Below, piece after piece: positions 1 to 64,000 of a stretch of 64,000 bases of DNA (the first letter of the stretch is position 1; each line of letters begins with the position of its first letter). The notes beneath the pieces are model-generated. The model was not told the DNA's origin and made no database searches. It saw only the letters and a list, made by a program, of their open reading frames with translations. The DNA is from a virus: the IMG/VR virus record IMGVR_UViG_3300045740_000163, positions 22,391 to 86,390 of that record; one strand, 5' to 3'. The translations under genes were made by a program, and so were the position numbers.

Positions 1-1
1 C

Positions 2-640
2 GTGGTCCAGATCCAAGGTAAAAAGAAACTAGACGACCGGTATAACTTCAACCAAAGCTGGTACGACGCCCTTTTAAACACCGATATGGTGTTGTGCACC
101 CGCGACGAAGCGGCAGAACTGCGCCTAAACCCCGCTGAAAAGCGTCAAATCGTCGAAATCGGTGTTTACGAAGGTGCTTCTAGCTGTTTTTGGTCCGATT
201 TTTACCTCTCACACCCCGAATCCCGCTTAACTTCGATCGATCCGTTCACCGGAAGCTCTGAGCACCACGAAAAACCGGAAAATTACCCAGAACTACCCAA
301 TATCGAGTTGATTGCCCGTGGAAATATCGCCAAATCCGACAACGCAGCGAAAATCGAGATCATCAAAGGCTGCAGCTGGGACGTTTTTCCGGAACTGAAC
401 CGCCGAAATCAGGGCGAACCTTGGATCGACCTGCTTTATATCGACGGAGCTCACGATCCGACCTCTGTTGCAAGGGACACCACGCTGTTTGTCCCCATGG
501 TTAAGAGTGGGGGCGTCGTTATTTTTGATGACTACGGCCATCCCGATGTTCAGCGCGGTGTCGATATGGCGCTCAACGCTTTCGCCTCGATGAAGCTGGC
601 TGTGTTTACAGGCTGGCAACTCGTAACCAAGGTCGCATGA
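2..640 (+). CDS. Class I SAM-dependent methyltransferase (Methyltransf_24-like)
   Basis: The protein has the fold markers of a small-molecule or protein methyltransferase that uses S-adenosylmethionine. VEIGVYEGASS at residues 51-61 is the SAM-binding glycine motif, LTSIDPF at about 76-82 gives the acidic residue after strand 2, and LLYIDGAHD at 144-152 followed by GGVVIFDDYGHP is typical of the Methyltransf_24 group. The substrate is unknown; in phages such enzymes often modify glycans or virion components. It begins with GTG at the second base of the window, so the true start may lie upstream. Its stop overlaps the next gene's start (ATGA), which suggests coupled translation. Confidence 0.75.
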   Translation: MVQIQGKKKLDDRYNFNQSWYDALLNTDMVLCTRDEAAELRLNPAEKRQIVEIGVYEGASSCFWSDFYLSHPESRLTSIDPFTGSSEHHEKPENYPELPNIELIARGNIAKSDNAAKIEIIKGCSWDVFPELNRRNQGEPWIDLLYIDGAHDPTSVARDTTLFVPMVKSGGVVIFDDYGHPDVQRGVDMALNAFASMKLAVFTGWQLVTKVA

Positions 641-852
641 GTTCTGAAGACATCTGCCGCAACTGCCGGTACTTCCAGTTAACGCACGATGCGGAAGTCA
701 ACGGGACAGGACAATGCCGCCGGTTTTCTCCTGTTCCCGTCTATATTCAATCTGCGCTGCTGCCACGGGCTCAATGGCCTCAGGTCAACGCAGACAAGGA
801 TTGGTGTGGACAGTTCAAACCCCTTAAATCAAATCTCAAACGAGACACATGA
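637..852 (+). CDS. Small four-cysteine protein, probable zinc-binding
   Basis: This 71-residue protein has CRNC at residues 8-11 and later single cysteines (GQCRR and DWCGQF), a CxxC...C...C pattern compatible with one zinc or iron site. I do not recognise a family. It overlaps the methyltransferase by four bases and is probably co-translated with it, so it may be an accessory. The 3' end of the gene lies inside a long inverted repeat (817-872). Confidence 0.6.
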   Translation: MSSEDICRNCRYFQLTHDAEVNGTGQCRRFSPVPVYIQSALLPRAQWPQVNADKDWCGQFKPLKSNLKRDT

Positions 853-872
853 GATTGGCGCTTAAGGGGTTT
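817..872. terminator. Long inverted repeat at the gene end, possible bidirectional transcription stop
   Basis: AAACCCCTTAA at 817-827 is matched exactly by TTAAGGGGTTT at 862-872, and inside it AATCTCA (832-838) pairs with TGAGATT (850-856). The stem would contain the last codons of the preceding gene. No T-run follows on either strand, so a classic intrinsic terminator is not certain; an RNA stability or processing hairpin is the alternative. Confidence 0.5.
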
Positions 873-928
873 CGGCCCGCGCCCCACACCTTTCCCCACC
901 AGTAGCTGAGCACGTACGCAGTTTTTTC

Positions 929-1150
929 TTACACCCGCTGCCCTTCGTCTTCTACAGCTTGCTCCTTGGCCGCTTTTTTAGCATCCCAATCCGCTGGCTT
1001 TGTCCTTCGCGTCAACTGAGCTTTCCTCTCATCCACCAGGTGCCAGCTACTGACAAAACTCTGTTCTCCCCACGCTGCCTTAACCAAGATCCCGTAATCA
1101 TCAACCCCAATAACTTCGAAATCAGCCTCATCAAATAACACACAAGTCAT
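929..1150 (-). CDS. Small hypothetical protein
   Basis: This protein of about 73 residues has a mixed beta N-terminus (VLFDEADFEVIGVDDYGILVK) and a charged, helical Lys/Glu-rich tail. I recognise no family. The ATG start at 1150 is preferred to an upstream TTG; AGGGAG lies about 12 bases before it. It is divergently oriented to the gene at 1223. Confidence 0.55.
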   Translation of the reverse strand: MTCVLFDEADFEVIGVDDYGILVKAAWGEQSFVSSWHLVDERKAQLTRRTKPADWDAKKAAKEQAVEDEGQRV

Positions 1151-1222
1151 ATACTTTACTAACTCCCTGGGCAAACATAAATGCTAAAGTGATAATACAC
1201 CCTTAAAACTAAAGGGACTGAA

Positions 1223-2065
1223 GTGGCCAACGGAATTCAATACTTACCGACATATCGCTCTGGCTTCACTGGTCCTAGCGAACGGATTGGCGGCTCATCC
1301 CCGTATCACATCGACCTTAAAGTCTTACAAACCCTTCCGCTGCAAGAACGAGTCCGCGCGATGGATTCGCTTGCTAACCAATACAGCTCAATTGGACGCG
1401 AAATTGAATTCTCCAACCAAGCTGTTTCTGGTCGTCGATGGAACCCAACAGCGCCCCTAGAAGAAAAAGTTAACTTACTCGAAGCTGCTGCCAAGGCCCA
1501 CGCTCCGCGTAGCGGTTGGGATTCGTACGATTTTTACGTTCCCTTTAAAGGCAAATCCCGTTTTGACCCCGGCGCAGTCGAAGGTGCCTCAATTTATATT
1601 CCTGGTGTTCCTGGCGGCAAAATCACCCGTGGCTCAGGTGGTGGTTATGGGTTCTTCAGTGAAGCTGTAGACCCCGCCGGCCGTGTTGTGTTCCGTGTTG
1701 GCCACGGTGACATCAACCGCCCCGAAACCGAAACTGAACTTGCTGTCGCAGAACAAGCTGCACAACAAAACCAGACAGCACAAAAACAAGATAAATCTGC
1801 TGAAGATCTGCTCAACGAAGCAATCGCAGCAGCTCTGAAGCCCGCACCGCCTGAATTCAAATCAAGCTATGCGGGCCCTAGCGAAGAAGAATTCCGCCGT
1901 CGTCGCAACCAACTTGAGAGCACCATGCTCGAACTGATGCTCGATCAAGCATCGCGCCAACAAGAACAACCCGCCACGCCTCAGCTCGGCCAAAACACAA
2001 GCGGTGCTCAAGCGGCAGCTATGGGACTTCGCAGCTTTGGGCAGATTCCAAAGTCAACGATTTAA
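1223..2065 (+). CDS. Probable virion-associated protein
   Basis: The 280-residue protein starts at GTG with GGGA six bases upstream. The middle (about 100-175) is glycine- and beta-rich, with GGKITRGSGGGYGFF and VVFRVGHGD, which loosely recalls the M23 peptidase sheet but lacks a convincing HxxxD metal ligand. A Gln/Ala-rich helical linker follows (about 175-200), and the C-terminus is Gln-rich and helical. The composition matches other virion-type proteins in the window. Function is not assigned. Confidence 0.6.
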   Translation: MANGIQYLPTYRSGFTGPSERIGGSSPYHIDLKVLQTLPLQERVRAMDSLANQYSSIGREIEFSNQAVSGRRWNPTAPLEEKVNLLEAAAKAHAPRSGWDSYDFYVPFKGKSRFDPGAVEGASIYIPGVPGGKITRGSGGGYGFFSEAVDPAGRVVFRVGHGDINRPETETELAVAEQAAQQNQTAQKQDKSAEDLLNEAIAAALKPAPPEFKSSYAGPSEEEFRRRRNQLESTMLELMLDQASRQQEQPATPQLGQNTSGAQAAAMGLRSFGQIPKSTI

Positions 2066-2082
2066 GTCCGCTAAACCTCAAC

Positions 2083-2298
2083 TTACTCAGCCGCTTCGTA
2101 GCCCTCACCGGGAAACAGCGCGTGCAGGACGGACTCTACCTCAGATGCGGCTTTACGGCGACGATCAAGCTCCGCACATAATGCTTTTTTAATATTAGGA
2201 ATAAATTTATCAGCCATATCTTCATCAAAGTGTTCTAAAACACTTTCTTCTAACCTACTGTACACATTCTGCTCGTACGTTTCAGTTACGAACGACAT
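2083..2298 (-). CDS. Small helical hypothetical protein
   Basis: A protein of about 71 residues beginning MSFVTETYEQ, rich in acidic residues and predicted to be all helical. I recognise no family. The ATG at 2298 is preferred to an upstream TTG that gives ten extra residues. It converges on the gene ending at 2065 with a 17-base gap. Confidence 0.5.
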   Translation of the reverse strand: MSFVTETYEQNVYSRLEESVLEHFDEDMADKFIPNIKKALCAELDRRRKAASEVESVLHALFPGEGYEAAE

Positions 2299-2467
2299 CG
2301 TTCCAATGACGGATGACACCCGCAACAATAAGGCAGTTCGTCACCAGATAGCTCACAAATATGAAAGTCCTGATCCAAGCCACACGGTCTGAGACCTTCG
2401 AGCACTCGTCAGCCTTAGGCCCCAGCGCACTCGCCCAAATCTTAAACGCCTTCTGCCTACGGCGCAT
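2282..2467 (-). CDS. Small one-helix membrane protein
   Basis: Read from the ATG at 2467 (MRRRQKAFKIW), this 61-residue protein has a basic N-terminus and one hydrophobic helix near the C-terminus (FIFVSYLVTNCLIVAGVI), which predicts a single-pass inner-membrane protein. It overlaps the downstream gene by 17 bases. It could be a lysis accessory or an early host-directed peptide; nothing in the sequence decides this. Confidence 0.45.
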   Translation of the reverse strand: MRRRQKAFKIWASALGPKADECSKVSDRVAWIRTFIFVSYLVTNCLIVAGVIRHWNDVVRN

Positions 2468-2506
2468 AAATCGATCAAGTCTCAACTAAGTCTATCGACC
2501 TTAAAA

Positions 2507-2692
2507 TTATCGAATATCCAGCTCGCCATCTTCGTCCCAAGTCATGCTGTGCATAAGTTGGTAGTTAGGTTCTTTCATGTGCCGTGTGGCTACAGGTGTC
2601 CCAGCACGGTTTGTATGAGCTCTAGGAGACAAAGCCAACAGCTTGCCAAATTGCGTCGTGATTCGATCAAACGCTTTACAGGGATCCCCCAC
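2507..2692 (-). CDS. Small hypothetical protein
   Basis: A 61-residue protein that starts at GTG with AAGGA six bases upstream, a clear ribosome binding site that supports the start. The C-terminus (HSMTWDEDGELDIR) is acidic. It lies downstream of the gene ending at 2768 on the same strand. No family is recognised. Confidence 0.45.
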   Translation of the reverse strand: MGDPCKAFDRITTQFGKLLALSPRAHTNRAGTPVATRHMKEPNYQLMHSMTWDEDGELDIR

Positions 2693-2767
2693 AGCTTCCT
2701 TGCGTGTCCTTTACTCTAGTAAGCCTTGCGCCGCAGGGGATCTCAGCTTTGTAAAAACATTACGTAT

Positions 2768-3241
2768 TTACACACCACCCAAGGGGTAGCCCTGCTTCCT
2801 GAGGTTCCTGCGAGCGCGATCAATCTTGCCGCTTTCTCGAAGCTGCTGAATAAAGTCAGCCAACTGAGCAAAAGACTCAGGAGACTCAGGACCGCCTACA
2901 TCAACGTCAGCAGGGGCGACTCCTTTAAAAGGAACATAGCCAGCAACTAGTCCACGATCAAGCATAAACAGATCTAAAAATGTTTTAGCTGCACGATCTG
3001 CGTCTTCGATTTTCCTTATAAAGTCAGGGCCGAGAGAATCTACGGAAGCAGTACGAGGGATTTCACTAATTCCATAATCTGTAGGGGTATCGGCAATAAT
3101 CCCACCACCGCTACCGGGACCACGTCGACGAGCCCTATCAAGGAGATCAATCTCCATGGTGTACTTATCTTCAGGGCGAAAAACTAGATCTCTAGTACTG
3201 TAAGAATCTTCGCCAGGCCGAAAAACAAGGTCCCTCAACAT
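2768..3241 (-). CDS. Hypothetical virion-type protein with an internal DLVFRP repeat
   Basis: The 157-residue protein starts at the ATG at 3241. Its N-terminus holds two near copies of RDLVFRP about fourteen residues apart. The rest is charged and helical, ending in a Gly-rich tail (KQGYPLGGV). The repeat suggests a short docking motif that acts in pairs. It is grouped with other minus-strand virion-type genes; function is unknown. Confidence 0.55.
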   Translation of the reverse strand: MLRDLVFRPGEDSYSTRDLVFRPEDKYTMEIDLLDRARRRGPGSGGGIIADTPTDYGISEIPRTASVDSLGPDFIRKIEDADRAAKTFLDLFMLDRGLVAGYVPFKGVAPADVDVGGPESPESFAQLADFIQQLRESGKIDRARRNLRKQGYPLGGV

Positions 3242-3416
3242 GCTGCTCTTCGGCAATAAACCTCAATCTATTTTAGAGCCTCCTAAAGGAGTTAAACGCT
3301 CCATAGTAGTTATTTTGCTGCTGTGGGCCGTAGGCTTTGTGATTATGTACTTAGACAATATCTGCCTACAAGTCATTCGCTTCAAGAATTACTGCTGCAA
3401 CAACAAGCATCAGTAA
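3240..3416 (+). CDS. Small single-pass membrane protein with cysteine-rich tail
   Basis: This 58-residue reading frame begins MLLFGNKPQ, has one strong hydrophobic helix (SIVVILLLWAVGFVIMYL, about residues 21-38) after a basic stretch, and ends in CCNNKHQ. Its start codon overlaps the start codon of the divergent gene at 3241. Basic residues before the helix predict a cytoplasmic N-terminus. A holin-like or lysis-control role is possible but unproven, and the frame could be chance. Confidence 0.4.
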   Translation: MLLFGNKPQSILEPPKGVKRSIVVILLLWAVGFVIMYLDNICLQVIRFKNYCCNNKHQ

Positions 3417-3466
3417 AACAAAAAGAGTGCCAATCAAAAAGATGACTGGCCAAACCACAGAGGTCA

Positions 3467-4315
3467 TTAAGCAGGCTCCGGCAACAATCCGCGCTTCTCA
3501 GCTAAGCGGTATGCAAGATCCGGATGTGCTTCGACCCAAGTCATCAGAGCTTCGGGGGACATGCCTTCAACAGCTCCACCCTCATAAAGACGGCGCTGAA
3601 GCTCGCCACCTTTAGCCATCTCAGCTCCCAGAACACGCTGGCGCGCATAGAGTTGGGCTAATTCGTTCATAGCCTGCGGCTGAGCCTGCGCTTGAGGCTG
3701 AGGTGTTGGAGAGGCAGGAACCTCACGAGTCACAGGAGGGCGCCGTTCTTCAACAGGACGTCGAGATGCCGGGGGTGTTGCATCACGTCGTGGCTGTACA
3801 TCCTGGGTCTCAGCATTTGCAACCCTAGGACTAAACCTATCAATACGATACTCACCCATTAATACTGTGCCGTCGTCGTACCTTACAGGACGCGGAGGGC
3901 CGTAATCGTCAGCAATATACACACCAGGAGGGCGTCGGTCTATAGCTTGCTCAAAAGCTTGCTGCTTAGCCACACGGGAAACCATGTCCTCGCGAGAGTT
4001 ATAACCAAGACGTTGCCAGTTGCTATACGGATCGTCCGATTGGGGAGTACTTCCGGCAAGACTTGCTGTGATATTAAGCGGACCAGAAGCAAGGTATAAT
4101 CCAGTATCTATAATCTTTTTAACAGGATTCTCTTTTGGCAAGAATTCACTAGCGACAATTCCTGCGATTTCCGGCCTGAAACCAATAGTAGGTCGCACAT
4201 AGCTACTACCTAAAGCCCGACCAGCTAAACGAACTGGTGCAGACTGAGTAACTGCCTGAACAGCTTGAGAAGTTTTAGCGGTTAGTGCTCTTTTAAGATC
4301 CTCAAGCCAGCTCAC
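3467..4315 (-). CDS. Probable virion protein with Pro/Gln-rich linker
   Basis: The 282-residue protein has an amphipathic N-terminal helix (MSWLEDLKRALTAK), a small hydrophobic patch (GLYLASGPLNITASLAG, about 72-88), a long linker rich in Pro, Arg and Gln (about 175-215), and a helical C-terminus. This resembles internal or ejection-type virion proteins. No family was recognised. Confidence 0.6.
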   Translation of the reverse strand: MSWLEDLKRALTAKTSQAVQAVTQSAPVRLAGRALGSSYVRPTIGFRPEIAGIVASEFLPKENPVKKIIDTGLYLASGPLNITASLAGSTPQSDDPYSNWQRLGYNSREDMVSRVAKQQAFEQAIDRRPPGVYIADDYGPPRPVRYDDGTVLMGEYRIDRFSPRVANAETQDVQPRRDATPPASRRPVEERRPPVTREVPASPTPQPQAQAQPQAMNELAQLYARQRVLGAEMAKGGELQRRLYEGGAVEGMSPEALMTWVEAHPDLAYRLAEKRGLLPEPA

Positions 4316-4365
4316 TTTTAATCAAACTATCTCTCAGCAATAATTATAAGCGGGTTATAAGGCTA

Positions 4366-4390
4366 ATAAAAAAGGGGGCGTAACCCCCCT
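4366..4390 (-). terminator. Intrinsic terminator of the 4534-5439 gene
   Basis: On the minus strand a G-run pairs with a C-run (4374-4378 with 4384-4389) around a short loop, followed by six T and then ATT. It lies 145 bases beyond the stop of the minus-strand gene ending at 4534 and separates it from the next minus-strand gene, whose start is at 4315. Confidence 0.75.
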
Positions 4391-4533
4391 GAAGACCTTA
4401 TCCTCCGTCCCCTCGTAGGAGACATTTGTACGATAACAACTCAGAAGCCAGAGGCAAGAGGCAGTTACACAGGTTAATAAAAACCAAGGTGAGCTCAAAA
4501 CTCAGCTAGAGAGATCGTGCTGACTCAAGTGAA

Positions 4534-5439
4534 CTAGCGACCACCGCGAAGGTAATTACCGGGTGCCGAATGGCCTCCGCGAACATTCTTTTGGAAGATT
4601 TGATTCCCAATCCGTACATCAGCTCGCTGAAGAGCCGAAGCATCTACACCAGTTCCGCGCCGCCTTGCAATCTCCTCAGCCACGGCTTGCCTATTGATAG
4701 GCATACCCATGCGCAGAGCTAATGCGGGGTTCGCAGAAATATCATAATTGGACGTTACCGTCTCAGATCCAGCCTTACTCAGGGGATCGAAATTGGGATT
4801 GCGCTGAGTCTGGAACGCTGTAGCCCACTCGTTATAGCTACTAGGTGTCAACTTACCGGAGAAAGTAAATTGAGGATTGTTGATGGTGCCGCCACCAGTT
4901 ACATATTCAGGCATCATGCTGCCTGTAACACCACCGGCGGTTGTAGTTTGCCCAAACTGTTCAGGATTAGGATGAGGCATAAGGTAGCGCTTCATACCCA
5001 TTGAAGCGATACGTGCAGTATTTCTAGCCATCGCTTCGGACACTTCGTGCATCTTGCCTTTAAACGATCCATAGCCACGATTATCCTGCACATAAAATTT
5101 GCCATCACGCTGCTCGATTTTTGGCATAAAGCCCGCGTAGGACCCGTAAGGATCCAAGATAGTCTTGCCTTCAGCGGTTTTACCGAAGCCAATATCTCCT
5201 AAATCACCGACCATCGAACCGCCTGCAGGAGCACTGGCGGCATTTGTGCCAGCTTCCATCATGGTGGTGGGGTTAATCTCCTGGAATCCAGTAGAAGTTC
5301 CAGTAGATGCGGTATCAGGATTCGTTTTAACGGGAGTAAAACCCTGTAGATACTGGCTTAAAAAATCCTGTGGGCTGCTTGAAGAGCCAAAACCCCTACG
5401 AGAACGCTTGAAACCTGCAGAAGAAGGAGTTTGGGCCAC
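4534..5439 (-). CDS. Probable virion structural protein
   Basis: A 301-residue protein with a Ser-rich N-terminus (GFGSSSSPQDFLSQYL), a disordered Thr/Gly/Ala region, a compact middle (IEQRDGKFYVQDNRGYG, about residues 108-124), and an Arg/Gly-rich C-terminus ending NYLRGGR. It sits among minus-strand virion-type genes and is followed by its own terminator. Function cannot be named from sequence. Confidence 0.6.
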   Translation of the reverse strand: MAQTPSSAGFKRSRRGFGSSSSPQDFLSQYLQGFTPVKTNPDTASTGTSTGFQEINPTTMMEAGTNAASAPAGGSMVGDLGDIGFGKTAEGKTILDPYGSYAGFMPKIEQRDGKFYVQDNRGYGSFKGKMHEVSEAMARNTARIASMGMKRYLMPHPNPEQFGQTTTAGGVTGSMMPEYVTGGGTINNPQFTFSGKLTPSSYNEWATAFQTQRNPNFDPLSKAGSETVTSNYDISANPALALRMGMPINRQAVAEEIARRRGTGVDASALQRADVRIGNQIFQKNVRGGHSAPGNYLRGGR

Positions 5440-5487
5440 AACACTTAAGTATTTAACACCATTATAAACAACAATTTAATTGGTAAA

Positions 5488-5560
5488 TCGCGAGGGACGG
5501 AATCGAACCGCCCGTTTCTGAGCTATCTGCTCAGCGTTCTTCCTCTTGAACTACTCACGC
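5488..5560 (-). tRNA. Degenerate tRNA-like element, anticodon position reads GAT
   Basis: The 73-base minus-strand segment has a D arm (GTTC/GAAC), a perfect five-pair anticodon stem (CTGAG/CTCAG) and a T arm with a TTCGATT loop. Two features are wrong for a working tRNA: the base before the anticodon is A instead of the invariant U33, and the acceptor arms pair poorly even when shifted by one base. It is best read as a decayed tRNA-Ile or a tRNA-like RNA. Confidence 0.45.
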
Positions 5561-5592
5561 AGCCCGATACCAGTGGTAGAGCGGGAACTTTT

Positions 5593-5754
5593 TCACTTTA
5601 GCGTGGTGTTCTCGTGCGAATAACGAGGATCGATTTCCACGCCGCGATAGACACACCGGGGGCTTGCTTCACGGGTCGCTTTTTGCCACTCAAGCACCTC
5701 TTTCTGGTGCTCAACAGTGTCATACTGTTTGCCGCGATACGTTAAAACAGTCAT
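5593..5754 (-). CDS. Short DUF4278-like (YRG) protein, cyanobacterial type
   Basis: The protein of about 53 residues starts MTVLTYRGKQYD and contains a second CVYRGVEID. The paired YRG motifs at both ends are the hallmark of the DUF4278 family, which I know as largely confined to cyanobacteria and their phages. The ATG at 5754 is chosen because the family begins at this point; AGG lies about ten bases upstream. Function in hosts is unknown. It is one of the better pointers to a cyanobacterial host. Confidence 0.65.
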   Translation of the reverse strand: MTVLTYRGKQYDTVEHQKEVLEWQKATREASPRCVYRGVEIDPRYSHENTTLK

Positions 5755-5886
5755 GGGTAGCCTGTAACTCCCTACATTGTAAGATTTGGTAGCGATTGAT
5801 ACTGTATTACTGCTATACAAAACACACATTTAATTGTTGAGCCCACACTTCAGCCGTAGAATTTACGTGTACTCTGCATTCCTCCC

Positions 5887-6084
5887 GTGGCAAGGGAGTG
5901 GAACACGCCCGTCCGCGAGCCGTGGAACGGGATGATCAAAGCATCATTGGATGCGGTAGATCGCCACAACGACCATTATTTAAAGACAAATAACTATAAA
6001 CACCTTGTAGCCGCACATTACTTAAGGCAGTACGTAGCTTACGTAAAAGATATGATAATTGAGATAGAACTAACTCAAAACTAA
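5887..6084 (+). CDS. Small helical hypothetical protein
   Basis: A 65-residue protein starting at GTG (MAREWNTPVREPWN), followed by long helices (DAVDRHNDHYLK and HYLRQYVAYVKDMI). I do not recognise a named family. Its last four bases overlap the end of the convergent 6081-8444 gene. Confidence 0.55.
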   Translation: MAREWNTPVREPWNGMIKASLDAVDRHNDHYLKTNNYKHLVAAHYLRQYVAYVKDMIIEIELTQN

Positions 6085-8444
6085 CGACCAAATAGTAACT
6101 CAGACAGGCCAAACTCACCTTTGCGTGGGTTAAAACGCTCTTTTGCAAGGTCCATACGACGTTGCAGCTCGCTCCGAGTCTGGTTTTTGTACATTTGCTG
6201 CTTTTGAGCCGCCGTTAATGGCTTGATTTCAGCCACGAGTGGCTTTGCGCCTTGTGTCACGGGCGCCGAAATGCCAGTTCGAGGCGCAGTTCCGAGGAAT
6301 TGACGCACTTTAGGCACGATACCTTCGCCAGTTTCCTGCCGAACCACTTCATTCAGCGCCCGAGCACCAGCAGTTCCGACCATCCCTGCACCAATTCCAG
6401 GTGCAAAAGGAGCTGCAACCGGCGTAGACAGCAACATTGCAGCACCAGCAGCAGTAGGTAAGCTTTGTGCAAACTCCTGCGCCATTTGTTTGCCCATAGC
6501 CACGGGGCCTTGAGCATATCCAGTGCGGATAGCTTCGGGGCTTGGGATTAAATCAGCTGCGCCAGGAAGGAGTGAGGAAGGGACGCGGCGGATATTAGAC
6601 AAAGCCTCAGCACCCCCACCTAGTACTGCACCAAAGACAGGATCTACGCCGTAATAACGCGGAGTAGCAGAAGCGGGTAACGCAGGCTGGAACACAGAAG
6701 CATCTCCAGCGTCACGAATAGCAACAATACCTCTTAGTGGTACTTCAGTGCGTTCTAATTGAATTGGTATAGCTTGTCCTTTATCATCAACATAAGACAC
6801 CTGTGTACCAGTTTTGCTTACAGGACCAAAACCAGCTGAGGTGTAAGCTAAACCACGCAGGTTAGGAAGTTGGCTATTTGCGTCAACAAAAGGTTGCAGC
6901 CTACGCAAGGTACTGCTTTCTTCTTTTGTCTTGCCCTCCTCGACTCGTTTATCTAAAAGATCACTAGAACTGAGTGGACTATTAGTAACTACTGTCCCCG
7001 GACGCAAGCCACTAAATGCTGTATCTGCGACAAATCCAGATACAGGGTTAACAAGCTCGGGAGGTAAAACCTTTGCACCATAACCAGTATCTCTGTAGCC
7101 AGGCTCTCTCGTGGAAAAACTTACGCTTGTGTTGGCCGTAACAGGATAATCAGCTAGAAAACGCAAGGCATTCTTAGATACTTCAGAGCCAAGGAGATTC
7201 TTATCTACCTCCATTAATGAAATATCGCTAGGCACATATCTACTGACATCAACTGCATAAGCGTCAGGATCGTCAAACGAAGCTAAAGACACTTCTCTAG
7301 TGTCTGGGTCTAAGTAAAAAGCTCCTTGACTACCGGTTCCACCTTGAGTTCTACGTAAACCAGGATACGTCTGAGCCAGCCGTTTTCTATCTTCAGCGTC
7401 TAATTGGTCATAGAGATCATTAAATTCTTTTGCTCGTTGGTTAATCCTCTTGATTAAAGGGTTGTCTTGTACAGACACGTAGCCACCGCCGCCGATTACA
7501 GGGCGATTTTCACGAAAAGCCGAGGTCTCGATTCGGTCCAGATCTGCAGGGTCTTGAAGGATGTTCCGTAAAAACTCACGTGCGCCTGCCTGCAGATCCG
7601 TTTCTCCACTGGTGTAGTCTGCCTCTGCTATCCTCAAAGCGTTGGCAACATCCGAGACGGCAAAAGCCTCGCCTGCAAGAGAATCAGACTCGGACAAAAT
7701 TTGGTTATAAAGAGCGGCACGATCCTCGGGAGAGGAGAACACTTGCTCTTTGTCTACATAGCTCAAATAAGGCTCAAACCCTGCCTTACGTACACGAGAC
7801 GCCTTACCTTTTAGCTCAGGTTCTGCAAGAAGAACCTTATCGAGTTCTGGATACTTAGTAAGAAGATCATCAAAAGCCTCAACAGTTCTTTGACTACGTA
7901 ATTTCTCTAACTCATCATTAATATCTTCGACCTGACTAAAAAGTCCAGGAATACCTGGCTGAAAGCCGGCAGAACCAAGTCCCCGGTAAGAAATAGGTTC
8001 AGGGAGTTGAACCGGTACAGTTACAGGAGTGCCGCGAAGACGATTGAGAGCTTCTCGGTCTGCCTCTTCTATACGTTGTAAGTTAGTTCTTTCGCTATTT
8101 TGACGTTGTTGCTCTGCATACGCATTTTGAACACCGTAATCACCTAGAACCTCTCTAACTTGAGGGAGAATCTGAGATTCGAAAAATTCCCTAGGGCTTA
8201 CCGGACGCGCAGGAGCAAGGTTAGGAGACCACGCCTGGGTAGGTCTAGGAGTAACAGGCTGAGCTGTTGCCGGAACAACATCCTCCGTTGAAGGATCGCC
8301 GAATACGTCGCCAGGTTCTATAGGTTGCGGTTGACCAGCAACACCCTCCGCTAAGGGCTCCTCGAATACAGTGCCGGGTGCAAATTGCCGTTGACGAGCA
8401 ATACGATCCTGAAGTCCAGGAACCTTATATCCGTACGAGTTCAT
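6081..8444 (-). CDS. Large virion protein, candidate internal or ejection protein
   Basis: At 787 residues this is among the largest proteins in the window. The N-terminal 120 residues are Pro-rich. The middle is charged and partly coiled-coil (FSQVEDINDELEKLRSQ). Near the C-terminus is a long small-residue hydrophobic stretch (LPTAAGAAMLLSTPVAAPF and GIGAGMVGTAGARA, about 685-720), then a basic tail. A late hydrophobic segment in a large soluble-looking virion protein is typical of DNA-ejection proteins that enter the host envelope; this role is an inference. Confidence 0.6.
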   Translation of the reverse strand: MNSYGYKVPGLQDRIARQRQFAPGTVFEEPLAEGVAGQPQPIEPGDVFGDPSTEDVVPATAQPVTPRPTQAWSPNLAPARPVSPREFFESQILPQVREVLGDYGVQNAYAEQQRQNSERTNLQRIEEADREALNRLRGTPVTVPVQLPEPISYRGLGSAGFQPGIPGLFSQVEDINDELEKLRSQRTVEAFDDLLTKYPELDKVLLAEPELKGKASRVRKAGFEPYLSYVDKEQVFSSPEDRAALYNQILSESDSLAGEAFAVSDVANALRIAEADYTSGETDLQAGAREFLRNILQDPADLDRIETSAFRENRPVIGGGGYVSVQDNPLIKRINQRAKEFNDLYDQLDAEDRKRLAQTYPGLRRTQGGTGSQGAFYLDPDTREVSLASFDDPDAYAVDVSRYVPSDISLMEVDKNLLGSEVSKNALRFLADYPVTANTSVSFSTREPGYRDTGYGAKVLPPELVNPVSGFVADTAFSGLRPGTVVTNSPLSSSDLLDKRVEEGKTKEESSTLRRLQPFVDANSQLPNLRGLAYTSAGFGPVSKTGTQVSYVDDKGQAIPIQLERTEVPLRGIVAIRDAGDASVFQPALPASATPRYYGVDPVFGAVLGGGAEALSNIRRVPSSLLPGAADLIPSPEAIRTGYAQGPVAMGKQMAQEFAQSLPTAAGAAMLLSTPVAAPFAPGIGAGMVGTAGARALNEVVRQETGEGIVPKVRQFLGTAPRTGISAPVTQGAKPLVAEIKPLTAAQKQQMYKNQTRSELQRRMDLAKERFNPRKGEFGLSELLFGR

Positions 8445-8495
8445 GCAGCTAAAAGCCCTGAAACTATCCTAAAACAAAAAATAAGAGCCGACCGC

Positions 8496-8523
8496 TTGAC
8501 AGACCCGCGCGACACTGTATACT
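8496..8523 (+). promoter_or_regulatory. Sigma70-type promoter
   Basis: TTGACA at 8496-8501 and TATACT at 8518-8523 are separated by 16 bases, close to a perfect housekeeping promoter. It lies 30 bases upstream of the gene at 8554, in the divergent gap from the large minus-strand gene, and should be read by host RNA polymerase. Confidence 0.75.
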
Positions 8524-8553
8524 GGTCGTGTGCCCACATAAACACTGTATTAC

Positions 8554-8892
8554 ATGTCAAACGCCATGATGTCCATCAAAATCTACAAACACTGCGACAC
8601 CTGGGCCTTCACGGATTTATCCAAAGGTCTCAGAGACGAGCCTTTCGTCTGTGGAATCCCGGAAATTATCAATTACTTCATCGAAAACTTTAGCGATCCT
8701 TCTAAAGAAACGCACAGAATTATATTTTCAGCACGAAATTTCCCGCATTCACATGGAAAACTCGTAAAAACCGAGATGGAGTCCGGAGGAGCATGGTATT
8801 CCTACGAAAACTCTATGAAAGGCTGGCTTTGCCCCGCAACATTGGAGTTTTTTGAAGAACATCCAGACGAACTGTACGTAAGGTTTGAGTAG
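8554..8892 (+). CDS. Conserved small protein (resembles DUF6717)
   Basis: The 112-residue protein contains IYKHCDTWAF, EPFVCGIPEII, IIFSARNFP and GAWYSYENSMKGWLCPATLEFF, spaced as in a small bacterial family I believe is DUF6717; the assignment is from memory. It is monocistronic, with a strong promoter before it and an intrinsic terminator after it, which suggests independent and probably early expression. No purine-rich ribosome binding site precedes the ATG. Confidence 0.6.
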   Translation: MSNAMMSIKIYKHCDTWAFTDLSKGLRDEPFVCGIPEIINYFIENFSDPSKETHRIIFSARNFPHSHGKLVKTEMESGGAWYSYENSMKGWLCPATLEFFEEHPDELYVRFE

Positions 8893-8920
8893 AAAAAGGT
8901 AAAACAGAAAATTTTTCACC

Positions 8921-8947
8921 AATCGCTCCCACGCGGGGCGATTTTTT
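8921..8947 (+). terminator. Intrinsic terminator
   Basis: AATCGC plus CCC, with one bulged T, pairs with GGG plus GCGATT around an ACGC loop, followed by six T. It closes the single-gene transcript of 8554-8892. Confidence 0.8.
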
Positions 8948-8956
8948 GTATCTGTA

Positions 8957-9029
8957 TGGGGGTCGCGAGGATCGAACTCGCCTGAAATCGATTATGAGTC
9001 GACCGCTTTCACCAGATAGCTAGACCCCC
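8957..9029 (-). tRNA. tRNA with CAT anticodon (Met elongator or Ile2 type)
   Basis: The 73-base minus-strand gene has a perfect acceptor (GGGGGTC/GACCCCC), anticodon stem GTCGA/TCGAT with loop CTCATAA, and T arm GCGAG-TTCGATC-CTCGC. The anticodon is CAT. The perfect first acceptor pair argues against an initiator tRNA; elongator Met or a lysidine-modified Ile2 cannot be separated by eye. The CCA end is not encoded. A TATAGT box on the same strand lies just upstream (9039-9044). Confidence 0.9.
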
Positions 9030-9038
9030 GTGCCTGCC

Positions 9039-9044
9039 ACTATA
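9039..9044 (-). promoter_or_regulatory. Candidate -10 box of the tRNA
   Basis: On the minus strand TATAGTGG occurs about ten bases before the tRNA's first base, with a weak -35 (CTGACC) about 18 bases further upstream. The TATAGTG form is shared with the promoters at 10322 and 14147. Confidence 0.45.
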
Positions 9045-9070
9045 CTGACAATGGACCTTTTGGGGTCAGT
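9044..9070. repeat. Palindromic element ACTGAC...GTCAGT, copy 1
   Basis: ACTGAC (9044-9049) and GTCAGT (9065-9070) can pair. Fourteen bases at its right side (TTTGGGGTCAGTTT, 9059-9072) recur exactly at 10169-10182, where the same palindrome is present. The two copies enclose about 1.1 kb without convincing genes. Confidence 0.6.
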
Positions 9071-9176
9071 TTACTCCGCCGAAAACCATAGGTATCTCGC
9101 CCGCGTCGTCGCGCGAGCTCTATATATAAAAAAAAGGCCGAATTGCGGGCAGATTGCGCCCACTATGTAACACAAA

Positions 9177-9300
9177 CCTCGCGCGTGCGCGTATGCGCGT
9201 GCGTGTGTGCGTGTATGCGCGTGCGTGTACGCGTGTGCATGATGCGCGCGTGGGCGGGGGTGCGCGTTTTTCTACGCGCGTGTGCGCATGGCGTGCGCGC
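9177..9300. repeat. Alternating purine-pyrimidine GC-rich tract
   Basis: About 120 bases are dominated by GCGCGTGCGTGT-type alternation. Such tracts favour left-handed Z-DNA under negative supercoiling. The frames across it encode only His/Arg/Thr low-complexity strings, so it is not coding. It could be an opening or topology element, an origin component, or the edge of the structured RNA candidate that follows. Confidence 0.7.
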
Positions 9301-9550
9301 TTCCTCTCCCTGCTGACTGAGCTTACCGAGCTCACCTAGTGTGCCAATCTGCAATCCGGTTGCAAGGGGTTGACCTAGTGCGCCGTGGTGTGATCTCATT
9401 AAGGGGTCGAAGGGCGAGAGCCCGATCGGCAGAACCTGGACAACCTGCAGCCCACGCGTCGCCACCCGGTACGATCCCGGCGGTTGATCAGCCAAGCCCT
9501 GCGAACCTACGCGTTCCCGCTTGTGCCGATCGCCAAACCGTCACTCCATC

Positions 9551-9562
9551 GTTCCGACAGGC
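9551..9562 (+). repeat. GTTCCGACAGGC repeat, copy 1
   Basis: The same twelve bases recur at 9713-9724 in the noncoding region and at 14131-14142, where they fill the spacer of a strong promoter. Three exact copies of a 12-mer suggest a bound protein or a shared RNA structure. Confidence 0.5.
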
Positions 9563-9712
9563 TCCGCACCATGCTGTAGGATTCCAGCAACGGGCCGAGA
9601 GGCTCGACGACATAGCAGCTCAGCCATCGCTCAGCTGGCCGCAGACGGAACGTCGCCATAAGTAGGCTCCCCAGGGAGCCGAGACGGCGAGACGACGGAC
9701 TGTAGGCTAGGT

Positions 9713-9724
9713 GTTCCGACAGGC
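9713..9724 (+). repeat. GTTCCGACAGGC repeat, copy 2
   Basis: Second copy within the structured region. Copies 1 and 2 extend alike to GTTCCGACAGGCT, followed by CCGCAC or GCGGAC. Confidence 0.5.
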
Positions 9725-10090
9725 TGCGGACTGATCCCCCTGAGGCTAGTAGCCATAGGTGCGGCCGCCGAACCATTCAAGGCCCGCATCAGCACTAGAA
9801 TCTCCCGCCCACCCGGCGATGGCCAGCGCGTCACGCTAAGGGAAGCTCGGAGCTAGTGTCTCGCCCGGAAGGCCCTTAGTCCGCTGCTGTAGGTTTTTAA
9901 CTTCCTACAGTTGTGCTGAGTTACAATCGCCATACTCTGACGACAGGCAAGCCGGGTGGGACCCGTGAGAAGTCCAGGGATCGAGCGTGGTGAGAAGTAA
10001 CGCAATACCTAAACACTTTTTATCCGCAGGGATGTTGTGTCCGAGTACCTGCATCAAACACAGGTACGCTGGCACAAGCCGCAGGAAGTT

Positions 10091-10108
10091 ATCTTCTACG
10101 GTCATCAT
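10091..10108 (+). repeat. 18-base repeat shared with the 14.2-kb leader, copy 1
   Basis: ATCTTCTACGGTCATCAT occurs here and, identically, at 14176-14193 in the leader of the gene at 14202. With the GTTCCGACAGGC copies it shows that the noncoding region and the 14.1-kb promoter region share ancestry or a binding factor. Confidence 0.6.
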
Positions 10109-10156
10109 CCCGGCGGGGCACAATTTAATAGCTTTTGTGCGCATTATGTGCGCCAT

Positions 10157-10181
10157 AACTGACTTTAATTTGGGGTCAGTT
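10157..10181. repeat. Palindromic element AACTGAC...GTCAGTT, copy 2
   Basis: AACTGAC (10157-10163) pairs with GTCAGTT (10175-10181), a seven-pair inverted repeat around an AT-rich centre. It is the right-hand partner of the element at 9044-9070. Confidence 0.6.
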
Positions 10182-10321
10182 TCCCGGATTCACTCTTTAG
10201 TGGGGCCTGGTATTACCTACCGGGCTCTACTTAGGGGTGTGTTTGTTTGTATCCGTGATCACGTTTGATCATGGTGCAAAGTTTCGTTTCTGCTTTTATG
10301 TCTGACGCTCTCCCTGTGCGC

Positions 10322-10327
10322 TATAGT
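10322..10327 (+). promoter_or_regulatory. -10 box of the small-gene cluster promoter
   Basis: TATAGT followed by GCACACTGAGGGCCTCT closely matches the region after the -10 box at 14147 (TATAGTGTGAGGGCCTCT). A -35 hexamer is weak (TCTGAC or similar). The downstream unit starts at 10385 and the small-gene cluster follows. Confidence 0.6.
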
Positions 10328-10384
10328 GCACACTGAGGGCCTCTACCCTCACCTTTTACTACAGTTTCACAGGTGTATTTAAAC

Positions 10385-10690
10385 ATGACTGAACTGACAA
10401 TCAAGACCAACAATCAGCCACCCCCGCTGTTCAATCCCTGCGAACTTTCGCAGTCTCAGCGTGCCAAACTGCGCCGCCAATTTGATTGGATGAGCGACGA
10501 TGAGTTTGACCATAATTGTTCATTCTTTCTCTATCGCGGTTGGTATTACAACCTCTCTGACTTCCTGACTAACACTAACCCTGACGGTATGTTTAAGGGT
10601 TGGCACGGTATCGCTAGCGATTCCTATTTCACAGGAACGCTAGTCAAACTGTGCGGCAACGATGTTATCGTCGGCCGTTATTCTTCCTGA
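10385..10690 (+). CDS. Small hypothetical protein, first gene of the small-gene cluster
   Basis: Read from the ATG at 10385 (MTELTIKTNNQ) this is about 101 residues. The core has SQSQRAKLRRQFDWMSDDEFD and an aromatic beta-rich half (FFLYRGWYYNLSDFL, GWHGIASDSYF). I recognise no family. A leader of about 57 bases separates it from the TATAGT promoter. No purine-rich Shine-Dalgarno sequence is visible. Confidence 0.6.
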   Translation: MTELTIKTNNQPPPLFNPCELSQSQRAKLRRQFDWMSDDEFDHNCSFFLYRGWYYNLSDFLTNTNPDGMFKGWHGIASDSYFTGTLVKLCGNDVIVGRYSS

Positions 10691-10700
10691 TTACTGTAAC

Positions 10701-10724
10701 TAACACCAACAACATCACAACACC
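10701..10724 (+). promoter_or_regulatory. CA-rich leader before the gene at 10725
   Basis: TAACACCAACAACATCACAA precedes the ATG and lacks purine-rich Shine-Dalgarno bases. It resembles the leaders at 12165, 12370 and 13670 and probably gives an unstructured ribosome landing site. Confidence 0.5.
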
Positions 10725-10925
10725 ATGAACAACCTACGCTCAACCACGCTGCGTACAGCTCTTGTTGACTACCGAGCAGAACTTATCCGCATGATGGTTA
10801 AGTATCCAATGACTTTTTGCGGCAATAAAGAGATCATTAAAGAGATTGATGATGTTCTGCTTTCTATTGAGGGCAACATCACAACAGTCTGTGTAACCCC
10901 GAATACCTGTAACGCCAACATTTGA
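10725..10925 (+). CDS. Small helical hypothetical protein
   Basis: A 66-residue, mostly helical protein (TALVDYRAELIRMMVKY, KEIIKEIDDVLLSIEG). Its stop TGA is part of TGATCATG, whose ATG starts the next gene two bases later, so translation is probably coupled. No family recognised. Confidence 0.6.
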   Translation: MNNLRSTTLRTALVDYRAELIRMMVKYPMTFCGNKEIIKEIDDVLLSIEGNITTVCVTPNTCNANI

Positions 10926-10927
10926 TC

Positions 10928-11182
10928 ATGAACTACACTTACACTCCTGCACATTTCCCCAACAATGTCAGTTGGTATCGCGAACTTGTGCACCTTGATG
11001 GTGAACTTGTCGGCGAGATTAGTGAACCAACCGACTCTACTTCCGCACGCAGAATCTATCGCGTCGGTAAGTACGTTCCCTTTCAAGTTGCCGATGGTTA
11101 TGTAGATCTTGTCAGTCTCGTGGCAAGGTTCGACACAGTATCTGAGTGCAAAGACTTTATCAACAACGGAGGTATCAAATGA
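10928..11182 (+). CDS. Small beta-rich hypothetical protein
   Basis: The 84-residue protein starts at the ATG at 10928 in the TGATCATG junction. It is beta-rich (YRELVHLDGELVGEI, RRIYRVGKYVPFQVADGY) with a helical end. It ends in an ATGA overlap with the next gene. No family recognised. Confidence 0.6.
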   Translation: MNYTYTPAHFPNNVSWYRELVHLDGELVGEISEPTDSTSARRIYRVGKYVPFQVADGYVDLVSLVARFDTVSECKDFINNGGIK

Positions 11183-11439
11183 ACATGCAATCTCGTTTGG
11201 ATGAACTTTCTGCCCAGCTCGATGTACTAGCCACGCGGAAGCTTAACGCTCGCAAGAATCAACAATGGGATCTTGTGGACGCTTTGTATCAGCAGGAGTG
11301 GCTACTTGATCAAGAACATTACAAGATCAAGCAACAGTTACAGTTCCAAGCTGACATGCAAGCTATGGACGATTGGTATGACGACGACAAGAATCGCGAC
11401 GCATACAACGAACGTATTGTCTCTATGTATCTTGATTGA
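11179..11439 (+). CDS. Small coiled-coil protein
   Basis: From the ATG at 11179 (MNMQSRLDELSAQLDVLATRK) this is 86 residues, nearly all helical with heptad-like leucines and glutamines, ending in an acidic stretch (DDWYDDDKNRD). It overlaps its upstream neighbour by ATGA and is followed by TGATCATG. It probably dimerises; role unknown. Confidence 0.6.
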   Translation: MNMQSRLDELSAQLDVLATRKLNARKNQQWDLVDALYQQEWLLDQEHYKIKQQLQFQADMQAMDDWYDDDKNRDAYNERIVSMYLD

Positions 11440-11441
11440 TC

Positions 11442-11609
11442 ATGAACATGCAACCTATTCCTAACTTCAACTTCATTAATCGTCGCGAGGTTGAGTTCAC
11501 TCTTGCTGCGCTTAATCGACTCGCACAATCTGGCGAGATTGATCCCATAGAGCAAGACGAGTTCTATAACTTCCTTGACGCTTTCCAAACATTCGCCCTG
11601 CAAATCTGA
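11442..11609 (+). CDS. Small hypothetical protein (55 aa)
   Basis: The frame starts in the TGATCATG junction and encodes MNMQPIPNFNFINRREVEF, then helices with FLDAFQTF near the end. It begins with the same four residues, MNMQ, as the gene before it. Codon pattern and junction spacing match the cluster, so it is taken as real despite its size. Confidence 0.55.
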   Translation: MNMQPIPNFNFINRREVEFTLAALNRLAQSGEIDPIEQDEFYNFLDAFQTFALQI

Positions 11610-11614
11610 TCACA

Positions 11615-11926
11615 ATGGCTTACACAATCGACACAGTTGCTGCACGCGAACTAGAAGTGTACGCAGTCAACTTCTCAGACTCTCACTACAACACAGTGGG
11701 CAAGACTCTATCTAAGTTCTACAAGCAAGGTACATTTAGTCTCGACCGGGCTATTGCTTACGTTGAGCGCTATCTGTTAGTGCCAGCCGCTAAAGATTAC
11801 CAACGCGAACACGGTTCTATGACAACAGCATGGAACACAATGTTTCCCAAACCTGAGCGACTTGTGGCCGCAGAATCTATCGCCCACAGCTTCGTTTCTG
11901 AGTTCCGTCTTGGTAACTTCTGGTGA
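11615..11926 (+). CDS. Small helical hypothetical protein
   Basis: A 103-residue helical protein with FSDSHYNTVGKTLSKFYKQG and AIAYVERYLLVPAAKDYQ. The start lies five bases after the previous stop (TGATCACAATG). The composition suggests a small DNA-binding or adaptor protein, but no motif confirms this. Confidence 0.6.
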   Translation: MAYTIDTVAARELEVYAVNFSDSHYNTVGKTLSKFYKQGTFSLDRAIAYVERYLLVPAAKDYQREHGSMTTAWNTMFPKPERLVAAESIAHSFVSEFRLGNFW

Positions 11927-11958
11927 CAACTAACAACATCGACGACAACTACATCATC

Positions 11959-12150
11959 ATGGATGATCTCATCAACAGGCAATTCACCCTACAACGTGAT
12001 GTTCTAGCCAGCTGGAATGAACTGCACAAGATGAAGCTCAAGCACGAAGCTTTGCTATCCGAACTGCATAAGATTCGTGAGCAGATTAAGTATGAATCTG
12101 AGCCATCTTTGTTTGATCAAATGTTTGGCGAACTAGAACCTAACCGCTAA
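11959..12150 (+). CDS. Small coiled-coil protein
   Basis: From the ATG at 11959 (MDDLINRQFTLQRDVLASWN) the protein is 63 residues, largely one amphipathic helix with leucine spacing suited to a coiled coil. The upstream GTG at 11923 is rejected because a CA-rich leader runs up to this ATG as in neighbouring genes. Its stop codon lies in the loop of a CCGC/GCGG hairpin. Confidence 0.55.
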   Translation: MDDLINRQFTLQRDVLASWNELHKMKLKHEALLSELHKIREQIKYESEPSLFDQMFGELEPNR

Positions 12151-12156
12151 CGCGGT
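12143..12156 (+). promoter_or_regulatory. Gene-end hairpin with stop codon in the loop
   Basis: ACCGC-TAAC-GCGGT forms a five-pair stem in which TAA of the loop is the stop of the gene ending at 12150. Like hairpins occur at 13652-13665 and 14093-14106, each followed by a CA-rich leader. There is no T-run. Confidence 0.55.
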
Positions 12157-12164
12157 GCGCCCAA

Positions 12165-12186
12165 TCACACAATACCAACAACATCA
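12165..12186 (+). repeat. CA-rich leader repeat, copy 1
   Basis: Twenty-two bases beginning TCACACAATACC and ending CAACATCA are identical to 12370-12391. Both copies end at or within a few bases of a start codon. No purine-rich Shine-Dalgarno sequence is present, so this is probably a shared translation-initiation leader. Confidence 0.65.
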
Positions 12187-12365
12187 TGGAAACCTCAAAG
12201 CGTCAACAACTCACCTCTGACTACATTGATCGTGTACTCGATAACATGAGCACAAAAGATCTCGTGCGCATTGTATGGGAGCAACTCGAAGAGAATCTCG
12301 AAGGCTATTCAGACGAAGAGTTAGTTAGTGAGATTCAAGACTATTATCCTGAACTCCTAGACTGA
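12186..12365 (+). CDS. Small acidic protein ending YYPELLD (cyanophage type)
   Basis: This 59-residue protein has SKRQQLTSDYIDRVLDNMST, then a tryptophan-containing helix and the acidic end SDEELVSEIQDYYPELLD. Small proteins with this layout and a YPELL-type ending recur in aquatic cyanophages from memory; function is unknown. Its start is embedded in the CA-rich leader repeat. Confidence 0.6.
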   Translation: METSKRQQLTSDYIDRVLDNMSTKDLVRIVWEQLEENLEGYSDEELVSEIQDYYPELLD

Positions 12366-12369
12366 CAAC

Positions 12370-12391
12370 TCACACAATACCAACAACATCA
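12370..12391 (+). repeat. CA-rich leader repeat, copy 2
   Basis: Exact second copy of the 22-base leader at 12165-12186, placed directly before the ATG at 12394. Confidence 0.65.
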
Positions 12392-12393
12392 CC

Positions 12394-12675
12394 ATGAAAC
12401 TTTCCGTCTTTGATCTTCACCGTGGCTGCACAGAATACGTAGAGCTGCCATCAGGTAGGTGCGTTAATGTCCACGTTGCTCGCTTAGCTAACACCACAGA
12501 GGTTCACGTTCAAGCTAACAACGAACAGTGGCCGCAAGAATACAGCGACACGTTTCTACATTGCAAGCGTTGTGTGAATGTGTTTCACAGTGCATCGAAG
12601 TCACTAACTCACGAAGACATTGAGTATCTGCAGGATCGCTACTTCCGCCCTTACGAAGAACTTACCTTTGCTTGA
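12394..12675 (+). CDS. Small hypothetical protein with paired cysteines
   Basis: A 93-residue protein with a beta-rich N-terminus (VFDLHRGCTEYVELPSGRC), FLHCKRCVNVFH in the middle, and a helical end (HEDIEYLQDRYFRPYEEL). CKRC could take part in metal binding. Its TGA stop runs into TTATG of the next gene. Confidence 0.55.
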   Translation: MKLSVFDLHRGCTEYVELPSGRCVNVHVARLANTTEVHVQANNEQWPQEYSDTFLHCKRCVNVFHSASKSLTHEDIEYLQDRYFRPYEELTFA

Positions 12676-12677
12676 TT

Positions 12678-12893
12678 ATGTTTAAGCAACTCAAAGTAGA
12701 TCTAACAGTCTCCGCTGAACAACTCGAACTCTTGCACTTTCTTCTATGCAACGATCGCATGAGATTGTTTCGAGACAACCCAGACTCATTCAACAATCCT
12801 GGATCTTACGCAGAACAGATAGAACAACTGTGGGCTTTAGTAACACACACTCGTGACAACAACTTAACTACATCTAATGAGCGGGAGGATTGA
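12678..12893 (+). CDS. Small helical hypothetical protein
   Basis: From the ATG at 12678 (MFKQLKVDLTVSAEQLELLHF) the protein is 71 residues and mostly helical. The start follows the previous stop by two bases. The 3' end carries GGGAGG, which serves as ribosome binding site for the next gene. Confidence 0.55.
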   Translation: MFKQLKVDLTVSAEQLELLHFLLCNDRMRLFRDNPDSFNNPGSYAEQIEQLWALVTHTRDNNLTTSNERED

Positions 12894-12895
12894 CC

Positions 12896-13039
12896 TTGCC
12901 TGAGTTCACTGTTGTTCTTAATGATCACCACTCGTTTGACATCTTCATCGACGGCGAGCGTTGTTACTTTGACTTCACTCCTGATGATCTCAAAGCGTTC
13001 AGCATAGCTTTCGCTCTTACACACGAATCTGAAGACTAA
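12896..13039 (+). CDS. Small hypothetical protein (47 aa), TTG start
   Basis: The frame starts at TTG with GGGAGG eight bases upstream, one of the clearest Shine-Dalgarno sequences in the cluster. It encodes PEFTVVLNDHHSFDIFIDGE and an acidic end. A TTG with a strong site among genes without one suggests deliberate tuning of expression. Confidence 0.5.
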   Translation: MPEFTVVLNDHHSFDIFIDGERCYFDFTPDDLKAFSIAFALTHESED

Positions 13040-13041
13040 TT

Positions 13042-13209
13042 ATGTACTACATCCAACGCCGTTCAATCAACCACAACTACTTAGAAACTGTGGATGAGTT
13101 CGAGTCTCACAAGGAGGCTAAAGCCACGCTGCATGAGTATCAAATCTGTGATTACTCAGCTGATTACTACATAAGCTCACGTTGCTGCAAAGCATGGAGG
13201 GATTCATGA
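13042..13209 (+). CDS. Small conserved protein ending SRCCKAWRDS (cyanophage type)
   Basis: The 55-residue protein begins MYYIQRRSINHNYLETVDEF and ends DYYISSRCCKAWRDS. This end motif (YYxSSRxCKAW) is one I recall from small proteins of marine cyanophages and pelagiphages, where function is unknown. It starts two bases after the previous stop and overlaps the next gene by ATGA. Confidence 0.6.
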   Translation: MYYIQRRSINHNYLETVDEFESHKEAKATLHEYQICDYSADYYISSRCCKAWRDS

Positions 13210-13439
13210 AGCTAACTATTGAATACGAAGTAACAACATCGTTCAGAATCACCATCGAGCGTGACGCAATCCCAGAAAGTCACGATGCTTTGCTTGACTC
13301 AGTAACTCGTGATGAACTAGCTGAAGCTCCTATGGAAGTTAATGAGATTGAGTGGGGTCACATTAAAGAAGCGTGGCGATCTTCAAGCCCCGAGACTACT
13401 TACGTCTTTGACGAGAACAACGATGTTCTTTTCCCATGA
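13206..13439 (+). CDS. Small acidic hypothetical protein
   Basis: From the ATG at 13206 (MKLTIEYEVTTSFRITIERD) this is 77 residues, beta-rich at the start and acidic throughout. The ATGA overlaps on both sides make it the middle of a coupled trio. No family recognised. Confidence 0.6.
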   Translation: MKLTIEYEVTTSFRITIERDAIPESHDALLDSVTRDELAEAPMEVNEIEWGHIKEAWRSSSPETTYVFDENNDVLFP

Positions 13440-13651
13440 AACAATCAGCCAACCTAGTCCGTGAACAAACTAGAGCAACAGATCTGTGGACACTACTGCA
13501 CGATGCTGAGCAACTTGTAGTTAATCACGAGTATCTCCACGCTCGTATGCACCAACGTCTGCAGGATCTTATGAATGTCGTTGAGTCTTATCAAGAAGCG
13601 ATTGAGCTAAAGCTTGAGCAAGACAATCTAGACAGCGACTACCTAACCTAA
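13436..13651 (+). CDS. Small coiled-coil protein
   Basis: A 71-residue helical protein (HDAEQLVVNHEYLHARMHQRL, MNVVESYQEAIELKLEQDN). It starts in an ATGA overlap, and its stop is followed directly by a CCCGC/GCGGG hairpin. Confidence 0.55.
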   Translation: MKQSANLVREQTRATDLWTLLHDAEQLVVNHEYLHARMHQRLQDLMNVVESYQEAIELKLEQDNLDSDYLT

Positions 13652-13665
13652 CCCGCTAACGCGGG
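13652..13665 (+). promoter_or_regulatory. Gene-end hairpin
   Basis: CCCGC-TAAC-GCGGG immediately follows the stop at 13651 and precedes the CA-rich leader of the gene at 13696. It is the second of three related stem-loops. Confidence 0.55.
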
Positions 13666-13695
13666 GCCAACTCACACAATCACTTCAACAACACA

Positions 13696-14100
13696 ATGTC
13701 TTTCACACAACACTGCGCAATCGCTACCTGCAGCATTAACAACGTGCTCGACGTTAATGATCTCTGCTCTAATCTTTATGACTACTTGACTAACCACGAA
13801 GACGAGATCCCCGAAGCTCTGCAGGATTGTGCTTCCTTCGAAGAGTTTGCTGATCAAGTCTCAAACTATGTAGAACTTGTCGGCGACAAGCTCACAGTGA
13901 CAATGGACACGGAAGAGATCAATAGCGACAACGAGATCTTTGACTTCATCACTGATCACTACGCTTGCCTGATGACAAGTAAGTTTATGAAGATCGTGTG
14001 GACTTCATACGATAGTCGCGCAGGTATCTCTGCTGATTGCACTTACTACGACAACAGCAACAAACTAATCGACATCGAAGCGATCCTCAATGCCCGCTGA
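13696..14100 (+). CDS. Acidic hypothetical protein
   Basis: The 134-residue protein is rich in Asp and Glu and mixed alpha/beta (NLYDYLTNHEDEIPEALQD, LTVTMDTEEINSDNEIFDF). Strong negative charge is common in DNA-mimic and inhibitor proteins, but nothing else supports such a role. Its stop lies in the loop of a CCCGC/GCGGG hairpin. Confidence 0.6.
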   Translation: MSFTQHCAIATCSINNVLDVNDLCSNLYDYLTNHEDEIPEALQDCASFEEFADQVSNYVELVGDKLTVTMDTEEINSDNEIFDFITDHYACLMTSKFMKIVWTSYDSRAGISADCTYYDNSNKLIDIEAILNAR

Positions 14101-14106
14101 AGCGGG
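14093..14106 (+). promoter_or_regulatory. Gene-end hairpin with stop codon in the loop
   Basis: CCCGC-TGAA-GCGGG places the TGA stop of the preceding gene in the loop. It is the third of the related gene-end stem-loops and sits just before a new promoter. Confidence 0.55.
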
Positions 14107-14124
14107 GCCGACTCACACAGAGCC

Positions 14125-14152
14125 TTGACTGTTCCGACAGGCATGGTATAGT
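14125..14152 (+). promoter_or_regulatory. Sigma70-type promoter with repeated spacer motif
   Basis: TTGACT (14125-14130) and TATAGT (14147-14152) are 16 bases apart. The spacer begins with GTTCCGACAGGC, a 12-mer also found twice at 9.5-9.7 kb. The transcript would begin near GTGTGAGGGCCTCT, as at the 10322 promoter. Confidence 0.75.
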
Positions 14153-14175
14153 GTGAGGGCCTCTCTTCTCATCAC

Positions 14176-14193
14176 ATCTTCTACGGTCATCAT
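14176..14193 (+). repeat. 18-base repeat shared with the 10.1-kb region, copy 2
   Basis: Exact copy of 10091-10108, here in the leader of the gene at 14202, ten bases before its start. Confidence 0.6.
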
Positions 14194-14201
14194 TTCGCAT
14201 C

Positions 14202-14426
14202 ATGGCAAATCACATCCCTTACGATCTTTACACCTTGAGCTGGCACTCTCTTGCGTATCACTCTCTCGCTCGCTTTAAGCAAATCGTGCGGAACGATTGC
14301 ACGATTCCCGCAGATGTAATCGAACAGATCGAAGACAACATCATCCCCGCACTTGAGTATCTCGAAGGGTGGGAACCTACAGATGACATGATTCAAGCTC
14401 ACATCGACTCACACGGGATGATCTGA
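14202..14426 (+). CDS. Small helical hypothetical protein
   Basis: A 74-residue protein (MANHIPYDLYTLSWHSLAYHS) with several His and aromatic residues and helical ends. It is the first gene behind the 14125 promoter and overlaps the next start by one base (TGATG). Confidence 0.6.
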   Translation: MANHIPYDLYTLSWHSLAYHSLARFKQIVRNDCTIPADVIEQIEDNIIPALEYLEGWEPTDDMIQAHIDSHGMI

Positions 14427-14629
14427 TGATTCAAATTGTCGTTGACGATGAGTATGGCGCACCGTTCGCCATTGATACCTTCCTAACCATTGAGGATGCT
14501 CGTCACGCTCTAAATGAGCTGGAGTGCTCTCTTGAAGATTGCATGACACCAGCGCGTGCGCATCGCTTAATGCAGGCAATCGACCAGCTTAAACAATCCA
14601 TTGCAGACCATGAAGATGGTGACGATTAA
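14426..14629 (+). CDS. Small acidic hypothetical protein
   Basis: The 67-residue protein begins MIQIVVDDEYGAPFAIDTFL and continues as two helices (IEDARHALNELE, ARAHRLMQAIDQLKQSIAD). No family recognised. It overlaps both neighbours, so the three genes are probably translated as a unit. Confidence 0.55.
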   Translation: MIQIVVDDEYGAPFAIDTFLTIEDARHALNELECSLEDCMTPARAHRLMQAIDQLKQSIADHEDGDD

Positions 14630-14981
14630 CACCAACGAAGGTGCTTTCAAGATCCCTACTAAATGGATGGGAGAAGCCTTAGCTGTCCACCGCCCGGTTG
14701 TTGGTTTCGGTGGCAAACTCAGCAAGGAGAAATGCACCTGGACAATCACTCACATTGAGTCAGGGATGACTGCCGGCAGGTATAACGGCCCCATGCAAGA
14801 AGCAATCAAACTAGCTAAAGCTTGGGATCTCACGTTCAGAGATGAACTACCTGGCCCGGATCCTGATGCGAAAGCTTGGATACGTAAAGACCAATGGCTA
14901 AATCAAATCCGCAAATTCAGTCCAATCGCTTCACCTAATTCGTTTGAGGCTGTGGTGAACCACTACACAAGCGATGATTAA
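14610..14981 (+). CDS. Hypothetical protein
   Basis: From the ATG at 14610 (MKMVTINTNEGAFKIPTKWMG) this is 123 residues. GKLSKEKCTWTITHIESGMTA looks beta-rich, with an Ala/Lys helix after it. The start lies within the previous gene. It is the last gene before a minus-strand interruption. Confidence 0.6.
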   Translation: MKMVTINTNEGAFKIPTKWMGEALAVHRPVVGFGGKLSKEKCTWTITHIESGMTAGRYNGPMQEAIKLAKAWDLTFRDELPGPDPDAKAWIRKDQWLNQIRKFSPIASPNSFEAVVNHYTSDD

Positions 14982-15107
14982 CTTCTTCTGCTCAACAATT
15001 ACCTGTGTACAAATGTACACCGGAGTATCACCAACTTATACACAAACACCAAACAACTACTCAGCAGTTACCCAATCAAGCGTTATTACTTGTACTAAAT
15101 CAGGCCC

Positions 15108-15419
15108 TCAATACGCCTGCTCAAGTGCACGAAGCGCTTCATCAAGCGCATCTTCAGGAGCTCGGCCAACCATAGACGGCTTCCTTGACTGGTAGCCGAC
15201 ATAAATAGAGGGATCCATACCAGCAGATCCTCTGAAGATCAGCGGCGAATCAGCTCGCTGAATCTCTACCTCACCACGCGGAGTTATCGTGATCCTGCCG
15301 GTTTCATCCTGAAGCATCCCTTTCAGCAAGAGATTCTTCAGAGCTTCTCCTTCAGGAGGTAAGGTAACTTCCCCAGCCTTACGGACAAACTCACCGATTA
15401 ACTGATTACTTACGTCCAC
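15108..15419 (-). CDS. Small protein with winged-helix-like core, opposite to its neighbours
   Basis: The 103-residue protein starts at GTG (MDVSNQLIGEFVRKAG). LKNLLLKGMLQDETGRITITPRGEVEI has the recognition-helix and beta-wing pattern of a winged helix. It is a single minus-strand gene in a plus-strand block, a position typical of inserted genes. Its antisense placement could also reduce transcription between the two flanking blocks. Confidence 0.55.
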   Translation of the reverse strand: MDVSNQLIGEFVRKAGEVTLPPEGEALKNLLLKGMLQDETGRITITPRGEVEIQRADSPLIFRGSAGMDPSIYVGYQSRKPSMVGRAPEDALDEALRALEQAY

Positions 15420-15451
15420 TTAAAAACGCCAACCTCTCAACAGTTTACGTC

Positions 15452-15817
15452 ATGAGAACCATCGAAAAGAAGATGCTCAGCGCAATCATCGAGCGAAAGA
15501 ATTTCAGCTTGGATAACACTCGCGTTGATTGCATTTATCTCCCACATCCTGCGGACTCTGAAGATCGAATCATCGACCGCTGCAATGTTTATCTGCACGG
15601 CAATCTGATTGCCACGGTGACTCCTGACGACGTAACAGTAAACAACTGTGGGTGGCGGACTAATACAACTAAGTCTCGCCTGCACGTTATCTTGCGTGAG
15701 TTCTGCGGTGCCTGTGTATCACAAACTAATTTCGAGTGGTTTCTGACTACGCAAAGCGATGTCATCCACATGATGGACAAACAGGATTACACTGTTAGCC
15801 GCGTTCCAATGCACTGA
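15452..15817 (+). CDS. Conserved small phage protein (CGWxTNTTKSRL type)
   Basis: The 121-residue protein has MRTIEKKMLSAIIERKNFS, a beta-rich middle (VYLHGNLIATV), then CGWRTNTTKSRLHVILREF and TNFEWFL. Proteins with this order, including a TxTTKSRL core, are frequent in marine phages from memory, where the function is unknown. It overlaps the next gene's start by one base. Confidence 0.65.
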   Translation: MRTIEKKMLSAIIERKNFSLDNTRVDCIYLPHPADSEDRIIDRCNVYLHGNLIATVTPDDVTVNNCGWRTNTTKSRLHVILREFCGACVSQTNFEWFLTTQSDVIHMMDKQDYTVSRVPMH

Positions 15818-16071
15818 TGCCTCTGCCTAATCTGCGAACTAACCAACGTAACCTTATACGTTTGGTAGCACAACACGAACACCGCTATCCTGACGAACCT
15901 TGCTACCTCGGCAAAGTCACAGCAAGTAGGCAGAACGTCTTTCTAAAAGCTGTTGCTTCACTGGAAGAACGGAAACTTGTGGAAATCGACCGCACAAGTA
16001 ACAACTTCAGAGCCTGGACAATTAAGCTTCTAGTTCCTCTCGAAGATGTAATCCCTCAGTCTCTCAACTAA
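15817..16071 (+). CDS. Small winged-helix-like DNA-binding protein
   Basis: The 84-residue protein has helices RNLIRLVAQHEH and SRQNVFLKAVASLEERKLVEID followed by a beta turn (TSNNFRAWTIKLL), the usual layout of a winged helix. It may regulate the envelope-gene island that starts three bases downstream. Confidence 0.5.
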   Translation: MPLPNLRTNQRNLIRLVAQHEHRYPDEPCYLGKVTASRQNVFLKAVASLEERKLVEIDRTSNNFRAWTIKLLVPLEDVIPQSLN

Positions 16072-16073
16072 CC

Positions 16074-16352
16074 ATGAAACTCCTTACTTCCTTACTCCTT
16101 ACTTCTTTCGCTTCCCTTCTTATCGCCACGCCGGCTAAAGCTCAGTGGGCGATGACTTGCACTCGTGAGTACAACAGCTCAGTAAATCTTCGTACTCAAC
16201 CATCAACACGAGCAACAGTAATTGCTTCGATCCCAAACGAAAGCTACCTGCGTGCACTTACGTGGGTGTGGGGCGGAGACAAACTGCGCTGGTGGAAGGT
16301 TGAGTACAACGGCCTAGTTGGCTGGATGCGCAGCGATTACCTCTGCAGATAA
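16074..16352 (+). CDS. Secreted bacterial SH3-domain protein
   Basis: The N-terminus is a classic signal peptide (KLLTSLLLTSFASLLIATPAKAQ, cleavage after AKA near residue 23). The mature part (SVNLRTQPSTRATVIASIP, WWKVEYNGLVGWMRSDYL) is an SH3b domain, a fold that commonly binds peptidoglycan. At 92 residues it is one exported domain without a catalytic part. It opens an island of envelope proteins and may modify or shield the host wall. Confidence 0.75.
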   Translation: MKLLTSLLLTSFASLLIATPAKAQWAMTCTREYNSSVNLRTQPSTRATVIASIPNESYLRALTWVWGGDKLRWWKVEYNGLVGWMRSDYLCR

Positions 16353-16374
16353 ACAACCAAACTCATCAACGATT

Positions 16375-16794
16375 ATGTTTCGCAAACTAGGTTGGGTAGC
16401 TGTAGGCGTAGGCGCCTTCTTCGTTGCCTCTATTTGTGTGAGTCTCGGGGGCATGGTCATCTCGGCTTTGATACCCGGAGCTTCTAAAGACGAGCCAGGC
16501 AAGCTAGAGGCAGACCCACAACAGCAATCTAAAGCTGAGTGGCTCCAACAACTAGAAGGGGGTGGCCCAGCTAAGACTCAAGAGACTAAGACCGAAACTC
16601 AACAGAAGACAACATCAGAACCAACTCAACAACCAGCACCGGAGGTAGCGGCTGATTCAGCTCCCATGTTTCAACCAGCTAATACGGCTCCTGCTTCAGC
16701 TCCCCCAGCACCTAAGGTAGGACCGGGCAACTTTGACTCACCCTCACCCTACCAAGCTCCTCCAGTTATCCAGTCAGGCCCTGGCAACATGTAA
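16375..16794 (+). CDS. Membrane-anchored Pro/Gln-rich protein
   Basis: From the ATG at 16375 (MFRKLGWVAVGVGAFFVASI) the protein is 139 residues. One N-terminal hydrophobic helix (about 5-32) is followed by a disordered Gln/Thr/Pro/Ala-rich tail. The basic MFRK start predicts a cytoplasmic N-terminus and an exported tail long enough to reach the wall. A spanin-like or wall-tether role is possible; no lipobox is evident. Confidence 0.55.
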   Translation: MFRKLGWVAVGVGAFFVASICVSLGGMVISALIPGASKDEPGKLEADPQQQSKAEWLQQLEGGGPAKTQETKTETQQKTTSEPTQQPAPEVAADSAPMFQPANTAPASAPPAPKVGPGNFDSPSPYQAPPVIQSGPGNM

Positions 16795-16801
16795 CTAACT
16801 G

Positions 16802-17545
16802 ATGAACCTCAAAATGTACGCTTTAGTTGGCACCGTCAGTGGTCTCGCGCTGGCGCTAGGTGTTCACCACGGGCAACAGTTTTTCAAATCGAGAGCAGAA
16901 GTCAGCGAGTATCACCAACAGATGATGCTTGCAACAGAACAACCCTTAGAGTTGGGCGACAACCCAGCTCGAATCTATCCCGATGGTGGGCTACCTCTGG
17001 ATGCTACACCTGAGCCAGGTTATGAAAGCGAGCCAGGATCATTACGCCCGTCCATACAGTTCACAGATCAACCTCCGCCGCTTCCTCCACTATCTAACAC
17101 ACCGTTCCTCGTTCTTAAGAAATCAGCGCAAACGATCAAAGCAACTAAAGATCCTATTTGGACGCTCCAACTGATCAGTAAGGATGGCACTGTCCTAGAT
17201 AGCCTTCAGGCTGTGACGGGTAGAGCGTCCCGACAAGCAGTTAGTCGTCACGTCTCAGGTACAAAAGCACCTTTACCTGTAGGAACTTATCGGATCGACC
17301 GAGCTGGGATCGAGCGAGGCCCCTTCAGTGACCCTGAACTAGGTCGCGGCTACTGGATTCCCATCACTCCCCTGTTTTCCACGGGGCGATCTGATCTTGG
17401 CTTTCACGTTGACCCCTCATGGGGCAAGCTAAACGGAGAGTCAGGAACCAGCGGGTGCATCGGCCTTGAGAACGTTGATGCGACAGTGAAACTGGTTACC
17501 TGGATCAAGCACTTCAACGTATCTAAACTGATTGTTCAATCATGA
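16802..17545 (+). CDS. Membrane-anchored L,D-transpeptidase (YkuD-like)
   Basis: The 247-residue protein has an N-terminal membrane helix (about 5-22), a Pro-rich linker (about 55-105) and a C-terminal catalytic domain. GTKAPLPVGTYRID marks the fold, and GFHVDP (His202) with GTSGCIGL (Cys219) is the His/Cys signature of L,D-transpeptidases, although the usual SHGC is TSGC here. Such enzymes cross-link peptidoglycan stem peptides in the periplasm. A phage copy could stiffen the wall, block superinfection, or act in lysis timing. Confidence 0.7.
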   Translation: MNLKMYALVGTVSGLALALGVHHGQQFFKSRAEVSEYHQQMMLATEQPLELGDNPARIYPDGGLPLDATPEPGYESEPGSLRPSIQFTDQPPPLPPLSNTPFLVLKKSAQTIKATKDPIWTLQLISKDGTVLDSLQAVTGRASRQAVSRHVSGTKAPLPVGTYRIDRAGIERGPFSDPELGRGYWIPITPLFSTGRSDLGFHVDPSWGKLNGESGTSGCIGLENVDATVKLVTWIKHFNVSKLIVQS

Positions 17546-17703
17546 CACGCAGCATTTACAAGAAGTTTCAAATCCTTGCTCTGACTTTCTCAGCATCAGT
17601 TCTTCTGAGTGCAGTAATGCGCGGAGGTACTGTTTCTAAAAGTCACTCCATGCAGTGCCCTGTAGCACCCAATGGTAAGCTCTACCTAGCTCCGGGGTGC
17701 TAG
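17542..17703 (+). CDS. Small exported or membrane peptide (53 aa)
   Basis: The frame overlaps the transpeptidase stop (ATGA). It encodes MTRSIYKKFQILALTFSASV, with basic residues then a hydrophobic stretch ending LLSAVM, and a short tail with two cysteines (SMQCPV and PGC). It looks like a membrane-inserted or secreted peptide with one possible disulfide. Confidence 0.5.
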   Translation: MTRSIYKKFQILALTFSASVLLSAVMRGGTVSKSHSMQCPVAPNGKLYLAPGC

Positions 17704-17873
17704 TGACATCACCAATCACAGTTGTATTGCATTCACAGATTAGCAACAAACACATCACCTATACGAACTTAAGTCCCTCCGCTCTGCTCGCTCTAGTCAA
17801 GGGAAGCAAAAGCAAACAAGCCAAAGAGTTAGCAAACCGACTCATCCCTGTCTTGGAAGATCTCGCCAAGTAG
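17703..17873 (+). CDS. Small hypothetical protein (56 aa), GTG start
   Basis: The GTG overlaps the previous TAG by one base. The product begins MTSPITVVLHSQISNKHITY and ends in a basic helix (KGSKSKQAKELANRLIPVLE). No family recognised; the junction type supports translation. Confidence 0.45.
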   Translation: MTSPITVVLHSQISNKHITYTNLSPSALLALVKGSKSKQAKELANRLIPVLEDLAK

Positions 17874-17896
17874 ACTTTCCTCTTACTTCTCCCTCC

Positions 17897-18019
17897 ATGA
17901 AGCTTCTTACCGATCTCATTCTGATCTCATTCAGCGTCATCTGTTTAAGCTCTGTGGCTGCCCACGCGCATCACAACGGTCATCACCCTGAAATCACCCA
18001 AGACCAATGTCAGAAGTAA
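17897..18019 (+). CDS. Tiny secreted His-rich peptide (40 aa)
   Basis: The peptide starts MKLLTDLILISFSVICLSS, a signal sequence ending VAAHA, and leaves a mature tail HHNGHHPEITQDQCQK. Its first residues echo those of the SH3 protein at 16074 (MKLLT). The histidines could bind a metal. CCCTCC but no purine-rich site precedes the ATG. It overlaps the next gene by 13 bases. Confidence 0.45.
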   Translation: MKLLTDLILISFSVICLSSVAAHAHHNGHHPEITQDQCQK

Positions 18020-18204
18020 GCTTCACTAAAGACGAGATCCTCACTCTCCGTCGCGCCCTCAACGCACTAGTCACTCGGCAAGAACTCAACTTGCTGTCGG
18101 CTTCGGAACCTATGAAGCGAGAGATCAGGGAGACTCTCTCGAACTTACATGATCTTGACATTAAATTACTACAGCTAAAACCTCAATGCTCTCACGCGTT
18201 ATAG
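18007..18204 (+). CDS. Small helical hypothetical protein
   Basis: A 65-residue helical protein (MSEVSFTKDEILTLRRALNA). It overlaps both neighbouring genes, 13 bases upstream and 19 downstream. No family recognised. Confidence 0.5.
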   Translation: MSEVSFTKDEILTLRRALNALVTRQELNLLSASEPMKREIRETLSNLHDLDIKLLQLKPQCSHAL

Positions 18205-18500
18205 AACCCTTCGCTCGTTACAATCCACGCGAAGTTTCCTGTACTACATTTCTTATCTTTCTTGCTGTCGGGGAGTCTCACGAGGGACTCCTTCAGACAG
18301 ACCTAGCTCGCAAGCTCAACATCCCGAAGTCAAGCGTTAGTCGAAACTGTAGCTTGTTGGATACACAAACTCAGAAGGGTGAACCTGGCATGGGCCTGGT
18401 GACCCGAGAGCCCTGGCACGCAGACCAAAGAGTCAAGCTTGTAAAACTTACAGCTAAAGGTCGTGAATTGTTTGATGAAATTCACAGCCGCTTAGGTTAA
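18186..18500 (+). CDS. MarR-like winged-helix regulator
   Basis: The 104-residue protein has the MarR core: LLQTDLARKLNIPKSSVSRNCSLL is the helix-turn-helix, GLVTREPWHADQRVKLVKLT the wing, and AKGRELFDEIHS the final helix. It lacks the long dimerisation helices of full MarR proteins (about 140 residues). It probably controls phage or host transcription, perhaps the flanking operon. Confidence 0.65.
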   Translation: MLSRVIEPFARYNPREVSCTTFLIFLAVGESHEGLLQTDLARKLNIPKSSVSRNCSLLDTQTQKGEPGMGLVTREPWHADQRVKLVKLTAKGRELFDEIHSRLG

Positions 18501-18518
18501 TCTCACTGGAGTCTCTTG

Positions 18519-19040
18519 ATGTCTGTGGTCTTACCTGACTGGCGGATCAAATCTCTATGCGAAGAAGGGATGATCACTCCCTTTGATCCCACGCTGGTCA
18601 ACCCAGCAAGTTTAGATGTGACTCTCGGCACTAACCTTTACGTCGAGACGGAGAAAGGTGGGCTCCTGCCTAAGGACATCTCGGAGAACACGAGAAATAA
18701 CCCTTATCTCCTGATGCCTAATGAGTTTGTCTTAGCTGAGACGTCGGAAGTATTTAACATCCCTGACTTCATTAGCGCACAGTTTGTGCTTAAGTCTTCT
18801 CTCGCTCGCGCAGGCTTGGAACATCTTCTTGCCGGCTACATCGATCCAGGCTTTCACGATTCTGTTTTAACTCTTGAGTTCAAGAACGCTAAACAATTCA
18901 GTCCCTTTCCGATGTGGCCCGGTATGCGCTGTGGTCAGATCGTGTTCACTGAGATGACTGATGTTCCTCAAGCTAGCTACAGGTACACTGGTCGATACAA
19001 TCATGATGCAAAGGTAAGCAGATCGAAAGGTATTCTGTAA
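18519..19040 (+). CDS. dcd: dCTP deaminase-like protein
   Basis: The 173-residue protein has the dCTP deaminase/dUTPase core: VNPASLDVTLG (28-37), LKSSLARAGLEH (91-102), and YIDPGFHDSVLTLEFKN (107-123) with the expected catalytic Glu120. The enzyme converts dCTP to dUTP, or directly to dUMP in the bifunctional form, supplying substrate for ThyX encoded at 38.4 kb. The ATG at 18519 is preferred, with GGAG upstream. A palindrome follows the stop. Confidence 0.8.
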   Translation: MSVVLPDWRIKSLCEEGMITPFDPTLVNPASLDVTLGTNLYVETEKGGLLPKDISENTRNNPYLLMPNEFVLAETSEVFNIPDFISAQFVLKSSLARAGLEHLLAGYIDPGFHDSVLTLEFKNAKQFSPFPMWPGMRCGQIVFTEMTDVPQASYRYTGRYNHDAKVSRSKGIL

Positions 19041-19046
19041 CTCACT

Positions 19047-19064
19047 GGATCTCATACGAGATCC
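19047..19064 (+). terminator. Possible terminator hairpin
   Basis: GGATCTC-ATAC-GAGATCC is a perfect seven-pair stem seven bases after the dcd stop, followed by TTTGAGTCTT, which is a weak T tract. A similar stem (GATCTCG/CGAGATC) occurs at 20992-21009. Confidence 0.45.
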
Positions 19065-19206
19065 TTTGAGTCTTAGGTGAGAAAGATAAAAGTATTTAAG
19101 TGTGTCTAAGTTTGTTGCTAATCTTACTTATAGAAAAAGTTTTCTTATTAAGAAAAGTTGCACTTACTAGCTCAGGGTATGCACAGGATAAATACCTGGA
19201 GAGGGG

Positions 19207-19235
19207 TTGACACTGTGCTTTGAACGATGTACATT
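19207..19235 (+). promoter_or_regulatory. Sigma70-type promoter of the MoxR-VWA operon
   Basis: TTGACA (19207-19212) and TACATT (19230-19235) are 17 bases apart and lie 58 bases before the ATG at 19293. This promoter would drive the genes from 19293 to about 23775. Confidence 0.65.
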
Positions 19236-19292
19236 GCTCTGCATGGGCGGCACCGGCCCCAAACGTGGTGCGGAACCATCGCATAACATCAC

Positions 19293-19718
19293 ATGACTAA
19301 GATCACTACACAAGCTTTAGTTAATCAAGGACGCATCAGTGCTGAGCGTTATGACTCCTGCGACACAGCTTTAACTGAGTTGAATGACAGCTTTGGCGTC
19401 GAGTACGAAGCATCAAAAAGCAACCTGAACTCGATGCTTTGGCAGGCAGACACAAACGAGATTGATCTCTCAGTATTCCAAGGAGAAGATTCTCTTTTTA
19501 AGTTTCCTGAGTTCAAAACCAACATCGTGGTGAGGATTGATCGCATCCCCACGCCGCATCAAAAGATCGACAAGCTCGATGACAAGATCGCTGATCTAGA
19601 GCTCAAGCTCAAGCTTGCCAAGGCTGAGCGCAAGGCACTGATCGAGCAGCTAATTCTCAAGGGTCAGGTCGATCTTCTGACTGACAAAATCACCGCCGTC
19701 TTCCGTCGCCTCAAGTGA
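19293..19718 (+). CDS. Hypothetical protein with C-terminal coiled coil
   Basis: The 141-residue protein has an alpha/beta N-terminal part and a strong charged helix (IDKLDDKIADLELKLKLAKA, about residues 91-110) suited to a coiled coil. It is the first gene of the operon carrying the MoxR ATPase, and its stop forms TGATCATG with the next start. It may be an adaptor of that system. Confidence 0.6.
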   Translation: MTKITTQALVNQGRISAERYDSCDTALTELNDSFGVEYEASKSNLNSMLWQADTNEIDLSVFQGEDSLFKFPEFKTNIVVRIDRIPTPHQKIDKLDDKIADLELKLKLAKAERKALIEQLILKGQVDLLTDKITAVFRRLK

Positions 19719-19720
19719 TC

Positions 19721-20932
19721 ATGAACACCGACAAGATCTTTTTGCTTCACTGCTCTGTTAGTGCTTCAGTTCGGCAGAGCACGCAGATCAAGATGGCTGA
19801 TCTTCAGCTGCCAAACTCTGTGATCGACGTTCTTGAGAAGCAGCAATCCGTTTCTGTGCGGCCCACTCTTTCAGGCAAACTAAAAGATTTCCTGAACCTG
19901 CTGCGTATAGAACAACGGAAGTTGTATGACGAATGCACAATCCATAATGGTGATGTGCACTTCCTCCACGAGGATTACTTTGAGGAAGCTATGGAGCGCA
20001 TCGCCAAGATTCGTTCTGATGCCAACTCTTACAACGAGCAACTCAATGAACTGTGGTTGCAGGAATACACTAGGTGGAGCAACACTGTTGAAGGATTTCT
20101 TGAGCCTCTCTTCCGTGATGACCCTGAAGGTTTCAAGCTGGCGAAGGAAGCTTATTTAACTATCTTTCCTACCAAGCAGGAGTTTGAGAATCCGATTCAG
20201 GTGTTCGTGGTCGGGCCGAATCCTGTAAGCATGGTTGTCTCTGAGAGCAAAGAAGAGCACTCAATCTCATCTGCGATCCAAGAAGCTGCGATCTTCAACA
20301 CCACGCAAGTGTTGGAAGCTGCTCGTGAAAGCGCAGCCGATCGAGCACTAGCTAAAGCGGCCGAGCTTATTGATGATCTCGATGTTCGTGTGTCCAGCAA
20401 GGTGGGTGAACGTCAGACCGGCGGCACCAAGCGCCGAGGATCTTGGCAGATCACTGCAGAAACTTTGCAGCTAATCACCAGACACTGCCCTGGCTTTGAG
20501 AATCTCTCAAAGCTATCAGACGATCTACTTGAGGTTGGTGTACGTCTTCAATCCGAATCCGCCAAGATAAAGAATCAGGCGTTTAAGGATTACACGGACA
20601 TCAAGGCAGAGATCCGGAGTGAGCTACAAGCAATTGTAGACTCGCGAAGTTCTTCTAATGGCTTGGAGTCTCTTAAAAGATCCTTGGCACTCTCGGGCAC
20701 GTACCGAGATTTGCTTGGCAAGATCACCAGCGCTGAAAACCAGGAGCAGCTCGATGAGCTTTACCACGAGCTTCAGATTGAAAAAGATGTGTATCACCAG
20801 CGAGCCAAGCACCTACAAACGTTGTTCGATCAGCGTCTTGAACTTGTTAAAGCTCAAGCCGTGGGCCTGGACGACTTGATTGATGAAGTTAAATCAATTG
20901 AAGCGGAGACTACGGATGACCTTGACTTCTAG
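19721..20932 (+). CDS. Large helical coiled-coil protein
   Basis: From the ATG at 19721 the protein is 403 residues, nearly all charged helix with coiled-coil character, including the last third (NQEQLDELYHELQIEKD). No catalytic motif is seen. It lies directly upstream of the MoxR ATPase and VWA genes in one operon and could be their substrate or scaffold. Confidence 0.65.
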   Translation: MNTDKIFLLHCSVSASVRQSTQIKMADLQLPNSVIDVLEKQQSVSVRPTLSGKLKDFLNLLRIEQRKLYDECTIHNGDVHFLHEDYFEEAMERIAKIRSDANSYNEQLNELWLQEYTRWSNTVEGFLEPLFRDDPEGFKLAKEAYLTIFPTKQEFENPIQVFVVGPNPVSMVVSESKEEHSISSAIQEAAIFNTTQVLEAARESAADRALAKAAELIDDLDVRVSSKVGERQTGGTKRRGSWQITAETLQLITRHCPGFENLSKLSDDLLEVGVRLQSESAKIKNQAFKDYTDIKAEIRSELQAIVDSRSSSNGLESLKRSLALSGTYRDLLGKITSAENQEQLDELYHELQIEKDVYHQRAKHLQTLFDQRLELVKAQAVGLDDLIDEVKSIEAETTDDLDF

Positions 20933-21053
20933 ATTCAGTCTTAAAGATCTTGTTTTTCTACGCGTCAACAACAGTCTAAGTAAAGGCTATAGATCTCGAA
21001 AACGAGATCGTTTAAAGAAACTACTCAACTGCATCTTCACTATCTTCGACTAA
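20916..21053 (+). CDS. Small basic protein (45 aa) coupled to the MoxR gene
   Basis: The frame starts inside the end of the previous gene and its stop overlaps the MoxR start (TAATG). The product (MTLTSRFSLKDLVFLRVNNS) is basic, with RSRKRDRLKK. The exact one-base coupling supports translation; it may act mainly as a leader that sets MoxR expression. Confidence 0.45.
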   Translation: MTLTSRFSLKDLVFLRVNNSLSKGYRSRKRDRLKKLLNCIFTIFD

Positions 21054-22237
21054 TGAACGACAAACTTTTTGCTCAGCTTCAGAACTTTCGCTCCAGCCTC
21101 AACACTGTTTTTCTTGAGCGTGAAGATGTCATTGATGGGTTGCTCGCTTCCCTGATCACCAAGCAGAATAGTTTTCTGTTTGGTATGCCTGGTACCGGTA
21201 AGTCTGAACTGGTGCGAGCAGTATCAAATGGTTTTAAAGGATCACACTTCTTTGGCTATTTACTTTCACCCACAACAGATCCCTCTGAGCTGTTCGGTCC
21301 AGTCGCAGTCTCCAAACTGCTGAAAGATGAATACGTTCGTGATGTCAAAGGGTATCTCCCAAGCGCCAACATCGCATTCCTTGACGAGCTGTTTCGTGGC
21401 AGCTCAGCTGTTCTCAATTCACTGCTTACGATTCTCAACGAACGTACTTTTAACAACGGACGGGATGTCATTGAGACCCCGATCCAATCCATCGTTGCTG
21501 CAACTAATAGCTTTCCTCAAGAAGAATCACTTCAAGCTTTCTGCGACCGATTCCTCTTCAGGCCCACAGTGGATCTTCTAAAGAAACCAGCTTCCAAACG
21601 CCAGCTTGATGCGTGGGCTCTTGGTATTAAGGAACGCCCAACCGCAACGTCAGAACTCACCTTCGAAGATTTACAAACTCTCCAGCAGGAAGTTACATCT
21701 GTCCAAGCAAGCGATGAGTTTCTCGATTCGTTTACTCAGGTAATTGATCTACTCGCAACCAGAGGTATCACCATTAGTGATCGCCGTCGCGTTCAGATTC
21801 TGAAGTTCTTGCGAGGCTGGGCGATCGTACAAGGTGATGAAGAGCTGTACCCGGAACATCTTCATCGTTCTCTTGTTCACATCGTTTATCAAACGACAGA
21901 CGATGTACAGTCCATCAAGGATGTGTTAGAGCAAGTAGTACCTACTGCTGAAAAACTTCTTGAAAGTATCAAGCGGGCTCACAACGGAATCCTTACGGAA
22001 TACCACGCCGTCCACGCTCAAGAATCTAAGAGTGTAGATGATCTGAATCGTCTTGTAGGGAAGCTCCGCAAGATGCACCGAGACCTTGATACTTTAAATA
22101 ACAAGCTGGATAACATTCTCGAATCTGGTCAGTACAGAATCTCAGCTCACGCTCGACAGACAGCAACCAAACTCGCTCAAGCAATTGAGTCGTCATCACA
22201 ATCAGTAGCTAGCTCTATCTCAAACATCTCCTCATGA
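21053..22237 (+). CDS. MoxR-family AAA+ ATPase (RavA-like)
   Basis: The 394-residue protein has Walker A GMPGTGKS (44-51), Walker B IAFLDE (107-112), sensor 1 at AATN (149-152) and arginines after it (CDRFLFRP). The insert between the Walker motifs (LLSPTTDPSELFGPV) is typical of MoxR/RavA proteins. These act as chaperone-like ATPases with a VWA partner to insert metals or remodel complexes. The C-terminal 130 residues are coiled-coil. Its stop overlaps the VWA gene (ATGA). Confidence 0.85.
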   Translation: MNDKLFAQLQNFRSSLNTVFLEREDVIDGLLASLITKQNSFLFGMPGTGKSELVRAVSNGFKGSHFFGYLLSPTTDPSELFGPVAVSKLLKDEYVRDVKGYLPSANIAFLDELFRGSSAVLNSLLTILNERTFNNGRDVIETPIQSIVAATNSFPQEESLQAFCDRFLFRPTVDLLKKPASKRQLDAWALGIKERPTATSELTFEDLQTLQQEVTSVQASDEFLDSFTQVIDLLATRGITISDRRRVQILKFLRGWAIVQGDEELYPEHLHRSLVHIVYQTTDDVQSIKDVLEQVVPTAEKLLESIKRAHNGILTEYHAVHAQESKSVDDLNRLVGKLRKMHRDLDTLNNKLDNILESGQYRISAHARQTATKLAQAIESSSQSVASSISNISS

Positions 22238-23775
22238 AAACCAACACCGAGTTCCTCCGCCTTGTAAACAACGATCCTCTTGTACTAGCGGTCTCTGCTC
22301 TGTCTGACTTTTTGTGGGATGACTTTATTCGAGATGCTCGTCCTATCGTCAAGTACATCGAAGATCGCTACAACATCCGTCAGCTGTCTCGCTTTGGGAA
22401 AGAGCTGTTCGATTTTCTATACAACGGCGGACAGGTAACTACGGTCATCACTTTGGATGAAGCCGAAACTTACTTCCGAGCAAAACAAAACGGCCAAAAC
22501 CCTGAACTGCCTAAGAACTACAAGCCTGAATATGCGTTCTGGGTAAATCTGTTCATTCAGATTTGCGAGTCGCCTGCTTGGCCACGGCTCGTATCCCTTT
22601 CAGTTGGAGATCAGTTCACTGCAGGTAATAACGCTATCAACGTCCTGAATGAGCTAAGCGAGGTTATCGATAAGCAGATCGAGCAGGGTTTTATCGATGC
22701 TCACATGCTTGCTGATGCTGGGCAAGAGTTACAGAACATACGAGAACAGTTCATGCAAGCTAAGGCTCGCGGTGACCTTGCCAAGGCTGCGGAACTTCGC
22801 CAAAAGGGTAAAGAACTCGGTCAACAGATCGAACAGGCCATGCAAGAAGCTGCAGAAAACATGCAGCCTCAGGTGGGTAAAGCTGTCGACCGGGCTCATC
22901 AGACTGCTAAAGATGTTCAAGATGCTATGAGTCAGTTGGCTGGCTCGGAAGCAGGAAAAGGTCTTGCTCTCAACGACATAGCACAAAAACGAAACCTAGC
23001 TCGTAAACTCTCAGCCAACCCTGGGTTACGCGAACTGGTCCGTCGACTGGGTGCATTCAGGCAAGCTTGGGCGGATCGCAAGCGTGCTCGCAAAGGCCGT
23101 TCAAACTACAGCGACATCGTAGGAGCCAAGTTCTCGGATGAAGTGATTAAAGCTTTCCCTGCCGAAATCGCTCTTGCTGCCACAGAGCATGGTCGCGCTT
23201 TGTTCGCCCTGAAATACAGCCAGAAAACGTTACTCACAAAAGACTACGAAGCAAAGATCAAGGAACTCGATAAAGGTCCTGTCGTTATGTACATCGATAT
23301 CAGTGGCTCGATGGCTGGTGAGTCTGAGCTGTGGTCGAAAGCACTTGCTTACGTCGTTGCGGAAGAGTGCTTAAAGCAGAACCGGGCTACTCATATTCAC
23401 TTGTTCGACACCGTAATTCAAAAGAGTATTCATCTCGATAAGAACAGAAGTGACAACGAACGTCTTCTTAACTTTGTTCTCAGCTGGACCACACGCGGTG
23501 GTACGTCGTTTTGCTCTGTAATCGATCATGCCTTAAGTAAGGTAAACCATGTCGACAAAGCTGACATTTTGATGATTACTGATGGTAACGCTGAAGTGTC
23601 TGACCCTTTCATCAGACGCCTAAATGCTTTCAAGCAAGAACACGGAGTCCAATGGAACAGCTTTTGTATCGGAAAGAAATCACGTGTGCTGAGTCAATTC
23701 AGTGATGCTGTGCACACTGTAGATCCTTCAGACGACTTTAGTAGTGCAGAACTGTTCCAAAACGCTTTAAACTAA
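22234..23775 (+). CDS. VWA-domain protein, partner of the MoxR ATPase (ViaA/CoxE-like)
   Basis: The 513-residue protein has a long helical N-terminal part (to about 340) with a Gln-rich coiled coil (about 160-230), and a C-terminal VWA domain. The metal site is complete: DISGS (355-359), Thr424 in GGTSF, and Asp450 in MITDG. MoxR-VWA pairs are known in cells as RavA-ViaA. The role in a phage is unknown; virion assembly help or host complex remodelling are possibilities. Confidence 0.85.
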   Translation: MKTNTEFLRLVNNDPLVLAVSALSDFLWDDFIRDARPIVKYIEDRYNIRQLSRFGKELFDFLYNGGQVTTVITLDEAETYFRAKQNGQNPELPKNYKPEYAFWVNLFIQICESPAWPRLVSLSVGDQFTAGNNAINVLNELSEVIDKQIEQGFIDAHMLADAGQELQNIREQFMQAKARGDLAKAAELRQKGKELGQQIEQAMQEAAENMQPQVGKAVDRAHQTAKDVQDAMSQLAGSEAGKGLALNDIAQKRNLARKLSANPGLRELVRRLGAFRQAWADRKRARKGRSNYSDIVGAKFSDEVIKAFPAEIALAATEHGRALFALKYSQKTLLTKDYEAKIKELDKGPVVMYIDISGSMAGESELWSKALAYVVAEECLKQNRATHIHLFDTVIQKSIHLDKNRSDNERLLNFVLSWTTRGGTSFCSVIDHALSKVNHVDKADILMITDGNAEVSDPFIRRLNAFKQEHGVQWNSFCIGKKSRVLSQFSDAVHTVDPSDDFSSAELFQNALN

Positions 23776-23790
23776 CCTGGTCTTTTTGAA

Positions 23791-23831
23791 CATGCGGAGT
23801 AGATTGAGGGTCGTCGACTACTCCCCGCATG
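23791..23831 (+). promoter_or_regulatory. Inverted repeat that covers the next start codon
   Basis: CATGCGG-AGTAG (23791-23802) pairs with CTACT-CC-CCGCATG (23818-23831). The last three bases are the ATG of the gene at 23829. In RNA the stem would hide the start codon; in DNA it could be an operator or a terminator for the MoxR-VWA operon. Confidence 0.5.
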
Positions 23832-24257
23832 GATAGACGAACTGAAGCAGCGGCAATCCGAAAATTAGAGGCTGAGTACTCGCCTGCCACGGAGAGATTT
23901 GAACTCGAAGACTGGTTAGCTCAACAGTTGTTCGAAACTTATCACAACATAAATGAAGGTAACGCAGAACTATTTAAGTTCAGGGAGGCGGTAATTCTTT
24001 ATGTTCCATCTACAGAATTGATCAACGCTACAAGACTAATCGGCAGCGACATAACAGAACATTGTGTTCTACTCAGCGGATTCTTATACAAAAATTATGG
24101 AGTAAAAAAACTAGGAAACAAAGCTGACGTTGAGATGGAGCTTATGCTTAGCGAGTTTGATTTTGAATTAATGGCACTTCAGATAGCTGACGACTTGATT
24201 GCGTGGTACGACAATATGAGCTTAGTGAACGATGTGCTTTCAGTGTACAGTAAATGA
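23829..24257 (+). CDS. Hypothetical helical protein
   Basis: A 142-residue acidic helical protein (MDRRTEAAAIRKLEAEYSPA; later VEMELMLSEFDFELMALQIA). No family recognised. Its start codon is inside a hairpin arm, so translation may be conditional. The context is more AT-rich than the operon before it. Confidence 0.55.
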   Translation: MDRRTEAAAIRKLEAEYSPATERFELEDWLAQQLFETYHNINEGNAELFKFREAVILYVPSTELINATRLIGSDITEHCVLLSGFLYKNYGVKKLGNKADVEMELMLSEFDFELMALQIADDLIAWYDNMSLVNDVLSVYSK

Positions 24258-24338
24258 CGGAAACCTTAAGATAAACTGAAGTCCTCTTGCTTCCAAGCAT
24301 TGGAACGATAGTCTCTACTCGTTCCGCTTCACTTCAAC

Positions 24339-25151
24339 GTGAACTTCAAATTCAAAATCGGCGAGACGACTCTCGACAACAATGAGGCAAAAGCTCTTCT
24401 GAACGCGGCCGGCCGAAACCAAGCAATCGTTGTGGACATCGCTGACCACATCGACCCGACAATGATTGATGCAAAAAAGCTGTTCTCAATCAGCGTAGAG
24501 ACCAAGAACCCTACCCTTGCATCTCTGGCAGCTCGGTTCGCAATTGAGGGAGTCGAAACCCCTAAGAAAAGAACTTACAACCGAACAGACGCCAACAGGA
24601 TCTCGCGGATCGAGCCGACCACAAGCATCAATGCACCAGATGAAGCTATCGAGGCTCTGTGCAAGATGACAAGCCTCAAGGCAATTGGGGCGGCGATGAT
24701 TCTTGATGGGATTTGCGACGGAAACAGTCGGACTCTGCGTCAGATCGCTACCAGCTGCGTAAATAACATGGCTTATCGCGGCTCAGTAAGTCCGGATTCC
24801 CAGTGCTTCATGGGCTTCTGTAAGGATGGTGAAGGGCACTACCGGACGCTGAATCAGGGGCCGAACGTCCCTAGAAGTGCTTGCTACCACGCGTCTCCGA
24901 TGTACACAGCTATCCGTGATGGCGCTGCTCTTCTTAAAGAATGGGGCCTGCTTGAGATGAAAGAGATCATCGAGTTCGGAAGTAAGGACAAGGTGCTCAA
25001 CGAAAACAGCAAGCGGCTCCGTCGCACCGTTTACGCTGTTGCACCTACAGCCATGGGTCAGAAGGTAGCCCGCGAGTGGGGAGACATTAAAGATTTCATT
25101 AGTCGTCGTTGGAGCACCCGCATTCGGGAGCGGAACGCTTACGCTGCATAA
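24339..25151 (+). CDS. Hypothetical protein, possible DNA-binding replication accessory
   Basis: The 270-residue protein starts at GTG (MNFKFKIGETTLDNNEAKAL). It has an N-terminal alpha/beta part (about 1-70), a basic linker (TPKKRTYNRTDANRISRIEP), and a C-terminal part with helices and an Arg-rich end (SKRLRRTVY, RRWSTRIRERN). A weak promoter (TTGCTT...TAGTCT) lies about 25-50 bases upstream. It is transcribed just before polA but separated by a terminator. Confidence 0.55.
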   Translation: MNFKFKIGETTLDNNEAKALLNAAGRNQAIVVDIADHIDPTMIDAKKLFSISVETKNPTLASLAARFAIEGVETPKKRTYNRTDANRISRIEPTTSINAPDEAIEALCKMTSLKAIGAAMILDGICDGNSRTLRQIATSCVNNMAYRGSVSPDSQCFMGFCKDGEGHYRTLNQGPNVPRSACYHASPMYTAIRDGAALLKEWGLLEMKEIIEFGSKDKVLNENSKRLRRTVYAVAPTAMGQKVAREWGDIKDFISRRWSTRIRERNAYAA

Positions 25152-25174
25152 ACTCTTTCCTCGTCAACCCAGTT

Positions 25175-25199
25175 GGGCGTCGAAAGGCGCCCTTTTTTT
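25175..25199 (+). terminator. Intrinsic terminator directly before polA
   Basis: GGGCGTC-GAAA-GGCGCCC followed by seven T lies five bases before the polA start. It ends the upstream transcript; because no promoter is visible between it and polA, it may act as an attenuator set to let part of the transcription through. Confidence 0.85.
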
Positions 25200-25204
25200 A
25201 TCCC

Positions 25205-27100
25205 ATGAAAATCTTTTACGCAACTACCCAAGAGCAGTTCAAGCAAGCACTTAATGAACTAACGCAGATACCAAAGATGTGCTTAGACTTCGAAACAACG
25301 GGTCTGGACTCACACGTCTCTAAACCTCGTTTAATTCAACTTTGTACTACCGACGAAAAAATAGAGAATAGGACTGTTTACGTTCTCGATTTATTTAAAG
25401 TCCCTGATGTCACGGGGCTTAAGGAGCTAATTGAAAGTCGTGAAATGCTCCTGGGTCATAATCTTAATTTTGACTTACAGTTTCTTTTATCTTTAGGTAT
25501 CGATTACAAAGGAAAAATCTTTGATACTTACATTGCAGAGCGCTGCCTACGAGCTGGGTTTAAGGAGAAAAAGGTTTCCCCGAAATTACAAAAGCCTTAT
25601 TTCGATGACGTCAGCTGTTCACTAAAAGCTGTAGTGAGTCGGCGTCTTGAATTAGACATCAGTAAAGAACAACAGGTATCTGACTGGAGCAAAGAAGAAC
25701 TGGATATAGAACAGATTGAATATGCTGCAAAAGACGTAGACCTGCTGCCGAAAGTCGCTGCAGATCAACTAAAAGAGCTAGTCGAAGAGTCGCTTATAGA
25801 CGTTTACTCTCTTGAATCCAAATGCGTCCGCCCCGTGGCGCGTATGTGTCACAGAGGATTCAACGTTGATGTTAATAAGCTGATCGCATTAAGAAACGCT
25901 ATACAAGTAAAGCTGGATGAGGTTACTCTAGAATTCTGCACTAAGCTCGACGCTGCTTTACCACCGGAACTCAAGCTTCCTAGGAGGATTGATGGCTCAC
26001 TGGCAATCGGGAAAAACCTTCGAAAAGAATTCAACCCTGGCTCAGGAGTTCAGTGCACAAAGTGTTTCGAAGCACTTGGCGTTGCACTTCCAACAAATCC
26101 AGGAACAGGAAAATCGACACTTAATCAGATACAGCTCGCAGAGTTCGACAGTGACGATCCCTTTCTCAATCTTTACCGTAAGCGCACAAAAATTGAAACG
26201 CAGCTGGAACACGCTGAAAAGCTTATTGCAAATATAAATCCTATAACTCATAGAATTCACTCAGGCTACAACCAATACGGAGCGAACTCGGGTCGATTTA
26301 CCTCTAGCGGGGCAAAGAAAACTAGCGCAAAAAAAGTTAAGGATCAGTTTGCGATCAACGCTCAACAGATCCCTCGCGATAAAGAATTTCGTGAGTGCTT
26401 TGTAACTACTCCGGGTTATCAGCTAATCATTTGTGACTTCAGCCAAATCGAGTTAAGACTCGGTGCTGAGTTAATTGGAATCCCTCAAATGATTCAGGCG
26501 TTTAAGGATGGACATGATCTACACACAGTTACAGCCAGTTTAATTTACAAGATACCATTAGACGAAGTTCAAAAACACCAGAGGCAAGAAGGAAAAACTC
26601 TAAATTTTGCGTTGTTATATGGAATGGGGTACCGCAAGTACAAAACTTACGCTGCGCAGAGTGGAAAGATAATTTCATTATCTGAGGCTAAAGTCGCCCA
26701 CGCTGCGTTCCACAACGCGTATCCTAGGTTGCGCCAATGGCACAGAGAAAGATCTGCGATGGTTGAAGACGGGTGGACTTACGTAAGGACACCCCTAGGC
26801 CGTAGGCGTCTCCTCTCTTACGATGACGCGGTGATGACTGCTTGTGCCAACACACTGATACAAGGAGCCGGAGCTGATATTCTTAAGCTGTCTCTAGCCA
26901 AACTCAACCCTCACCTCGGGGATGAAGCTCACTTAGTTGCTTGTGTTCATGATGAAATTGTTCTCGAAGCTATTACAGAAAAGGTTGAGTACTACAAAGA
27001 AGTGCTTGAAGGCTGTATGAAAGAAGCAGCCGAAACGATCTTAAAAGAAGTCCCTGCTAAAGCAGACGCCAGTTACGGAGATTCTTGGTCTGAAAAATGA
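25205..27100 (+). CDS. polA: Family A DNA polymerase with 3'-5' exonuclease
   Basis: The 631-residue protein is a replicative phage polymerase. Exonuclease motifs are LDFET (Asp28, Glu30), GHNLNFD (Asp90) and YAAKDVD (Tyr173, Asp177). Polymerase motif A is CDFSQIELR (Asp411), motif B KTLNFALLYG (Lys464, Phe468) and motif C VHDE (582-584). Phe at the position equivalent to E. coli Phe762 predicts discrimination against dideoxynucleotides. There is no 5'-3' exonuclease domain. The ATG at 25205 follows a terminator, so expression depends on read-through or a hidden promoter. The stop overlaps the next gene (ATGA). Confidence 0.95.
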   Translation: MKIFYATTQEQFKQALNELTQIPKMCLDFETTGLDSHVSKPRLIQLCTTDEKIENRTVYVLDLFKVPDVTGLKELIESREMLLGHNLNFDLQFLLSLGIDYKGKIFDTYIAERCLRAGFKEKKVSPKLQKPYFDDVSCSLKAVVSRRLELDISKEQQVSDWSKEELDIEQIEYAAKDVDLLPKVAADQLKELVEESLIDVYSLESKCVRPVARMCHRGFNVDVNKLIALRNAIQVKLDEVTLEFCTKLDAALPPELKLPRRIDGSLAIGKNLRKEFNPGSGVQCTKCFEALGVALPTNPGTGKSTLNQIQLAEFDSDDPFLNLYRKRTKIETQLEHAEKLIANINPITHRIHSGYNQYGANSGRFTSSGAKKTSAKKVKDQFAINAQQIPRDKEFRECFVTTPGYQLIICDFSQIELRLGAELIGIPQMIQAFKDGHDLHTVTASLIYKIPLDEVQKHQRQEGKTLNFALLYGMGYRKYKTYAAQSGKIISLSEAKVAHAAFHNAYPRLRQWHRERSAMVEDGWTYVRTPLGRRRLLSYDDAVMTACANTLIQGAGADILKLSLAKLNPHLGDEAHLVACVHDEIVLEAITEKVEYYKEVLEGCMKEAAETILKEVPAKADASYGDSWSEK

Positions 27101-27990
27101 GCAAATCCATTAAGCGAATTCGCCCCATGTCCCCTAGCAAATTTAAAGTGGGGGATCGAGTAACAGAGAACATAAAGAACATCGCGTTTGTGAGTCCTTT
27201 TGCCGAGCAAAAGGTAAAAGACACTGTCGCAAATTATGTGCACGATACTCGTGTAGGTACGGTTAAAGAAGTTTTTGTTAAAACAAATAGTCGGGGTGAC
27301 AGACGTCACTACGCTTCAGTTCTGTGGGACTACCTACAGTCGACCACAGAGCACGAGCAAGGCCGTTTAAAGCTTCACGCTGCCTCGTTGCAAATGGCAA
27401 GCGTGAGTAAGAGTCCAGAACAACCTAAACCAAATGTAACTACAAAGAGGTCAAAAGCATCGGTGGAGATCCTGAACTTAGATTCAGTTAAAGAAAAAGA
27501 CATATTCACAGCTAAAACCGAGAACGGTTACGTAGGTTGTGCCCGCACACAGACAGGTGTTTGTTTCACAGTCGAAGTGTTCGAAAGCGCTCTCGAAGCA
27601 GCAAACAAAGCCCGAAGCTTAAAACGACAACTAGAGTCGAAAGAAGCCCAAGAATGTAAAGAAACCAAAAAAAAGTCAGAAGAAATAAAAAAATGTGTAG
27701 TCAGAAAAACTAATAAAAAGGTAACCTTGAGATCGAGACTGTACACACTCGACGAGACCAAGGCAATGCCGCTTCTGCGTTTCCAAGAGGTGTGGGTAAT
27801 TATAAAAGACGCTATGTATGTGAGCGACTGCCTAGACCGCGAAAGAAAGAACTTAGTAAGCTACACAAGCAATAAAGAAAAAGCAATGTACTTTACGTGT
27901 CATGAAAAAGCTAAAATGACTATGAGAGTATTAAAGGGTACAGTCGGTCCTGGATTTGACTTGAAGCGTTTTTTTATAGAGAATAAGTAA
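27097..27990 (+). CDS. Basic hypothetical protein downstream of polA
   Basis: The 297-residue protein has a KOW/SH3-like start (PSKFKVGDRVTENI, RVGTVKEVFVKTNS), a Lys-rich coiled segment near residues 185-210 (KETKKKSEEIKK), and a mixed C-terminal domain. The ATGA overlap with polA suggests a replication-linked role such as a clamp-like or nucleic-acid binding accessory; that is inferred from position only. Confidence 0.6.
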   Translation: MSKSIKRIRPMSPSKFKVGDRVTENIKNIAFVSPFAEQKVKDTVANYVHDTRVGTVKEVFVKTNSRGDRRHYASVLWDYLQSTTEHEQGRLKLHAASLQMASVSKSPEQPKPNVTTKRSKASVEILNLDSVKEKDIFTAKTENGYVGCARTQTGVCFTVEVFESALEAANKARSLKRQLESKEAQECKETKKKSEEIKKCVVRKTNKKVTLRSRLYTLDETKAMPLLRFQEVWVIIKDAMYVSDCLDRERKNLVSYTSNKEKAMYFTCHEKAKMTMRVLKGTVGPGFDLKRFFIENK

Positions 27991-28010
27991 AAGCAGTCAG
28001 GTGTAGTTGA

Positions 28011-28259
28011 GTGGCCACACGGTACGCTGGTGATTACTTTGGGATCTCTCTGGCTGATAACTACGGCACCGAAAGGTCTCAGCTACTCTCCTATTACCCA
28101 GAACTGCGTAAAGCTAGTTCGCCTAAAAAAGCGGATAGACCTCAGACAGTCACAAAAGAAGTAAGAGCTGTGGGCCCTTTCGCAGGGTTTAAAACTCTGA
28201 GCAAAAAAGGAGATTACAAGGCAGTGCCTGTCTTCAGCGGATTCAAGACTGTCAAGTAA
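28011..28259 (+). CDS. Small protein with YAGDYFGISLA N-terminal motif
   Basis: The 82-residue protein starts at GTG. Residues 5-15 (YAGDYFGISLA) match residues 8-18 of the next protein (FAGNLFGIDLA). The rest is basic and has two GFKT motifs (FAGFKTL, FSGFKTV). The shared N-terminus suggests a targeting or docking tag, possibly for packaging into the capsid. Confidence 0.55.
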   Translation: MATRYAGDYFGISLADNYGTERSQLLSYYPELRKASSPKKADRPQTVTKEVRAVGPFAGFKTLSKKGDYKAVPVFSGFKTVK

Positions 28260-28318
28260 TCAAGGACGACAAGGTTTATACTATCTAAATAGATCGAAAA
28301 GACTAGCGGGCTAACCTA

Positions 28319-29203
28319 ATGACCTATTCCCTCCCACAGTTTGCAGGTAATCTGTTTGGGATTGATCTGGCTGGTCTGTTTAAGGACAACGAAGGTAGCG
28401 GAATCCCGGAGGGGTTCATGCCAGGCTTCAACTTTACAGCAAACGTGAAAGGTCGTAGCCCCGGTACTCTCACATACAAAACACCAAAGATACCTTCAGG
28501 TACTGTTGAGTTTTCACTGGTTCCTAAACTACCAGACATAGTCAACCAACCTACAGCACCTGTAACTCCTGCTCCTGCTCCTGCTCCCGCTCCCGCTCCC
28601 GCTGCTCGGTCCCTTCCCACGTACGCGCCTCAGTACGCCTCTCTTTTCAGTGGTACTCCTACTTACACGCCTCCTAGAAATCGTCAACAACCGACACCTG
28701 TTGCAGCTGCCCCAGTAACACCTACCCAGCCAGCGCCTGCAGTCACTCAACCCGTAGCACAAACGCCGACAAAACCAACATACGGCTCCGGCTTGGTGGA
28801 TCAAATTAAAGCAGGGGGTGACATTCTTTCTAAAAAAGAAGCCGTTCGAATCGCGGGCGAGACTAAGAAAACAGTTGCTGAAGTGATGTCAAAAGCTCTG
28901 AACGTTGGAGTTGGCTTGGGGACTAATCTTGTTAACGCATATAGCAAAGGTAATTTAGGACCTAACGCAAAAAATCTATATGGTGACTATGTTATTGGAC
29001 CATACAGCAAAAATGTTGCAAAAGCGCTTCAAAACCTGGCTCCTTTAAAAAACCTAGAACTTCCTCAAGGCACTGCGTATGTAGGAAGCAGTAAGTATGT
29101 CACTCCTGCGAAATCCACCTACTCGAAGGTCGGAGGAAGTGTTTATACACCTGCTTCGACTGTCTACAATCCAATTATTATTCAACGGCAACTGAATAAA
29201 TAA
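28319..29203 (+). CDS. Proline-alanine-rich protein with FAGNLFGIDLA motif
   Basis: The 294-residue protein has the N-terminal motif shared with its neighbour, a Pro-Ala linker (APAPAPAPAPA, about 80-98) encoded by imperfect GCTCC(T/C) repeats, a second Pro/Thr-rich linker (about 122-152), then a globular part (about 165-230) and a Tyr/Ser-rich tail. It resembles a virion protein although it is on the replication strand. A TATACT box lies about 37 bases upstream. Confidence 0.6.
   Translation: MTYSLPQFAGNLFGIDLAGLFKDNEGSGIPEGFMPGFNFTANVKGRSPGTLTYKTPKIPSGTVEFSLVPKLPDIVNQPTAPVTPAPAPAPAPAPAARSLPTYAPQYASLFSGTPTYTPPRNRQQPTPVAAAPVTPTQPAPAVTQPVAQTPTKPTYGSGLVDQIKAGGDILSKKEAVRIAGETKKTVAEVMSKALNVGVGLGTNLVNAYSKGNLGPNAKNLYGDYVIGPYSKNVAKALQNLAPLKNLELPQGTAYVGSSKYVTPAKSTYSKVGGSVYTPASTVYNPIIIQRQLNK
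28565..28610 (+). repeat. Pro-Ala codon repeat
   Basis: GCTCCT and GCTCCC hexamers repeat in tandem within the gene at 28319 and encode an Ala-Pro string. Such repeats change length by slippage. Confidence 0.75.
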
Positions 29204-29220
29204 GTTAATAGCGTTATCGA

Positions 29221-29252
29221 AGAGAGGGGCTATGCTGAACATAGCCTATCTC
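29221..29252 (+). terminator. Stem-loop after the Pro-Ala protein gene
   Basis: AGAGAGGGGCTATG pairs with CATAGCCTATCTCT around CTGAA, a 12-14 pair stem with two mismatches, 18 bases after the stop at 29203. The T-run is weak (TCTCTTCC). Confidence 0.5.
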
Positions 29253-29259
29253 TTCCTAC

Positions 29260-29394
29260 ATGAATCGCTACATTAAATTTGTTTTTGAGAGAGCGGCAAA
29301 AGCTTTTGGTCTTTATGTAATTTTTGCCGTAAACGAAGAAGACAGAAGGTGCATAATCGAAGCATCAAATTTCCAGCCGAATGACGTGTACTGA
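29260..29394 (+). CDS. Small hypothetical protein (44 aa)
   Basis: The frame encodes MNRYIKFVFERAAKAFGLYV followed by IFAVNEEDRRCIIEASNFQP and overlaps the next gene by 14 bases. It has a basic, partly amphipathic N-terminal helix. Real translation is supported only by position. Confidence 0.4.
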   Translation: MNRYIKFVFERAAKAFGLYVIFAVNEEDRRCIIEASNFQPNDVY

Positions 29395-29956
29395 TTACTG
29401 TCTGTACGTAGAGCGAAAAGGAAAACGCCTCCGCGTCGCGATATCTGCTAACGAATCAAACCACGCGCAAGCGCAAGCTTCAGACATCACAAGGGCTCTA
29501 CAAGCGGATACGTTCTCCCTCTCGTACGAAAGCGTAAAAGAAACAAACTTATCTATATTGTTCAAACGCCTAGCTTCTAATAATTTTACACACAGCGCAT
29601 GTGACATTTGGGAAGGATCCCTCTGTAACGGATCTCCCGTGATGTACGCACTTAATAGAAAGTACTACATACGCCCATTGATACTAGATTATCTTGAAAT
29701 AAATAAAGACGGCTGTGTCAAACCATCCTGCGGCACTCCCGCTTGTATAAATCCGTATCACAACTCTTACAAAAAAATGAAGGCGTCAAAGCTTGGGGAC
29801 GCCGACACGAATTTAGTACTAGCATTCTCCAGCCAAGGCGTCCCGGTCCGGGAAATTGCCAAGGCACTCAAGGTACACCGATCAACGATTTACCGAGCAT
29901 TAAACCGTGAACATTTTCACTCTGGGACTTCGCATCACAGATGCGGCCGAGACTGA
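29381..29956 (+). CDS. HNH-like zinc and helix-turn-helix protein
   Basis: The 191-residue protein carries CVKPSCGTPACINPYH (about 112-127), the Cys-rich core and NPxH of an HNH-type zinc fold, and a C-terminal resolvase-like helix-turn-helix (VREIAKALKVHRSTIYRAL, about 156-174). It shares the CINPYH core, a following KAS and an STI-containing helix with the protein at 54207. It is probably a DNA-binding regulator or a weakened homing-type nuclease. It overlaps the SSB-like gene by 50 bases. Confidence 0.6.
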   Translation: MTCTDYCLYVERKGKRLRVAISANESNHAQAQASDITRALQADTFSLSYESVKETNLSILFKRLASNNFTHSACDIWEGSLCNGSPVMYALNRKYYIRPLILDYLEINKDGCVKPSCGTPACINPYHNSYKKMKASKLGDADTNLVLAFSSQGVPVREIAKALKVHRSTIYRALNREHFHSGTSHHRCGRD

Positions 29957-30554
29957 CGAAAACAAAGTCGTGCATGTCTTAGCTGAGTCTCTGCCTTCAA
30001 GCGACAAGCGTGTCGCTACGAAAGTGCAGCTCTCAGTTAAGGAAGACCAGTACAACGCAAAAGTACTTAAAACCCTTCAAGAAAAAGAAACTGTGCTGGC
30101 CATCGGGCCAACAAAGACAACTCCCGATGGTGTCCTACAGATGCAGCCCATGCTTGTCGTCGCCAAAGATAACTGGGACGATCTGCTTGCTGTCAATCTT
30201 TTCGTCTCCACGGGTGGTCTTGGTCCAGCTACTGAAGAAACTCAGCTTGGAGACAACACCGTAACCAACCGCTCTCTCGCGTGGCAGGACGAAAAAGGTG
30301 AAACTTCCTGGTTTAAACTGAGCGCATGGGACGCATTATCTGCACAACTTGCTGAGCTTGCGCCTGGCACGCCAACAATTGCTGTCGGTCGCGTAAGCAC
30401 TAGCGAAAAAGAAGATCGGAAGTATCTTAACTACGGGGTTGAGAAAATTCTCTACCTGCCACGCAGCAAAAAGGCTGCACCTGCCAAAGCTGCTGATCCT
30501 GACAAAGGCACAGTGTCTACGGCCGCTCTCGGATCACTGGACTTCTCTCTCTGA
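29907..30554 (+). CDS. ssb: Single-stranded DNA-binding protein (OB fold)
   Basis: The 215-residue protein starts at GTG. The C-terminal two thirds follow the SSB pattern: VNLFVSTGGLGPATEE, TVTNRSLAWQD, ETSWFKLSAWDALSAQLAEL, TIAVGRVSTSEKED. A Lys/Ala linker leads to the tail ALGSLDFSL, which ends in the hydrophobic-acidic style used by SSB to recruit partners. It lies between polymerase and primase genes, as expected for a replication SSB. Confidence 0.7.
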   Translation: MNIFTLGLRITDAAETDENKVVHVLAESLPSSDKRVATKVQLSVKEDQYNAKVLKTLQEKETVLAIGPTKTTPDGVLQMQPMLVVAKDNWDDLLAVNLFVSTGGLGPATEETQLGDNTVTNRSLAWQDEKGETSWFKLSAWDALSAQLAELAPGTPTIAVGRVSTSEKEDRKYLNYGVEKILYLPRSKKAAPAKAADPDKGTVSTAALGSLDFSL

Positions 30555-30563
30555 TTAACAACC

Positions 30564-31394
30564 ATGGTTTTTATCGCAGGCAAATTTTCGGCTGATGAAA
30601 TCCTCTGCCAGATTCCGCCGCACACGCTACGTATCGACCTTCAAAGCCGTTATTGGAAATCCGATTCTGATAGTGAAGCGGCGATCGTCGACAGCAACGG
30701 CAATGGGATTCCGATTTCGTTCGTGCTTCTTGGGTTCACGCCGTATTTCGGTAACCTCGGTATGCGCAACCACGAGGAATTTATTCGTATTGCTTACATC
30801 GGTGTCACTCCTAATCACCGTCTGCTTCCGCCTCGCTGTGTGTGCACTAGCATCATCAGTGGTAAGTCATCTCAAAGGAACTTCATCTCGTACTTCCAGA
30901 CGCTCTACAACAATCGTATTAACGTAGGCGAAGTAATCACCGAAACGAAGTTCGTTCAAAAATCCTTCAACGAGAGGGATCCGATGACTGGTGCAGATGG
31001 CGCCAAGATTAACTACAACGTCTTAGAGTTTCGGGATCGCCCAGCTCAAACGGATGAAGAGCAGAAGCTCATTGAAGATATCAGCGCGTGGCTTGAATCT
31101 GGTTCAGGAGATTTGGTGGCATCTGCTTTACGCAGTACTATCTCCGGCGCTCATTTGGTTGAGTTACCTCTGGGAGAAGACCACGCGGCCATTAAGGAAG
31201 CGTTTATTGAAGCTAACCCGAAAAGGTTAGAGGGCTCAGCTCCCGCCGGCTTAGCTGCACTTCCCGCAGGTGCTGGCGCTCCGGGAGCCAAAGCCGAACC
31301 TGCTGCTCCTCCTGAGCCCAAGAAAGCTACCAGCAAAAAGGAGCTGACAGAAGAACAAAAAGCTGCTTTACAGGCTGCTGGTCTGGATTTCTGA
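30564..31394 (+). CDS. Replication-associated hypothetical protein
   Basis: The 276-residue protein has a beta-rich N-terminal domain (to about 150), a helical part, and an Ala/Pro linker ending in AALQAAGLDF. The C-terminal LDF resembles the SLDFSL end of the SSB-like protein nine bases upstream, so both may bind the same partner by their tails. It is followed by a strong terminator. Family not recognised. Confidence 0.6.
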   Translation: MVFIAGKFSADEILCQIPPHTLRIDLQSRYWKSDSDSEAAIVDSNGNGIPISFVLLGFTPYFGNLGMRNHEEFIRIAYIGVTPNHRLLPPRCVCTSIISGKSSQRNFISYFQTLYNNRINVGEVITETKFVQKSFNERDPMTGADGAKINYNVLEFRDRPAQTDEEQKLIEDISAWLESGSGDLVASALRSTISGAHLVELPLGEDHAAIKEAFIEANPKRLEGSAPAGLAALPAGAGAPGAKAEPAAPPEPKKATSKKELTEEQKAALQAAGLDF

Positions 31395-31425
31395 GCTAAG
31401 CTCTTCCTGGATTGTTCACGCCAGA

Positions 31426-31449
31426 GGACGCCGCAAGCGTCCTTTTTTT
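31426..31449 (+). terminator. Intrinsic terminator
   Basis: GGACGC-CGCAA-GCGTCC followed by seven T ends the SSB operon. It is placed just before the convergent NblA-like gene. Confidence 0.9.
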
Positions 31450-31453
31450 GTGC

Positions 31454-31687
31454 CTACAGCTCCAGCAAGTCACCAAACGAAGGGAGATTGACACCATATG
31501 CAATACAGTACTTTATAATATTCTCAAGTAACTTAGCCCTTATTAAATAATTAGCATATACTACTTCAAGCACCTCCCTGGACTCTTCAGCACTAAGCTT
31601 ATCCATGCCATCGAGAAAAGCTCGGTGGGTGAATTTTTGCTCAAGCGTTAGGTGAGACTTAAGCTTATCCAGCAACTGTTCTGACAT
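31454..31687 (-). CDS. NblA-like phycobilisome degradation protein
   Basis: The 77-residue helical protein has LTLEQKFTHRAFLDGMDKLS then SAEESREVLEVVYANYLIRA, the spacing of NblA (LTLEQxF...F...MS.E.A.E.L..LY....R). NblA is a small dimeric adaptor that brings phycobilisome proteins to Clp protease for breakdown, and some cyanophages carry it. Here it is a lone minus-strand gene between plus-strand operons, a placement typical of acquired host-takeover genes. The C-terminal extension (IIKYCIAYGVNLPSFGDLLE) is longer than in host NblA of about 60 residues. Confidence 0.5.
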   Translation of the reverse strand: MSEQLLDKLKSHLTLEQKFTHRAFLDGMDKLSAEESREVLEVVYANYLIRAKLLENIIKYCIAYGVNLPSFGDLLEL

Positions 31688-32222
31688 GTCAAACTTCTAC
31701 CGTGTGCCTCGCTACATATTCGATCCTATCCGTGAATCGGGTTTGGTTGATGGAGTAATTCTCTTACCGTACGACCCCGAAGGGGCTCTTGAGAAACAAG
31801 TACGTAAAGCAAAAGTAGATGATGTAATAACAAACAACTGTGAAGAGAACCTAGTAGATCTTGACTGGTGGGCAAAACAAAAAGGTCAGATCGATTGGGT
31901 AGTGGCCATAACGCAAGGTATGAAAGACTACACTAAATGGATTACTGAGTGCGGGCTACAAGCAGCAAAAAAGGGTGTTTGTATTCTTGACCGCTTGACC
32001 TTTCTTGAGCCCACACGGGCACGAGAAGAATTTTTGCAAAACTCATCGCTAACAAACCTTAAGATCCTGTCCCCTAGGCCATCATTTCGTGCGGATGGTA
32101 CAAATTCAAAAGATCCTGTAACTTCTGCGTGGTTCTTGTTTCAAAAACCAGGCGCGGCGCAAGTTAACACCTGCATTGACTTCGAGGTATCGTGGCATCG
32201 CCCACAAAACCTAAAACTGTGA
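31686..32222 (+). CDS. Degenerate DNA methyltransferase-like protein
   Basis: The 178-residue protein follows the fold of phage N6/N4 DNA methyltransferases: GVILLPYDPEGALEKQV at the motif I position, DDVITNN, then GVCILDRLTFLEPTRAREEF, LSPRPSF and TSAWFLF. The catalytic NPPY motif should lie in IDWVVAITQGMKDY, where ITQG stands instead, and motif I lacks its Gly pattern. It is probably catalytically dead and may bind or mask DNA sites. Its ATG overlaps the start of the divergent NblA-like gene. Confidence 0.6.
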   Translation: MSNFYRVPRYIFDPIRESGLVDGVILLPYDPEGALEKQVRKAKVDDVITNNCEENLVDLDWWAKQKGQIDWVVAITQGMKDYTKWITECGLQAAKKGVCILDRLTFLEPTRAREEFLQNSSLTNLKILSPRPSFRADGTNSKDPVTSAWFLFQKPGAAQVNTCIDFEVSWHRPQNLKL

Positions 32223-32542
32223 GTAAGCGTCTCTTCAAGCAACTAGATCAACTTATTGAACTTCAGATCGAACAAAACCGTCAGCTCGATAAAATCACTG
32301 CATTACTCGTAGGGCAGCAGCTGCTGACTGAGTGTGTCGATTATCAAGGGAACGCTCGCTCACCTGAGGATTGCGCAGAAATAACAATTGAGAGTTTCTC
32401 GGCTGCTCTCTGTCTAATGTCTGAGCTGGACCAGCGGAATCGGGATTACCAGTATCAAAAGTCTGAGTTCTTCCTGTATGAAGAAAACGACGAAGATGAC
32501 GAAGATGAAGATGATGGTCCTGTAGTATCTAGTTCGTTCTAA
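32192..32542 (+). CDS. Small coiled-coil protein with acidic tail
   Basis: The 116-residue protein starts at GTG. Residues 10-45 form a Gln/Leu coiled coil (FKQLDQLIELQIEQNRQLDK) and the C-terminus is a run of Asp/Glu (ENDEDDEDEDDG). Acidic tails of this kind often contact basic DNA-binding partners. It overlaps the methyltransferase-like gene by 31 bases. Confidence 0.55.
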   Translation: MASPTKPKTVSKRLFKQLDQLIELQIEQNRQLDKITALLVGQQLLTECVDYQGNARSPEDCAEITIESFSAALCLMSELDQRNRDYQYQKSEFFLYEENDEDDEDEDDGPVVSSSF

Positions 32543-32568
32543 AATATTTAGGAATTGACACTAATTCT

Positions 32569-33348
32569 GTGTCCGATACACGAGTAACTATTAACGGTTT
32601 AAGGCATTATCTCTGTGCTGGTGTTCCTAAACCTCTACCGTCTGTAACGTCCGTACTCAGTGCGACGCAATCGGAGACAACACGTAAAAAACTTGCGCAT
32701 TGGAATCTAATGAATCCAGGCGCAGCAGATGCTGCCGCCACTAGAGGAACTTGGATTCACAACAGTGTAGAAGATTACCTACGTGGCTTAAGAGTCATCC
32801 CATCAGAACAGTACAAACCGTATTGGGATGGTGTGCCCGAACTTCTAGACGAGCTTCTCGAAGGAGGCCGCGTACTTTGGAGTGAGAAGCCGTTCAATCA
32901 ACCACGGTGGTCAAAGTACGTCGGCGACGATGGTGTGGGAAGGATACATTACTACAACGAACACACAGGTCACGGGTACGCAGGATGCTGTGACTTGATT
33001 TATATGAACTCAAATGCCGATATCGTTTTGGCTGACTTTAAAACCAGCAATGGACCTTACTCGGCTAGGTTCCCTAACAAAAACCAGAACATCGATGAAA
33101 GAACTAAAAAAGCTCTAATCTCTGGCGTGTTCAAAACTAAGAAGACTAGACTACAGCTCGCTGCCTATAAACTTGCAGCTGAAGCTTGTCTAGGAATTAA
33201 AATTGCTAAAACACAAATTATAGTTACGACAGCCATACCTGAGTTCAATACTCAGATATTTACATTCGGCTCTGAAGAGGTTGAAAAAGACTGTGAAAGT
33301 TGGCTCGAAGTTCTAAAAAGTTACTACGAACTCCATCCTCAGGCGTAG
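32569..33348 (+). CDS. PD-(D/E)XK nuclease of the RecB type
   Basis: The 259-residue protein has the RecB-type signature: RGTWIHNSVEDYL (His64), SEKPF (Glu106), CDLIY (Asp142), ADFKTS (Asp156, Lys158), and QLAAYKLA (196-203). Such phage nucleases degrade DNA ends for recombination or host DNA breakdown. It starts at GTG and a TTGACA sits just upstream, so a promoter here is possible. It precedes the primase-helicase. Confidence 0.8.
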   Translation: MSDTRVTINGLRHYLCAGVPKPLPSVTSVLSATQSETTRKKLAHWNLMNPGAADAAATRGTWIHNSVEDYLRGLRVIPSEQYKPYWDGVPELLDELLEGGRVLWSEKPFNQPRWSKYVGDDGVGRIHYYNEHTGHGYAGCCDLIYMNSNADIVLADFKTSNGPYSARFPNKNQNIDERTKKALISGVFKTKKTRLQLAAYKLAAEACLGIKIAKTQIIVTTAIPEFNTQIFTFGSEEVEKDCESWLEVLKSYYELHPQA

Positions 33349-33404
33349 AATCAAACCCACCAGACGGCTGTTCCTGAGAGGGTTCTTCAACTTTTCTTAG
33401 GGTT

Positions 33405-33434
33405 CACTCGCCCATTTTCGGGGCATACTAGAGG
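33405..33434 (+). promoter_or_regulatory. Candidate promoter of the primase-helicase gene
   Basis: TTCACT and TACTAG, 17 bases apart in the 102-base gap before 33451, form a moderate sigma70-like promoter. Position and spacing support it; the boxes are imperfect. Confidence 0.4.
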
Positions 33435-33450
33435 CGCTCAGCGACATCCC

Positions 33451-36222
33451 ATGAAGTTCATTTGCTCTGTAAACCTTGGGGTCGCGTCTCATCTCGACCC
33501 GATCCAGGGCAAAATCGCGAGCGGCGGTAACTTTGCTGCCTTTAACTCGGGCTGGGATGCTGTCGAATACGAAACAACAGAGCTAGCTGATGTTTTAGGA
33601 AAACAAGCTGGCTTATGTGCGTGGCACCTTCAGGATGGAAAAAGACAAAAGAACACAACAGGAGTAATTAAAGCTGGCCTAATTATTGTCGATATTGATA
33701 ACCAAGCGGATCACAAAGACGAACAGGGAAACAAAGTACAAAAGCAAGAACTAACAGTAGAGCAGGCGCTTGATTTAGATATATGTAAAAAGTATTTAAC
33801 GCTTGGCTATTACTCTCCATCTACCACGGAAAAGTGGCCTCGCTTTCGATTGGTATTTGGTTTAGAAACAACGGTCATCAATCCAAGTTTCTACCAATGG
33901 TTCTGTAAACAGATCTACGCACAGATACCAGGATCTGACGTCCGTGCGACAACAATCCCAAATCTCTTCTACGGACCGAGGGGACCGGAAGAAATCTTTG
34001 CGCAACCAGGGCGCTTTATCCCTACCGAGAAAATTAACGAAGCCATTCGGGCTTTTGCCTCCCTACCTGTCGATGAGACGGACGCTGGGGGAGACCCTTC
34101 GGAGTTTTTAAACCAGGTAACCATTCGTCAAAACGGAATGGACTTGGTTCGACTGGTATCGAACACCGTCCGTTCGGTGCTCAATGGCGACGAAGTCGGA
34201 GACCGCAGCTCCACAATGGCTGCAGTATTTAAAGAACTGCTGGGCTGGTCCAATTGGTGTCACAAGCATGGAGTGGCTCTAAACACGTCACCATTGACTG
34301 TGGCACGTGATGCGTTCTATAATATCTATGGTTACCCGCACGACATCGATGGAAAGTTTGACCGGATCCTGAATTCCATCAGGAATCCCGAGGAGCTGCA
34401 GCCTGCAGTGTCATTAGCTTCAGAGCTGGGAGAGCTCGGTACCTGGAAAAAGATCCGACGAATCAGCCGCTCTGTCTTTGACACCCACGCCTCGGCAGAG
34501 GTAAAGGAAGCTCTCGAACAAGCCAAGCGAGATGCAGCTGTAAACGCTGTGCTCGACATGTCTGAATTTGATCTCAGCTCTCCGGAGCCTGAAGTATCTA
34601 CATCAAAACCCAAATTAAAAGCAAAAACTAAAGAGATGGACGTTCCTTCCACACCGACTCAGCTTGTAAATCTTCAAGGCAGTGCAAAAAGCCGAGAGTT
34701 TTCGGAGAACGATGTTGCTGACATTATTGTCACTAACCAGGGTGACCAGTTTATTTACGATAGTTACTTAGATCAATTTTATCATTATGATGAAGACCAA
34801 GATATTTGGTATCACCAAGATGAACAACATATCAAGCGACGCATAGTCAAAGCTCTCGACTCATTTGTGACTGCTGGTGTGCTAGCTAAGTACAACGCAG
34901 CCATGATTAATAGTGTCTTTTCGATCCTCAAAGCCAAATTGCTGAAATCGGCAGACGGTGGTCGCCGCAGCATATGGACAAAGTCTCGTGGTTGTATTCC
35001 TTTTAAGAACGGTGTTCTCGATACAACGACTCTTGAGTTTGAACCAGGTCAACATAAAGAACTTTATCTACGTCACAAACTTCCATACGATTACGACGCT
35101 AAAGCTCAGTGCCCTGAGTTCATGCGGTGGATTACTTCTGCACTAGATAAAGGACAGGAGATACTGATTCAAGCTTTCGCTAGGGCTCTACTTACTGGTT
35201 ACACCGCAGGTGAGAGGTTCTTGCACCTTGTAGGTCCGGGTGGTACGGGCAAATCGACGATGCAGCAACTGATGGTAGCTCTCGCCGGTTTCCACGGAAC
35301 CCACACGTCGAGCTTGGAAGTCATAGAGACAAACAAATTTGAGAGCTACAACCTGATTGGCAAGAAACTTCTTCTGCTGACAGATGAATCGAACTACAAC
35401 CGTCGTATGGACGTGTTGAAAAAACTGACGTCTGCATCAGATACTCTGCGTGCTGAACGTAAGTATGGCAAGGAAATTATTAGTTTCAAACCAGAATGTT
35501 TAGTGTGTATCGCAAGTAACGAGCATATTACTTCAAATGACTCCAGCAGCGGTCTAGAGCGTCGTCGTCTGACGATTGTGATGGACAAAGTCGTTGAACC
35601 GAGCCTGCGCAAAGAACTGATCAGTGTTTTCGATGATCACATCGAAGGAGCTTTTGTGCCTGAGATGAGCGGCATCGTGACCTGGGCGCTCAGTATGGAC
35701 TATGCAACGATGAAAGATGTACTTGCCAATCCAACTAAGCACGTTCCTTCCCTAAACCGCACAAACATCGAAGCTCTTTTGTTCAATAATCAGTTTGTGG
35801 CGTGGCTCCACGACTGCTGCTTGTATGCACCTAACAGTGTCACGCCGGTAGGCCAAGGAGCACGAAAACCAAACACAGACGAAGCCGAAAAAGGAATGTA
35901 TGTAGCTAATGCTTACGGTGCTTTGTATCCTAGTTATGCAAACTTCTGTAAATCGTGTGGGTACAAACCTGCTGCGAAACATCGTTTCGTAGAACGTACC
36001 AAAGAAGCTATGGTAAACATCTTGAAATTACCGAATGTAAAAATAGTGTTGAATGATGGTATTGCCGGCATCAAAGGGCTGCGGATCAAAGCATATGACT
36101 TACAATCCGACCGTGCAGCAAAAGGTCCTGATCGCCTGCCTAGTCCGGTGGAATTCGCTCAGGACATGAACAGCAACCGTTGGGATTCAGCTTTCCAAAA
36201 ACATGATCCGGTTAAACCCTAA
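33451..36222 (+). CDS. D5-type primase-helicase
   Basis: The 923-residue protein joins an N-terminal archaeo-eukaryotic primase-like domain (IIVDIDN with Asp81 and Asp83; YYSPSTTEKWPRFRLVF at 120-136) to a C-terminal SF3 helicase of the D5/P4 type. Walker A is GPGGTGKST at about 594-602, Walker B LLLLTDESN at about 638-646, and motif C CIASNEH near 682. It would unwind the fork and prime synthesis for the polymerase. The region between (about 300-470) is helical and linker-like. Confidence 0.9.
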   Translation: MKFICSVNLGVASHLDPIQGKIASGGNFAAFNSGWDAVEYETTELADVLGKQAGLCAWHLQDGKRQKNTTGVIKAGLIIVDIDNQADHKDEQGNKVQKQELTVEQALDLDICKKYLTLGYYSPSTTEKWPRFRLVFGLETTVINPSFYQWFCKQIYAQIPGSDVRATTIPNLFYGPRGPEEIFAQPGRFIPTEKINEAIRAFASLPVDETDAGGDPSEFLNQVTIRQNGMDLVRLVSNTVRSVLNGDEVGDRSSTMAAVFKELLGWSNWCHKHGVALNTSPLTVARDAFYNIYGYPHDIDGKFDRILNSIRNPEELQPAVSLASELGELGTWKKIRRISRSVFDTHASAEVKEALEQAKRDAAVNAVLDMSEFDLSSPEPEVSTSKPKLKAKTKEMDVPSTPTQLVNLQGSAKSREFSENDVADIIVTNQGDQFIYDSYLDQFYHYDEDQDIWYHQDEQHIKRRIVKALDSFVTAGVLAKYNAAMINSVFSILKAKLLKSADGGRRSIWTKSRGCIPFKNGVLDTTTLEFEPGQHKELYLRHKLPYDYDAKAQCPEFMRWITSALDKGQEILIQAFARALLTGYTAGERFLHLVGPGGTGKSTMQQLMVALAGFHGTHTSSLEVIETNKFESYNLIGKKLLLLTDESNYNRRMDVLKKLTSASDTLRAERKYGKEIISFKPECLVCIASNEHITSNDSSSGLERRRLTIVMDKVVEPSLRKELISVFDDHIEGAFVPEMSGIVTWALSMDYATMKDVLANPTKHVPSLNRTNIEALLFNNQFVAWLHDCCLYAPNSVTPVGQGARKPNTDEAEKGMYVANAYGALYPSYANFCKSCGYKPAAKHRFVERTKEAMVNILKLPNVKIVLNDGIAGIKGLRIKAYDLQSDRAAKGPDRLPSPVEFAQDMNSNRWDSAFQKHDPVKP

Positions 36223-36778
36223 TTTGACCCTGGCAGTGGTTGCTTCCGCTGCCGTAGGCGTCGCCACAGCGATCACGGCTCCTCAGTTTGTAGGGGCATC
36301 TCTAGCCTTCGCTGGCGGTCTGATAGGTGGTGCTGGTATTGGACGTGAGCGTGCTTTGCGTCAAAAGCAAAACGAAGAGGCAGCTACCCGCGTAACCTCC
36401 TGCTTCGCTGCTCTCTACGAAGCAAATAGAGGGATCATCGATCCGATGCAGCTCGGAGTTCTTGCAAATATTCCGGGAGAACGAGCTCACGCTTTCCTGA
36501 CCGGTTTAGCAGAGACAACAAACGGGCAGAAAATTACTGTTGCTCAGGGAGCAGGTGTCGTCTTTGCGTTTCCGCATTCGCAATCGGCCTTAGACGAATT
36601 AACTGTCAATGCTCGCAATTGGGCTGAAGCGCAAACTCAGCAATTGAGCGCTGAGTTAGATCAACACAAACAAGCTCTTCAGTATCTTCAACTACAGCAA
36701 GCTGCTGCTGCAATGCCTAAAACACCTGCTCCTCGCATGGAGCCAAGTCCTTGGGAGAACGTCGCTCCGCCCGCTTAG
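36203..36778 (+). CDS. Membrane-anchored protein with coiled coil
   Basis: The 191-residue protein has hydrophobic small-residue helices at about 9-50 (TLAVVASAAVGVATAITAP, ASLAFAGGLIGGAGIG), a helical domain, a Gln-rich coiled coil (AEAQTQQLSAELDQHKQALQ), and a Pro-rich end. It overlaps the primase-helicase gene by 20 bases. A glycine-zipper-like membrane segment suggests membrane anchoring of something cytoplasmic, possibly replication; function unknown. Confidence 0.6.
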   Translation: MIRLNPNLTLAVVASAAVGVATAITAPQFVGASLAFAGGLIGGAGIGRERALRQKQNEEAATRVTSCFAALYEANRGIIDPMQLGVLANIPGERAHAFLTGLAETTNGQKITVAQGAGVVFAFPHSQSALDELTVNARNWAEAQTQQLSAELDQHKQALQYLQLQQAAAAMPKTPAPRMEPSPWENVAPPA

Positions 36779-36797
36779 TCATTACCACTAATCACCC

Positions 36798-37160
36798 ATG
36801 ACACAGCAACACCCCATCACCCCACCACCGGAGCTGGTGCAGCAGTGGGACTGCGAATGGAGGGAGCAGCAAAACGCCCCAGTTATCGGCTGGTCGGCCA
36901 ATCTTCTTGCCTATGTCGCTGCTCGCGCCGCACAATGGGGCGCCGACCAGGAACTGGAGGCGTGTTGTGAGTGGCTTCACTGGCAAAACCTGGCCACACA
37001 TCCCGAACTGATCCCTTCGCTCCGCGCCGCCCGCCGCCCCAAGGCACCGAGCTTGAAGGAACAGGCGCTTGAGATGCTTGAGAACGCTTGGGAAGGTGGG
37101 CACGTCAACAACAACGCCGCCCAAACCATCCGCCGCGCCCTGGAGGCTCTCAATGACTGA
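36798..37160 (+). CDS. Picocyanobacteria-type small protein (PPPELVQQW family)
   Basis: The 120-residue protein starts MTQQHPITPPPELVQQWDCE, then YVAARAAQWGADQELEACCE. It is related to the gene at 37635 (SPPAKIIRQWEAEW; YIAAKAATWGA). From memory such proteins occur in small-gene clusters of Synechococcus and Cyanobium. The DNA is clearly more GC-rich than the replication genes before it. Function unknown. Confidence 0.6.
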   Translation: MTQQHPITPPPELVQQWDCEWREQQNAPVIGWSANLLAYVAARAAQWGADQELEACCEWLHWQNLATHPELIPSLRAARRPKAPSLKEQALEMLENAWEGGHVNNNAAQTIRRALEALND

Positions 37161-37638
37161 TTACAAAGCAACGTCCGATCAGTGGAATCAAGTTCAGCGA
37201 TGTGCCGATGTAGTTGGCAGCTCTGATTGCTCTGCAATTCTTGAACTCCGCGCCAGGATCGAGATACTAGAGGCTGCAGCTAACAAGCACATCGTCGAAA
37301 CCAATTCCAACATCGTGGCCTTGGCGAGCCGCGTCGAAGCGCTGGAGGCTGTCAAGCGCCCAGCATCAAAGGTCTACGAGATCAGCGAGCCGCTGAAGTT
37401 GACGCCTGAGCAGGCGCAACAGGTCAGGGATCTGCTCGCACCCAACTCCAAGCCAATTCCTAATTCCTCCCAAATTAGGAGTTCGCTGGTGGAGCGGGTG
37501 CAGGGCGCGATCCACGATGTGGAGTTCCCACACGGCGACGACGAAGCCCGCGCCGCGATCCGCGAGGTGGCGGCGTGGTTGGACGAAAACACCGGCGGTG
37601 ACGCCGCCTGGATGCTGACGCAGGAGGCCAAGCGATGA
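37153..37638 (+). CDS. Picocyanobacteria-type protein with coiled coil
   Basis: From the overlapping ATG at 37153 (MTDYKATSDQWNQVQRCADV) this is 161 residues: a helix with LRARIEILEAAANK, a linker, and a C-terminal RAAIREVAAWLDENTG. The RAAIREVAAWL ending is one I recall from picocyanobacterial genomes. It overlaps both neighbours by a few bases, as in a coupled array. Confidence 0.6.
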   Translation: MTDYKATSDQWNQVQRCADVVGSSDCSAILELRARIEILEAAANKHIVETNSNIVALASRVEALEAVKRPASKVYEISEPLKLTPEQAQQVRDLLAPNSKPIPNSSQIRSSLVERVQGAIHDVEFPHGDDEARAAIREVAAWLDENTGGDAAWMLTQEAKR

Positions 37639-37910
37639 CACGCCTACTTTCACCACCCGCCAAAATCATCCGCCAGTGGGAAGCCGAATGGGACACCAAC
37701 GGTGCCGCCCATTGCGACAGCGTTCTCTACATCGCCGCCAAAGCTGCAACCTGGGGCGCGAAGGCTGCCATTGAGTGCGCTCTCAGGGACACCGCTTCAT
37801 GCCACTGGCGCGTTGCTGATGGCCCTGAAGATGGAGTGCAACTGGTGCGTGCCAGTGATCTGGTGGCTTGGGCTGCTGCCATCGGCAAGCGTTATGAGGT
37901 TGAAGAATGA
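37635..37910 (+). CDS. Paralogue of the 36798 protein
   Basis: The 91-residue protein repeats the layout of the gene at 36798 in its first half (PPAKIIRQWEAEW and YIAAKAATWGAKAAIE) but has a different C-terminus. The pair indicates duplication within or before transfer of the block. Confidence 0.6.
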   Translation: MTRLLSPPAKIIRQWEAEWDTNGAAHCDSVLYIAAKAATWGAKAAIECALRDTASCHWRVADGPEDGVQLVRASDLVAWAAAIGKRYEVEE

Positions 37911-38140
37911 CTGACCTATCACCCGCCGCGCAGGCGGTGCTGGATGCCGTTGAAGACGACTGCATACACCCCACAGACTTGCACCATATTGCCGCCGCCG
38001 CCCTGCGAGCTGCTGCGGATCAGGTGGTGCCAGAAATGGTCAACGCTGTTGGCGACGAACACGACAACGCCCGCCGTGAGCAGTGGATTCGCATTCGGCG
38101 CAAATTCCTTGCCATCGCTGACGAACTAGAAAACCAATGA
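37907..38140 (+). CDS. Picocyanobacteria-type small protein (LSPAAQAVLDA), copy 1
   Basis: The 77-residue helical protein starts MTDLSPAAQAVLDAV and contains IAAAALRAAADQVVPE and FLAIADELENQ. The next gene is a diverged tandem copy. ATGA overlaps link it to both neighbours. Function unknown. Confidence 0.65.
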   Translation: MTDLSPAAQAVLDAVEDDCIHPTDLHHIAAAALRAAADQVVPEMVNAVGDEHDNARREQWIRIRRKFLAIADELENQ

Positions 38141-38373
38141 CTGAACTCTCACCCGCTGCGCAGGCGGTACTGGATGCTGCCAACGGCGCTCAATGTTATG
38201 GTCCTGACGACTGCCTCAATGAATCTCGCTGGATTGCTGCTGCCGCCCTGCGGGCCGCTGCAGATCAGGTGGTTCCAGCACTACGTCTTCCGTATGATTC
38301 TTGCTGTGATGTAAGTGCATCAGCAATACGAGCCGAACTTCTGGCCATTGCTATTGAACTTGAAACCCAGTAG
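38137..38373 (+). CDS. Picocyanobacteria-type small protein (LSPAAQAVLDA), copy 2
   Basis: The 78-residue protein repeats its neighbour: MTELSPAAQAVLDA, WIAAAALRAAADQVVP and ELLAIAIELETQ. Conservation is at the ends and the Ala-rich helix, with a variable middle that holds cysteines. It ends ten bases before the convergent thyX. Confidence 0.65.
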   Translation: MTELSPAAQAVLDAANGAQCYGPDDCLNESRWIAAAALRAAADQVVPALRLPYDSCCDVSASAIRAELLAIAIELETQ

Positions 38374-38382
38374 TCACCTTCA

Positions 38383-39081
38383 CTACTGCGGCAGGTAGCG
38401 AATAAAATCCCAACCTTTAAGAGAAGGATCTTCCGATTCTTTAACAGCTTTAACAACAGTTGGAAGCTCGCGGGCGAGACGATACCCAATCGAACGCGCA
38501 ATCTCACGATGCTCTTTTTGTGTGTCGTCCTTGCCTCTTAACCCAACATAATGAATAAAACTACGAACTGTGCCGCTCATGTGCATACGAGTCGGTGTAT
38601 ATAACGGAAGAATATTCCTTGCGCATTCACGAGCCACGCCTGCCTGAAGCATCTCGTCGTAAAGACCTTGAATCTGACTGTCGACAATCTCCAGCCTTTC
38701 CCAGAAAGATTCACACATGTAAGTCGGCAGACGGTCGACACTGCTCTGCCGATTCTTCTGAGCTTGAAAACGAAGCTCAAACTGATAAGGTTTTTCCTCT
38801 AGGTCGAGTGTTTCGCTAGGTGCGCAATACCTCTGCGACAGTTCCTGAAATACGAAACTCCGATGCCTAAGAATTTGAGGAGAAATAGCCCGTGTCGTTG
38901 ATATCTCAAAGCTCGCAGAAGCCTGCTCGAAGACACTCCAGTGTGCGTGCTTAATACAATAAGTTAGAAGCTTCTCGTACTCGTCACGATCAGGATCTTT
39001 TGTGGAGACCCTGGCATGTCTAGCAATTACTTTTTCCGCATCTGGTGTAATCCAATCTAACTGAGCTGTATGCAGTTGCAT
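38383..39081 (-). CDS. thyX: Flavin-dependent thymidylate synthase ThyX
   Basis: The 232-residue protein has the ThyX signature around ILRHRSFVFQELSQRY (about 70-85), an RHR-x7-S motif that binds FAD and dUMP, preceded by HWSVFEQASASFEI. It methylates dUMP to dTMP using methylene-tetrahydrofolate and FAD. With the dCTP deaminase-like protein at 18.5 kb it makes a phage route to dTTP. Its length is normal for the family. Confidence 0.95.
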   Translation of the reverse strand: MQLHTAQLDWITPDAEKVIARHARVSTKDPDRDEYEKLLTYCIKHAHWSVFEQASASFEISTTRAISPQILRHRSFVFQELSQRYCAPSETLDLEEKPYQFELRFQAQKNRQSSVDRLPTYMCESFWERLEIVDSQIQGLYDEMLQAGVARECARNILPLYTPTRMHMSGTVRSFIHYVGLRGKDDTQKEHREIARSIGYRLARELPTVVKAVKESEDPSLKGWDFIRYLPQ

Positions 39082-39090
39082 AAAATTAAA

Positions 39091-39678
39091 TTAGGGTAAG
39101 CTAGAAGCGAAAGAGTTTAATTCAACAATATTAGGCTCATACGCTTCTTCTGGCCACAAATCAATAACGGCTTTGTTACGAGCAGCCGCAGCTTCTTGTA
39201 TGGTTTCGTAATATCCCAAATTTTTAGGCGTACCTTCAATCGTTATCTGCGCTATCCATTTTGACCGCTTACTATTCCAGTGAACTCCTTTCACGCCAGA
39301 AGTATTATTTTTACGCAGTCCTTGATTTTTCTGTGTAAGGCCCACGGTGTCTTTTCGTAAATTGGATACTGTATTGTTTAAACTATTCCTGTCTATGTGG
39401 TCGATCTGATGAGGGTAAGGATCTTCCCCATAAGCTAAAAGATAAATAACTCTAGAAGCTAGAAATCTTTTTTTGTCGATTACGACACCCCAAACACACC
39501 TACCGTCAGAACGTCTGGATATAGAGCCAGTCCACTCATCTTGCTTTGCATTGTTCGCTCGGGTGATTTTATTTTTTAACCCACTCTGCGTATTCAATTT
39601 ATTAATATCCGGAGATTCTATATAAAATAACTTGTTTACATAATCAACATCAAAAGGAAGCGGTTTAATAACAGCCAT
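39091..39678 (-). CDS. HNH homing endonuclease with AP2 domain
   Basis: The protein of about 195 residues has an HNH core (HQIDHIDRNSLNNTVSNLR) followed by an AP2 DNA-binding domain (GVKGVHWNSKRSKWIAQI, then GYYETIQEAAAARN). This is the common free-standing homing endonuclease of phages, which cuts a related site and spreads by repair. The ATG at 39678 (MAVIKPL) is preferred to an upstream GTG. It sits beside thyX, a frequent homing target. Confidence 0.85.
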   Translation of the reverse strand: MAVIKPLPFDVDYVNKLFYIESPDINKLNTQSGLKNKITRANNAKQDEWTGSISRRSDGRCVWGVVIDKKRFLASRVIYLLAYGEDPYPHQIDHIDRNSLNNTVSNLRKDTVGLTQKNQGLRKNNTSGVKGVHWNSKRSKWIAQITIEGTPKNLGYYETIQEAAAARNKAVIDLWPEEAYEPNIVELNSFASSLP

Positions 39679-39717
39679 GCTTGTTATCACACACCTAGCG
39701 ACTATAACAGCTTTTCT

Positions 39718-39858
39718 CTAAGATTTTGGGAACGTCTGCTGATACCGCAATCTAGCAGTGATCTCACTCGGATTCGACACCATTCGAGCAAGGTCTGCAG
39801 GACCGAAGCCAAGCTTCATACCAGCCATGCGCATGTTATCGGTTTCGCGGTGCATCAT
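39718..39858 (-). CDS. Small hypothetical protein (46 aa)
   Basis: The frame overlaps the end of the gene at 39855 (ATGA) and encodes MMHRETDNMRMAGMKLGFGP then DLARMVSNPSEITARLRYQQ. It is basic and Met-rich. The coupling and codon pattern support a real gene of virion-accessory type. Confidence 0.5.
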   Translation of the reverse strand: MMHRETDNMRMAGMKLGFGPADLARMVSNPSEITARLRYQQTFPKS

Positions 39859-40370
39859 TTGAGAGGCTTTGCAGGAAGCTGAAGAGGCAACATGCCCGGA
39901 GTGTTGTAATTTTGAATCATGGTCGCTGCAGACAGGTCTGGAGCGTTCAAGAAATTCTGATTAAGAGACGTTGTAAGAATTTTGAGCTGATTACGAAGCT
40001 CAGGATTCAGCGTATTTTGAGTTTTGACTAAGTACTCACCTTTGCTCATGTCCGCAGCGCGGTCAGGAATCACGAGCTGATCGCGGTGGTTGTAGCCAGC
40101 AGGCCCTGTCAACTGCTGGCTCGGAACGATATTCCCAGGCTGCATGTCGGTGGGTCCCACGGCCTCCCGAGTGTGCTCACCCCGATCAACTTGATATTGC
40201 GAGTAGATGCGATTGATATTATCGAGTTGAGTAGCTCGATTAAGTTCAATCATCTCAGGAGTGTTCTGGTACAACGCCGGAACACCAGTAGCCAAGCTAC
40301 CAAGAGGCTTAACGCGCTCAGCTGAAGGGCCTAAGCCACCAGGGCGCTGCAGGAAGTTAGAGCCAGTCAT
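39855..40370 (-). CDS. Probable virion-associated protein
   Basis: The 171-residue protein is mostly polar and extended (LQRPGGLGPSAERVKPLGSL), with helices in the middle (PEMIELNRATQLDNINRIYS) and the C-terminal part (NPELRNQLKILTTSLNQNFL). It resembles other virion-type proteins of the window. Function not assigned. Confidence 0.55.
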   Translation of the reverse strand: MTGSNFLQRPGGLGPSAERVKPLGSLATGVPALYQNTPEMIELNRATQLDNINRIYSQYQVDRGEHTREAVGPTDMQPGNIVPSQQLTGPAGYNHRDQLVIPDRAADMSKGEYLVKTQNTLNPELRNQLKILTTSLNQNFLNAPDLSAATMIQNYNTPGMLPLQLPAKPLK

Positions 40371-40384
40371 AGTTTTATCTTAGC

Positions 40385-40618
40385 TCAATCAGGGTTTCTG
40401 GTTCGATTTCGTGAGGCATCAATAGCCCTTAGATTTGAAGGACTGTTGTTATGAGGGTTGCCATCCTTATGGTCGACATCCTTACCATCACCCTTATGGA
40501 CGCGACCTTCGCGCATCATATATCTCCTCGCTTTATTTCTAGCTGCACGACGTTTTTTCACCTTTTCGGTGCCGTCGTAATTCTCGTATTCTTTCTCGTA
40601 ATCTCTCTTATACGCCAT
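40385..40618 (-). CDS. Small HNH-like protein
   Basis: The 77-residue basic protein has an Arg/Lys-rich helical start (MAYKRDYEKEYENYDG) and the HNH segment GKDVDHKDGNPHNNSPSNLR. The VDHKDGNPxNN pattern is common in aquatic phages. It has one HNH motif and no extra DNA-binding domain, so it may be a small packaging-type nuclease or a virion protein. Confidence 0.75.
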   Translation of the reverse strand: MAYKRDYEKEYENYDGTEKVKKRRAARNKARRYMMREGRVHKGDGKDVDHKDGNPHNNSPSNLRAIDASRNRTRNPD

Positions 40619-40633
40619 CAGCTCACTAAGTTT

Positions 40634-40867
40634 TTACAATTCTAATCCAGCTTTAAACAGATCCTCGACGGCATATCCACGGTGGGTCACCAAGTGACGT
40701 GCAAAATCAGCCAAGTCTGCTTGGAACCGCTGAAACAGTCCCGTGTAGCAGCCATTGCCAGGAGCATAAAACTCATACAAAGCATCTAAAAAGAAAGCTT
40801 TGCTCTGCTCATCATCAACGCTCCAATTATCAAGGATCGTCTGATAGTCAAACTCGACAGACGCCAT
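40634..40867 (-). CDS. Small acidic hypothetical protein
   Basis: A 77-residue acidic helical protein (MASVEFDYQTILDNWSVDDE, FQADLADFARHLVTHRGYA). It sits directly downstream of the endolysin gene on the same strand, so a lysis-control role is possible on position alone. Confidence 0.55.
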   Translation of the reverse strand: MASVEFDYQTILDNWSVDDEQSKAFFLDALYEFYAPGNGCYTGLFQRFQADLADFARHLVTHRGYAVEDLFKAGLEL

Positions 40868-40896
40868 AAGAGATTGGCAAGGGTTCGTACTCTAGC

Positions 40897-42132
40897 TCAC
40901 TTGGCCAAGATGACCCATCCCGACTTGGGTCCTTCAACCAAGAACCTCGGTCCTAGATTCTTTTTCGAGTACAAACGATATTTACCATCAGTAGACACGT
41001 AACCGCCGTTAACAAGATCCATCTCACCGAAGGGATCGTGAACCCAAAGCTTCGACTTATCAGCGGTGATGCCCACGCAGCAAATCCAGTGGCCTCCACC
41101 TGTTGGCCGTGACACCGGGCCCTTGTGAAGCACGCCCATAGGAACAGGAATTCCCTGTTTCAATTGCGACTCAATCAGAGCCCAATCGGCGTTCTGTACA
41201 AACTGTGCATCAACGCCAAAGTGCTTCAATGCTTTAAGCTGAGCAGAAGCTTCTGTGGTGTCACCAAACCTATACACCTCTTTAATATATTCATCGTCAC
41301 TACTAATAGCGTCAGGCTCCAGGCTCTCTAAGAGCATCGCACAGCTGCTGCTAAAGCAGGTGCGCATGGGATCTTTGCTGTTATCCCGCTGCGAGAAATA
41401 AGGAACAATAAGCTTGATCTCCCCATCAGGCTTAGGGGGATTCTCTTGCGTTTCCACATCGTTGATGATCTTCCAGTGATCTGGGAAAATCCACCACTCT
41501 TGATCAGGACGTTGCTCTAGGAAAACTCGCTGATGAGACTCGCCCGCATACATCCTCAGTTCGATCCACTGCCACGCGCTGCCTTTGGGGACAAACAGCT
41601 TCTCCTCAGCAGCCAAGCTGCCTGAATCGACGGGACGTCGCTTGAGCCAGGTATCCCGTTTAGCCAGAATCGACTTAGACAACAGTGGATGCTTGCTCTG
41701 CTCTAAGAATAACTTCTTCTCTTCTTCGCGACGACGAACCAAACCGGGAACCGGTTCGTCACTATCCGCTCTGACCCAACGTCCAAACTCACCAGCAACA
41801 ATTTTCCGATCAGCTCCGTGGTTCAGCAAACGTAACAGCGTGCTGTTAACGAATGCCGTGGGGCCAACGTTAAACGTAAACGACACCAAAGCGTCGTATT
41901 CGTTCTGATTTAGCTTAACGCTTACAAAGCTACTTACTGTTTGCTGTGCGCTTTCGGTGTCTCGCCACAGCAGTTTTTCCGCTTCCTCCTCGGTAATACG
42001 CATACCAGGAGTAACGTCAGGACCAGTATGTCCGTAACCTATTGTGTCGACGCCGGCAGAGCATTTATATGCCGTCAGGCGAAGACCTTCGAATCTCTTA
42101 ATCAGATCGATGCCTTTTTGAGAGACTCGCAT
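40897..42132 (-). CDS. Two-domain endolysin: GH24 muramidase plus C39-like peptidase
   Basis: The 411-residue protein starts with a T4-type lysozyme domain (FEGLRLTAYKCSAGVDTIGYGHT). Its triad reads Glu15, Cys24, Thr30, the E-8aa-C-5aa-T variant. A linker region (about 150-235) may be SH3-like (WQWIELRMYAGESHQRVF). The C-terminal domain is a papain-like C39-type peptidase with Cys259 (MRTCFSSSC), His348 (GGGHWICC) and Asp366 (VHDPFG). It would cut both glycan and peptide bonds of peptidoglycan. There is no signal peptide, so a holin is needed. Confidence 0.85.
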   Translation of the reverse strand: MRVSQKGIDLIKRFEGLRLTAYKCSAGVDTIGYGHTGPDVTPGMRITEEEAEKLLWRDTESAQQTVSSFVSVKLNQNEYDALVSFTFNVGPTAFVNSTLLRLLNHGADRKIVAGEFGRWVRADSDEPVPGLVRRREEEKKLFLEQSKHPLLSKSILAKRDTWLKRRPVDSGSLAAEEKLFVPKGSAWQWIELRMYAGESHQRVFLEQRPDQEWWIFPDHWKIINDVETQENPPKPDGEIKLIVPYFSQRDNSKDPMRTCFSSSCAMLLESLEPDAISSDDEYIKEVYRFGDTTEASAQLKALKHFGVDAQFVQNADWALIESQLKQGIPVPMGVLHKGPVSRPTGGGHWICCVGITADKSKLWVHDPFGEMDLVNGGYVSTDGKYRLYSKKNLGPRFLVEGPKSGWVILAK

Positions 42133-42193
42133 TGCTTAACTTCCGCCATTAATACTCTGGCAGAAGAGCAACAATTTCGGTATAAAGCTTTAA

Positions 42194-42592
42194 TTAAGCG
42201 GCCGTAATTGTTACGTAGTACTCAGTCTCGCTACGGCCACTGCGGAACACATAGATAGTCGCAGTATCGCCAGAAGTGACGTTGTAAGCGAAGCTGGGGA
42301 AATCGCGGCGGCTTAACTTAGAAGCCTCAACGGATCCTCCCAGAGTACCGTTAGCCTTATAAGCTGCGACACCTTTAACAGCAAAAGCTTCAGGCTGGAT
42401 TGTCACAGTCGCCACGCCAGTGGTGCCGAAAGTCACTTCAAACACGTCAGCAAGGCTAAGGCTGCCGTCGCCAGCAAAAGAACGGTAGCTGTTGATTGTG
42501 ACGTTGTTACCGTTGCTGGTACGGATTTGGCCGAAACGCGTGATTCCTTCGGGAGCAGCACCCAACTCACGGTTGAAAGTAACTTCAGCCAT
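42194..42592 (-). CDS. Small beta-rich virion protein
   Basis: The 132-residue protein is almost all beta with many Thr, Val and Gly (VTINSYRSFAGDGSLSLADV, VEASKLSRRDFPSFAYNV). It resembles a capsid decoration or fibre head domain. It is transcribed toward the endolysin gene. Confidence 0.55.
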   Translation of the reverse strand: MAEVTFNRELGAAPEGITRFGQIRTSNGNNVTINSYRSFAGDGSLSLADVFEVTFGTTGVATVTIQPEAFAVKGVAAYKANGTLGGSVEASKLSRRDFPSFAYNVTSGDTATIYVFRSGRSETEYYVTITAA

Positions 42593-42630
42593 CGCTAAGG
42601 TAAAAACACTTCGTATATCAATTCTAAAGT

Positions 42631-42993
42631 ATGACGAACAAAAAAAATTACAACACCGTAAACGCGCTCATTTACGAATTAATCATCTTTTTATGTCGTT
42701 TTTACCCTCTTAAACAGAAAGCATGGATTAGAAAGATTCTTGATTATTGCCGTCCTGATTGGGCTGCTTTCAGAGCGGAAGTTGCCATGCAGGAAGTTGA
42801 TAAACAAGTTGAAGAGCTCCACGCGCAATGGGACGCGGAAGAAAAAGAAAAACAAAAACCTGTATACACAGAACTTCCGCCTGACGGATCTAAAGCGCAG
42901 GATCTGCTAGGTGGAGAGATGCGACTCAGCGCGCCTTGGACGGTTGAGACTTCTTATAAGACTGAGCCTTCTTCTTCGCACGAACGCAATTAG
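42631..42993 (+). CDS. Hypothetical protein on the opposite strand
   Basis: The 120-residue protein has a partly hydrophobic start (NALIYELIIFLCRFYPL), a helical acidic middle (MQEVDKQVEELHAQWDAEEK) and a polar tail. It is divergent from the virion gene at 42592 and converges on the next minus gene with a 68-base overlap, which weakens the case for its last residues. Confidence 0.45.
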   Translation: MTNKKNYNTVNALIYELIIFLCRFYPLKQKAWIRKILDYCRPDWAAFRAEVAMQEVDKQVEELHAQWDAEEKEKQKPVYTELPPDGSKAQDLLGGEMRLSAPWTVETSYKTEPSSSHERN

Positions 42994-43066
42994 GTACGTT
43001 CCGCCCGTCTTTCTTCTTATACCCCTCTTGTACGTAACCGTCCCAACAGGGTCCTTGCTTAGCCAT
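42926..43066 (-). CDS. Small basic CWxGY protein (phage type)
   Basis: From the ATG at 43066 (MAKQGPCWDGYVQEGYKKKD) this is 46 residues with PNCVRAKKK near the end. The layout MAKQGxCWxGYxQxGxKKKxGxxVPNCV is one I recall from many aquatic phages, where it may be virion-associated. Two cysteines are conserved in that pattern. Confidence 0.65.
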   Translation of the reverse strand: MAKQGPCWDGYVQEGYKKKDGRNVPNCVRAKKKAQSYKKSQPSKAR

Positions 43067-43274
43067 TGTTCCTAGAGCGTTTGTAAGCGCGTGCTTTTCG
43101 GCCAGCACGCTTGGCTGCTTCAGTGTTTTCGACGTGAGTGTTCACTGGTCGGCCACGGGTGGCCTGTTTTTTCTTTTCGTCAGTAGCGCGGCGCTCCTCG
43201 GCTGACAGTGCCGCCCAGGCTGACTTAGGTAAATACCGCTCAGTGCGGCCTTTTTCCCGTGCTAGATCAGCCAT
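43059..43274 (-). CDS. Small basic hypothetical protein
   Basis: A 71-residue highly basic protein (ERYLPKSAWAALSAEERRAT, ending KARAYKRSRNNG). The charge suggests DNA binding within the head. It overlaps both neighbouring genes in a run of small basic virion-type proteins. Confidence 0.6.
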   Translation of the reverse strand: MADLAREKGRTERYLPKSAWAALSAEERRATDEKKKQATRGRPVNTHVENTEAAKRAGRKARAYKRSRNNG

Positions 43275-43702
43275 CAGCGAATAGGACCTCCATACAACCA
43301 GGCATCACAGCTGCGTTTTGCCGCACACTTAAATTTAAACAGCTGACAGTAACCTAAGTCCGCTAACTCAAGTACGTTGTGAGGATCAGCTGCTTCTGTT
43401 TCGTTGATCCCTTGAATTATGCAGTCTAGAACTCGTGGCGACTGATCAAACGCAGCACAGTTGCCGCACAAAGCAGTCTGCGCGTGCTCGACATCGGTAT
43501 TCCAAATGTCGGCTTTATGCTCCCAGAATCCAGGATCTGGATAATCGGGATTTAAGGGACCATAGGCAAACTTATCGATAGTCCAATTACGGTTTTTAGT
43601 GTTCTCCTCGACGTTTAATGTCGCCGATGGGCAGCTCTCCGACTGAGTAGTAATTTCTTTCTCAAGAAATACTTTGGATCTAACAGGAGTGTCGTAATCC
43701 AT
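43274..43702 (-). CDS. Conserved cysteine-rich phage protein (CGNCxxF...GYCxxxxFKC)
   Basis: The 142-residue protein has ALCGNCAAFD, then GYCQLFKFKCAAKRSCDAWL and ends YGGP. This spacing of cysteines is widespread in aquatic phages from memory and may hold zinc or an iron-sulfur cluster. The ATG at 43702 overlaps the previous stop by one base. Function unknown. Confidence 0.7.
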   Translation of the reverse strand: MDYDTPVRSKVFLEKEITTQSESCPSATLNVEENTKNRNWTIDKFAYGPLNPDYPDPGFWEHKADIWNTDVEHAQTALCGNCAAFDQSPRVLDCIIQGINETEAADPHNVLELADLGYCQLFKFKCAAKRSCDAWLYGGPIR

Positions 43703-43926
43703 CACTTGTTCTTTTCGTACTCTTCACGTGTTTGCCAATCCTCATCGCCCCACTTTTTCAAGCGATTTTCTGAGGACTTCTTGCCTACATAAGTCCCACC
43801 GGCTTCTTTGTAGTATTTAGTCGCAAGCTGCATGGCGCGTGCAGAGTGCCCTCCGAGCTTTTTACGTGCCTTAGCCTTAGCTCGTGCCCATTTTTCAGGG
43901 TCTCTTTTTTTGGCAACTTCAGCCAT
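43702..43926 (-). CDS. Small basic protein, DUF5872-like
   Basis: The 74-residue protein has DPEKWARAKAKARKKLGGHS, ARAMQLATKYYKEAGGTY and WGDEDWQTREE. The order of a Lys-rich start, an A..A.QLA...YK..GG segment and a WxxEDWQT end fits the DUF5872 family of phage and large-virus proteins. Probably head-associated and nucleic-acid binding. Confidence 0.65.
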   Translation of the reverse strand: MAEVAKKRDPEKWARAKAKARKKLGGHSARAMQLATKYYKEAGGTYVGKKSSENRLKKWGDEDWQTREEYEKNK

Positions 43927-44186
43927 CAGTCGCGACCTTCCGTATTACGCTTATCTCGCTTGCCTCGTTCACGTTCTGTTTTATATTTCCGAGCGCGAGT
44001 TTTTGCCCTTGTGGCAGCACTCATCTCGCCACGGCGGTCACCTTTTTTAGTTGCTTCTTGAGTTCCTTCTTTTAAATCTCCAGATTTCTGAAGAGTTTTA
44101 GTAGCGATTGCATAAGCCCTGGACTTATCCATTCCAGGGTTTTTTTTCATAATCGACTTAACAGCGTCGTCGAGTATGGCGGGCAT
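43926..44186 (-). CDS. Small basic phage protein (AYAIATxxLQKSG type)
   Basis: The 86-residue protein has KSRAYAIATKTLQKSGDLKE and a Lys/Arg-rich tail (ARKYKTERERGKRDKR). The AYAIAT...LQKSG core with GTQEATKKG is a phage pattern I recall without a known function. It is the first gene of a chain of five small minus-strand genes that overlap or abut. Confidence 0.65.
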   Translation of the reverse strand: MPAILDDAVKSIMKKNPGMDKSRAYAIATKTLQKSGDLKEGTQEATKKGDRRGEMSAATRAKTRARKYKTERERGKRDKRNTEGRD

Positions 44187-44230
44187 AAAACTACGATTGC
44201 TCCTAGAATTCTACTAGCTGAAGTACTACC

Positions 44231-44410
44231 ATGATTAACCACCTTTCTGAGAACTGGGCTGAAATTGCTGGAATTTTAGCCGCCCTCCACGTGCTTGCCC
44301 TGGCGATTGTCAATGCAACGCCTACTCCTCGTGACGACGAGCTTTACGGCAAACTGTATAAGGTTATCGAAGTTATCGCTGGCATCATCACCAAGACCGC
44401 TAAGCGATAG
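44231..44410 (+). CDS. Small membrane protein, holin candidate (59 aa)
   Basis: The protein is MINHLSENWAEIAGILAALH followed by VLALAIVNATPTPRDDELYG, a helix, and a basic end ITKTAKR. One hydrophobic helix (about 12-29), then TPTPxDDE and a second amphipathic helix match small phage holin-type proteins I recall. It lies about 2 kb from the endolysin gene but on the other strand. The holin role is an inference. Confidence 0.5.
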   Translation: MINHLSENWAEIAGILAALHVLALAIVNATPTPRDDELYGKLYKVIEVIAGIITKTAKR

Positions 44411-44411
44411 T

Positions 44412-44777
44412 TTAAACAGCTATCGGGGTTGGGTCCCAATAAAGAGGCACTAGCGAAAGAGGATCGGTATCCGACTGGTTAACCCAGCGCAGGATCCGAT
44501 CCTCTCTTTCTGACGTCCAGAATTCTTGAGACCTAAACCAAGAATACCAATCTTCTGAACTTTTCATAATGTTGCAGTCGCCACAGGCTGCAATCAGGTT
44601 TTTTCGAGTCGTCGAACCGCCGCGTGCCTTAGGAACAACGTGATCTAACGTGGTTGGGTTTGCTTTTCCGCAGTAACCGCAGCACCCCCAATCTTCAAAA
44701 ATTTGTCTTCTGAATCGTTTTTTGGCAAACCGTTTCTGTAAGCAAGTGAGATCAAACAAAAGATCTTTTTCGCTCAC
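44412..44777 (-). CDS. HNH endonuclease
   Basis: The 121-residue protein starts at GTG. CGYCGKANPTTLDHVVPKAR followed by AACGDCNIMK is a complete HNH site with two CxxC zinc knuckles. Such enzymes are common as phage homing or packaging-linked nucleases and also occur freely in cyanobacteria. It lies between the tail-fibre block and the small virion genes. Confidence 0.85.
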   Translation of the reverse strand: MSEKDLLFDLTCLQKRFAKKRFRRQIFEDWGCCGYCGKANPTTLDHVVPKARGGSTTRKNLIAACGDCNIMKSSEDWYSWFRSQEFWTSEREDRILRWVNQSDTDPLSLVPLYWDPTPIAV

Positions 44778-44836
44778 ACAAAAGTGCGCGGCTTGTATTT
44801 AGTCTATGTCAAAAAATTATTGGCTTCATTATTTAT

Positions 44837-45619
44837 TTAGGCTGAAGGAAATGTGATTGTTCCACTGCCTGTGAAGCGATAGACGCGATAACCGGAGCGG
44901 GTGGGTGTTGTATAGGTTCCGGTGATAGAACTTGGCGCAGCGTAAGTATCAAGGTAAGCAATTACGATGATGCCTGAACCCCCTGCGGCACCCGAGCCAC
45001 TATTCCAGCTAGGTGATGAGGCTCCGTTGCCAGTATTAGCCGTACCAGCTACACCAGTTGCTTGTGCACTGGCACCGCCGGCGGCGTAGGTTGCCGATGA
45101 ACCAGTAATAGAACTTACCAGGCCAGATCCATCACTACCTCCTGCACCACCTCCTGGAGTGCCGTAATAAACACTGCTCGTACGACTAGCGCTAGCAGAA
45201 GAAATTGTCGTCGCTGAAAAGAAACAATCTGATGTCAAGGTTCCATCAGCGCCACCCGCATCAGTAGCCCCAGCCCCACCTGCGCTACCGGCATTAACTC
45301 CACCAGGAATTGGACTGATATTCCGACCAGGGTATGCCCCAGGACCACCGCCACCTGCAAAGATTGTTTGACTGAAGGAGCTAGTGCTGCCAAAGGCAGC
45401 GTTTTTAGCGCCGCCAGCACCAATCGTCAGCGTGTAGGAAGATCCGCCAGTGACCGAAGTACTCATAAACAGAAACCGTCCAGAACCGCCGCCGCCGCCG
45501 ATGTTGTATTGGGCTAGGGGATCCCAAGTACCTCCACCACCACCAACAACCAGCAGCTCAATCGGGATGCCTGAGCTTCCGCCGCTACCCGTGCTAAAAA
45601 ATTGACTTAAGGTAGACAC
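44837..45619 (-). CDS. Glycine-rich distal tail adhesin
   Basis: The 260-residue protein has long glycine runs (VVGGGGGTWDPL, NIGGGGGSGRF, AGGAGATDAGGADG), typical of phage receptor-binding tips built as polyglycine sandwiches, and a beta-rich end (GYRVYRFTGSGTITFPSA). It is the last gene of the fibre operon. The glycine-rich segments probably vary quickly to change host range. Confidence 0.7.
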   Translation of the reverse strand: MSTLSQFFSTGSGGSSGIPIELLVVGGGGGTWDPLAQYNIGGGGGSGRFLFMSTSVTGGSSYTLTIGAGGAKNAAFGSTSSFSQTIFAGGGGPGAYPGRNISPIPGGVNAGSAGGAGATDAGGADGTLTSDCFFSATTISSASASRTSSVYYGTPGGGAGGSDGSGLVSSITGSSATYAAGGASAQATGVAGTANTGNGASSPSWNSGSGAAGGSGIIVIAYLDTYAAPSSITGTYTTPTRSGYRVYRFTGSGTITFPSA

Positions 45620-45673
45620 GCCAAATTATTCCGCTTGCTATAAGTTTAACCGGCAAACTTAAATCCCGAGAAG

Positions 45674-46039
45674 TTAATTAATTCGAACCCAGCTCTGCGT
45701 TTCTTCATCCCACTTGTACTCGTGACCATCTTCAGGATAAGGAACAGGGGCTTCCCATTCGTAATTAGATGTATTTAAAACCCAAGAAGGATAAGGTTTC
45801 GGCAGCAAGAAAACATCATATTCTTCGCTATAAGTGCAGCCGATTCCGGCATAGCGATATCTAAAATTGCTGTTATAACTGGTTTGTTTCCAAATCGTAT
45901 CCGCGCCAAACAAAGACTGGCAGAACGCTATGCCCACAGCTTCTGATTCGTTACCTTGACTGTCTAAACAGTCTTTATTACCGATAACAATTACTTGCGT
46001 AACTGTATTCGAAGTGTCGAGCTTAGCGAAGTGGGCCAT
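45674..46039 (-). CDS. Tail-fibre-associated protein (MAHFAKLD type)
   Basis: The 121-residue protein begins MAHFAKLDTSNTVTQVIVIG and contains GIAFCQSLFG, WKQTSYN and GIGCTYSEEYDVFL, ending with WDEETQSWVRI. I recall this set of motifs from many marine cyanophages, usually inside fibre clusters. It is either a fibre tip or a small structural cap. Confidence 0.75.
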   Translation of the reverse strand: MAHFAKLDTSNTVTQVIVIGNKDCLDSQGNESEAVGIAFCQSLFGADTIWKQTSYNSNFRYRYAGIGCTYSEEYDVFLLPKPYPSWVLNTSNYEWEAPVPYPEDGHEYKWDEETQSWVRIN

Positions 46040-46047
46040 AACTAACT

Positions 46048-46236
46048 CTAGGGATTATTCAGAAGATTGCCAGTGGGAGGGTCAATCCACTGACCGTCAA
46101 ACCACATCTTGCCAAGCAGACTCTCATCGCATGAGTCGATGCGAATCATATCAGGTCGGTCAATCTCACCAGCAGTTTGTGTAACTGCGTAGCAGATGTT
46201 GTTTGCCCCGATTTGAGCGTAATAGAACTCTTGCAT
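46048..46236 (-). CDS. Small tail-fibre-cluster protein
   Basis: A 62-residue protein (MQEFYYAQIGANNICYAVTQ) ending with FDGQWIDPPTGNLLNNP. It resembles the start and end of short fibre tip proteins. It abuts the next gene (46239), so it is part of the same transcript. Confidence 0.55.
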   Translation of the reverse strand: MQEFYYAQIGANNICYAVTQTAGEIDRPDMIRIDSCDESLLGKMWFDGQWIDPPTGNLLNNP

Positions 46237-46238
46237 GG

Positions 46239-46520
46239 TTAGTTAAACTCGATTACTTCGTAAGAGACCACAGTCTCGCTAACGCCCTCAGTGCTATGTT
46301 TAGTTGCTGTTACGGTTGTTGCATTTGTCAAACCAACTCTACCTAGTAGGAAAAGGCCGGAGCCACCGGTGTTAGACCCAAGAAAACTCACCATGGATTT
46401 CGACGTATTGACACTTGAAATTGTTGCAGTAGCGCTAGTATTGTTTCCTGCTATGGTTATCGTTCCCCTCTGAATAGATTTTATCGGGCTTCCGCCGACG
46501 AATTGAGTAAGTGTAGACAT
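46239..46520 (-). CDS. Small beta-rich fibre-cluster protein
   Basis: The 93-residue protein is beta-rich (GTITIAGNNTSATATISSVN) with Ser/Thr alternation common in fibre shafts. Its start, MSTLTQFVGGSPIKS, resembles that of the glycine-rich adhesin at 45619 (MSTLSQFFSTGSGGS), suggesting the same attachment module. Confidence 0.6.
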   Translation of the reverse strand: MSTLTQFVGGSPIKSIQRGTITIAGNNTSATATISSVNTSKSMVSFLGSNTGGSGLFLLGRVGLTNATTVTATKHSTEGVSETVVSYEVIEFN

Positions 46521-46541
46521 GGCTAAAACTCCAGATAAAAA

Positions 46542-47144
46542 TTAGTAAATACGCCAACCAAGGGTCGCATTAACGTATACAAGGGATACGTTAACGTTGG
46601 CCACATCAATGGTCATATTCTCAGCCAACTGCATAATTCGTGCGCCGTTTCCAGAAACCACGGTGGTTGTGATGCCACTTGCGTTACCCACTGCGACCTC
46701 AGCGCCCGTGGTAACAGAAGCAGGTAGCGTAATAATAACACCACTCGTTAAAACGGTTGTGCGCTCTCGCGTAGCGATCGTGCGGTTACCGGAAGAAAGT
46801 GTGTAGTTATAACTAAAAGCGGCGAGAGCAGCGTTGCCTGAAGCTAAAGCGGTGGTGCCGAGTGAAAGGGCGGCGTTACCAGAAGATAAAGCAGCAGTAC
46901 CAGAAGCTAGAGCAGCGACGCCTACCGATAAGGCGGCGTTACCGGAACTCAGGGCTGTATTTGCTGTTGTTTGGGCAGCTTGACCTGAGACTAACGCAAC
47001 ACCATCGATGCCTAATTTAGAACCCTCAAGCAAAAGGCCGCTAGGGTTTGGCAAAAGCGAAGGGTTGGCGCCAACAACCGTATCACCTTGAGGTAACTCA
47101 GAAAGAGAACCACTTACTAATACGAGTGGCCGGCGAGTCGTCAT
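46542..47144 (-). CDS. Tail-fibre protein with SGNAAL repeats
   Basis: The 200-residue protein has a short N-terminal attachment part, then repeats of the form TALASGNAALS (about 58-108) that form a trimeric coiled-coil-like shaft, and a beta-rich C-terminal domain. The shaft repeats also occur in the fibre at 50660 (NTALASGNAAL), indicating exchange between fibre genes. Confidence 0.7.
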   Translation of the reverse strand: MTTRRPLVLVSGSLSELPQGDTVVGANPSLLPNPSGLLLEGSKLGIDGVALVSGQAAQTTANTALSSGNAALSVGVAALASGTAALSSGNAALSLGTTALASGNAALAAFSYNYTLSSGNRTIATRERTTVLTSGVIITLPASVTTGAEVAVGNASGITTTVVSGNGARIMQLAENMTIDVANVNVSLVYVNATLGWRIY

Positions 47145-47190
47145 GTCTACCTCTTTTGCTTAATTATAGACTAGAAAAATATCTTGCAAA

Positions 47191-47694
47191 TTAACTGTAC
47201 AAGGTAACAGGAGCTTCAACTTCAACTTGCAGCTCGTTAGTGCTTAAAGCAAGACCCAAGCCAACAAGCGCAGCGTAACCGTCAGCAGCAGACACGGTTC
47301 CAGAAGCTGTGCTGTAACGAGTGACCTCACCTTGATATTTTGATAAGTAATAATACTGACCAGGAATCAAGGCGCTGTCGGCTGTGATGTTTACATCGTT
47401 AATCACAGCGATATCGTCTAAGTTAACCGCCACGCCGCTTCCTAAAGCTGCGGCTTCGGCTGTGATCCCGATAACATTAAAATTAGCGGCATCCGTGCCG
47501 CTAGCGGCTATCGCAGGTAGCGCATAGGTGCCACTAACATAAACCGGCTGACCTTGTAGCAGTACAGCTCCTGCTGTGAACTGCTGAGTATTAACAGCAG
47601 TGGTCGTAACACCGGCACCATTAACCAGCCAGACCGGTGAAGAGCCCGGTGTAAACGACGTGTAACGTCGATTGAAAATGGCTCTATCTGTCAC
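47191..47694 (-). CDS. Fibre-cluster virion protein
   Basis: The 167-residue protein starts MTDRAIFNRRYTSFTPGSSP and is beta-rich (LQGQPVYVSGTYALPAIAAS, DGYAALVGLGLALS). It resembles the protein at 51325 in its QxVYVSxxG and LxPGxxxYLS features, so both may be related small capping domains. Confidence 0.6.
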   Translation of the reverse strand: MTDRAIFNRRYTSFTPGSSPVWLVNGAGVTTTAVNTQQFTAGAVLLQGQPVYVSGTYALPAIAASGTDAANFNVIGITAEAAALGSGVAVNLDDIAVINDVNITADSALIPGQYYYLSKYQGEVTRYSTASGTVSAADGYAALVGLGLALSTNELQVEVEAPVTLYS

Positions 47695-47743
47695 CGGCCC
47701 TGACCTCTTTTTATAAATTATAGATCAATTGAAAAATCAGTTT

Positions 47744-48241
47744 TTACGCATAAACACCAGAGGGTGTGTAAACAGGCCAAGAGCTGTAATCCGAAGGTGA
47801 TCCACCAGAAGGAGTCACATAAGTGATGTAGTCAGCAAGTTGGTCAGTTGTTGCCGTTTGTTCGATCTCGTAAACTTTGCTTCCGCAAGCGAGTCGAACG
47901 GCCTCACGCCAAGACTTAATGGCAGGCTCAGCGGCCACGCCGTTGTCTGCCTCACGGATAATTATCCAATCCGTAGGATTCAGGAGGCTATTCGCGGTTT
48001 GCCGCGTGTTGTCCGACCACAACGAGACTAACTCAGTGTGATCTTTCGGGATTAACGTCCCACTCGCTGTGTAGCCCCAGTAAAACCGCTGATCATAAAT
48101 CAGAGGATCAGGTTCCTCTGTAATTCCAATCGCAGCACGCTCCTCAGGAGTGGCTAAGCGAAGCCAATTTGCAGGATACGACGTTCCGTTGGCTTCAAAA
48201 GGAGTGTCTAAAGGGATTGGTTTCCCGTCAAGAATGAACAT
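47744..48241 (-). CDS. Tail-fibre-cluster protein (MFILDGKPI type)
   Basis: The 165-residue protein begins MFILDGKPIPLDTPFEANGT and has YPANWLRLATPEERAAIGIT, then NPTDWIIIREAD. This order is one I recall from phage fibre-assembly or tip proteins of cyanophages. It lies directly downstream of the large receptor-binding fibre, the usual position of a fibre assembly gene. Confidence 0.65.
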   Translation of the reverse strand: MFILDGKPIPLDTPFEANGTSYPANWLRLATPEERAAIGITEEPDPLIYDQRFYWGYTASGTLIPKDHTELVSLWSDNTRQTANSLLNPTDWIIIREADNGVAAEPAIKSWREAVRLACGSKVYEIEQTATTDQLADYITYVTPSGGSPSDYSSWPVYTPSGVYA

Positions 48242-48261
48242 GGCTCGCTAATGGGTAGGGG

Positions 48262-50652
48262 TTACCTGGCACGAGCCAGGGCGAAAGGCGCTTCTGCGAA
48301 GGCGGCGTAGATGTAGGTTCCTGCGCTCGCATTAACAGAAGCGGTTCCGCTCCGAAGCTTGAAGCCATTGCTCAGGATGTCGGCAAGATCATTTGGATTC
48401 TCTGAATCAGCAGTATTTGGAAATAGCGCATCGTTATCGACGTTATAGCCTTTACGGACTGTGTCAATAATAGACCAATTGCTTGCAGTATCGGTGCGCT
48501 TCAACATGATCCAGCGAGGGCGCATGTTTGTGAACACCATTGGCCCATCTGCGCTGCCGTTGCCGGTGTAGGAACCGAAGGCGCTGTAGCCCGCGACTGG
48601 GGCGAAGCAGTAGGCAACAAAATTAGATCCATTGCCGTTGGTTGCAGCACCACTTCCAACAGAAAAAACTGAAGCTGTTGGGTCACTATTTGCACTTCCC
48701 CATGTAGCGTTTGCGCTACCACCTGCAGCCGAAGTATCAAACAGCAAATAGAACGCACCACCCAATGCACGGTGGTAAATAACCCAAGAGTTTGATGTAC
48801 TTCTACTTTTTACAATTAAAAACGACGGTGCAACACCCAATCCATGTCCTACTGTTGCACTTGCCCCGTTGCCAGTCCAAGTAACCACCGAAAACCCCGC
48901 ACTTGGATTAGCCCGCACCTGCGAGCTGATGGTGCCGGAGGTGTTGGTGACTGTTGAGGAGCCGGCATCAAACGCCCATCCTGCATAGGTCGCAGCGTTG
49001 GTGTTGACTTTTGCCAGCGTGCCAAGGCTGAAGCCGTCGCTGTTAAATGCCGTTAATCCCTGTGTTTGCGTCGTCTCAGCGGCAGTGCTGTTGCTAACAA
49101 GATCAATGGTTGCACCACGCACTGAATCATAGAGCGCGTGGTCGGTCGCACCAGAGCGCCCTTTAATCCATACCAGGTCAGGGTTGAAGCCAAGTCCTGT
49201 AATGCTGAGTGCCGAACCGTTGCCAGTCCACAGCGCGACATCCATCACGGTGCTGGGCTTGGTGATGGTGGGGGCAGGCAGGTTCGTTGTGCAGAGCGCC
49301 TTGAAGCCGCTGGGGGCGGTGTAGGCAAAGGGGCGTTGGCCGAAGTTGACATAAGCAGTGCGAGTTGCACTATTACCAACACCAACTGCAGGAAAGTAAG
49401 AGGCGGTTAATCCCGTAAATGCAGTCCCTTGACTTGCACCATTCTTGTAAAAAGTTAAAGTGCCGTTGTCAGCGTCGAATGCTACACCGACAACATCGGT
49501 ACTTGTGTAAGACGCTCCATAGCTTGTTCCTGTTGTCGTAGGCCCTTGCCATTTTGTGCCTGCGGAGTAGTACCCATAAGAAATGGCGGTTTGAACAAAG
49601 TAAGTAGCTGCCGCCGACCCGAGGTTGGCAGCGGCACTAATGATACCAACAAATGTTTCTTGATTGGATGGATTGACTTCGTAATACCATTTACCTGCAG
49701 AAGGATATGCAATAGTACCAAAGGAGCTATTCCAGCCTGTGGTAGATAGTTGAAGATTTCCATTCGCCAGCGTAGTTCCTGCGCCTAGAACGAGAGGATT
49801 AAACGTGCAATAGTTCCCCCTGACCTCACCGCCGGCGCCGGTGTCGGGCTGCGTGCCATTGACGGGTACGTCTACGAGGCTGTCGTTGCCTGCACCTGCG
49901 GTGACACTGAGGTTATTCGGCGTCCAGTTGTTGCCATTGCCGCTGGTGTCTTTGCCCAGCGTGATGGCGGTGGCGGCGCTGTTGTCCGCGAACGCAAGTT
50001 TGAACCCGTTGGTGCCGTAGCTGCCGCCGTATGCCTTGGGTTGCCAAACGCCGTTGATGTCCGTCTCCCCGAAGCTGCTGGGGGTCAGGGCTTGGCCGTC
50101 GATGAAGTGGACTTCGGCTAGGTAGTAGTTAGCGTAATTGTCGCCAGGATCCACCCGGCGTCCTATGTTGTGCGCGCTAGTGCGATTTACACCAGTATCA
50201 GCGTTTTGCGAGGGGTTGTTTAGTACGTCAAATGTCGTTATCTCTGACCCGTTTATATATAATCTAATCCGGCTATTTGCGGCTGCCAGTGTAGTGTCAA
50301 CACTGATCAGAACATGATACCAAGCGCTTGGATCTCTGTAGACAGCAGTTGTTGTTCTAAATGAAACCGCTCCTCCGTCTACAGCCAGCTTATTGTCAGA
50401 ACCGAAATACAAAAGCAGCCTTCCAGTATCTCCATCAGTGTTCAGGCCGACTGAAAGTAACACAGTGGTCGCGCTTATCGCGGACCTCTTAACCCACCCG
50501 CTCCACGTCCACGTCTTCCTGTTGCCCGCTGATGCCGGGGTGCGGCTCAGGTAGTTGGATGAAGCTGAATCAAATCGTAGGCTGCGCTCAATCCTATACC
50601 CACTGGAACCAGCGGCACCGAAAAACTCAGGAGACGAAGAACCTGGGATCAT
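48262..50652 (-). CDS. Large receptor-binding tail fibre: LamG, SPRY and tandem repeats
   Basis: The 796-residue protein has a LamG/concanavalin-like domain (about 20-205; LRFDSASSNYLSRTP, RIRLYINGSEITTF), a SPRY-like domain (about 300-440; GKWYYEVNP, GVAFDADNGTLTFYKNG), and three tandem repeats with a TGNGS or TGNGA start followed by GLGFNPDLVWIKGRS or the like (from about 475, 595 and 705). All are binding folds for sugars or proteins. GC content changes along the gene, with the LamG end and its junction richer, which suggests mosaic assembly. Confidence 0.8.
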   Translation of the reverse strand: MIPGSSSPEFFGAAGSSGYRIERSLRFDSASSNYLSRTPASAGNRKTWTWSGWVKRSAISATTVLLSVGLNTDGDTGRLLLYFGSDNKLAVDGGAVSFRTTTAVYRDPSAWYHVLISVDTTLAAANSRIRLYINGSEITTFDVLNNPSQNADTGVNRTSAHNIGRRVDPGDNYANYYLAEVHFIDGQALTPSSFGETDINGVWQPKAYGGSYGTNGFKLAFADNSAATAITLGKDTSGNGNNWTPNNLSVTAGAGNDSLVDVPVNGTQPDTGAGGEVRGNYCTFNPLVLGAGTTLANGNLQLSTTGWNSSFGTIAYPSAGKWYYEVNPSNQETFVGIISAAANLGSAAATYFVQTAISYGYYSAGTKWQGPTTTGTSYGASYTSTDVVGVAFDADNGTLTFYKNGASQGTAFTGLTASYFPAVGVGNSATRTAYVNFGQRPFAYTAPSGFKALCTTNLPAPTITKPSTVMDVALWTGNGSALSITGLGFNPDLVWIKGRSGATDHALYDSVRGATIDLVSNSTAAETTQTQGLTAFNSDGFSLGTLAKVNTNAATYAGWAFDAGSSTVTNTSGTISSQVRANPSAGFSVVTWTGNGASATVGHGLGVAPSFLIVKSRSTSNSWVIYHRALGGAFYLLFDTSAAGGSANATWGSANSDPTASVFSVGSGAATNGNGSNFVAYCFAPVAGYSAFGSYTGNGSADGPMVFTNMRPRWIMLKRTDTASNWSIIDTVRKGYNVDNDALFPNTADSENPNDLADILSNGFKLRSGTASVNASAGTYIYAAFAEAPFALARAR

Positions 50653-50659
50653 GATGTTA

Positions 50660-51316
50660 TCAAGGGCGGTAGTTTAAAGTCGCGATAGTCTGTATCTCCC
50701 TTGGACTAGTTACGTAATACGTAAGTATGTCCACGCCGCTTGCCGTAGTTGTCAAAGTAGGCGCCGCTCCGCCTGCAAACTGCCACCCGCCCGAATATGC
50801 CAACGTTCGACTTCCAGTACCATCTTGACGAACTGTTATAGCTCCGCACTGGCCTCCACTAGGTCCGATCGGTGCAGCTAGTGTGGAGTTCAAGCCAAGA
50901 GTGATGTCAAAATTATTACATGACGAGAAATCTAAGGTAATAACTCCACCCACGAGGCCACCTGCTGCAGGTCTGCCTACAGACTGAGACAGAATAGTCA
51001 CAGGTCCGCTAATAGGACCTCCAGTTTTATCGTACTTACCAGTTAAGCCGGACAGCGCGGCGTTACCCGAAGCAAGAGCCGTATTGGAACTGACTTGAGC
51101 AGCACTGGAGCTGACTAACGCAGCATTACCAGAAGCTAAAGCTGTGTTGGCTGTAGTTTGAGCAGCTACACCGCTTGCTGCTGAAGTATAACGAACATCA
51201 AGTACACCTACGTCTACTCGTTTGTTCGTAGAGCTTGATGCTTGAACAACAGGAAAATAATCACCGCTAGCGACTGTCGTAATCGCTGTCAGTTGAGAGA
51301 TTTTCTGACTAGCCAT
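50660..51316 (-). CDS. Tail-fibre protein with SGNAAL repeats
   Basis: The 218-residue protein begins ASQKISQLTAITTVASGDYF, a common fibre N-terminal domain that continues VVQASSSTNKRVDVG, then repeats of NTALASGNAAL (about 56-90), then a C-terminal beta domain (GGVITLDFSSCNNFDITL). It is similar in plan to the fibre at 46542. Confidence 0.7.
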   Translation of the reverse strand: MASQKISQLTAITTVASGDYFPVVQASSSTNKRVDVGVLDVRYTSAASGVAAQTTANTALASGNAALVSSSAAQVSSNTALASGNAALSGLTGKYDKTGGPISGPVTILSQSVGRPAAGGLVGGVITLDFSSCNNFDITLGLNSTLAAPIGPSGGQCGAITVRQDGTGSRTLAYSGGWQFAGGAAPTLTTTASGVDILTYYVTSPREIQTIATLNYRP

Positions 51317-51324
51317 TGCGATTA

Positions 51325-51801
51325 CTAAACAGCGGTCTCTAAACTAATTGTAGAGCCATCTTCCAAAAGGATAGCATCAAAATTTATAGAGGGTGATCCC
51401 TCTAAAAGTAAAACCTCAGTAGGATTAACAATATACTGAGGCTTACTGATTTCAACAGAAATACCTGATGTAGATACAGCACGGCCAACTAATTCTAAAT
51501 ACGCATCAATAGCTGAGTTACTTAACTGTGTTTCCCAGGTTGTGTAATTAACAAGTTGTCCCGAAGCTGTTATCGATAAGTACTGCAGCTCTCCTGGAGT
51601 CAAACCGGAGTAGCCCGTATAAAGAGAGTCAGTATTAACTCGAATTAAATCACCGAACGCACCAGCGTCAATGGCGATGCCGGCCACGCTGGCTTGATCG
51701 CTCGTAAGCGCACTGGCTTTATAGATTAAGCCAGCGGAAGAAACATAAATAGCTTGGCCGGCCGAGATGGGTTCACCGGCTATAAAAGAAGCGATTGCCA
51801 T
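51325..51801 (-). CDS. Fibre-cluster virion protein
   Basis: The 158-residue beta-rich protein has GEPISAGQAIYVSSAGLIYK and LTPGELQYLSITASGQLV. These recall small trimeric plug or decoration domains (DUF2190-like), but the assignment is weak. It is related in plan to the protein at 47191. Confidence 0.6.
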   Translation of the reverse strand: MAIASFIAGEPISAGQAIYVSSAGLIYKASALTSDQASVAGIAIDAGAFGDLIRVNTDSLYTGYSGLTPGELQYLSITASGQLVNYTTWETQLSNSAIDAYLELVGRAVSTSGISVEISKPQYIVNPTEVLLLEGSPSINFDAILLEDGSTISLETAV

Positions 51802-51825
51802 CTCGACCTACTGAGTAACTTAAGT

Positions 51826-51948
51826 TTAACCCTTACCTTGGCCTCTCAGCTTCTTGCGTCCATGAGACGGTTTGCTGTGCAAGCCATTACCCTGGCGAGT
51901 TTTTTTCGGCTTGCCTTCAATCAGCTGTGTGACTTTGGGTTTAGACAT
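51826..51948 (-). CDS. Tiny basic protein (40 aa), phage type
   Basis: The frame encodes MSKPKVTQLIEGKPKKTRQG followed by NGLHSKPSHGRKKLRGQGKG. Short basic proteins with KxRQGNGxxS and RGQGK ends are common in aquatic phages from memory, sometimes in virions. It is too short for ordinary gene callers but has a clear start and stop between two fibre genes. Confidence 0.6.
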   Translation of the reverse strand: MSKPKVTQLIEGKPKKTRQGNGLHSKPSHGRKKLRGQGKG

Positions 51949-51993
51949 AGGTCTAAAAGAAACCAGGAAAGCTTAACAGCTTAAATAAAAACG

Positions 51994-52704
51994 TCAACTA
52001 ACATTATTTACTGTAACAATCACAGAAGGTATATCGGGCCGTGTCGGAGAAGTCAAACCACTAGCTGCTACTAGGCGCACGTTACTATCAGAAGAACACC
52101 ATCGTATTTCAGCGGTGTCATTAGCATCCAACGAGATAAAGGTATTCCACGCGGCAACGGCTTTTTCGGAGGAACCCTCTACAACTATCCGAGTGTTGGA
52201 CCAGCTGATGTTAGAACCATTTTTAGCAAACCATATATCAACATTTTCTTTATTAGCTGAGGTCTTATCTAGTTGCAGAGAAAACTGCAAATCATAAACA
52301 CCTGAATTACTGACTTTAATTAGATAACCTGAAACAACACTAACTCCATTTGAAACATCAGTGGTGTTTAAATAAACAGGTAGCGCTGTGCTGGGTGAAC
52401 TATTCAGCTGTACGGTCGTGTCGAAAAAGCTTCCGTAGTATCGAGCTGCTCCGACTCCACTAGGGCCCACCGGGCCTGTAGGTCCAACTGCGCCACTTGG
52501 ACCGACAACGCTGGCACCGCTTGGACCTAAAGCTCCACTAGGTCCTGTAGGACCAGGAATCCCATTATTAATTAGAACTAAAGCGCCATCGTCACGAGTC
52601 GTATAAAGATAGCCAGATGCTGTATTAAGAACTAACTCCCCTATTGCGGGATCTCCAGTCGAGACACCAGAAGCTGTACGCTTTAAACGTGCAAAATTAG
52701 CCAT
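51994..52704 (-). CDS. Collagen-like fibre with TNF/C1q-like head
   Basis: The 236-residue protein has an N-terminal fibre domain (MANFARLKRTASGVSTGDPA), about ten Gly-X-Y triplets (GPTGPSGALGPSG, residues about 50-84) forming a short collagen triple helix, and a beta-sandwich head (GVYDLQFSLQLDKTSANKEN, DIWFAKNGSNISWSNTRI). Such collagen-stalked heads are common in aquatic phage tails and bind receptors as trimers. The start shares one base with the previous stop. Confidence 0.8.
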   Translation of the reverse strand: MANFARLKRTASGVSTGDPAIGELVLNTASGYLYTTRDDGALVLINNGIPGPTGPSGALGPSGASVVGPSGAVGPTGPVGPSGVGAARYYGSFFDTTVQLNSSPSTALPVYLNTTDVSNGVSVVSGYLIKVSNSGVYDLQFSLQLDKTSANKENVDIWFAKNGSNISWSNTRIVVEGSSEKAVAAWNTFISLDANDTAEIRWCSSDSNVRLVAASGLTSPTRPDIPSVIVTVNNVS

Positions 52705-53609
52705 CAGTAAACACCTCCATCAATATCGATATCAGACCAAGTAGATCCGTTCCATACTTTAACTTGATTAGTTCCGCTGTTAAACCAACCAGCACCTTGT
52801 GCGCTTGGTGCGGGCGACGCATTATTGTAAGCAAAAGTCCTCGAAGTACCTGTCTCGTACCACCCTGAAGTTGTTGCGTCATAGACGAACAACGAACCCA
52901 TCAAGGTGTTAAACCAGACCGAACCATCTCGGGGAGGTGCGTTCAGTCCTGTGCCTGACGGTGGTGCCTCGCCCTTGGACACAAGTGCTTCTGCGTTTGT
53001 CTGGTACCACGCGGGATCGGAAACGCTTCCGCCGCTCGCGTACACAAACAAACGACCTTCGTTGGTGTCGAACCAAAGAGATCCTGTGCTGTAGCCAGCT
53101 TCGGGCTCCCCAGACACCGTTACGCTAGCTCCGCCGCCTCCTCCGCCAGCTGCTGCTCCACTGATCAGTGCAAGACTACCGCTGTAGTTGACTGTGACAC
53201 TACCTTGACCTTCCGCATACAGATTAATCTTTGTATCGTTATCAGATAGATAAATACCAGAACCAGCCGTATAAACAATTCCAGACGCCGAAACTACCGA
53301 CGCATTAATAACCTCAAAAGATCCGCTTTGTGTGATGTAAATACCAGAACCAGCGACAATACCACTAGCTGTAGCTCCTCCAGTAGTTATTCCGCTAATA
53401 CTCGTATTTAGATCTTCTAAAGCGCGTACAACGCCTTCAAAGTTCCAGGGGTAACCGTACGGACAACGAGAGTAGCTTACAGTTCCCACGCCGCTAACAG
53501 TTCCGATGAGTTCTTCAATGACTTCAACAATTCCCTGAAAAGACTCACTATGGAGAGCTCGGGGAAGTGAGCCATGGGTTGGACAGGCGGGTACGTTAAT
53601 TTCAGTCAT
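52704..53609 (-). CDS. Tail fibre with repeated WFxT...LFVY modules
   Basis: The 301-residue protein has a helical N-terminus (residues about 21-36 and 55-70), SASGIV and AGSGIYI repeats (about 80-120), a glycine run, and three short modules: GSLWFDTNEGRLFVYASG, GSVWFNTLMGSLFVYDAT and GAGWFNSGTNQVKVWNGS. These modules form small beta repeats in phage fibres. It comes just after the small gene at 53829 in the operon. Confidence 0.7.
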   Translation of the reverse strand: MTEINVPACPTHGSLPRALHSESFQGIVEVIEELIGTVSGVGTVSYSRCPYGYPWNFEGVVRALEDLNTSISGITTGGATASGIVAGSGIYITQSGSFEVINASVVSASGIVYTAGSGIYLSDNDTKINLYAEGQGSVTVNYSGSLALISGAAAGGGGGGASVTVSGEPEAGYSTGSLWFDTNEGRLFVYASGGSVSDPAWYQTNAEALVSKGEAPPSGTGLNAPPRDGSVWFNTLMGSLFVYDATTSGWYETGTSRTFAYNNASPAPSAQGAGWFNSGTNQVKVWNGSTWSDIDIDGGVY

Positions 53610-53661
53610 CTAAAACGTAAGCCCTCCCGTATTCTCCAGTTTAACTGAGAGAAATTAAATT

Positions 53662-53829
53662 TTACGTCTTTGTTCTCTCCAGAGAAACCTTAAATACGAG
53701 CTCGCCGTCTCGCTCATGAAACGCGAGCTGTTCAGCAAGCTGCCAGGCAGGAATACCAAGCACAGTAGCTCTACGACGCAAGCCCTCCCAAGTAACCTCT
53801 TCTACTGGCTGGACTGTAGTATTGGACAC
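53662..53829 (-). CDS. Small hypothetical protein (55 aa), first gene of the fibre operon
   Basis: The frame starts at GTG with GGAG about eight bases upstream. It encodes MSNTTVQPVEEVTWEGLRRR followed by ATVLGIPAWQLAEQLAFHER, helical with a beta end. A promoter on the same strand lies 25-52 bases upstream. Its clear ribosome site and promoter make it very likely real. Confidence 0.65.
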   Translation of the reverse strand: MSNTTVQPVEEVTWEGLRRRATVLGIPAWQLAEQLAFHERDGELVFKVSLERTKT

Positions 53830-53853
53830 AGTGCGTCTCCTGGTTTTACAAAG

Positions 53854-53881
53854 TCTATAGCTTTATAAGAGTATATGTAAA
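53854..53881 (-). promoter_or_regulatory. Promoter of the tail-fibre operon
   Basis: On the minus strand TTTACA and TATAGA are 16 bases apart (53881-53876 and 53859-53854) and lie upstream of the GTG at 53829. It would drive the fibre genes leftwards. Confidence 0.6.
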
Positions 53882-54206
53882 CCACGGGCTAGCCGTACCC
53901 CTGTGAACTGCGTTCGAAAAAAATCCTTCCAAAAAGTTTCTCTAAAATCAACCTCTTACAACCAAACTGGACTAATCAATCAAAGATAAATTACTAGAGT
54001 CGAATTTAGATAAATTTATTAAAGATAGAGTCTTGTAAAACTATTAGGAAAACGTTTAAGCACTACTCTTACAAAAGATAAAAACTGCAGTCTCAAGTTA
54101 GTCTCGTTGTAGACTCCCTTTTAAAAGAAAGTATTATTTCTAAGGCGTTTTACACCTTCCCTCCTTTTGTGCGCTGAGTACTCTCTGGGAGCTACATGCT
54201 TTCTTA
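53882..54206. other. AT-rich divergent intergenic region
   Basis: This 325-base gap lies between the leftward fibre operon and the rightward regulatory block. I see no reading frame, tRNA or strong plus-strand promoter in it. It is visibly AT-rich from about 53930 to 54120 and is the most likely place for control sequences of the gene at 54207. Confidence 0.5.
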
Positions 54207-54950
54207 ATGGTCTTTCAAGCGCGCAGGATGCTACGATGCGCCCAGAATGCGACCCTTGGTATGGCTTTAAACCTCCGGGCAGTAGCACTGCTAGGTCTTC
54301 TCGATTTAGACGAATCAACGTGCCTCCGTCCCACGGGGTCTCCTGAGACTCTTGAGAGGCTGGGCCATTGGCAGGTCGAACACCACTCAGACGTCTCTGT
54401 CTGGCGCTGCCTCTGCGGTCGTTCTGAGCCTCTCTTAGTCCCGGCTGACTTTCGCAAGCGGGTTCGCCTTCCTCACGACCTTGTCCCAGCCTGTGAGGTT
54501 TGCCGCAACGAGCTCGCTGCTTGCTCAAGCCGTGCTGCACGGCTACACGCTTGGCTTGAGCGCCATCGGCCCCTGATCGATCGGACGCAGCACCTTGAGT
54601 ACCCCGAGGACAGGGGCTTTACCTACAGTGAGGATGATGGCCAGTCCACGCGGACTCGGCGCTTCATCTACGAGGCGTTCTTTAAGACAAAGCTAAGATC
54701 AAGTGACTTCGTGAGCTCCAGGTGCTCTAATCCATTCTGTATCAACCCATACCACTTGTGTATCAAAGCAACCCCGAATCAAAAGGCGTCTCCGGACATC
54801 GAGAAATTTGTAGGCCACCTACAGGAAATGGGTATCTCCGCCAAGATCACACAGAAAGTGGTAGCGGAGAAATTCGGAACGAAATTATCCCTTTCTACAA
54901 TCCAAGGGCTCAGGGGCGCCTCCAGGCGATTACTCACTACAGCGGTTTAA
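54207..54950 (+). CDS. HNH-like zinc and helix-turn-helix regulator
   Basis: The 247-residue protein has two cysteine clusters: CLCG with CEVC about 30 residues on, then CSNPFCINPYH (about 178-188), the HNH-type zinc core shared with the protein at 29381. The C-terminus (ITQKVVAEKFGTKLSLSTIQ) is a helix-turn-helix. The first half is GC-rich. It begins the rightward block of regulators and is probably a transcription factor or a repurposed homing nuclease. The start at 54207 is tentative. Confidence 0.55.
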   Translation: MVFQARRMLRCAQNATLGMALNLRAVALLGLLDLDESTCLRPTGSPETLERLGHWQVEHHSDVSVWRCLCGRSEPLLVPADFRKRVRLPHDLVPACEVCRNELAACSSRAARLHAWLERHRPLIDRTQHLEYPEDRGFTYSEDDGQSTRTRRFIYEAFFKTKLRSSDFVSSRCSNPFCINPYHLCIKATPNQKASPDIEKFVGHLQEMGISAKITQKVVAEKFGTKLSLSTIQGLRGASRRLLTTAV

Positions 54951-55159
54951 TTCTTGACTTACATCAGATACAACCTGCTAGCATCACCGAGATCGCTGAG
55001 ACAGTCGGTCAATCTACGAGTACAACTCGAAATCACCTGAGGCGGCTCATGCAGCTAGACCTCGTAATTAAAACCTCATTCGAGCAACACTCTCTTTATT
55101 GTTTAAATGGCTGTTACAACATACACATCGCCCGCATACTCACAGAGTTCTACAACTGA
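54758..55159 (+). CDS. Winged-helix protein, start uncertain
   Basis: The convincing part lies after about 54940: LILDLHQIQPASITEIAETV, then QSTSTTRNHLRRLMQLDLVI, a winged helix of ArsR/MarR style. In that frame no standard start exists after the previous stop; the nearest is a GTG at 54758 deep inside the preceding gene. It may therefore be the second half of the 54207 product joined by a frameshift, or start at a non-standard codon. Confidence 0.45.
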   Translation: MYQSNPESKGVSGHREICRPPTGNGYLRQDHTESGSGEIRNEIIPFYNPRAQGRLQAITHYSGLILDLHQIQPASITEIAETVGQSTSTTRNHLRRLMQLDLVIKTSFEQHSLYCLNGCYNIHIARILTEFYN

Positions 55160-55562
55160 ACTTAAGCGTCCCTGTCTTTGGGACGATGAGTACAAGATTG
55201 AAAACCTTCCAGCCTGGATCTACACAGACAACCAGCCTCCTAAAAGTATTCAAGATTGCGAGGCTAAGCTCAGCTCTCTGAACTACACCATTCGAGATAT
55301 CGAGCTGCAGATTGAGATCCGTGAGCTTGAGTTAAAGACTGGCTACAGTCGCCACGGAAACGCTTTTGACTTCGAACGCTGGAAGGTCGGCGCTCTCAAA
55401 GCCAAGCAAACTCACCTTTACCTCCTAAACGCATATACCTATTGGTTGATCAAGAACACACCTAAAACGCTTGACACCTCCTCAAAGGTTGATAAGCTAA
55501 TCGCGTTGCTAATTGAGGATCCAGCCGACTTCGAACAAAAAGCTACGGCGCTCCTAGACTAA
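55107..55562 (+). CDS. Hypothetical helical protein
   Basis: The 151-residue protein starts inside the previous gene (MAVTTYTSPAYSQSSTTELK) and has helices with Glu/Leu heptads (RDIELQIEIRELELK). No family recognised. A structured leader of about 130 bases follows it. Confidence 0.6.
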   Translation: MAVTTYTSPAYSQSSTTELKRPCLWDDEYKIENLPAWIYTDNQPPKSIQDCEAKLSSLNYTIRDIELQIEIRELELKTGYSRHGNAFDFERWKVGALKAKQTHLYLLNAYTYWLIKNTPKTLDTSSKVDKLIALLIEDPADFEQKATALLD

Positions 55563-55567
55563 ACAGA

Positions 55568-55687
55568 TCAGCGTGTAACAAGGGCCACGCTGGTATGAGG
55601 GGTGTCATGTTCCTTTTCGCCCTTTCGGACTGACAGTAATTCGCTCTGACTGCCTGGTACCAGGTGGTCGTGAGGGGCCCCTCCAAA
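55568..55687 (+). promoter_or_regulatory. Structured intergenic leader
   Basis: The gap holds CAGCGTG/CACGCTG (7 pairs, 55568-55591), a GGTACC-centred palindrome near 55663, and GGGGCCCC near 55676. These stems precede the ATG at 55693 and may act as a leader that controls the HTH gene, or as a processed spacer. No clear -35/-10 pair is visible. Confidence 0.45.
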
Positions 55688-55692
55688 ATTCA

Positions 55693-56013
55693 ATGGAAAT
55701 CACCAGAGAAATTAAAGACATTCGAGATGCTCTTAGAAGCATCGAAATTTCACTTCAGCTTCTTGTCGCCCAAAAAGACGGCAAAGTAACAACTGCTTTT
55801 GTATCTAAAAAAGCGATTAGTCAACGCTTGAATATCCCATCAGTCACAATCGATAAACTGATTCACCAAGGGATCGTCTCCCAGGGTGAGTCAGGTCTTG
55901 TGGAAGGAAAACACTATTGCAAAGTAGATCCTTCTGAGCGAAACTCATCTAAGTTTTTGTACGACCCGCACGCCATCCTGCAGGCCGCTTGGAGTAACTT
56001 TTCTTATGTCTAA
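55693..56013 (+). CDS. Excisionase/MerR-like helix-turn-helix protein
   Basis: The 106-residue protein has a helical N-terminus (EIKDIRDALRSIEISLQLLV) then KKAISQRLNIPSVTIDKLIH, a helix-turn-helix of the excisionase kind, and an extended tail. It may regulate the block it begins, or act on DNA recombination. Confidence 0.6.
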   Translation: MEITREIKDIRDALRSIEISLQLLVAQKDGKVTTAFVSKKAISQRLNIPSVTIDKLIHQGIVSQGESGLVEGKHYCKVDPSERNSSKFLYDPHAILQAAWSNFSYV

Positions 56014-56425
56014 TTTTTCTCGCGGCGCAACTGCCCTTGTTAAAAGTCTTTTCGGTGGTAACGAAACTGAGCGCATGATTAGCGCTGGTGTCGTACGCAC
56101 GATTCTGTCAGATATGACACGACTCTATTTTGAGAATCGTGCAGCCAGAGGCGACGGTATTCTTGTTTTTAATCCAGAGAACCCTGAGGCATCGAGATAC
56201 CTCACAAAGTCAGATCTTGAGAACGATCTAGCAGTAGCCCAAGAAGGTATGGATGAAAGAGCTGAAGCTCTGTTCAGCAAAGTTATTCGTGTGATTGAGA
56301 AAGAATCTGACTCAGACCTTGCTTTAATCGCGATGATTCAATCTAATGAAATCTGTGTACATCTAGTTGACCCTGTAGAGGCGAATAAGAAGATCGATGA
56401 ACTCTCAAGTAGTCTCTTACTCTGA
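56006..56425 (+). CDS. Hypothetical protein
   Basis: A 139-residue protein overlapping the HTH gene by 8 bases (MSNFSRGATALVKSLFGGNE). Helical with acidic regions (LENDLAVAQEGMDERAEALF). No family recognised. Confidence 0.55.
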   Translation: MSNFSRGATALVKSLFGGNETERMISAGVVRTILSDMTRLYFENRAARGDGILVFNPENPEASRYLTKSDLENDLAVAQEGMDERAEALFSKVIRVIEKESDSDLALIAMIQSNEICVHLVDPVEANKKIDELSSSLLL

Positions 56426-56984
56426 AGACGACTTTATTTCTCCTCCAGATCTTGCCGCTACCACAGCGGCTTTTTTTGGAGGATCGATAGATTTAGACCC
56501 GGCTTCAAGCGACGACGCTAATTTAATTATTCAAGCCGATAGGTTTTTTACCTGGCGCGAGAACGGACTTAAACAACCGTGGAAAGCAGATAGCGTCTAC
56601 TTGTTTCCTCCAAAAAGTACTCTTAACGGAGAGGAGCAGCCCAAAGATATAAGACTCTTTCAGAAAAATCTAAGGTTCAAAAAATCAGCACAGCGTGTTT
56701 GGCTTGAGCTCTGTTATAAGAAGTGGCTACGCAACGAATTCGGACACGCTGTAATATTTTTAACTTCTTCTGAAGTAGCTTTATTAGTCACTCAAAAGAT
56801 AGGTTTTGACTTTCCGCTCTGTGTTCTTGCAGAAAGACCTAAGCTCTTAAAAGAAAAAGACTTAAAGCCAGTAAAGGCTAAAGTGTTTGGTTTTGTTTAT
56901 TACTTACCTTCGCAGTTAAATTACGAAGATAGTATCAGAAGATTTACTGAACACTATAGTAGCTTGGGGAGGGTATATACCTAA
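56397..56984 (+). CDS. Degenerate Dam-type DNA adenine methyltransferase-like protein
   Basis: The 195-residue protein follows the phage Dam family: FISPPDLAATTAAFFG, IDLDPASSDDANLI, FFTWRENGLKQPW. The catalytic NPPY is replaced by LFPPKS (about residues 68-73), so Asn and Tyr are lost. C-terminal FFxRP-type features are weak. It is probably inactive or altered in base choice. It overlaps its upstream neighbour by 29 bases and converges on minus-strand virion genes. Confidence 0.65.
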   Translation: MNSQVVSYSEDDFISPPDLAATTAAFFGGSIDLDPASSDDANLIIQADRFFTWRENGLKQPWKADSVYLFPPKSTLNGEEQPKDIRLFQKNLRFKKSAQRVWLELCYKKWLRNEFGHAVIFLTSSEVALLVTQKIGFDFPLCVLAERPKLLKEKDLKPVKAKVFGFVYYLPSQLNYEDSIRRFTEHYSSLGRVYT

Positions 56985-57237
56985 TAGGGTCTTTAGTATC
57001 CCAAGAGTCATCTGGTCCGTAACTATCTTTCTCACCGAAACCTATGCCCACGGGGCGTACTGATTGGAGTCGTGTGCGTGATTCTTTCTCTTGTCTTCGT
57101 GCTCTATCTCTTGGTTCTACTCCAAAAATCTCACCAGCAAACCGATGAGAGCGAGGCTCTCGGTCAACGTGGTGCTGACGACGTTGACCAAAAGACTCAG
57201 CTCTTTTTTCGATTCCCAGCTTAGAGATACTCCTCAT
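56944..57237 (-). CDS. Basic virion-type protein
   Basis: The 97-residue Arg-rich protein (RQHHVDREPRSHRFAGEIFG, RDRARRQEKESRTR) starts in a TAATG overlap with the preceding gene. Its C-terminus overlaps the end of the convergent Dam-like gene by 41 bases. Confidence 0.5.
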   Translation of the reverse strand: MRSISKLGIEKRAESFGQRRQHHVDREPRSHRFAGEIFGVEPRDRARRQEKESRTRLQSVRPVGIGFGEKDSYGPDDSWDTKDPIRYIPSPSYYSVQ

Positions 57238-57989
57238 TAAGCAAGCGTTCCGTAGTTCATAAGCCCTGCTACATCACCACTAGTGTTGTAATACCTACCT
57301 ACAGCGTCTGCTGTTCCTCGGTTGCCGTAAATAAACTTAGAGGCTTGTGGACCGCTGTAATCCATCATCATTCCATATTGGGATGCAATCTCAGGTGCAG
57401 TCCAATCGGCAGCTTTTCGAATAGATCCAACATCCATAGATACCACGGCGGGATCGAGTGCTAATTTCTCGTAACCACCCAAACGATTAGCTAAGGAGTA
57501 TTGGTTTTGAATGTCATCAATTCGTGTATTAAGCAAGTTGTATTGTTTTGAGATATCAGGATCCATAGTTAAATCACTACGGCCCTGAGCAACAACATCT
57601 TTTACAGTGTTTGCAAACGCATCGTAATACTTGTTTAAAGCTTCCTCGCCAGTCATACCGGTCAAGGCAGGATAAATATTTGCAATACGCTCATCAATTT
57701 TTCTTGTAGTTCTTTTACTCATCTTATTCAGTTGTTTTACAGAGGCCTGAGTATCAATACCAGCAGTACCAGGACTAAATAAGTTACCAACAGTTCCAGC
57801 TAAACGAAATACATTAGACAGACCACCTAAAGCTCCTAAAAAATCTCCGCCGCCACCACCACCTAAAGCACCTGTGCCACTGAGGTTACCCAGAACAGAC
57901 TCAGAGCCTGGAATAGACTCAGTGCCAAAAGGTCCACTCGGTGCTTGAGTTGTAGACCAGTCGTAATTTGAGGGCAGTGAGACAGACAT
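57237..57989 (-). CDS. Probable virion internal protein
   Basis: The 250-residue protein has a Gly/Ser-rich start, a helical hydrophobic stretch (FLGALGGLSNVFRLAGTVGN), and a long helical middle (KRTTRKIDERIANIYPALTG). It lies in the group with the GH104 protein and may be one of the ejected proteins. Confidence 0.6.
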   Translation of the reverse strand: MSVSLPSNYDWSTTQAPSGPFGTESIPGSESVLGNLSGTGALGGGGGGDFLGALGGLSNVFRLAGTVGNLFSPGTAGIDTQASVKQLNKMSKRTTRKIDERIANIYPALTGMTGEEALNKYYDAFANTVKDVVAQGRSDLTMDPDISKQYNLLNTRIDDIQNQYSLANRLGGYEKLALDPAVVSMDVGSIRKAADWTAPEIASQYGMMMDYSGPQASKFIYGNRGTADAVGRYYNTSGDVAGLMNYGTLA

Positions 57990-58013
57990 GACTTTGAATT
58001 CGAGAAGTACTAC

Positions 58014-58370
58014 TTAGATTACAGACTGAGGAGTCTGAAAAGACCGCATAGCCAGAGCTAGTAAGTTCTGCATATTGTTTTGCGTTTGATTCGTATAAGG
58101 TCCCCTTTGGTAAGCACCAGCATCTGTGCGAGCAAAGCCTCCTGTTCGACTATCGAGAAGACCACGGCCAAATCCTTCAAGTAAACTTCCAATACCTTCG
58201 CTAGTACTAGGCCCTCCGAAAAAGTCGCCGGTATATCCTGACCCAACATCCCTATAACTAGGGACATTAGGCCCAAACCCAATAGCTCCTCCTAAGAACG
58301 AATCCACAAACTTAAAAGCTCCTTTATCGATTATACGTTTAAATAACTGAGTTAGGAGCAGTAAAAGCAC
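58014..58370 (-). CDS. Virion protein with C-terminal PQSVI tail
   Basis: The 118-residue protein starts at GTG inside the end of the upstream GH104 gene (overlap 32 bases) and has a hydrophobic start (LLLLLTQLF). Its last residues LLALAMRSFQTPQSVI match the end of the GH104 protein (LLAQALSAFTAPNSVI). The shared tail suggests a common docking or sorting signal. Confidence 0.6.
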   Translation of the reverse strand: MLLLLLTQLFKRIIDKGAFKFVDSFLGGAIGFGPNVPSYRDVGSGYTGDFFGGPSTSEGIGSLLEGFGRGLLDSRTGGFARTDAGAYQRGPYTNQTQNNMQNLLALAMRSFQTPQSVI

Positions 58371-59208
58371 TGAGAGCCTGAGCCAGTAACTCAGTCTTTG
58401 CCTGCTCCATAGCTGCTTGATTCCGCTGAAGCTGTACTGCAGCCTCAGCTTGAGCTAAATCTTCTACGTCTTTCCGCTGTTGGCTGGATTTATATAAATC
58501 AACTAACAACTCTGAAGCTGGATCAGTCGCAGAACCACTTTCTGAGTAATCAATAAGGTCTGGCCTGCTCAATGAAGATTGAGGACCCATTCGCTGGAGA
58601 GCACCTGTAATACCAAGCAAATCAATAAACTTATTTAAAAACCCTAGATTAGTTTCTTGCTTACCTGTTGTAGGTGCAGCAGGTTGTGATGCCGTCTGTG
58701 CTGCTCGGCGTGCACCTTCATCAAACCACGCGGAAACCTGAGATGCTCGTTTAACGGGTTGCCCATAGGCACTCGCGCCAGTAGCAGTAGGGATCGAAGC
58801 CCACTCAGGAGATAGATAAGCTTGAAGCCGTGGTGAGAGAGTACCTTCTTTAGTGAGTGCAGCAAGACCGCCGGCAGGCATTAAACGCTGCCGAACTTTA
58901 TATAACATCGCCAAGTCTTGACTTGCTGGGCTGAAATCTTTCAGACCTAACGCACGAGCAGCTTCTGCATAAGTTTCAGGCATGAACTGGTAAGCACCAG
59001 CAGCTGCGCTCGAATAACCTGGTGTGCGAACTACTTTGTCTGGATGCCTTGAATAATCGCTGAACTTACCGCCGCCAAATAAAATGTCGTAACCAGGTTG
59101 GTTAGCTCGCCAAGTACCCTCGGCACGACTAAGAGCCTGCTGCAGACCTCTAAAAAGACCTGGATTTTGCTGACGCCAAGCTTCTAGTTGAGCCCTGGTT
59201 TGAGACAT
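58339..59208 (-). CDS. Virion-associated GH104-type transglycosylase (lambda R-like)
   Basis: From the ATG at 59208 the protein is 289 residues. The N-terminal domain has ALSRAEGT (Glu30), YDILFGGGKFSDYSRHP, AAAGAYQFMPETY and GLKDFSPASQDLAMLY, the pattern of lambda endolysin R, which cleaves peptidoglycan glycan strands. Helical coiled regions follow (about 225-289), ending LLAQALSAFTAPNSVI. Its place among virion genes and its extra domain suggest an enzyme that opens the wall for DNA entry rather than the lysis endolysin. Confidence 0.8.
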   Translation of the reverse strand: MSQTRAQLEAWRQQNPGLFRGLQQALSRAEGTWRANQPGYDILFGGGKFSDYSRHPDKVVRTPGYSSAAAGAYQFMPETYAEAARALGLKDFSPASQDLAMLYKVRQRLMPAGGLAALTKEGTLSPRLQAYLSPEWASIPTATGASAYGQPVKRASQVSAWFDEGARRAAQTASQPAAPTTGKQETNLGFLNKFIDLLGITGALQRMGPQSSLSRPDLIDYSESGSATDPASELLVDLYKSSQQRKDVEDLAQAEAAVQLQRNQAAMEQAKTELLAQALSAFTAPNSVI

Positions 59209-59239
59209 CGTATTTATAAAGTTTTCGGTACTCTCTAAT

Positions 59240-59479
59240 TTAATCCGTCTCGTAGCCTGAGTCGTCGAAAATATCAACGTTAGTATCTATAGCCACGCCG
59301 ATTTCCTCCATAACTGATTTGTAAGCCCTCTCTCGGCACACAAATCTAAAAATTGTTTTCCACAAATACTGGTCCCTGGCTTCCCCTTTAAGAGAATGAG
59401 CAACATTTTTAAGACGAGTCAAGGTGAAATCATCTTCAAGAGTCAGACCGACTCGGATGTGCTCATGCTCGTCTTTCAC
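59240..59479 (-). CDS. Small helical protein, possible second NblA-like protein
   Basis: The 79-residue protein has VGLTLEDDFTLTRLKNVAHS, then CRERAYKSVMEEIG. The LTLExxF start followed about 35 residues later by RxxAYK resembles NblA proteins and the gene at 31454, but the middle differs (KGEARDQYLWKTIFRFV). Resemblance alone is weak. It precedes the GH104 gene on the same strand. Confidence 0.45.
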   Translation of the reverse strand: MKDEHEHIRVGLTLEDDFTLTRLKNVAHSLKGEARDQYLWKTIFRFVCRERAYKSVMEEIGVAIDTNVDIFDDSGYETD

Positions 59480-59533
59480 CGTTCGATGTGCATCTTCTAA
59501 GAGTCTAAATCAATTTATTATTTGACATCAAGT

Positions 59534-59782
59534 TTACCAAGACTTACAGGCCCAGTAACGTGCTTTGAGCTTACTTCCAGGGTTGTCACAGTTATGACGT
59601 GCTCTAAAGTTCTCTCTACGCTCAGGGATGTGCTTCTTGATCGTCATGTTTGGGTCACCAAACCGCACTAAGCGCACTTGATCACCCTCCTTTGCTGCAA
59701 CAGCAAACTTCTTGCCTCCGTCTGAGTCGCGACGAGGTTGGTTGTACCCTTTAAAAACTTCTCCTGCGATCCTGATAGCCAC
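59534..59782 (-). CDS. Small basic head-type protein (FKGYNxPxR family, DUF6321-like)
   Basis: The 82-residue protein starts at GTG (MAIRIAGEVFKGYNQPRRDS) and has FAVAAKEGDQVRLVRFGDPN, then RARHNCDNPGSKLKARYWAC. This is a widespread small phage and large-virus protein with a KVRFG-type core and a RHNC...ARYW end. It is likely a capsid-interior or scaffold-linked protein. AGGAGACGCACTG, shared with the leader of the gene at 53829, lies upstream. Confidence 0.7.
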   Translation of the reverse strand: MAIRIAGEVFKGYNQPRRDSDGGKKFAVAAKEGDQVRLVRFGDPNMTIKKHIPERRENFRARHNCDNPGSKLKARYWACKSW

Positions 59783-59917
59783 GGCTCTGGTCCAGTGCGT
59801 CTCCTCAGTCTACCCGGTTCAAACCTAAAATTAACCTTAAGACAAGATTCACAGATTCACTTTATGAAGATTCCTGCTAACCTTTTCGCGTTGTCTTCAT
59901 TCACAACGCCACATTAA

Positions 59918-60169
59918 ATGGAATCCGCAAGGCTCTTGACCATCGCCCAGACCGCTGAGCTGCTGAACTGCTCTGCAGGCTTTGTACGTAAGCGTATCTC
60001 TCTGACCGAGTCCAACCAGCCCGGCGGCTGGCCCAAGGGTATTTTCGTGAACCTTCAGCCCAACGGCGCCAAGTCGCTGTATCGCATTAATAAGGATGCT
60101 CTTGAGGCTTACCTTAACTCTGCAGAAGAAGAGGCTAAAGTAGAAGAAAGTGCTGCTTGCGCTGTCTGA
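59918..60169 (+). CDS. MerR/excisionase-type helix-turn-helix protein
   Basis: The 83-residue protein has LLTIAQTAELLNCSAGFVRK, the DNA-binding helix-turn-helix of excisionases, then a wing (VNLQPNGAKSLYRINKDALE). It is followed by the Dps-like gene nine bases later, so it probably regulates that pair. The gap before it (59783-59917) holds no clear promoter. Confidence 0.7.
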   Translation: MESARLLTIAQTAELLNCSAGFVRKRISLTESNQPGGWPKGIFVNLQPNGAKSLYRINKDALEAYLNSAEEEAKVEESAACAV

Positions 60170-60178
60170 TTGCTGACG

Positions 60179-60721
60179 ATGAACACCTCCTCTTTAGCTA
60201 ACATCTTTCAAAACGCCGCTCAGGCGCCGACTCAAGAAGTCGTTAAAGAGGAGGTGATTATTACAAAGGAGGCCACGCCTGATAACCTCGTTTATCGGAT
60301 GGTCTCCTTTGCCTCTTATTTATATCAACTGAACATACAAGCGCACTTACTGCACCTAAATATCGAGTGTTCTAACTTTTTAGCTGTTCATGAGTTCTTG
60401 AAAGAACAGTATGAGCAGCATATTGGTGACTTCGACACCATGGCTGAACTAGTCCGCAGCATGGACTATCTGATGCCGATGTGCCAGTGCGGCCTTATGG
60501 ACGCCTTTAAAAAGTTCCCATCAGTCAAGACTTACGACGCCCGCGAAGGTTTAACTCTCTACACCAAGAATCTTGAAGCCGGCGCGATGATGGCTAAAGA
60601 TCTCACGGAAGCTGCACGGGAAACCGGAGCACCAGATGTAGAAAACTTCGCAGCTACCGTTTGCGGGAACCTATTCAAAGGTGCCTGGATGTTAAAGGCC
60701 ACACTCCGTGGCTCTATGTGA
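60179..60721 (+). CDS. Dps-like ferritin
   Basis: The 180-residue protein has the ferritin-like fold of Dps: YLYQLNIQAHLLHLNIECSN and FLAVHEFLKEQYEQ, then DFDTMAELVRSMDYL. Ferroxidase ligands match E. coli Dps at His59, His71, Asp86 and Glu90, but the Asp at +4 from His71 is Lys75. Dps proteins store iron, detoxify peroxide and cover DNA. A phage copy could limit Fenton chemistry or protect its genome. The ATG at 60179 is preferred to a TTG at 60170. Its 3' end overlaps a convergent virion gene by 8 bases. Confidence 0.75.
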   Translation: MNTSSLANIFQNAAQAPTQEVVKEEVIITKEATPDNLVYRMVSFASYLYQLNIQAHLLHLNIECSNFLAVHEFLKEQYEQHIGDFDTMAELVRSMDYLMPMCQCGLMDAFKKFPSVKTYDAREGLTLYTKNLEAGAMMAKDLTEAARETGAPDVENFAATVCGNLFKGAWMLKATLRGSM

Positions 60722-61226
60722 GAATCCAGCCGCCGTTAGCTGAAACATATAAGCCACTTGCACCGGCATTTAAGTAAACGAGGCCGCCTGTATAAGCAGC
60801 AGGAAGCGACGTAACCACATCAATACCGCTAGCTACAACTGCAGAATTAGCAACTGTAGCTGTGTTAGCGGACAAAGCTGTAGTTGCTGTGTTTGCTGTT
60901 GTCGCAGAGTCAGCGAAACCAGCACCTACTTTTTGCCACGCTGCTCCTGTCCAAACACGTAAGTAATAACTTGCAGTAGACGAATCAACCCATGTTTCTC
61001 CTACAGAGTTACCAGGAGACCCAACTGGGCTTGAGTTAGGTGCGGTTGTCCCGTAATGATTCGAACCGAACTTACGAATCGATCCAGCGGAATCTTTGAA
61101 GTAAAGGCCAGGGTCTGCGGAGCCGAAGCTCATCGCAGCTTCCCCTGCCTGAACCGTGGAACTATTGGGGCGGTCAGAAGAATTACCACTCCGTTTTTGG
61201 AGAAGAATTACAGGAGTCGAAGCCAT
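60714..61226 (-). CDS. Tail-fibre or adhesin-type protein
   Basis: The 170-residue protein starts MASTPVILLQKRSGNSSDRP, a fibre-like N-terminal domain (GLYFKDSAGSIRKFG), then repeats of TANTATTALSANTATVANSA that resemble the shaft repeats of other fibres, and a beta-rich end (GGLVYLNAGASGLYV). It shares one base with the next gene. Confidence 0.65.
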   Translation of the reverse strand: MASTPVILLQKRSGNSSDRPNSSTVQAGEAAMSFGSADPGLYFKDSAGSIRKFGSNHYGTTAPNSSPVGSPGNSVGETWVDSSTASYYLRVWTGAAWQKVGAGFADSATTANTATTALSANTATVANSAVVASGIDVVTSLPAAYTGGLVYLNAGASGLYVSANGGWILT

Positions 61227-62770
61227 TAGTAAACGCCGCCGTTTATCAAAGAAGGATAAGAGGGGTATGGAATTAGAGCACCATTTGAGTATTGGCCGCC
61301 GTCATAAACTAACGTAGCCCCACTTACCAGTACACCATTATTGTATGTACCGCCATCTACCTTAGGTGTTACAGCAGGATCAGGCGGAGCGAAAGGGTCG
61401 TATTGATCGATAGTAAACATTTCAAAACCACTTGCTGTCATAGCAGTGGAAGTGCCTGAAGCAAGCGTGTCAAAATTTAGAGTTTTGACCATAGTAGGGT
61501 GCATATCAGGATACATCATGTGTACCGGCACCGTATTCTTGGAAGGAGAATATTTCTCCCACCAACGGAGATGCTTCTGCCGCTTTTCAAATGTTGTTTG
61601 CTTGGCGAGATTTAAATCAAATTCTTCTCTGTACCTATCGTCCATAGGCTCGTCAGTTGGTTGAGCGAGCCACGCTTCGGGGAACATGTCCGTACCAAAA
61701 CGGTTTTGCATATCCCAGAAGGACGCATAAATATGTTTACACCACCTAGGAGCAAAATAGATTAAATTAGGATCTGAATAAGATTTACTGCCATCTGTAT
61801 AACTAGGCAAGTTCAACAAGCGTTTAACATATAGAAAACCAAAGTCACGAGTAAAACCTGGAAAATCTCTTGTACTCTCGGTTCGCGAAGGTAGGAAATC
61901 TTGACCTGCGTCATACAAACCAGGCTTTAAATCTTGAGGAAGAGTGTACGGATATTTTCTTTTCAAGCTGTATTCATACAAATTAAAGTCTTCACGAGCT
62001 AAATAATCAGGGCAGTTACAACCGAACCGCATCTCAGTTGTAAAGTAATCACCTGGTGTAGGTAGAGAAGCAGGAGCCGATAAGGTTTCATTGTTTATAG
62101 TTGACCAACTATTATTAGTGTCAAGAGAAATAAAGATACTGTTAAAAACAGGAGCAAAACTAGGAGTCAGCGGAGTCGTGCCATTACCCACGCCGACGAC
62201 GACATAGTTGTTGTACGTTGTCTTTTCGGTTCCGTCAGAAGCAAACCGATCTGAAAGAATCTCGCCAGTAAAGAACGATATAGGAGGGCCGAAGTTACTC
62301 GATAACTCAACGGCATAAACAGTCCCACTAGTTTGGGTAACAGACTTTATTGAATATCCAAAATCAAGGAAGTTAAACGAATCGCGTGGCCGTACAGCAA
62401 CCATCCGCATGGCCATGTCCTGGCTCATGGATGGGTACATGTAACAAACACCAGGGAGAGCCGCCCCTACGCCGACCTTTCCTGTAGTCCAATAGCGAAA
62501 AGAATAATTTAAACCTACGTATGCTTGATTAGCATACATATACAGTTCATAACCTCTACGCCACCTAGTCCACATAGAGGCGTAATTATAGTCATATAAA
62601 ATGCTGAAGTCTTTTAAATTAAAGTCAGGTCTAAACTTTCGTTTAAACGGCATCGGCGTTGATAGCTGATGCTCTGAACTGACGCCTTGAAAAGACGAAA
62701 ATTTAAACTTAGATTTCTTTGGCTGGTGGTTATGCCAGCCAAAGTCATCTGACCCTTTTCGCCTGGCCAC
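61226..62770 (-). CDS. Large virion structural protein with SWIM-like zinc motif
   Basis: The 514-residue protein has aromatic-rich domains (NYASMWTRWRRGYELYMYAN, SFRYWTTGKVGVG). FGCNCPDY (near 248) and WCKHIYASFW (near 344) are the two halves of a CxCP...CKHI SWIM-type zinc site, about 95 residues apart where SWIM domains usually have about 10-25. The C-terminus is beta-rich (GGTYNNGVLVSG, GGQYSNGALI). Probably a tail or neck structural protein. Confidence 0.65.
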   Translation of the reverse strand: MARRKGSDDFGWHNHQPKKSKFKFSSFQGVSSEHQLSTPMPFKRKFRPDFNLKDFSILYDYNYASMWTRWRRGYELYMYANQAYVGLNYSFRYWTTGKVGVGAALPGVCYMYPSMSQDMAMRMVAVRPRDSFNFLDFGYSIKSVTQTSGTVYAVELSSNFGPPISFFTGEILSDRFASDGTEKTTYNNYVVVGVGNGTTPLTPSFAPVFNSIFISLDTNNSWSTINNETLSAPASLPTPGDYFTTEMRFGCNCPDYLAREDFNLYEYSLKRKYPYTLPQDLKPGLYDAGQDFLPSRTESTRDFPGFTRDFGFLYVKRLLNLPSYTDGSKSYSDPNLIYFAPRWCKHIYASFWDMQNRFGTDMFPEAWLAQPTDEPMDDRYREEFDLNLAKQTTFEKRQKHLRWWEKYSPSKNTVPVHMMYPDMHPTMVKTLNFDTLASGTSTAMTASGFEMFTIDQYDPFAPPDPAVTPKVDGGTYNNGVLVSGATLVYDGGQYSNGALIPYPSYPSLINGGVY

Positions 62771-62773
62771 GGT

Positions 62774-63331
62774 TTAATAGAAACCGCCCTGCGCAAACAC
62801 CGAAACCCCGGAAACACTTAAGCCACCAGAGACGGCTGCGGGCCCGTTTCCAAGATAACCAATGCAAAGAATATAACCTTTCTCTAAGTACATCGCCTCA
62901 GATTTACCGCGCTCAATCGGGTAAACCAAGCTTGTATCACCTGTTTGCGGCGTGGGCGCCACGGTAGCCGGGAGCTCGATTCGTTGAATCAAGCCTTCAG
63001 TGTCGCCAGATAGGCCGACTTCAAACTTACTGACAAGAAGTGCAGCAGAAGTAGAAGGAGCAGCTTGGTTTGGTGCATACACATACACGCCAAACGCTGC
63101 CGACCGCACACCTCCGCGATTGGGGTAGCCCTCATTAGAGACTACAAAAATATCCTCGACTAGCGCTCCGTCCTCAGAAGGAAGATCGCCCACACGGACA
63201 AGCTGAATCAAATCCCCGAAATCAGGATTGCTTGCGTCAGCAATTACAGTGGTGCCGTTGTTGATCTTTGCGCCCCTAAAAAAGGGACGATCCACCATCA
63301 GGGGCTGCTTGTTTGTGGAAGTACTAGACAC
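62774..63331 (-). CDS. Virion structural protein
   Basis: The 185-residue protein starts at GTG (MSSTSTNKQPLMVDRPFFRG) and is beta-rich (ADASNPDFGDLIQLVRVGDL, VEDIFVVSNEGYPNRGG). It has a virion-type composition and sits directly before the SWIM-containing protein in the same transcript. Confidence 0.6.
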   Translation of the reverse strand: MSSTSTNKQPLMVDRPFFRGAKINNGTTVIADASNPDFGDLIQLVRVGDLPSEDGALVEDIFVVSNEGYPNRGGVRSAAFGVYVYAPNQAAPSTSAALLVSKFEVGLSGDTEGLIQRIELPATVAPTPQTGDTSLVYPIERGKSEAMYLEKGYILCIGYLGNGPAAVSGGLSVSGVSVFAQGGFY

Positions 63332-63362
63332 GGATAGTGCTCTCTATGAGATTGACAGGTTG

Positions 63363-63917
63363 TCAGCGTGCCGGTGTGGCGGCGGTTGGAGGAGTTAACG
63401 GCTCCTGGGCCGGAGCACCGAAGTTAAACTCTCCGGTCTTCAGCGCTTTAAGCGCATCTTCAAAAGGTATCTTATTAGCTCGTACGCCTTCCAGGATCAA
63501 CTGGCGCTCTAAATCTTTTTGACTAGCTGCTTCACGATCCGCACGAGCTTGGATCGCCTCTTGCTCGTTACGCTTCATCATCTGCTCATACACCTTAAAG
63601 ATGAGAGCGTCACCAGCCATCCGGGCATCCTGAGGGCTACGACCTGGCAGAGGCAAGCCTTGGTAACCCCGCTTGAAGCTTAAGGCGACCTCAGCTACGG
63701 GAAGGAGGGCTCCAGCAATATCGTTGATCGTTTTGACCAGCCCACCGGGTGCGTTGCCCGGCGTGGAACCCATGGATACACCGTAAGCGTCTCCACTTTG
63801 AGGCTGAGTTAAACCAGCAGCAGCGGAGTCAGCTTCAGAACGAGTTGGGAAAAAATAAGGCACACGCTCGCCACCAGAGTAAGCGTAACTCGCTGGTGCC
63901 ATTGAAGGGCCGTTCAT
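63363..63917 (-). CDS. Virion protein with helical middle
   Basis: The 184-residue protein has a polar start (MNGPSMAPASYAYSGGERVP), a Gly-rich part, and a long charged helix (NEQEAIQARADREAASQKDL) before an Ala/Pro-rich end. It resembles an internal virion or connector-linked protein. Function not assigned. Confidence 0.55.
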   Translation of the reverse strand: MNGPSMAPASYAYSGGERVPYFFPTRSEADSAAAGLTQPQSGDAYGVSMGSTPGNAPGGLVKTINDIAGALLPVAEVALSFKRGYQGLPLPGRSPQDARMAGDALIFKVYEQMMKRNEQEAIQARADREAASQKDLERQLILEGVRANKIPFEDALKALKTGEFNFGAPAQEPLTPPTAATPAR

Positions 63918-63959
63918 ACGCTTACTCTAAACGCCTCAAATCCTGCAATTATTTTACTA

Positions 63960-64000
63960 TCAATATCCAGCGTACATCGCAGCACGAGGCGCTTGTTGCT
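63960..64000 (-). CDS. 3' end of a minus-strand gene cut by the window edge
   Basis: The minus strand reads QQAPRAAMYAGY followed by TGA (63962-63960). Only these residues are in the window, so the product cannot be named; the same strand as the virion genes makes it a likely virion gene. Confidence 0.35.
   Translation of the reverse strand, partial: QQAPRAAMYAGY

Follow-up and report, generated by a model that had tools for sequence, protein, structure and literature searches.

What occupies the gene-free stretch of about 1 kb that lies between divergent gene blocks of an 86-kb phage? We read this stretch directly over positions 9044–10182 of a 64-kb portion, called the window below, of the source record (86,390 bases). 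The phage carries genes for a family A DNA polymerase, a primase, an exonuclease, a terminase and head proteins, and the largest records of its related group measure 82–87 kb. A megablast search with 24 kb of the window found no match among named phages. Among isolates, Synechococcus phage S-EIV1 comes closest, as judged by the portal-like protein alone (42% identity), which makes a cyanobacterial host likely. The large genes between 10.4 and 38.4 kb, DNA polymerase and primase among them, all run rightward, and the first gene of this operon (10385–10690, plus strand) encodes a protein of 101 residues with unassigned function and no PHROG match. Homologues of this protein occur at 16 distinct viral loci, and many of those with sufficient upstream sequence have the element at the same place. 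We found the element in close relatives (L003, L005, L008 and L134) as well as in distant ones (L009, L011, L012, L013, L050, L082, L091, L111, L138 and L061). No reading frame is common to the relatives over the region, in agreement with an earlier note on this DNA that saw no credible gene there, and a coding gene was rejected on this ground. The element is real, gene-free and conserved.

The earlier note had also taken two matching palindromes as the borders of the element. Both palindromes are present, and the exact 14-mer TTTGGGGTCAGTTT occurs at 9059 and 10169 and nowhere else in the window, but neither copy marks a border. The left palindrome lies immediately upstream of the minus-strand tRNA-Met gene (8957–9029, identified with Rfam), and its exact 14-mer is missing from that site in L003, L096 and L134. 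The right palindrome is an internal stem (AACTGAC..GTCAGTT, 10157–10182, plus strand), which is maintained in L134 through compensatory changes and whose motif is missing in the more distant L009, L012 and L013. The conserved unit instead runs from a motif at 9095–9137 to the gene start at 10385. The G+C content of the gene-free stretch is about 61%, compared with about 48% around it. A tract described earlier as alternating GC is indeed present at 9178–9300, with 87% alternating purine-pyrimidine steps and a perfect run of 62 nt (9180–9241), yet it is not pure GC, the alternation being made of GC, GT and AT. The tract lies upstream of the inferred transcript and is lineage-specific, being swapped for other sequence in L003 and L005.

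The motif that opens the conserved unit (TCTCGCC..CGTCGTCG..TATATATAAAAAAAAGG, 9095–9137, plus strand) likewise falls outside the inferred RNA. It is present as a single copy in the window, is common to L003, L005, L008, L009, L012, L013, L018, L021, L023 and others, and has a similar counterpart preceding the S-EIV1 early operon; it is possibly a second promoter or part of an origin. A role as a repeated phage-specific promoter was rejected, since the stretches searched contain this AT motif a single time and a search of nine related records for a single-subunit RNA polymerase, which detects the enzyme in the controls S-CBP4 and S-TIP37, found none. Downstream of it, reading by eye, we identified a putative early promoter at 9370–9399 (plus strand), in which TTGACC is separated by 18 nt from a weak −10-like hexamer, TCTCAT. 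Most relatives, also read by eye, have TTGAC at the same place with the same 18-nt spacing to a −10-like hexamer (TACCTT, GATCTT, CATACT or GATGAT), and in most members TTGAC lies about 60 nt upstream of the boxA described below. A generic promoter scan found no promoter in the window. The transcript likely starts near 9400–9406, as judged from the sequence.

From this point to position 10384 on the plus strand, fold z-scores and compensatory changes point to a structured untranslated leader RNA. We folded, in 16 elements, the 750 bases around a recurrent core hairpin (TGTCC..ACCTG-loop-CAGGTACGCTGG, 10036–10078, plus strand). The operon strand gave z-scores of −3.3 to −11 relative to shuffles, compared with −2.2 to +0.04 for the operon strand of six coding controls, and was the more stable strand in 15 of the 16 elements, in one of them by only 0.3 kcal/mol. 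The many hairpins that had been noted earlier are borne out by plus-strand z-scores of −4.8 to −7.3, against about −2.5 for the minus strand. Among close relatives, paired changes maintain stems that include the second palindrome and the hairpin GTGGGGCCTGGTA..TACCGGGCTCTAC (10199–10232, plus strand), while elsewhere in the leader whole hairpin modules are exchanged. The proposal of a large structured phage RNA is thus supported by folding in 16 relatives and by covariation, the homologous phage regions having yielded compensatory pairs. We also observed by eye a hairpin domain, GTCGTCACAAGACGGAAC..GCGAGCGATCCC..GTTGCAACCCGACC, with apparent compensatory changes, that is common to distant leaders (L011 at 1500–1605, L012 at 5395–5485, L079 at about 600–690 after its hairpin, and L250).

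The leader ends in a candidate switch (10308–10350, plus strand), in which a stem at 10308–10339 and a stem at 10335–10350 have the segment GAGGG in common. In an alignment of 20 sequences, 93.8% of the cells of the hairpin before the first gene are paired, 7 of its 12 pairs show changes on both sides, and its covariation score is 0.508, compared with 0.168 (sd 0.024) for shuffles and at most 0.10 for slid partners. The second terminal stem is retained in all 20 sequences, with one compensatory change; the two stems are mutually exclusive. In many relatives the terminal hairpin is conserved some 35 nt ahead of the first start codon, and its identity as a conserved RNA structure is well supported.

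Size, complex folding and a nearby tRNA gene recall the large ornate phage RNAs GOLLD and ROOL, and the earlier note had named GOLLD, ROOL and OLE as models to search against. However, a comparison of the region with 4227 Rfam families up to E = 10 returned only the tRNA and low-complexity or chance matches, and a search of all 86,390 bases of the record for GOLLD (RF02032) gave nothing at E≤10. GOLLD, ROOL, OLE and the other Rfam families were rejected for lack of a covariance-model match. The element differs from GOLLD and ROOL further in that it appears to be an mRNA leader, and it is better regarded as a leader acting in cis on the early operon, with a boxA of the rRNA type, than as a free-standing RNA.

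The boxA assignment relies on a study of picocyanobacterial rRNA spacers, in which the antitermination boxA appears in the form of a primer complementary to GAACCTTGACAACTGCATAG (PMC9769826); we used this sequence, rather than one read from host rRNA operons, as the host reference. The boxA of another cyanobacterial genus is GAACCTTGAAAA (PMC8461337). In the window, GAACCTGGACAA (9432–9443, plus strand) matches the host rRNA boxA core at 11 of 12 positions, the match being confined to this 12-base core and not extending to the following CTGCATAG. Such a core match is not rare by itself (0.36 expected in 64 kb, one found). Under a relaxed motif, 18 of the 19 elements readable far enough upstream (window included) have between one and three boxA copies, whose position is conserved, and the 19th, L005, has the variant GAATCTGGACAA; this relaxed motif occurs seven times in the 128 kb of the two window strands. 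In several relatives boxA is closer to the host sequence, for example GAACCTTGACAACAGAATAG and GAACCTTGACAATCTAAATAG. A ratio of counts puts the density of boxA-like 20-mers close to the core hairpin at about 29 times that in the remainder of these loci. These element counts are not independent, because the elements are related and were partly collected with one hairpin pattern. Directly before boxA, in a boxB-like position, predicted folds place a hairpin (9405–9431, plus strand), which recurs in the folds of most members with 60-nt z-scores near 0 to −2 that are not significant case by case. BoxA keeps its place while neighboring hairpin modules are exchanged. Two or three copies spaced about 150–190 nt apart were seen in L009 (4740–6000), L012, L032, L050, L061 and L138; in L009, CTAGGTG just before the second boxA could pair with the first (CACCTAG), a possible switch.

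The core hairpin extends these observations to other phages. Its consensus of about 40 nt, TGTCCAG.GTAYCTG-n9-CAGGTACGCTGGACA, was found in at least 119 viral-contig stretches (L036, L045, L074, L079, L099, L135 and others), in settings that include leaders, positions upstream of T7-like early promoters and positions between convergent genes. A host repeat was rejected as its source, since one cellular assembly matched among 84,980 species. One match falls at the record start of S-CBP4, a T7-like Synechococcus phage, between late genes and the early region, and prompted us to read the early leaders of other isolates. BoxA precedes the first genes in all five T7-like cyanophage leaders so read (S-SBP1, S-TIP37, S-CBP3, S-CBP4 and S-RIP2), matching the host boxA at 19 of 20 positions in S-SBP1 and 18 of 20 in S-TIP37. 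A scan for near-identical boxA sequences yielded at least 120 viral stretches, not every one of which need be cyanophage; many have one large hairpin ahead of boxA, and the host boxA is matched at all 20 bases in L232 and L238. Viral contigs unlike T7-like cyanophages (L180–L293) also contain an rRNA-type boxA, and its use by phages may be broader. BoxA was not seen in the first 2.5–3 kb of the records of Syn5, P-SSP7, P60 and S-CBP42. It is absent anywhere in S-EIV1, which retains only the similar 5' motif; hence, boxA is not essential to the lineage, S-EIV1 being the nearest isolate. Some T7-like cyanophage leaders end, just before the first gene, in a tRNA T-arm-like sequence, CAGGGTTCGAGTCCCTG (L173 at 600–650, L175 and L036).

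We consider it probable that the rightward early/replication operon of about 28 kb has this element as its 5' leader, and that the element carries an rRNA-type antitermination signal that hijacks host Nus factors. Also in favor of this reading are the rightward course of the large genes and the failure to find a single-subunit RNA polymerase in the nine related records; the weak −10 of the window, its boxA match limited to the core and the absence of boxA from S-EIV1 count against it. Host RNA polymerase would start near 9400 and make a hairpin and a boxA resembling the host rRNA antiterminator. The polymerase would then take up the host Nus complex, with NusB-S10 on boxA together with NusA and NusG, and in this modified state would pass the stable RNA structure of about 1 kb and transcribe the operon with no termination on the way. 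Ahead of the first gene, the last hairpin would form one or the other of its exclusive stems, perhaps tuning read-through or translation. Transcription of the element and its start site, Nus binding, antitermination and what the end hairpin does are all inferences from sequence. A need for antitermination is plausible because the operon holds at least one strong terminator-like site, at 25175, although the operon as a whole shows no enrichment of such sites. This site (25175–25192) is an intrinsic-terminator-like hairpin followed by seven T, placed immediately ahead of the DNA polymerase gene or where that gene begins.

The proposed signal resembles that of bacterial rRNA operons (boxB-boxA-boxC, with NusA, NusB, S10 and NusG) in its boxA sequence, which reaches 19 of 20 positions in isolates and identity in some contigs, in a predicted hairpin that precedes boxA in most folds, and in its place ahead of a long structured untranslated RNA. 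It differs in that it stands before protein-coding genes, in the early leaders of phages, and in the frequent presence of two or three boxA copies. An early phage operon with a boxA-type signal also recalls the nut sites of phage lambda (boxA-boxB, N protein); however, the predicted hairpin here comes before boxA, whereas lambda boxB follows boxA and is bound by the N protein.

Other explanations account for parts of this evidence. A put-like leader, in which the folded RNA would bind host RNA polymerase directly and suppress both pausing and termination, as in phage HK022, with boxA secondary, appears unlikely to us, although the strong and conserved folding where an early operon begins favors it. 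Elements of the put type are far smaller than this leader, which in addition has a boxA, and that boxA is retained in place while the surrounding hairpin modules are exchanged; the resemblance noted is that of a structured RNA heading early phage transcripts. The put element of HK022, which works on early genes purely as RNA (PMC9378689), is a precedent. We similarly doubt that the element represents a new class of large, free-standing structural RNA, similar in function to GOLLD or ROOL and processed out of the operon or ending before it. Its size, ornate folding, modular hairpins and adjoining tRNA gene would suit such an RNA, but it has no Rfam match, the only terminator-like site seen is a weak one, and the conserved terminal hairpin stands close before the first start codon in many relatives.

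A DNA element, serving as a replication origin or packaging site between divergent operons, seems to us very improbable for the locus as a whole. The location between divergent gene blocks, the single-copy AT motif and the alternating tract would fit this reading, as would the coincidence of the recurrent hairpin with the S-CBP4 record start, though that record is circular. Against it, the operon strand folds better in 15 of 16 elements (in one, by the small margin given above), the alternating tract is replaced in relatives, and the paired changes include G-U pairs, which point to RNA. For the 5' 300 bases, upstream of 9370, with the motif at 9095–9137 and the alternating tract, an origin-type element is possible.

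Returning to the antitermination leader, we found no description of boxA or antitermination in cyanophages in the literature searched, which covered few subscription journals, so that novelty is provisional. We tentatively propose, at somewhat less than even confidence, that several distinct cyanophage groups head the early operon with a mimic of the rRNA operon, in which a host-type and often repeated boxA comes together with hairpins, an extended modular RNA structure and a switch at the end. The early mRNA would then be handled by host polymerase as if it were rRNA, with no phage antiterminator protein, and the leaders would constitute a new family of large modular cis-acting RNAs. Direct testing is possible because isolates with named hosts (S-SBP1, S-TIP37, S-CBP3, S-CBP4 and S-RIP2) have the motif, which also provides a sequence handle for finding such leader RNAs. 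The analysis suggests that a large ornate RNA in a phage need not be a free RNA but can be a cis leader, and it offers a concrete answer to how host polymerase gets through the long early operons of cyanophages, namely that these phages may borrow the antitermination signal of rRNA.
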